A stretch of 10,488 bases of DNA, taken from positions 1 to 10,488 of the forward strand of contig JAQGPE010000022.1 of the NCBI GenBank assembly GCA_028293225.1, in the 5' to 3' direction. The notes beneath the pieces were generated by a model. It did no database searches. It was not told where the DNA came from and saw nothing but the letters and a program-made list of their open reading frames with translations. Within the stretch, counting starts at the first letter, position 1. Each line of letters begins with the position of its first letter. Below, one piece after another: positions 1-10,488 of the stretch. The DNA is from Akkermansiaceae bacterium (GTDB lineage: Bacteria; Verrucomicrobiota; Verrucomicrobiia; Verrucomicrobiales; Akkermansiaceae). The translations under genes and the position numbers were made by a program.

Positions 1-306
1 CAGCCGCTTCCGGCGCCAGAAGTAATAGACGGTCCCGGCCAGGGCCAGCAACGCCAGAACCGCGTCGAGCAGCGCCTCTTGCAGCAGGGGATCGCCGATT
101 CGGTGGACGAGCTTGTAATTCCGCTCCACCCCCGGCGGCGGCGTGTAGATATCGTACATAACCCGGCTCCAGCGGTGGACCTGCCAAGCCGAGGCCGCGG
201 CGAAGAAGATGGCCGCGCTGGCCCAGAGCTGCATCACCAGCGTCGCGCGCCGCCATTTCCGGAGGAAGTCCTCCGCTGTCGAAGGTGGAGAGGATTCAGG
301 GTTCAT
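1..306 (-). CDS. Small membrane protein, C-terminus cut by window edge
   Basis: I do not recognise a named family. The reading frame opens with ATG at 306 and stays open to base 1, giving 102 residues without a stop, so the C-terminus lies outside the window. After a polar, Pro/Ser-rich N-terminus and a basic stretch (FLRKWRRATL) there is a hydrophobic helix around residues 25-41 and a second at about 82-96, ending in the basic YYFWRRKRL. Between them lies a loop with several Pro residues (YTPPPGVE). Two helices with a short outer loop and a basic cytoplasmic tail match the architecture of the next two upstream genes. Its ATG overlaps the TGA of the 303-635 gene as ATGA, so translation is probably coupled. 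No Shine-Dalgarno sequence precedes the ATG. Function unknown. Confidence 0.75.
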   Translation of the reverse strand, partial: MNPESSPPSTAEDFLRKWRRATLVMQLWASAAIFFAAASAWQVHRWSRVMYDIYTPPPGVERNYKLVHRIGDPLLQEALLDAVLALLALAGTVYYFWRRKRL

Positions 307-635
307 GGGGTGCGGAAAGGGAGCTGAGGTCCAGACTCGATCCGGGCCAGGCGGCGGCGGTCGCGGATCGCCAGAAGCCAGCGGATGAGGAACCCGAGCA
401 TGCCGGCCGCCCCGACCAACCCTACGAGTGAGCCGACGACCGGATAGATGAACGCTTCCCCATAGTGATCCCTCCATTGGCCGGCTGCCATGAGCGCCCG
501 AGCCTTCCACCGGCCGAGCAGAAACCCTCCGCCCCAGAAAACGATGCCCACCATCGCCCAGCTCACTGCAATCCGGAAGCTGGCTTTCTCGTTCCGCAGG
601 GCGCGGCGCATGGACTCGGAAGGTTCGGAATTCAT
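303..635 (-). CDS. Small two-helix membrane protein with RWxxAxxDRRR motif
   Basis: Function unknown; 110 residues. A charged N-terminus (residues 1-20) is followed by a hydrophobic helix at about 23-41, a short loop containing Trp and His (about 42-62), a second helix at about 63-84, and a basic tail with the motif RWLLAIRDRRR at residues 85-95. By the positive-inside rule both termini should be cytoplasmic, which is inference. The motif recurs at the same place, just after the last helix, in the proteins encoded at 635-1105 and 4600-5025, so these look like paralogues. The ATG at 635 overlaps the stop of the upstream gene by one base (TGATG), and its own TGA overlaps the next ATG by four bases (ATGA), which indicates one transcript with coupled translation. 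No good Shine-Dalgarno sequence is visible. Confidence 0.8.
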   Translation of the reverse strand: MNSEPSESMRRALRNEKASFRIAVSWAMVGIVFWGGGFLLGRWKARALMAAGQWRDHYGEAFIYPVVGSLVGLVGAAGMLGFLIRWLLAIRDRRRLARIESGPQLPFRTP

Positions 636-1105
636 CAGCGCGGCAATCTCTTAGAAGGCCCACCGATCGCTTCGAGATCCGGATGATCGGCGGGATATAT
701 GGCACGGCGGCGGTCCTTGATGGCTCCGATCCACCGGATGAGACTCGCCACGAAGCCAAAGGGACTGACGACCACCATCAGCATGCTGGCGATGACCAGG
801 ATTGCGAAGATCACACCCTTGAGTTCGACCAGCCAGGGTGCGCCCAGAGCCATCCATTGGCGACCGCTTCCCGATCCGGACCTGAATCCAAAAGAAACCC
901 CGTAGGCGAAAGCAGCCCCGGCGACGCCCATCCCCAGCCACGTGCAGGTCTGTCCGAACTCGTGGCGCTCCCGCTGATAGGCGGCTGCCACCGTCCGGGC
1001 GATGTCCAGCCGCCGCATGTCGAGCTGCCGCGCCCGCCACTCCGGCGAGCCGGTGACATACTGCATTTTTTCGGCATCGGACATCTCCTCTAGATAACGC
1101 CGCAA
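635..1105 (-). CDS. Small two-helix membrane protein with RWxxAxxDRRR motif, TTG start
   Basis: Function unknown; 156 residues from a TTG start at 1105, which has GGAAAGAG about five bases upstream. An alternative ATG at 1084 (giving MSDAEKMQ) has AGAGGAG directly abutting it with no spacing, so the start is uncertain by seven codons. The N-terminal 50 residues are soluble and charged, rich in Arg and Glu. A first hydrophobic helix lies at about 55-75, a Ser/Gly-rich loop (SGSGSG) at 76-83, a second helix at about 95-122, and then RWIGAIKDRRR at residues 124-134, matching the motif of its neighbour. The tail has an acidic, His-containing stretch. It is the first gene of the set of coupled genes running to the left edge and lies 68 bases downstream of the TonB receptor gene on the same strand. 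Confidence 0.78.
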   Translation of the reverse strand: MRRYLEEMSDAEKMQYVTGSPEWRARQLDMRRLDIARTVAAAYQRERHEFGQTCTWLGMGVAGAAFAYGVSFGFRSGSGSGRQWMALGAPWLVELKGVIFAILVIASMLMVVVSPFGFVASLIRWIGAIKDRRRAIYPADHPDLEAIGGPSKRLPR

Positions 1106-1123
1106 AACGCTCTTTCCACAAGC

Positions 1124-1151
1124 AGGGAGAGCGAATCCTCACGCTCTCCCT
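1124..1151 (-). terminator. Perfect 10-bp hairpin after the TonB receptor gene
   Basis: AGGGAGAGCG (1124-1133) and its exact complement CGCTCTCCCT (1142-1151) flank an 8-base loop. The hairpin sits between the receptor stop codon at 1174 and the start of the next minus-strand gene at 1105. There is no clear run of T after it on either strand, so it may be a weak or factor-assisted terminator, or an mRNA-stabilising structure at the 3' end of the receptor message. The pairing is seen directly; the role is inference. Confidence 0.5.
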
Positions 1152-1173
1152 TCGATGCCCGGGTTGATGGTCT

Positions 1174-3393
1174 TCAGAACTTGTAGTTCACGCCGGCGAG
1201 GATGGTCCGGCCGCTGCGGGTGTATTCGTGGCGGAGTTCTCCATCGGCGCTGAGTTCCGTCTCGCGGCGGCGCGTATCGGCCAGGTTGCGGATTTCGAGG
1301 AAGGCCTCCAGACCGGCGCCGAGCGGCTGGCGGATCGCCAGATTCGCCAGCCACTCCGGGGTGTAGCTCAGCGCGGTGCCGTCCGACTCGTGCCACTCGG
1401 TGGTATCGACGAAGTTGCCGGAGAGGGTGAAGCGGGTGCGGGTCCTCTCGATCTCGTAGTCGATGCCCACGTTGGCGATGAACTTCGGCTGTTCCTCAAA
1501 GGAGCTGCTACCTCCGCCATCGTACTTCAGGTGCGAGGTGTAGATCGACTGGTTCGCCCACAGCGCGATGCCGTGCAGGGCCTGAAAATGGGTCAGGGAA
1601 AAGTCGTAACGCTGGTCCAGCTCGATCCCCTTCAGGAAGCCGTCGCCGACATTGCGATACTGGTAGAGATCGTAGTCGGAGCTGCCGACCGGCGTGGTGC
1701 CGGTGCGGTCCTCCTGGATCACGTCGGAGATCTTCTTGTAAAAGACATTCGCCCCGAGGAACAGCGGCCCGGTCTTCCAGTCGACGCCGAGATCCGAGTT
1801 CCAGCTGCGGGCGGGATCGAGGTCCGGATTGCCGACGGTCACGATCTCCTCATCGTTGTCGATCTTCCGATACGGGCTCAGCTGGTCGAACTGCGGGCGG
1901 TTGACCGTGCGGGAAAAGGACAGGTGAAAGGCGAGGTCCTTCTTCGGCTCATAGAGCAGGTGCAGGGTCGGATTCCAGTCGGTGGTGGAGCGGGTGGACT
2001 CGCTGAAGCTGCCATCGTGGGAACGCAGCTTCACATACTCGGCGCGCAGGCCGGGCATGATGCTGAATTCATCGGTGAGCCAGATCTGGTCCTGCACGAA
2101 GCCTGCCAAGTAGTCCTCCGTCAGGTGATAGGTGTCGGAGGCGGTGGTCAGGTCGTCCACATTGCCGTCGTCATCGGTGACCTGCTCGTGGAGGTGGCTG
2201 TCGCGGACCTTGTTGCGATAGGCGGCGCCGATCTTGAGCTGCTGCTTCAGCGGCGTTTCGAGATCCAGCGTGGTCTTCGTCTGGACATCCCAGGTGACGT
2301 CCTCCTTGTATTCGCGCTGCAGTTCCTGCTCGTCGAATTTCAAGGAGCCGCCGCTTTCCTTGTAGCTGTCGGTACCGGTGTAGGGCGTGTGCTCGTAGGC
2401 TTTGTAGTAGCTCAGCAGCGTGTCCTGGCGGGCGCGGTCCGACCAGCGGTGCAGGCTGGAAGCGGTGAAGCCGGAGGTCTGCTTGCGGATCTCCTCGAAG
2501 TCCTGGTCGATGCTTTCGTCCTTGCCCGCCGCCTTGGTCAGATCGCGGGTGTCCTTGCGGCTGCGCTTGGAGCTGTCGAGCAGCAGGAACATCGGTTTGA
2601 TGTGGAACTCACCGTCCTCGTAGAAAAAGCCGGCATCCAGGAAGGCGCTGTAGGACTCCAGCTCCTTGTGCTCCCGGCGCTGGCTGACCTTCGTGAGCTT
2701 GCCGTCCTCATAGGTGTAGGTGTCCTTGTTCTTCAGGAAGGGATCGAGCCCGTAGTCGACCGCGCCAAGCAGGCCGAACCACTCCAGCGGCCGGCCGCCG
2801 GCCATGGCGGAGACGTTCCACAGCGGATTCTGCCGGGCCCGCGCGCCGTAGCCCAGGCGCAGCTCGCCCTCGAACTTCTGCGGGATGGCGATGGTCTCCA
2901 GGTCGAGACGGCCGCCGATGCCGTCGCTCTCATACTCGGCGGAGGGATTGCGGATCACCCGGGCCTTCTGGAACAGGCCGGCGGGAAAGCGGTTGAGCTC
3001 AAACTGGCGCTCCTCACCCCCGTCGGGGATCTGCACGCCGCCGAGCTGCACCCGCGAATACGCGGTCGGCAGGCCGCGGAGCTGCAGGTTCTTGTTCTCA
3101 TTGATGTCGCCGCCGAAGTAGACGCCGGGCGTGAATTTCAGCGAGTCGCCGAGCCGCAGCGCCGCCTGCTTTTTGAGGCCCTCGCGGTTGAGACCCACTT
3201 CCGGGACCGGCGACTGAATTCTCTCCTCCTCCAGGTCATCGGGCGTCTGGCCGGTCACGACCATCTTCTCCAACTCCGGCACCGGAGCGGGCTGCTCGGC
3301 CGCATGGGCGGCAAAGAATGGAGGAAGAAGGCAGGCGGTACAGGCCAGCAGCCGTGAGCGGCCGGACCAGGGAGATGAGGGGGAGGTGAACAT
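1174..3393 (-). CDS. TonB-dependent outer-membrane receptor, phytase-associated
   Basis: A 739-residue outer-membrane receptor that would import a ligand with energy from TonB-ExbB-ExbD. A Sec signal peptide covers about residues 1-31, with cleavage likely after AHA. A TonB-box-like segment KMVVTGQ lies near residues 43-49. The plug domain follows (about 60-170) with typical plug phrases: LGDSLKFTPGV, LQLRGL, an FPAG segment and an IGGRLDLET-like end. The rest is beta-barrel with alternating aromatic and polar residues, loops rich in Asp/Glu, and a C-terminal Phe (VNYKF) as expected for outer-membrane assembly. It resembles the Xanthomonas/Caulobacter-type receptor group, and the size is usual. 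There is no FecA-type N-terminal signalling domain. It follows the phytase gene by 42 bases on the same strand; beta-propeller phytase and receptor pairs are known in other Gram-negative bacteria, so the ligand may be phytate, a lower inositol phosphate or a metal complex. The ATG at 3393 has no Shine-Dalgarno sequence. Confidence 0.93.
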   Translation of the reverse strand: MFTSPSSPWSGRSRLLACTACLLPPFFAAHAAEQPAPVPELEKMVVTGQTPDDLEEERIQSPVPEVGLNREGLKKQAALRLGDSLKFTPGVYFGGDINENKNLQLRGLPTAYSRVQLGGVQIPDGGEERQFELNRFPAGLFQKARVIRNPSAEYESDGIGGRLDLETIAIPQKFEGELRLGYGARARQNPLWNVSAMAGGRPLEWFGLLGAVDYGLDPFLKNKDTYTYEDGKLTKVSQRREHKELESYSAFLDAGFFYEDGEFHIKPMFLLLDSSKRSRKDTRDLTKAAGKDESIDQDFEEIRKQTSGFTASSLHRWSDRARQDTLLSYYKAYEHTPYTGTDSYKESGGSLKFDEQELQREYKEDVTWDVQTKTTLDLETPLKQQLKIGAAYRNKVRDSHLHEQVTDDDGNVDDLTTASDTYHLTEDYLAGFVQDQIWLTDEFSIMPGLRAEYVKLRSHDGSFSESTRSTTDWNPTLHLLYEPKKDLAFHLSFSRTVNRPQFDQLSPYRKIDNDEEIVTVGNPDLDPARSWNSDLGVDWKTGPLFLGANVFYKKISDVIQEDRTGTTPVGSSDYDLYQYRNVGDGFLKGIELDQRYDFSLTHFQALHGIALWANQSIYTSHLKYDGGGSSSFEEQPKFIANVGIDYEIERTRTRFTLSGNFVDTTEWHESDGTALSYTPEWLANLAIRQPLGAGLEAFLEIRNLADTRRRETELSADGELRHEYTRSGRTILAGVNYKF

Positions 3394-3405
3394 GCTTGGA
3401 CGAGG

Positions 3406-3430
3406 TACGGTATAAATAGTAATGAATAGG
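3406..3430 (-). promoter_or_regulatory. AT-rich patch ahead of the receptor gene, possible promoter
   Basis: In the 42-base gap between the phytase stop and the receptor ATG, the minus strand reads TATTCATTACTATTTATACC, a marked AT-rich island in GC-rich DNA. TATTTA or TTATAC could serve as a -10 element, but no convincing -35 is visible. It might give the receptor gene its own promoter, or keep the translation start free of structure. Evidence is composition and placement only. Confidence 0.25.
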
Positions 3431-3435
3431 GTGGC

Positions 3436-4494
3436 CTACTTCACCGGCAGAGCCGCGCTTTTCAGCTCGCCGCCGGCGATGTCAGCCCACGAATAGAAAT
3501 GGAAGGTCCGGTCGCTGGACATGGCCACGAACAGGCCGCCGGGGAACTTCGGCCCGAGGGGGACCGGGGTCAGGTCGCTGCCGTCGCTTTCCACGGTGGA
3601 GAGAGAGGCGACTTTCACCAGTTCGTGCGGCGCTTCACGGTTGAAGATCCGGAACGTATTGGCCTGCTGGTCGGAAACCAGGAGGTAGCCGGCCTTCCCA
3701 TCGACCGGGTAGATGGCGATGCCCTCGCGGTCCTTGGTGAAGCCATCGGTACCGAAGACACTGCGCGGCTCCCCTGCCCCGGGCGCGTCCGGATCGGCGG
3801 CGTATTCGCGGATCCCGAAATGCTCGTCCGAGTAGTAAACCGAGCCCGCCGCCGCATCGACCGCGACGGCTTCGATCTCCTTCTTGCCGCTGAAAGCGCC
3901 GAACTTCCGGACCAGTGCCATCTTGACGAATCCCTGGCCGTCGTCCTCCAGACGGTACTGCCACAGGTAGCCCTCCGCCGGGCCGGATTTCCCGCTGACG
4001 ATCGCAAAGGCGGCCTGGTCCCGCGGCCGCTGATAGAGCGCGATCCCCATCGGCGCCCGGGTGGTGTCGCCGTCGAAAACGATCAGGTCAACCCGCTCGA
4101 GGGGCTCCAGGTCCGGCAGGCGGAAGACGCGCAGGCGCTGCTTTTCCCGCTCCGTCAGCACGGCGATGTCCACCGCCTTGCCGCCGAGCGCGAAGCCGCG
4201 CAGGACGTCGACATTGTTGGGCCGTTTGAGACCGGTGACCTTGCGGACGATCCTGCCCGCCAGATCGAAGGCGTAGAGGCCGCCGTCGCTGTCCTTGTCG
4301 GTGCCGAGAATCAGGCTCTGCAGCGGGTCGGCCGCGTTGATCCAGATCGCCGGGTCATCGGTGTCGTGAGGGGTGGTCTCCGTGACCACCACCGGCTGGA
4401 TTTTCTTCCCGCCCAGGTCTTCGCCGTGACCCGCCCAGAGGGTGGCCATCCAGATGATGGCGAGGGCGGAGCGGAAAGAGACCGGGCGGATCAT
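3436..4494 (-). CDS. Beta-propeller phytase (3-phytase), secreted
   Basis: A phytase of the beta-propeller family (Pfam phytase family, EC 3.1.3.8), which removes phosphates from myo-inositol hexakisphosphate in a calcium-dependent way. The 352-residue protein begins with a Sec signal (hydrophobic about residues 10-22), so it acts in the periplasm or outside. Family landmarks run in order: DTDDPAIWIN near 45-54, LILGTDKDSDGGLYAFDL near 61-78, RPNNVDV near 91-97, KKEIEAVAVD near 204-213, YYSDEHFGIREY near 220-231, DREGIAIY near 255-262, YLLVSDQQANTFRIFNR near 270-286 and DGSDLTP near 304-310. The acidic residues in these segments are the expected Ca2+ and phosphate-site ligands. Length matches the family. 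ATG at 4494 was chosen; a GTG one codon earlier (4497) is equally possible, and neither has a Shine-Dalgarno sequence. It is the first gene of an operon with the TonB receptor. Confidence 0.94.
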   Translation of the reverse strand: MIRPVSFRSALAIIWMATLWAGHGEDLGGKKIQPVVVTETTPHDTDDPAIWINAADPLQSLILGTDKDSDGGLYAFDLAGRIVRKVTGLKRPNNVDVLRGFALGGKAVDIAVLTEREKQRLRVFRLPDLEPLERVDLIVFDGDTTRAPMGIALYQRPRDQAAFAIVSGKSGPAEGYLWQYRLEDDGQGFVKMALVRKFGAFSGKKEIEAVAVDAAAGSVYYSDEHFGIREYAADPDAPGAGEPRSVFGTDGFTKDREGIAIYPVDGKAGYLLVSDQQANTFRIFNREAPHELVKVASLSTVESDGSDLTPVPLGPKFPGGLFVAMSSDRTFHFYSWADIAGGELKSAALPVK

Positions 4495-4529
4495 CACAGG
4501 AGAGGGGGGGCTGGAACGACCGCCCGATG

Positions 4530-4547
4530 ATGAGAAAACAATGAGAG
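4530..4547 (-). promoter_or_regulatory. Pho-box-like direct repeat upstream of the phytase gene
   Basis: On the minus strand CTCTCAT, four bases TGTT, then TTCTCAT make two 7-mers repeated at an 11-base period, starting about 35 bases before the phytase ATG. The PhoB binding site consensus is two CTGTCAT repeats separated by a 4-base A/T-rich spacer. The first half matches 6 of 7 positions and the second 5 of 7. The spacing and position fit phosphate-starvation control of a phytase, but no clear -10 element follows and no PhoB gene is in view. Placement is seen; function is inference. Confidence 0.35.
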
Positions 4548-4572
4548 ACGCCTTTCCGTCACAAGGAAATAG

Positions 4573-4619
4573 CTCCCGGCTAGCGGCCCCTTGCGCTTTT
4601 TAGCGACCCCTGCCGGGAG
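4573..4619 (-). terminator. Hairpin enclosing the stop codon of the 4600-5025 gene
   Basis: CTCCCGGC (4573-4580) pairs perfectly with GCCGGGAG (4612-4619), an 8-bp GC-rich stem around a 31-base loop. The loop holds the TAA stop of the small membrane protein gene (4600-4602), a nested 4-bp hairpin with a TTTT loop (4594-4605), and a 10-base direct repeat with one mismatch (4581-4590 and 4601-4610). It lies between that gene and the phytase gene. It could end transcription of the upstream gene or affect read-through into phytase; there is no long T run, so this is tentative. Confidence 0.35.
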
Positions 4620-5025
4620 GGGGGCCTTTCGGCTGGGGAGCGATCTCGAAATGACGGCGGCGATCACCCACCGCCTCCAGCCAGCGGATGCCGCTCCAGA
4701 CCGTCCCGACTGCGGAACCGAAGAAGAGCACGAGCCCCCCTGCCGCAGCCACGTCGCCGAGAATGCCAGCTTCCCGCGACGGCGGCGGAGGAGGTGCTCC
4801 CACGCTGAGCCTTGGATAAGGCGGGCGATAGTGGTAATGATGGACCTGATAGATGAGTCCGTAGATCAGCCCCGCGAGGAGCACCGAAAAGACCGTCATG
4901 CAGAGGCAGGCCGACCAAAAAGCCCGCCGTTCTCTTTTGAACGCGGCCTCCCGTTTCGCGGCGATCAGGTTCTTCAGGTCCTCCACGAGGGCATCCTTGT
5001 CCTGCTCCCGGAAGGGATGTCGCAT
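4600..5025 (-). CDS. Small two-helix membrane protein with RWxxAxxDRRR motif
   Basis: Function unknown; 141 residues from ATG at 5025. The N-terminal 35 residues are highly charged and probably helical (DALVEDLKNL, AAFKRERRAF). A first membrane helix spans about 38-59, followed by a His/Tyr/Pro-rich loop (VHHYHYRPPYPR, then five Pro at 78-82), a second helix at about 90-110, and RWLEAVGDRRR at residues 114-124. This motif and layout match the proteins encoded at 303-635 and 635-1105 on the other side of the phytase operon. The His/Tyr loop between the helices would face the periplasm and might bind metal, which is speculation. The frame stays open far upstream into antisense pyrE, but the translation there lacks plausibility. 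GGAG lies one base before the ATG. A GTG eleven codons upstream is an alternative start. Confidence 0.72.
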   Translation of the reverse strand: MRHPFREQDKDALVEDLKNLIAAKREAAFKRERRAFWSACLCMTVFSVLLAGLIYGLIYQVHHYHYRPPYPRLSVGAPPPPPSREAGILGDVAAAGGLVLFFGSAVGTVWSGIRWLEAVGDRRRHFEIAPQPKGPPPGRGR

Positions 5026-5166
5026 GCTCCGCGGCTTGGGACTGCTGCCTTCCTCCACTCCGACAGCTAGCCTTCCCCTGAGGAAGGAGCAAGGAACAAG
5101 CCCTCCCACCCGGCCCGGCGCGACGTTGGTCTGGACTCCCGCGCCGGATCGCGGAAACCTCCCGGC
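5026..5166. promoter_or_regulatory. Divergent intergenic region between membrane protein gene and pyrE
   Basis: This 141-base space must hold the start signals for two genes transcribed away from each other. I see no convincing sigma-70 -35/-10 pair on either strand. A 6-bp hairpin, CCTTCC (5071-5076) with GGAAGG (5082-5087), lies in the middle. The bases before the pyrE ATG contain no Shine-Dalgarno sequence. Confidence 0.3.
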
Positions 5167-5730
5167 ATGTCCGAATCCGCCGCCGCCCTGAAGTCCCTGC
5201 TGCTGAAAAAGTCCGTCCGCACCGGCACCTTCACCCTCGCCTCCGGCAAGGAAAGCGACCTCTACATCGACTGCCGCGTCACCGCGCTCGATCCCTTCGG
5301 CGCGCTGCTGATCGGCGAACTGGGCTGGGCCGCGGTCCGCGAAAAGATCCAGGCGGAAGGGCTGAAGATCGACTCGATCGGCGGCATGACCCTGGGCGCG
5401 GACCCGATTTCCCTGGCCGTCGGCATGGCCAGCGCGAAGAACCACCCGGACGAAGCGCTGCAGGTCTTCACCGTGCGCAAGGAGCCGAAAGGCCACGGCC
5501 GCGGCAAACAGATCGAAGGCAACTTCGCGGAAGGCCAGACCGTGATCGTCGTCGATGACGTGATCACCACCGGCGGCTCCACCCTGAAGGCGATCGAAGT
5601 GATCGAGCGCGACGGCGGCAAGGTCGCCTTTGCCCTGGTGCTGGTGGACCGCGAGGAAGGCGGCCGCCAGGCGATCGAGGCCCGCGGCATCCCGGTGCTG
5701 GCGCTTTACTCCCGCAGCACGCTACTGTGA
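5167..5730 (+). CDS. pyrE: Orotate phosphoribosyltransferase
   Basis: Catalyses orotate plus PRPP to orotidine 5'-phosphate and pyrophosphate, the fifth step of cytoplasmic UMP synthesis (EC 2.4.2.10). The 187-residue protein has the family's features in order: the N-terminal FTLASGKESDLYIDCR segment near 22-37, IGGMTLGADP near 71-80, the catalytic flexible loop VRKEPKGHGRGKQIEG near 103-118, and the PRPP-binding motif VIVVDDVITTGGST near 126-139 with its adjacent Asp pair. Length is normal for bacterial PyrE (about 180-220). The ATG at 5167 fits the family N-terminus. It is followed after only 3 bases by the 5734-6756 gene on the same strand, so they are very probably cotranscribed. No other pyrimidine gene is in the window, and no attenuator was recognised upstream. 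Confidence 0.95.
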   Translation: MSESAAALKSLLLKKSVRTGTFTLASGKESDLYIDCRVTALDPFGALLIGELGWAAVREKIQAEGLKIDSIGGMTLGADPISLAVGMASAKNHPDEALQVFTVRKEPKGHGRGKQIEGNFAEGQTVIVVDDVITTGGSTLKAIEVIERDGGKVAFALVLVDREEGGRQAIEARGIPVLALYSRSTLL

Positions 5731-5733
5731 GCC

Positions 5734-6756
5734 ATGCCGATGATCTCCCGCCGCAAGATCAAGTATGACGTCTCCCCTCTCCTGCGGCAGTACCTGCACC
5801 GCTTCGACCGGCAGAAGGAGATCCCCCAGGTTTACACGGATCTGACCCGCTTCGCCGGGTCGATGCCGTATGAGGACCCGCAGGGCAAGGAAACGCTGTG
5901 GCTGACGGTCTTCTACACGCCGGAGCTGATCGAGGAGCTGCGGCCGAAGCTGACCCAGATCTACGCGGAGTTGAAGATCGGCGGGGAAAGCGATCACCAC
6001 GAGCACCTCAGCGTCGACCGCATCGACTTCGGCGAGTTCGGGAATTCGCGGCCGTTCCGGATCCGGGTGACCAACCCCTACAATGACAACTCCGACTACT
6101 TCTACGTGAAGCAGGCGGACGCCTCCCGCATCTACGGCCTGGAGCTCGAGCACATCCTGTCGCCGAACCGGATCAACTACCTGGTCAATGGCAACACGCT
6201 GATCGAGGAGCACATCGCCGGCGTGCCGGGGGACGCCTTCCTGAGCAACCATCTGCCGCGGCCGGAATTGAACAAGGTCCGCATCGCCAAGGAGTTCACC
6301 AAGTTCAACGAGCGCTGCTTCATTCGCCTGCTCGGCGACATGCGCAGCGTCAACTACGTGGTCGATATCACCCCGGACTTCGAGGAGGTGCAGTACCGGG
6401 TGCGGCCGATCGACTTCGACCAGCAGAGCTACGAGCGGCGCGGCAAGACCTATCTGTCCTACCGCTTCGACTCGAACAAGGCGGTCACCAAGCTGGCCTT
6501 CGACGTCCTGAACCGGAAATCGATCGCGCAGTATGTGGCGGAGGAACACGCTCAGATGACCCGCCGCGCCAAGGTCGAGAGCCAGCGGCTGCGGGCGCTG
6601 CTGGGCATCATGCGCCGCGACGAACTGGCGCCGCTGGACCACGTCGCCTCGCTGGCCGCGGACCTGGAGAAATTCCACGGCACCGATTGCTTTCACGACT
6701 GCAAGACCATGGGCGAACTCACCGCCGCGCATGTCTCGCTGATGCTGGATTTGTGA
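5734..6756 (+). CDS. Uncharacterised protein, possible divergent kinase-like fold
   Basis: I do not recognise a named family. The 340-residue protein is soluble, with no signal peptide or membrane helix. Several segments look like a protein-kinase/APH-type fold. FYVKQAD has a Lys near 126 that could be the beta-3 Lys, and LELEHIL has Glu near 137-139 as on helix C. LIEEHIAGVPGDAFL (about 156-170) reads like a kinase hinge. LGDMRSVNYVVD has Asp202 and Asn207 in the D-x4-N spacing of catalytic loops, though His is replaced by Leu, and PIDFDQQSY has Asp227 where a metal-binding DFG/DFD Asp would be. The C-terminal 80 residues are helical and charged. The match is by eye and unproven. The gene starts 3 bases after pyrE, so it is probably in the same operon, but nothing in the sequence ties it to pyrimidine metabolism. 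The ATG has no Shine-Dalgarno sequence and may rely on coupling. Confidence 0.85.
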   Translation: MPMISRRKIKYDVSPLLRQYLHRFDRQKEIPQVYTDLTRFAGSMPYEDPQGKETLWLTVFYTPELIEELRPKLTQIYAELKIGGESDHHEHLSVDRIDFGEFGNSRPFRIRVTNPYNDNSDYFYVKQADASRIYGLELEHILSPNRINYLVNGNTLIEEHIAGVPGDAFLSNHLPRPELNKVRIAKEFTKFNERCFIRLLGDMRSVNYVVDITPDFEEVQYRVRPIDFDQQSYERRGKTYLSYRFDSNKAVTKLAFDVLNRKSIAQYVAEEHAQMTRRAKVESQRLRALLGIMRRDELAPLDHVASLAADLEKFHGTDCFHDCKTMGELTAAHVSLMLDL

Positions 6757-6796
6757 GAGGGTGACACTATCGGACAAGTGCTGCCGGACGCCTGTC

Positions 6797-6849
6797 GAAG
6801 GTGGCTGATGCGTCCCGCTTCAGCACGAAAAGCTCACGACCGCAGGTCG
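6797..6849 (+). repeat. REP element, left copy of an inverted pair
   Basis: The element begins GAAG, then the tetranucleotide GTGG (6801-6804), then an imperfect palindrome. CTGA (6805-6808) pairs with TCAG (6820-6823) and GCG (6810-6812) with CGC (6816-6818), around a TCC loop and one T/T mismatch. After CAC, three variable bases and AAGCTCAC comes a second small hairpin, CGACC (6837-6841) with GGTCG (6845-6849) around GCA. A 5' GTRG tetranucleotide followed by a hairpin is the hallmark of REP elements mobilised by RAYT transposases. The T-rich stretch just downstream (6851-6862) could let the second hairpin act as a weak terminator for the pyrE operon. Confidence 0.7.
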
Positions 6850-6901
6850 CACTTCCTTTTCTGCTAATAAGAGAAAACGTCCCCTTTCTTCAATGATCCA
6901 G

Positions 6902-6954
6902 CAGCCTTCGGCTGTGAGCTTCCAGTGCTGAAGCGGGACGCATCAGCTACCTTC
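6902..6954 (-). repeat. REP element, right copy of an inverted pair
   Basis: Read on the minus strand it begins GAAG, then GTAG (6950-6947), then the same imperfect palindrome as the left copy, then CAC, three differing bases, AAGCTCAC and a second hairpin CAGCC/GGCTG (plus-strand 6902-6906 with 6910-6914). In the first 30 bases the only difference from the left copy is A for G in the GTRG head. In the second hairpin the two middle base pairs differ from the left copy, but pairing is kept. The outer end overlaps the last two bases of the L-rhamnose isomerase stop codon. Confidence 0.7.
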
Positions 6955-8152
6955 ACGCGTAACTCTGCAGAGTCACAATCCCGAGTTCCTGACGCCGGCG
7001 GGTGCGCTCGGCAGCCGCCTTTCCAGCATAGCCGGAAGCACGGTGCGCCTGCAGCGGATCCGGAGCCAGTCCCCTCGCGGCGCGCCATGATTCCAAGGCA
7101 GCCGAGACGTCGGTGTTGAAGGCTTTTTTGAGGATCATCTCAGCGTCCACCACGTTACACTCCGCCTGCGCCCGGGCCAATGCCGGGAGGTCCACCAGCG
7201 CCGCCTTCGCATAAAGCTCCTGGGCGGTGCAGACCGTCTGGATCATCGCCTCGATCTTCGGCTTCAGGTTGTGCGACTGGTCGATCATGTACTCGATCTC
7301 CGGATACACGCCGCCATTCTCCCAGGCGTAGAGGTGGATCTCGTGGAAGATCCGGAAGATCTGGTAGGGGTCGATGGAACCGAGGGTTAGGTCGTCATCG
7401 GCATAGCGGCGGTCATTGAAATGGAAGCCGCCGAGCATGCCCTCATCCAGCAGCCAGGCGACGATCTGCTCGATGTTCTGCGACAGATAGTGGTGCCCTG
7501 TATCCACCAGCACCTTGGCCTGCGGACCGGTCTTCTTCGCGGTGAGAAAGGCCATGCCCCAGTCCGCCATGTCGGTCTGGTAGAAAGCGGGTTCGAAAGG
7601 CTTGTACTCGATGAGTAGTACCTGGCCCGGTGCGAGATGCGAATGAGTGGCCTCCAACACTTCCTCCAACCGCTTCTTGCGCGCGCGGATGCTGTCCTGG
7701 CCGGGGTAGTTGGTGCCATCCGCAATCCACAACGACACCGCCCGGCTGCCGGTGGCCTGGCCCAGCAGAACACTGTCGACCAGGTGCGCGGCCGCCTGTT
7801 CGCGGGCGGCGGGATCTGGGCTGGCGATCGAACCCCACTTGTAAATCTGGTCCTGGAACAGGGTCGGATTGATCGAGCCAATGGCGATGCCCAGCGCCTG
7901 CGCCTTGCGCACCACCTCCCCCGGATCGGTGCCCGGCGTGAAGTCCCACAGCACGTGCACGGCGATGGTTGGACAGCACCCGGTCAGGCGGTGCACATGC
8001 GAGGCATCGGCCAGCTTGTCATCGAGATCGATCGCCGCCGCAGGCTGATGGAACTTGCCGAAACGCGTGCCGGTGTCGGCGAAACCCCACGAGGGAATTT
8101 CGATGCGGAAGGCGTCGAGCGAGCGGTGGATGAGTTCCGTGGGTGAATCCAT
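6953..8152 (-). CDS. rhaI: L-rhamnose isomerase, Pseudomonas stutzeri type
   Basis: A xylose-isomerase-like TIM-barrel sugar isomerase that converts L-rhamnose to L-rhamnulose in the cytoplasm, the first step of rhamnose catabolism. Of 399 residues, the metal-site segments are LIEYKPFEPAFYQTDMADWG (Glu182), VLVDTGHHY (Asp217, His220), GGFHFNDRRYADDDLTLGS (His244, Asp252, Asp254) and Asp291. The spacing of these residues agrees with the two-metal site of the P. stutzeri enzyme as I recall it (Glu219, Asp254, His257, His281, Asp289, Asp291, Asp327), so the site appears intact. These enzymes often also act on other aldoses such as L-lyxose or D-allose. No rhamnulokinase, aldolase, transporter or regulator is in the window, so the gene stands apart from a rhamnose operon. 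It follows the NlpC/P60 gene by 60 bases. ATG at 8152 lacks a Shine-Dalgarno sequence. Its TGA overlaps the edge of the REP pair. Confidence 0.88.
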   Translation of the reverse strand: MDSPTELIHRSLDAFRIEIPSWGFADTGTRFGKFHQPAAAIDLDDKLADASHVHRLTGCCPTIAVHVLWDFTPGTDPGEVVRKAQALGIAIGSINPTLFQDQIYKWGSIASPDPAAREQAAAHLVDSVLLGQATGSRAVSLWIADGTNYPGQDSIRARKKRLEEVLEATHSHLAPGQVLLIEYKPFEPAFYQTDMADWGMAFLTAKKTGPQAKVLVDTGHHYLSQNIEQIVAWLLDEGMLGGFHFNDRRYADDDLTLGSIDPYQIFRIFHEIHLYAWENGGVYPEIEYMIDQSHNLKPKIEAMIQTVCTAQELYAKAALVDLPALARAQAECNVVDAEMILKKAFNTDVSAALESWRAARGLAPDPLQAHRASGYAGKAAAERTRRRQELGIVTLQSYA

Positions 8153-8212
8153 GGCGAGGCGCCAGCATGAGCGCTGCGAAAGGCGGGAGAAGCGGAAAGA
8201 GTGCGGGTGGCA

Positions 8213-9220
8213 CTAGGACCTCTTCTTTTTCCGCACCGGAGTTTCCCCGGAGTCAGCTTTTGGCTTCTTCTTCACCACCGGACGGTCTTCATCTTCGTCC
8301 GTGGCGGGCTTCGGCTTCTTCTTCACCGCGGGACGGTCCTCATCTTCGTCCGTGGCGGGCTTCGGCTTCTTCTTCACCACCGGGCGGTCTTCATCCGCGT
8401 CCGCGGCAGGCTTCGGCTTCTTCTTCACTGCGGGACGGTCTTTCTCCTCTTCGGCAGGTGGGCCATTCTTCTTCGCCTGGGTCGCGGAATTCTTTTGATA
8501 AGCCTCTACTCTGGCCGGCTTCTCGACTTTCGTCTCATCCGGTTTCGCCTGGACCCTGCCATCGTTCTTCGCAAGGACCGGTGGCCGGGCGAGAGCCAGG
8601 GTAGCGGGTGGACCGTAGCCGAGGAAGTGGGCCTTCGAGCCCGCCACGGGAAGTTTGAAATCGAACACGCCGTAGCCGTCGCGGCGCTTGCCCCGGTAGC
8701 TGCGGCCGTCGCTGGCGCCCACCATCACCGCCAGACCATCGGATTTCTCATGGCCCAGAAACATCTGCACGTGGGAGACCGTGCCCTCGTCGCCGCCGGT
8801 CGTGCCCGACCAGAACAGCAGGTCGCCCGGCGTCAGCTTGTCGAAGGCGGGGTCGTCGAGGGAGGTCGCGGTCGACGGGACCTCCGTGAATTTGTTGGCG
8901 TCCTTCACCCACTCGCACTGATCCCGGGAAGTACGCGGCGGATCGATCTTCACCTGCTGCATGAGATAATACATGGAACCGGAGCAATCGAGGCCGCCAT
9001 TCGACGGCTCCGCGCTGCCATAGGTATAGGTCAGCCACTGCTCACCTGCCGCGAGGTCCAGAGCCGCATCGATCAGTTTTTTACGGTTGGGATCGAGGGT
9101 CGCATACTCCCTCAGCTCCTCCGGCCGGATCGAGCCGGGCCGGATCGCTTCTTCCTTCTCCCCTCCCAGCACCGTGGCACAGGTCAGGGCGGTGAAAAGG
9201 AGCTGCCGGGGAATGATCAC
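8213..9220 (-). CDS. Secreted NlpC/P60-type cell-wall hydrolase with repeat tail
   Basis: A 335-residue exported protein. An N-terminal hydrophobic segment (about residues 6-20) is a probable Sec signal. The middle part fits the NlpC/P60 cysteine peptidase family, which cuts peptide bonds in peptidoglycan: LDCSGSMYYLM near 77-87 with catalytic Cys79, then LTPGDLLFWSG near 129-139, then SHVQMFLG near 149-156 with catalytic His150. The third polar catalytic residue is not obvious. After about residue 205 the protein is low-complexity, and residues 261-326 hold nearly four copies of a 17-residue unit starting DRP(A/V)VKKKPKP followed by an acidic stretch. The tail ends KKKRS. Such a tail may bind polyanions or the wall, which is inference. 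Start is GTG at 9220: an in-frame stop lies two codons upstream and the next Met is at residue 83. GAAGG abuts the GTG. It may be cotranscribed with rhaI, 60 bases downstream. Confidence 0.85.
   Translation of the reverse strand: MIIPRQLLFTALTCATVLGGEKEEAIRPGSIRPEELREYATLDPNRKKLIDAALDLAAGEQWLTYTYGSAEPSNGGLDCSGSMYYLMQQVKIDPPRTSRDQCEWVKDANKFTEVPSTATSLDDPAFDKLTPGDLLFWSGTTGGDEGTVSHVQMFLGHEKSDGLAVMVGASDGRSYRGKRRDGYGVFDFKLPVAGSKAHFLGYGPPATLALARPPVLAKNDGRVQAKPDETKVEKPARVEAYQKNSATQAKKNGPPAEEEKDRPAVKKKPKPAADADEDRPVVKKKPKPATDEDEDRPAVKKKPKPATDEDEDRPVVKKKPKADSGETPVRKKKRS
8243..8440 (-). repeat. 51-bp tandem repeat, about 3.9 copies, coding
   Basis: The 3' part of the NlpC/P60-type gene holds nearly four head-to-tail copies of a 51-base unit encoding DRP(A/V)VKKKPKP plus six mostly acidic residues. 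The fourth residue alternates Ala, Val, Ala, Val along the array, suggesting that a two-unit block was duplicated. The period is a multiple of three, so copy-number change keeps the frame. The last copy is shorter and diverged. Confidence 0.9.
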
Positions 9221-9267
9221 CCTTCACGCTAGCCCCGCTTCGAGGAGAATGCCAACGAAGAGTGTCT

Positions 9268-9588
9268 CTAACCGGCCGGGTGGATGATCGCCTCCCGCTC
9301 CTTGAGAATGTGGAGATACATCAGCCCGCCCCCACAGGCGAGAATGCCGAGAATGATGTACATCGCCCGCAGGTTGCTGCGGTCCAGGTTGCCGATCCAG
9401 TGGTCCACGATGGTCATCGACACCGCGCCGAGCAGGTAGAGCACAATCATGTAGCCCCAGGCCTTGTTCGCACCAACAGGCAGATTGAAGCCGCCGAGAA
9501 ACCAGAAACCCGCGATCAAAAGGATCAGAACAGCGACTCTCAGCGGCGTGAACGTGAACTCGATGGCTCGTGGAATGATGCGGATCAG
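9268..9588 (-). CDS. Small three-helix membrane protein, no canonical start codon
   Basis: Function unknown; about 106 residues. Three hydrophobic helices are clear: LRVAVLILLIAGFWFLGGF (about 18-36), YMIVLYLLGAVSMTIVDHW (about 48-66) and AMYIILGILACGGGLMYLHI (about 76-95), ending in a charged tail KEREAIIHPAG. The frame opens well upstream into the oxidoreductase gene, but that part is out of frame with a well-supported gene and looks spurious. Near the junction there is no ATG, GTG or TTG in this frame; the first TTG falls inside helix 1. The most attractive start is CTG at 9588, which overlaps the upstream TGA as CTGA, a 4-base overlap like the ATGA seen elsewhere in the window. ATC or ATT codons just after it are alternatives. 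It probably shares a transcript with the reductase gene. Confidence 0.6.
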   Translation of the reverse strand: MIRIIPRAIEFTFTPLRVAVLILLIAGFWFLGGFNLPVGANKAWGYMIVLYLLGAVSMTIVDHWIGNLDRSNLRAMYIILGILACGGGLMYLHILKEREAIIHPAG

Positions 9589-10488
9589 ACGCCGGGCGTG
9601 AAGAGGATTTTCCCCTGCCGCTCCGGCGCATCGAGCCGGACCAGGGCCGCAGGAAATTCCGCCAGCGCATAGGTCGAGTCGACCGGGATGGCGAGGACTC
9701 CTTCCAACATGAGACTGGAGAGTTTCTGATAGACCGCCTGGACCTCGGCGGCGGGCGCGGTCTCCACCCAGCGGGTGATCCACAGGCCGCGGACCTGGAT
9801 GTCGTCGAAGATCAGGGAACGCGCGGTGACCGTGACCGGGCGGCGGGCCATGGCCCCGTAGGTGATGTGGATCCCGCCGTGGCCGAGCCGCTTCAGCAGG
9901 CGCAGCGAGCTCTCCCCGCCCACACAGTTGAAGGCCAGCCGCGGCCGTTCTCCGCCGAAATCTTCCGGGATCTCATCGCTGTCGAGGAAGACCTCGTCGG
10001 CGCCGAGCGCCTTCAACTCACCGATCAGTTCGCCGCGACGTACGAGATTGATCGTACGAAGGCCGAGGTACTTCGCCAGCACGATGACGCAGCGCCCCAC
10101 CGCGGAGTTGGCCGCATTCTGAATGACCCATGCACCCGCCGGCAGCTCCGCAAAGCCGGTCAGCAGCCGCCAGGCGGTGGCCGGATTGACCTTCAACATC
10201 GCCGCCTGGAGCGGATCGATGCCCGCCGGGATCCTGAAGAGATTGGCCGGATCCGCGATCGCCTGTGCAGCCCAGCTTCCCACCGGCCGCAAAGCCATCG
10301 CTAGATCGCCGGTCGCGAAATCCGGGGAGCGGCTTTCGATCACCTCGCCGCAGCCCTCCAGGCCCGCCACGCTGGGCAGCCCGGGGTGTCTTCCGTAGGT
10401 GCCCGCGATCAGATTCAAATCGGCCGGATTGACCGGCGCGGCGAGCATTTTCAGGCGCACCTGGCCGTCCGCAAGCGGCCCCTCCGGC
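9585..10488 (-). CDS. Enoyl-thioester reductase / quinone reductase family (MECR type), N-terminus cut
   Basis: A medium-chain dehydrogenase/reductase without zinc ligands, most like the 2-enoyl thioester reductases (ETR/MECR) that use NADPH to reduce trans-2-enoyl-CoA or enoyl-ACP. The frame runs off the right edge, with about 301 residues visible. Supporting segments are RLKMLAAPVNPADLN at the N-terminal side (the NPADLN signature), GLEGCGEV, LKVNPATAWRLL, the nucleotide-binding stretch WVIQNAANSAVGR then GLRTINLVRR, FNCVGGESS and GGIHITYGAM. The NAANSAVG and RTIN-VRR phrases are characteristic of MECR relatives rather than of zinc alcohol dehydrogenases. An internal GTG at 10460 is not the true start, because family residues continue upstream of it. 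Its stop overlaps the possible CTG start of the small membrane protein gene. Confidence 0.88.
   Translation of the reverse strand, partial: PEGPLADGQVRLKMLAAPVNPADLNLIAGTYGRHPGLPSVAGLEGCGEVIESRSPDFATGDLAMALRPVGSWAAQAIADPANLFRIPAGIDPLQAAMLKVNPATAWRLLTGFAELPAGAWVIQNAANSAVGRCVIVLAKYLGLRTINLVRRGELIGELKALGADEVFLDSDEIPEDFGGERPRLAFNCVGGESSLRLLKRLGHGGIHITYGAMARRPVTVTARSLIFDDIQVRGLWITRWVETAPAAEVQAVYQKLSSLMLEGVLAIPVDSTYALAEFPAALVRLDAPERQGKILFTPGV

What the first reader, a model, noticed from the sequence alone, without database searches (positions are those of the whole stretch)
6797..6954. Inverted pair of GTRG-headed REP elements in a convergent intergenic space
Seen directly: 30-base arms in inverted orientation matching at 29 of 30 positions, each with GTGG or GTAG followed by an imperfect hairpin (CTGA/TCAG and GCG/CGC stems). 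Known: REP elements mobilised by RAYT (REP-associated tyrosine) transposases have a 5' GTRG tetranucleotide and a hairpin, and inverted pairs form REPIN/BIME units. Inferred: this genome carries a REP family and probably a RAYT gene outside the window. The single mismatch falls inside the GTRG head at its purine position, as expected for this class.
Basis: partly seen in the sequence, partly recalled or inferred. Interest (0 to 1): 0.75.

Follow-up and report, generated by a model that had tools for sequence, protein, structure and literature searches.

The report
Verrucomicrobial REPIN between convergent genes
This is one of several dozen copies of a small, hairpin-forming, probably mobile DNA element scattered between the genes of one bacterium; the element is of a known kind, but the transposases that carry such ends in its relatives often sit, in frame, inside housekeeping enzymes.

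Summary
Observation confirmed. The inverted arms at 6797-6826/6925-6954 match 29/30; the element spans about 6787-6952. The genome holds 33 copies of the core (0 in the reversed control) and 76 covariance-model matches at E<=1e-3, in two subfamilies. Twelve complete copies are head-to-head doublets with GTRG feet 148-152 bp apart, conserved arms, variable spacer. None of 24 strong-family sites lies in a well-scoring gene; of 19 with both neighbours, 12 are convergent, 0 divergent. Hairpin 2 shows compensatory changes. This is a REPIN of the GTRG REP superfamily. The predicted RAYT was not found in this 62%-complete genome, so mobilisation by one stays inference; but around the RAYT group nearest to it in relatives, 25 of 30 loci have inverted GTRG hairpins, mostly of the same 4+8+3+8 layout (0 of 30 shuffles), against 11 of 29 and 1 of 19 in less selected sets. 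Unlike a textbook REP, about 14 bases outside the foot are conserved and each arm has a second hairpin. Unexpected lead: 24 of those 30 RAYTs lie in frame inside IspG; others in MetH, LeuRS or TPR proteins.

The parts
6787..6852 (+). Left unit (A arm): outer 14 nt GACGCCTGTCGAAG, GTGG foot, hairpin 1, hairpin 2 CGACCGCAGGTCG and CAC tail
   Evidence: covariance model R1, 92.0 bits, E 6.1e-20
6801..6804 (+). GTGG foot, left
   Evidence: GTGG in 32 of 33 core hits of the genome
6805..6823 (+). Hairpin 1 left, CTGATGCG-TCC-CGCTTCAG (one T.T mismatch)
   Evidence: consensus structure of 30 units
6837..6849 (+). Hairpin 2 left, CGACC-GCA-GGTCG; also picked up as terminator-like on both strands
   Evidence: compensatory pairs
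6853..6898 (.). Variable inner spacer
   Evidence: mean pairwise identity about 51% against 87-88% in the arms over 12 doublets, length kept
6902..6914 (-). Hairpin 2 right, CAGCC-GAA-GGCTG on the minus strand (B arm type)
6928..6946 (-). Hairpin 1 right, same sequence as on the left
6947..6950 (-). GTAG foot, right (the only GTAG among 33)
6899..6961 (-). Right unit (B arm) as matched by the model; 6953-6961 is in fact the native gene end
   Evidence: R1, 73.1 bits; orthologs
5734..6756 (+). Left neighbour gene, no Pfam family, convergent
6953..8152 (-). Right neighbour gene, xylose-isomerase-like TIM barrel (AP_endonuc_2), convergent; its stop codon is 2 nt from the GTAG foot

Best explanation
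The feature is one copy of a species-specific REPIN: a non-autonomous doublet of two GTRG-footed REP units in head-to-head inversion, scattered between genes (shown). It most likely spread as a single-stranded hairpin intermediate recognised at the GTRG foot and hairpin by a RAYT (HUH-Tyr) transposase supplied in trans (inferred; no RAYT was found in this genome). Placement next to 3' ends of genes probably reflects where insertions are tolerated (inferred). Once in place, hairpin 2 with its pyrimidine tail could work as a weak two-way terminator or mRNA 3' end, as a by-product (inferred).
For: 33 copies of the core, 0 in reversed control; 76 model matches at E<=1e-3 (my count of the list), 150 of 4022 candidates scored. 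12 complete doublets with GTRG-GTRG distance 148-152 bp, arms 87-88% identical, spacer 51%; in 11 of 12 one arm is of type A, and in 10 of 12 the other is strictly of type B: length is kept while sequence drifts, as passages of PMC3116915 describe for REPINs. Hairpin 2: 3 of 5 pairs with changes on both sides, 23 cells against 6.7 +/- 3.6 in shuffles, 0 of 500. 24 sites, none inside a well-scoring gene; 12 convergent, 7 tandem, 0 divergent of 19, binomial P 4.8e-4 for >=12 convergent if a quarter are expected. Lineage-specific: 0 of 115 relatives hold the 30-mer at <=3 mismatches. Same layout in the genus: GTRGCTGNNGCRTCYYGCNNCAG in 11 of 18 genomes, this one included, 0 in the reversed control; in all 100 non-own hits the free positions can pair (99 Watson-Crick, 1 with G.T, read by eye). 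RAYTs of relatives are bracketed by GTRG hairpins: 25 of 30 loci nearest to the G017 RAYT, 0 of 30 shuffles; G002, G017, G013 in detail. No target duplication of 5 nt or more in 11 doublets.
Against: No RAYT in the assembled 62% of this genome (the last without a positive control). A congener at 97% completeness (G011) also has the motif (16 hits) and no RAYT match. The RAYT-REP bracket is common only in one RAYT group: by the same rule 11 of 29 genus loci and 1 of 19 of the top RAYT-family loci have it, and of 30 top-scoring RAYT loci only one held the GCRTCYYGC motif, at its edge. Conservation runs 14-24 nt outside the GTRG foot in nearly all own units, not so in 12 congener units: the foot is not the outer end in this family. 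Hairpin 1 is almost invariant within the family and has no change on both sides, so within this genome it has no covariation support of its own, and the number of covarying pairs alone (3) is reached by 43 of 500 shuffles. Hairpin 1 carries a T.T mismatch. No copy was seen to move; no empty site could be shown, as the left neighbour gene was not found beside the right one in relatives.
Confidence: 0.85

Rival explanations
1. A MITE of a DDE insertion sequence: the 38-nt inverted ends are ordinary terminal inverted repeats and GTGG is an accident.
For: Conserved inverted ends are longer than a REP, about 38 nt, and reach outside GTGG. Several copies are singletons whose far partner, if any, may lie on another contig, and I did not search their neighbours for DDE transposases.
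Against: No target duplication of 5 nt or more at any boundary 0-30 nt outside the foot in 11 doublets (2-4 nt not excluded). The doublets, about 150 bp between feet, are too short to hold a gene. The foot-hairpin core is shared with repeats that bracket RAYTs in relatives. The core GTGG hairpin recurs in a second own subfamily, GTGG in 21 of 21 motif hits, though the motif searched begins with GTGG and allows 3 mismatches.
Confidence: 0.07
2. Mainly a functional RNA/DNA signal, a bidirectional terminator or 3' mRNA stabiliser kept by selection between convergent genes.
For: 12 of 19 sites convergent, 0 divergent; at the convergent sites 16 of 24 gene ends lie 10-35 nt from the modelled element; hairpin 2 is terminator-like on both strands, 2 sites found against 0.2 in shuffles; compensatory changes.
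Against: The 30-mer is absent from 115 relatives, and the right neighbour's 12 congener loci hold no GTRGCTG-type motif at <=3 mismatches, so that gene does without it elsewhere. Position bias is also what a tolerated transposon would show, and is described for REPs in general (PMC3733652, section 15).
Confidence: 0.08

Closest known systems
GTAG (GTRG) REP superfamily, e.g. the Opitutus terrae families (PMC3733652: abstract, sections 5, 15, 16 and passages seen)
   Same: Unpaired GTRG foot directly followed by a GC-rich hairpin with a short loop; head-to-head dimers, heterodimers, spacers with small hairpins; between convergent or tandem genes; GTGG in the majority of one O. terrae family.
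   Different: About 14 further conserved bases outside the foot and a second conserved hairpin in each arm; not compared with the 24 published consensus sequences, which are in a figure that is not held.
REPINs of Pseudomonas fluorescens SBW25 (PMC3116915, passages)
   Same: Inverted REP doublets of fixed length with drifting spacer that fold into one long hairpin.
   Different: [quoted passage not shown] tens of copies found, not hundreds; no cognate RAYT seen.
RAYT-REP cassettes (REPtrons; PMC2817692 and PMC6006769, passages)
   Same: In relatives RAYT genes of one group are bracketed by two inverted GTRG hairpins of the layout seen in the window.
   Different: In relatives most of the closest cassettes lie in frame inside other genes; in this genome none was found.

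Membership tests
REP of the GTRG superfamily | GTRG foot next to a palindrome | tested here: met
   GTGG/GTAG + 8-bp stem with one mismatch, loop TCC; 32 GTGG and 1 GTAG among 33 hits of a pattern that asks for GTRG but allows 3 mismatches anywhere
REP of the GTRG superfamily | Many dispersed copies in one genome | tested here: met
   33 core hits; 76 model matches E<=1e-3
REP of the GTRG superfamily | Extragenic | tested here: met
   24 first-subfamily sites, none inside a well-scoring ORF; one (C356) overlaps a doubtful ORF by 27 nt; home-made gene calls. Second-subfamily sites not examined
REP of the GTRG superfamily | Palindrome kept by compensatory changes | tested here: met
   Hairpin 2 in this genome; hairpin 1 across the genus; hairpin 1 without such change within this genome
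REP of the GTRG superfamily | Foot forms the outer end of the unit | tested here: not met
   14-24 nt outside are conserved; only the window's right arm starts near the foot. In 12 congener units no upstream conservation is seen. I file the element in the superfamily in spite of this, as an extended member, since the paper describes GTAG units adjoined to other sequence (PMC3733652)
REPIN (REP doublet) | Two inverted REPs at fixed distance, folding into one hairpin | tested here: met
   12 doublets, 148-152 bp, consensus fold
REPIN mobilised by a RAYT | RAYT gene in the same genome bracketed by the same REP | tested here: inconclusive
   None found, genome 61.84% complete; present in congeners with related REPs
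REPIN mobilised by a RAYT | Excision or transposition of the doublet | not testable with these tools
   needs reads or strains of this species
DDE-type MITE | Target-site duplication | tested here: not met
   0 of 11 doublets with 5 nt or more; shorter ones not resolvable because TCGA in the end is itself a palindrome
Rfam RNA family | Match above gathering score | tested here: not met
   0 matches in the window

The most novel reading that the evidence does not exclude
This REPIN population was made by a RAYT of a group that lives as an in-frame guest inside essential enzymes. In relatives the cassette, REP-RAYT-inverted REP, sits within IspG at one junction, its REP ends translated as linkers, its HUH and tyrosine residues conserved and its divergence tracking that of the host enzyme; other members sit in MetH, LeuRS and a TPR protein. 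Housing in a gene that cannot be lost would explain how a transposase persists for long times while making only small REP families, and the solo in-frame REP at the same junction of ispG in G014 would be the scar of a loss.
Probability: 0.35. Interest if true: 0.75.

Novelty: new member of a known kind. Interest (0 to 1): 0.45.

Why it matters
The element itself adds a well-defined REPIN family, with an unusual outer extension, in a verrucomicrobial group. It also leads to a testable answer to how RAYTs, which (from general knowledge) stay in genomes without spreading much, are kept: in this bacterial family many are nested in frame in housekeeping enzymes, with REP ends that match the wandering ones in layout.

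Tried and rejected
Exact searches for the 24-nt core in named genomes and in viral contigs gave nothing (records near the window's own genome may be left out there). The two Y1 genes of this genome were considered as mobilisers and set aside: IS200-like by score (L031 reaches only 22.4 bits against a RAYT cut-off of 80, L032 has no RAYT match), with other palindromes as flanks and no core repeat within their loci at <=5 mismatches. A RAYT hidden in this genome's ispG was checked: the gene is split over contigs C417 and C725, but the junction on C725 is of the short, RAYT-less length (39 residues). The first motif scan of 30 top-scoring RAYT loci (L126-L155) found the GCRTCYYGC motif in only one (L137, at its edge); the link became clear only with the RAYT group nearest to the bracketed one. 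So the 25 of 30 is a figure for that group, chosen by similarity to a nested RAYT, not for RAYTs at large: with the same rule and a Markov control (0 in each set) I get 24 of 29 in that set, 11 of 29 in the genus set L156-L185 and 1 of 19 in L126-L155, where 1, 1 and 11 loci were dropped for lack of a central HUH motif. Under the stricter rule, 16 of the 30 genus loci show no hairpin at all, and only L156 and L158 carry the GCRTCYYGC-type motif. Synteny for an empty site failed: the left neighbour was not found in any of the 12 congener loci of the right neighbour, which reach about 1.5 kb or less beyond it.

Literature: no paper on RAYTs nested in IspG, MetH or LeuRS turned up in six full-text searches (seen as listings; open-licence PMC only), which is not proof of absence.

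Full report
What is there. The window's inverted arms are real. Each arm is a unit of about 66 nt: an outer stretch ACGCYTGTCGAAR, the foot GTGG, hairpin 1 (CTGATGCG-TCC-CGCTTCAG), a short linker and hairpin 2. Hairpin 2 comes mainly as CGACC-GCA-GGTCG followed by CACTT (A arm), as CAGCC-GCA-GGCTG followed by CTGGAT (B arm), or as CGGCC/GGCCG. Thirty units were aligned (of the 33 core hits the cut-off ends C220 and C115 and the fused palindrome C366 were left out). RNAalifold returned both hairpins unprompted. In hairpin 2, three of five pairs change on both sides in 23 cells, against 6.7 +/- 3.6 in shuffles, 0 of 500; the bare number of such pairs is reached by 43 of 500 shuffles. Hairpin 1 hardly varies and so is silent within this genome.

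How many and where. The core with up to 3 mismatches occurs 33 times in the 4.5-Mb, 820-contig, 61.84%-complete genome G000, 0 times read backwards. A covariance model of the unit finds 99 matches at E<=1, with 150 of 4022 first-look candidates scored: 35 at 64 bits or more, 76 at E<=1e-3 (my count from the list; two at C366 overlap on opposite strands). The weaker ones that I read (18 loci, L106-L123) mostly form a second subfamily, RATGCYTGCCAA-GTGGCTGACACGTCCCGTGGCTGC with the same kind of hairpin 2; 21 motif hits, all GTGG, of which one in L115 and one in L121 are first-subfamily units; the motif itself starts with GTGG and allows 3 mismatches. With a simple codon-usage gene caller trained on seven window genes, the 24 sites of the first subfamily lie outside well-scoring genes; one (C356) overlaps a doubtful ORF by 27 nt. 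Five sites lack a called neighbour on one side. Of the other 19, 12 are convergent, 7 tandem and 0 divergent; the neighbours at C371 score weakly. At least 12 of 19 convergent has P 4.8e-4 if a quarter are expected.

The doublet is the unit. Twelve complete pairs have GTRG-to-GTRG distances of 148-152 bp; in eleven one arm has the A tail, and in ten of these the other has the B tail CTGGATC, in either orientation to the contig; arms average 87-88% identity, the middle 51% in a gapped alignment. That is the pattern described for REPINs in PMC3116915 (passages). No direct repeat of 5 nt or more flanks 11 doublets tested (C308, at a contig end, was left out).

The window copy. Its right foot GTAG follows the stop codon of the minus-strand gene by two bases. 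All 12 congener orthologs found (of 17 congeners searched) end in the same SYA-stop, so the gene end is native and the outer stretch is missing on this side. The model's match out to 6961 therefore overruns into the gene. Whether the outer stretch was lost later or never entered cannot be told from one genome.

Relatives. The 30-mer is absent from 115 relatives at <=3 mismatches. The model gives only weak matches there (best 33.5 bits, 10 of 115 genomes, with at most 45 candidates scored per genome and stricter filters). Those I read (L064, L067, L068, L071, L075, L076) are repeats of the same layout: GTRG, an 8-bp stem starting CTG, loop 3, mostly followed by a second hairpin. The pattern GTRGCTGNNGCRTCYYGCNNCAG occurs in 11 of 18 genus genomes (this one included), 0 in the reversed control, and its four free positions can pair in all 100 non-own hits, one with a G.T. 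In 12 congener units the bases before GTRG show no conservation to the eye, so there the foot seems to be the end.

The transposase. RAYT-family matches (NF047646) occur in 60 of 67 genomes searched, this one included (34 over the cut-off); in G000 the one match is the weak IS200-like L031. One weak model match in G002 lay beside a RAYT, and the RAYT turned out to be bracketed by GTGGCTGGAGCGTCCCGCTCCAG in inversion. Its two nearest relatives, in G017 and G013, are bracketed likewise. Among 195 family genomes the RAYT of G017 finds matches in 105, not in G000; of the 30 loci returned, 25 have an inverted pair of GTRG hairpins at least 80% alike on either side, against 0 of 30 shuffled loci. 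By the same rule, with a small change of how loci are centred, it is 24 of 29 there, 11 of 29 in the genus set of RAYTs and 1 of 19 in the top RAYT-family set, 0 in every Markov control: the bracket belongs to particular RAYT groups. Many of the hairpins in the first set read GTRGCTG-nn-GCRTCYYGC-nn-CAG; the window's differs from GTGGCTGCGGCGTCCCGCCGCAG at four positions. I conclude that the window's REP belongs to the REP type of this RAYT group; that a member of the group moved it is inference, since G000 shows none.

Where those RAYTs live. In G002, G017 and G013 the RAYT lies in one open frame with IspG: GcpE model positions up to 243-245, then RAYT, then the rest (in G002 the RAYT is seen by NF047646 at 66.5 bits, under its cut-off, and not by Pfam). 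24 of the 30 family loci qualify as nested in IspG by sequence anchors; the query was itself a nested RAYT. In the protein collection, 111 of the 120 best of 1456 matches carry IspG anchors on both sides (only proteins of fusion size could be candidates). In the 98 of those 120 with all anchors and 700-900 residues, RAYT and IspG distances correlate, r 0.72 against at most 0.16 in 999 permutations, and both histidines, the tyrosine and the NP motif stand in at least 97% of rows; the list was picked by RAYT similarity. In the genus, 13 congeners and G000 have a short junction (39-48 residues) where 3 have 285-290; G005 gave no anchor. In G014 the short junction encodes a solo REP, GTGGCTGGAGCGTCCCGCTCCAC, in frame. 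Other RAYTs lie in frame in MetH (L254, L255, L257), in TPR proteins (L159, L172, L173, L256) and in leucyl-tRNA synthetase (L162), by Pfam domains on both sides in one open frame. That REPs alone can lie inside genes is known (PMC3733652, section 15); for whole RAYT cassettes I found no report. G002 is probably Haloferula helveola: P0107, so named, has a contig of the same length, 5,677,198, which places the genus near Haloferula/Luteolibacter.

Verdict. The finding stands as a REPIN; the RAYT of this genome is still to be found; the element is ordinary in kind, with an outer extension that is not; and following it leads to nested RAYTs, which are worth a study of their own.

Noticed in passing
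L156, L157, L158 (G002, G017, G013); 24 of 30 loci L229-L258; P0001-P0120: RAYT-REP cassette in frame inside ispG at one junction, catalytic residues conserved, divergence tracking IspG.
   Followed up: partly
L254, L255, L257 (MetH); L162 (LeuRS); L159, L172, L173, L256 (TPR proteins): Other RAYT domains in frame inside large host proteins.
   Followed up: partly
L188 at 2338 (G014): Solo in-frame REP at the ispG junction where relatives hold the RAYT cassette.
   Followed up: partly
L106-L123 (G000): Second REP subfamily of this genome with GTGGCTGACACGTCCCGTGGCTGC core.
   Followed up: partly
L011, L024, L027, L101 (G000 C716, C638, C115, C530): Four copies whose right arm carries a related hairpin-rich insert of roughly 40-70 nt (TTGATTTGCCC...) within hairpin 1.
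   Followed up: no
L030/L121 (G000 C366): A fused unit in which hairpin 1 is bordered on both sides by the outer stretch, a single near-palindrome.
   Followed up: no
L016 (G000 C270): Both flanks of the doublet are the same sequence in inversion for some 40 nt outside it, close to the contig end, perhaps an assembly artefact.
   Followed up: no
L031, L032 (G000 C727, C92): Two IS200-like Y1 transposase genes, each between its own inverted palindromes as read by eye.
   Followed up: partly
G011: 97% complete congener with 16 motif copies but no RAYT match in three searches.
   Followed up: no
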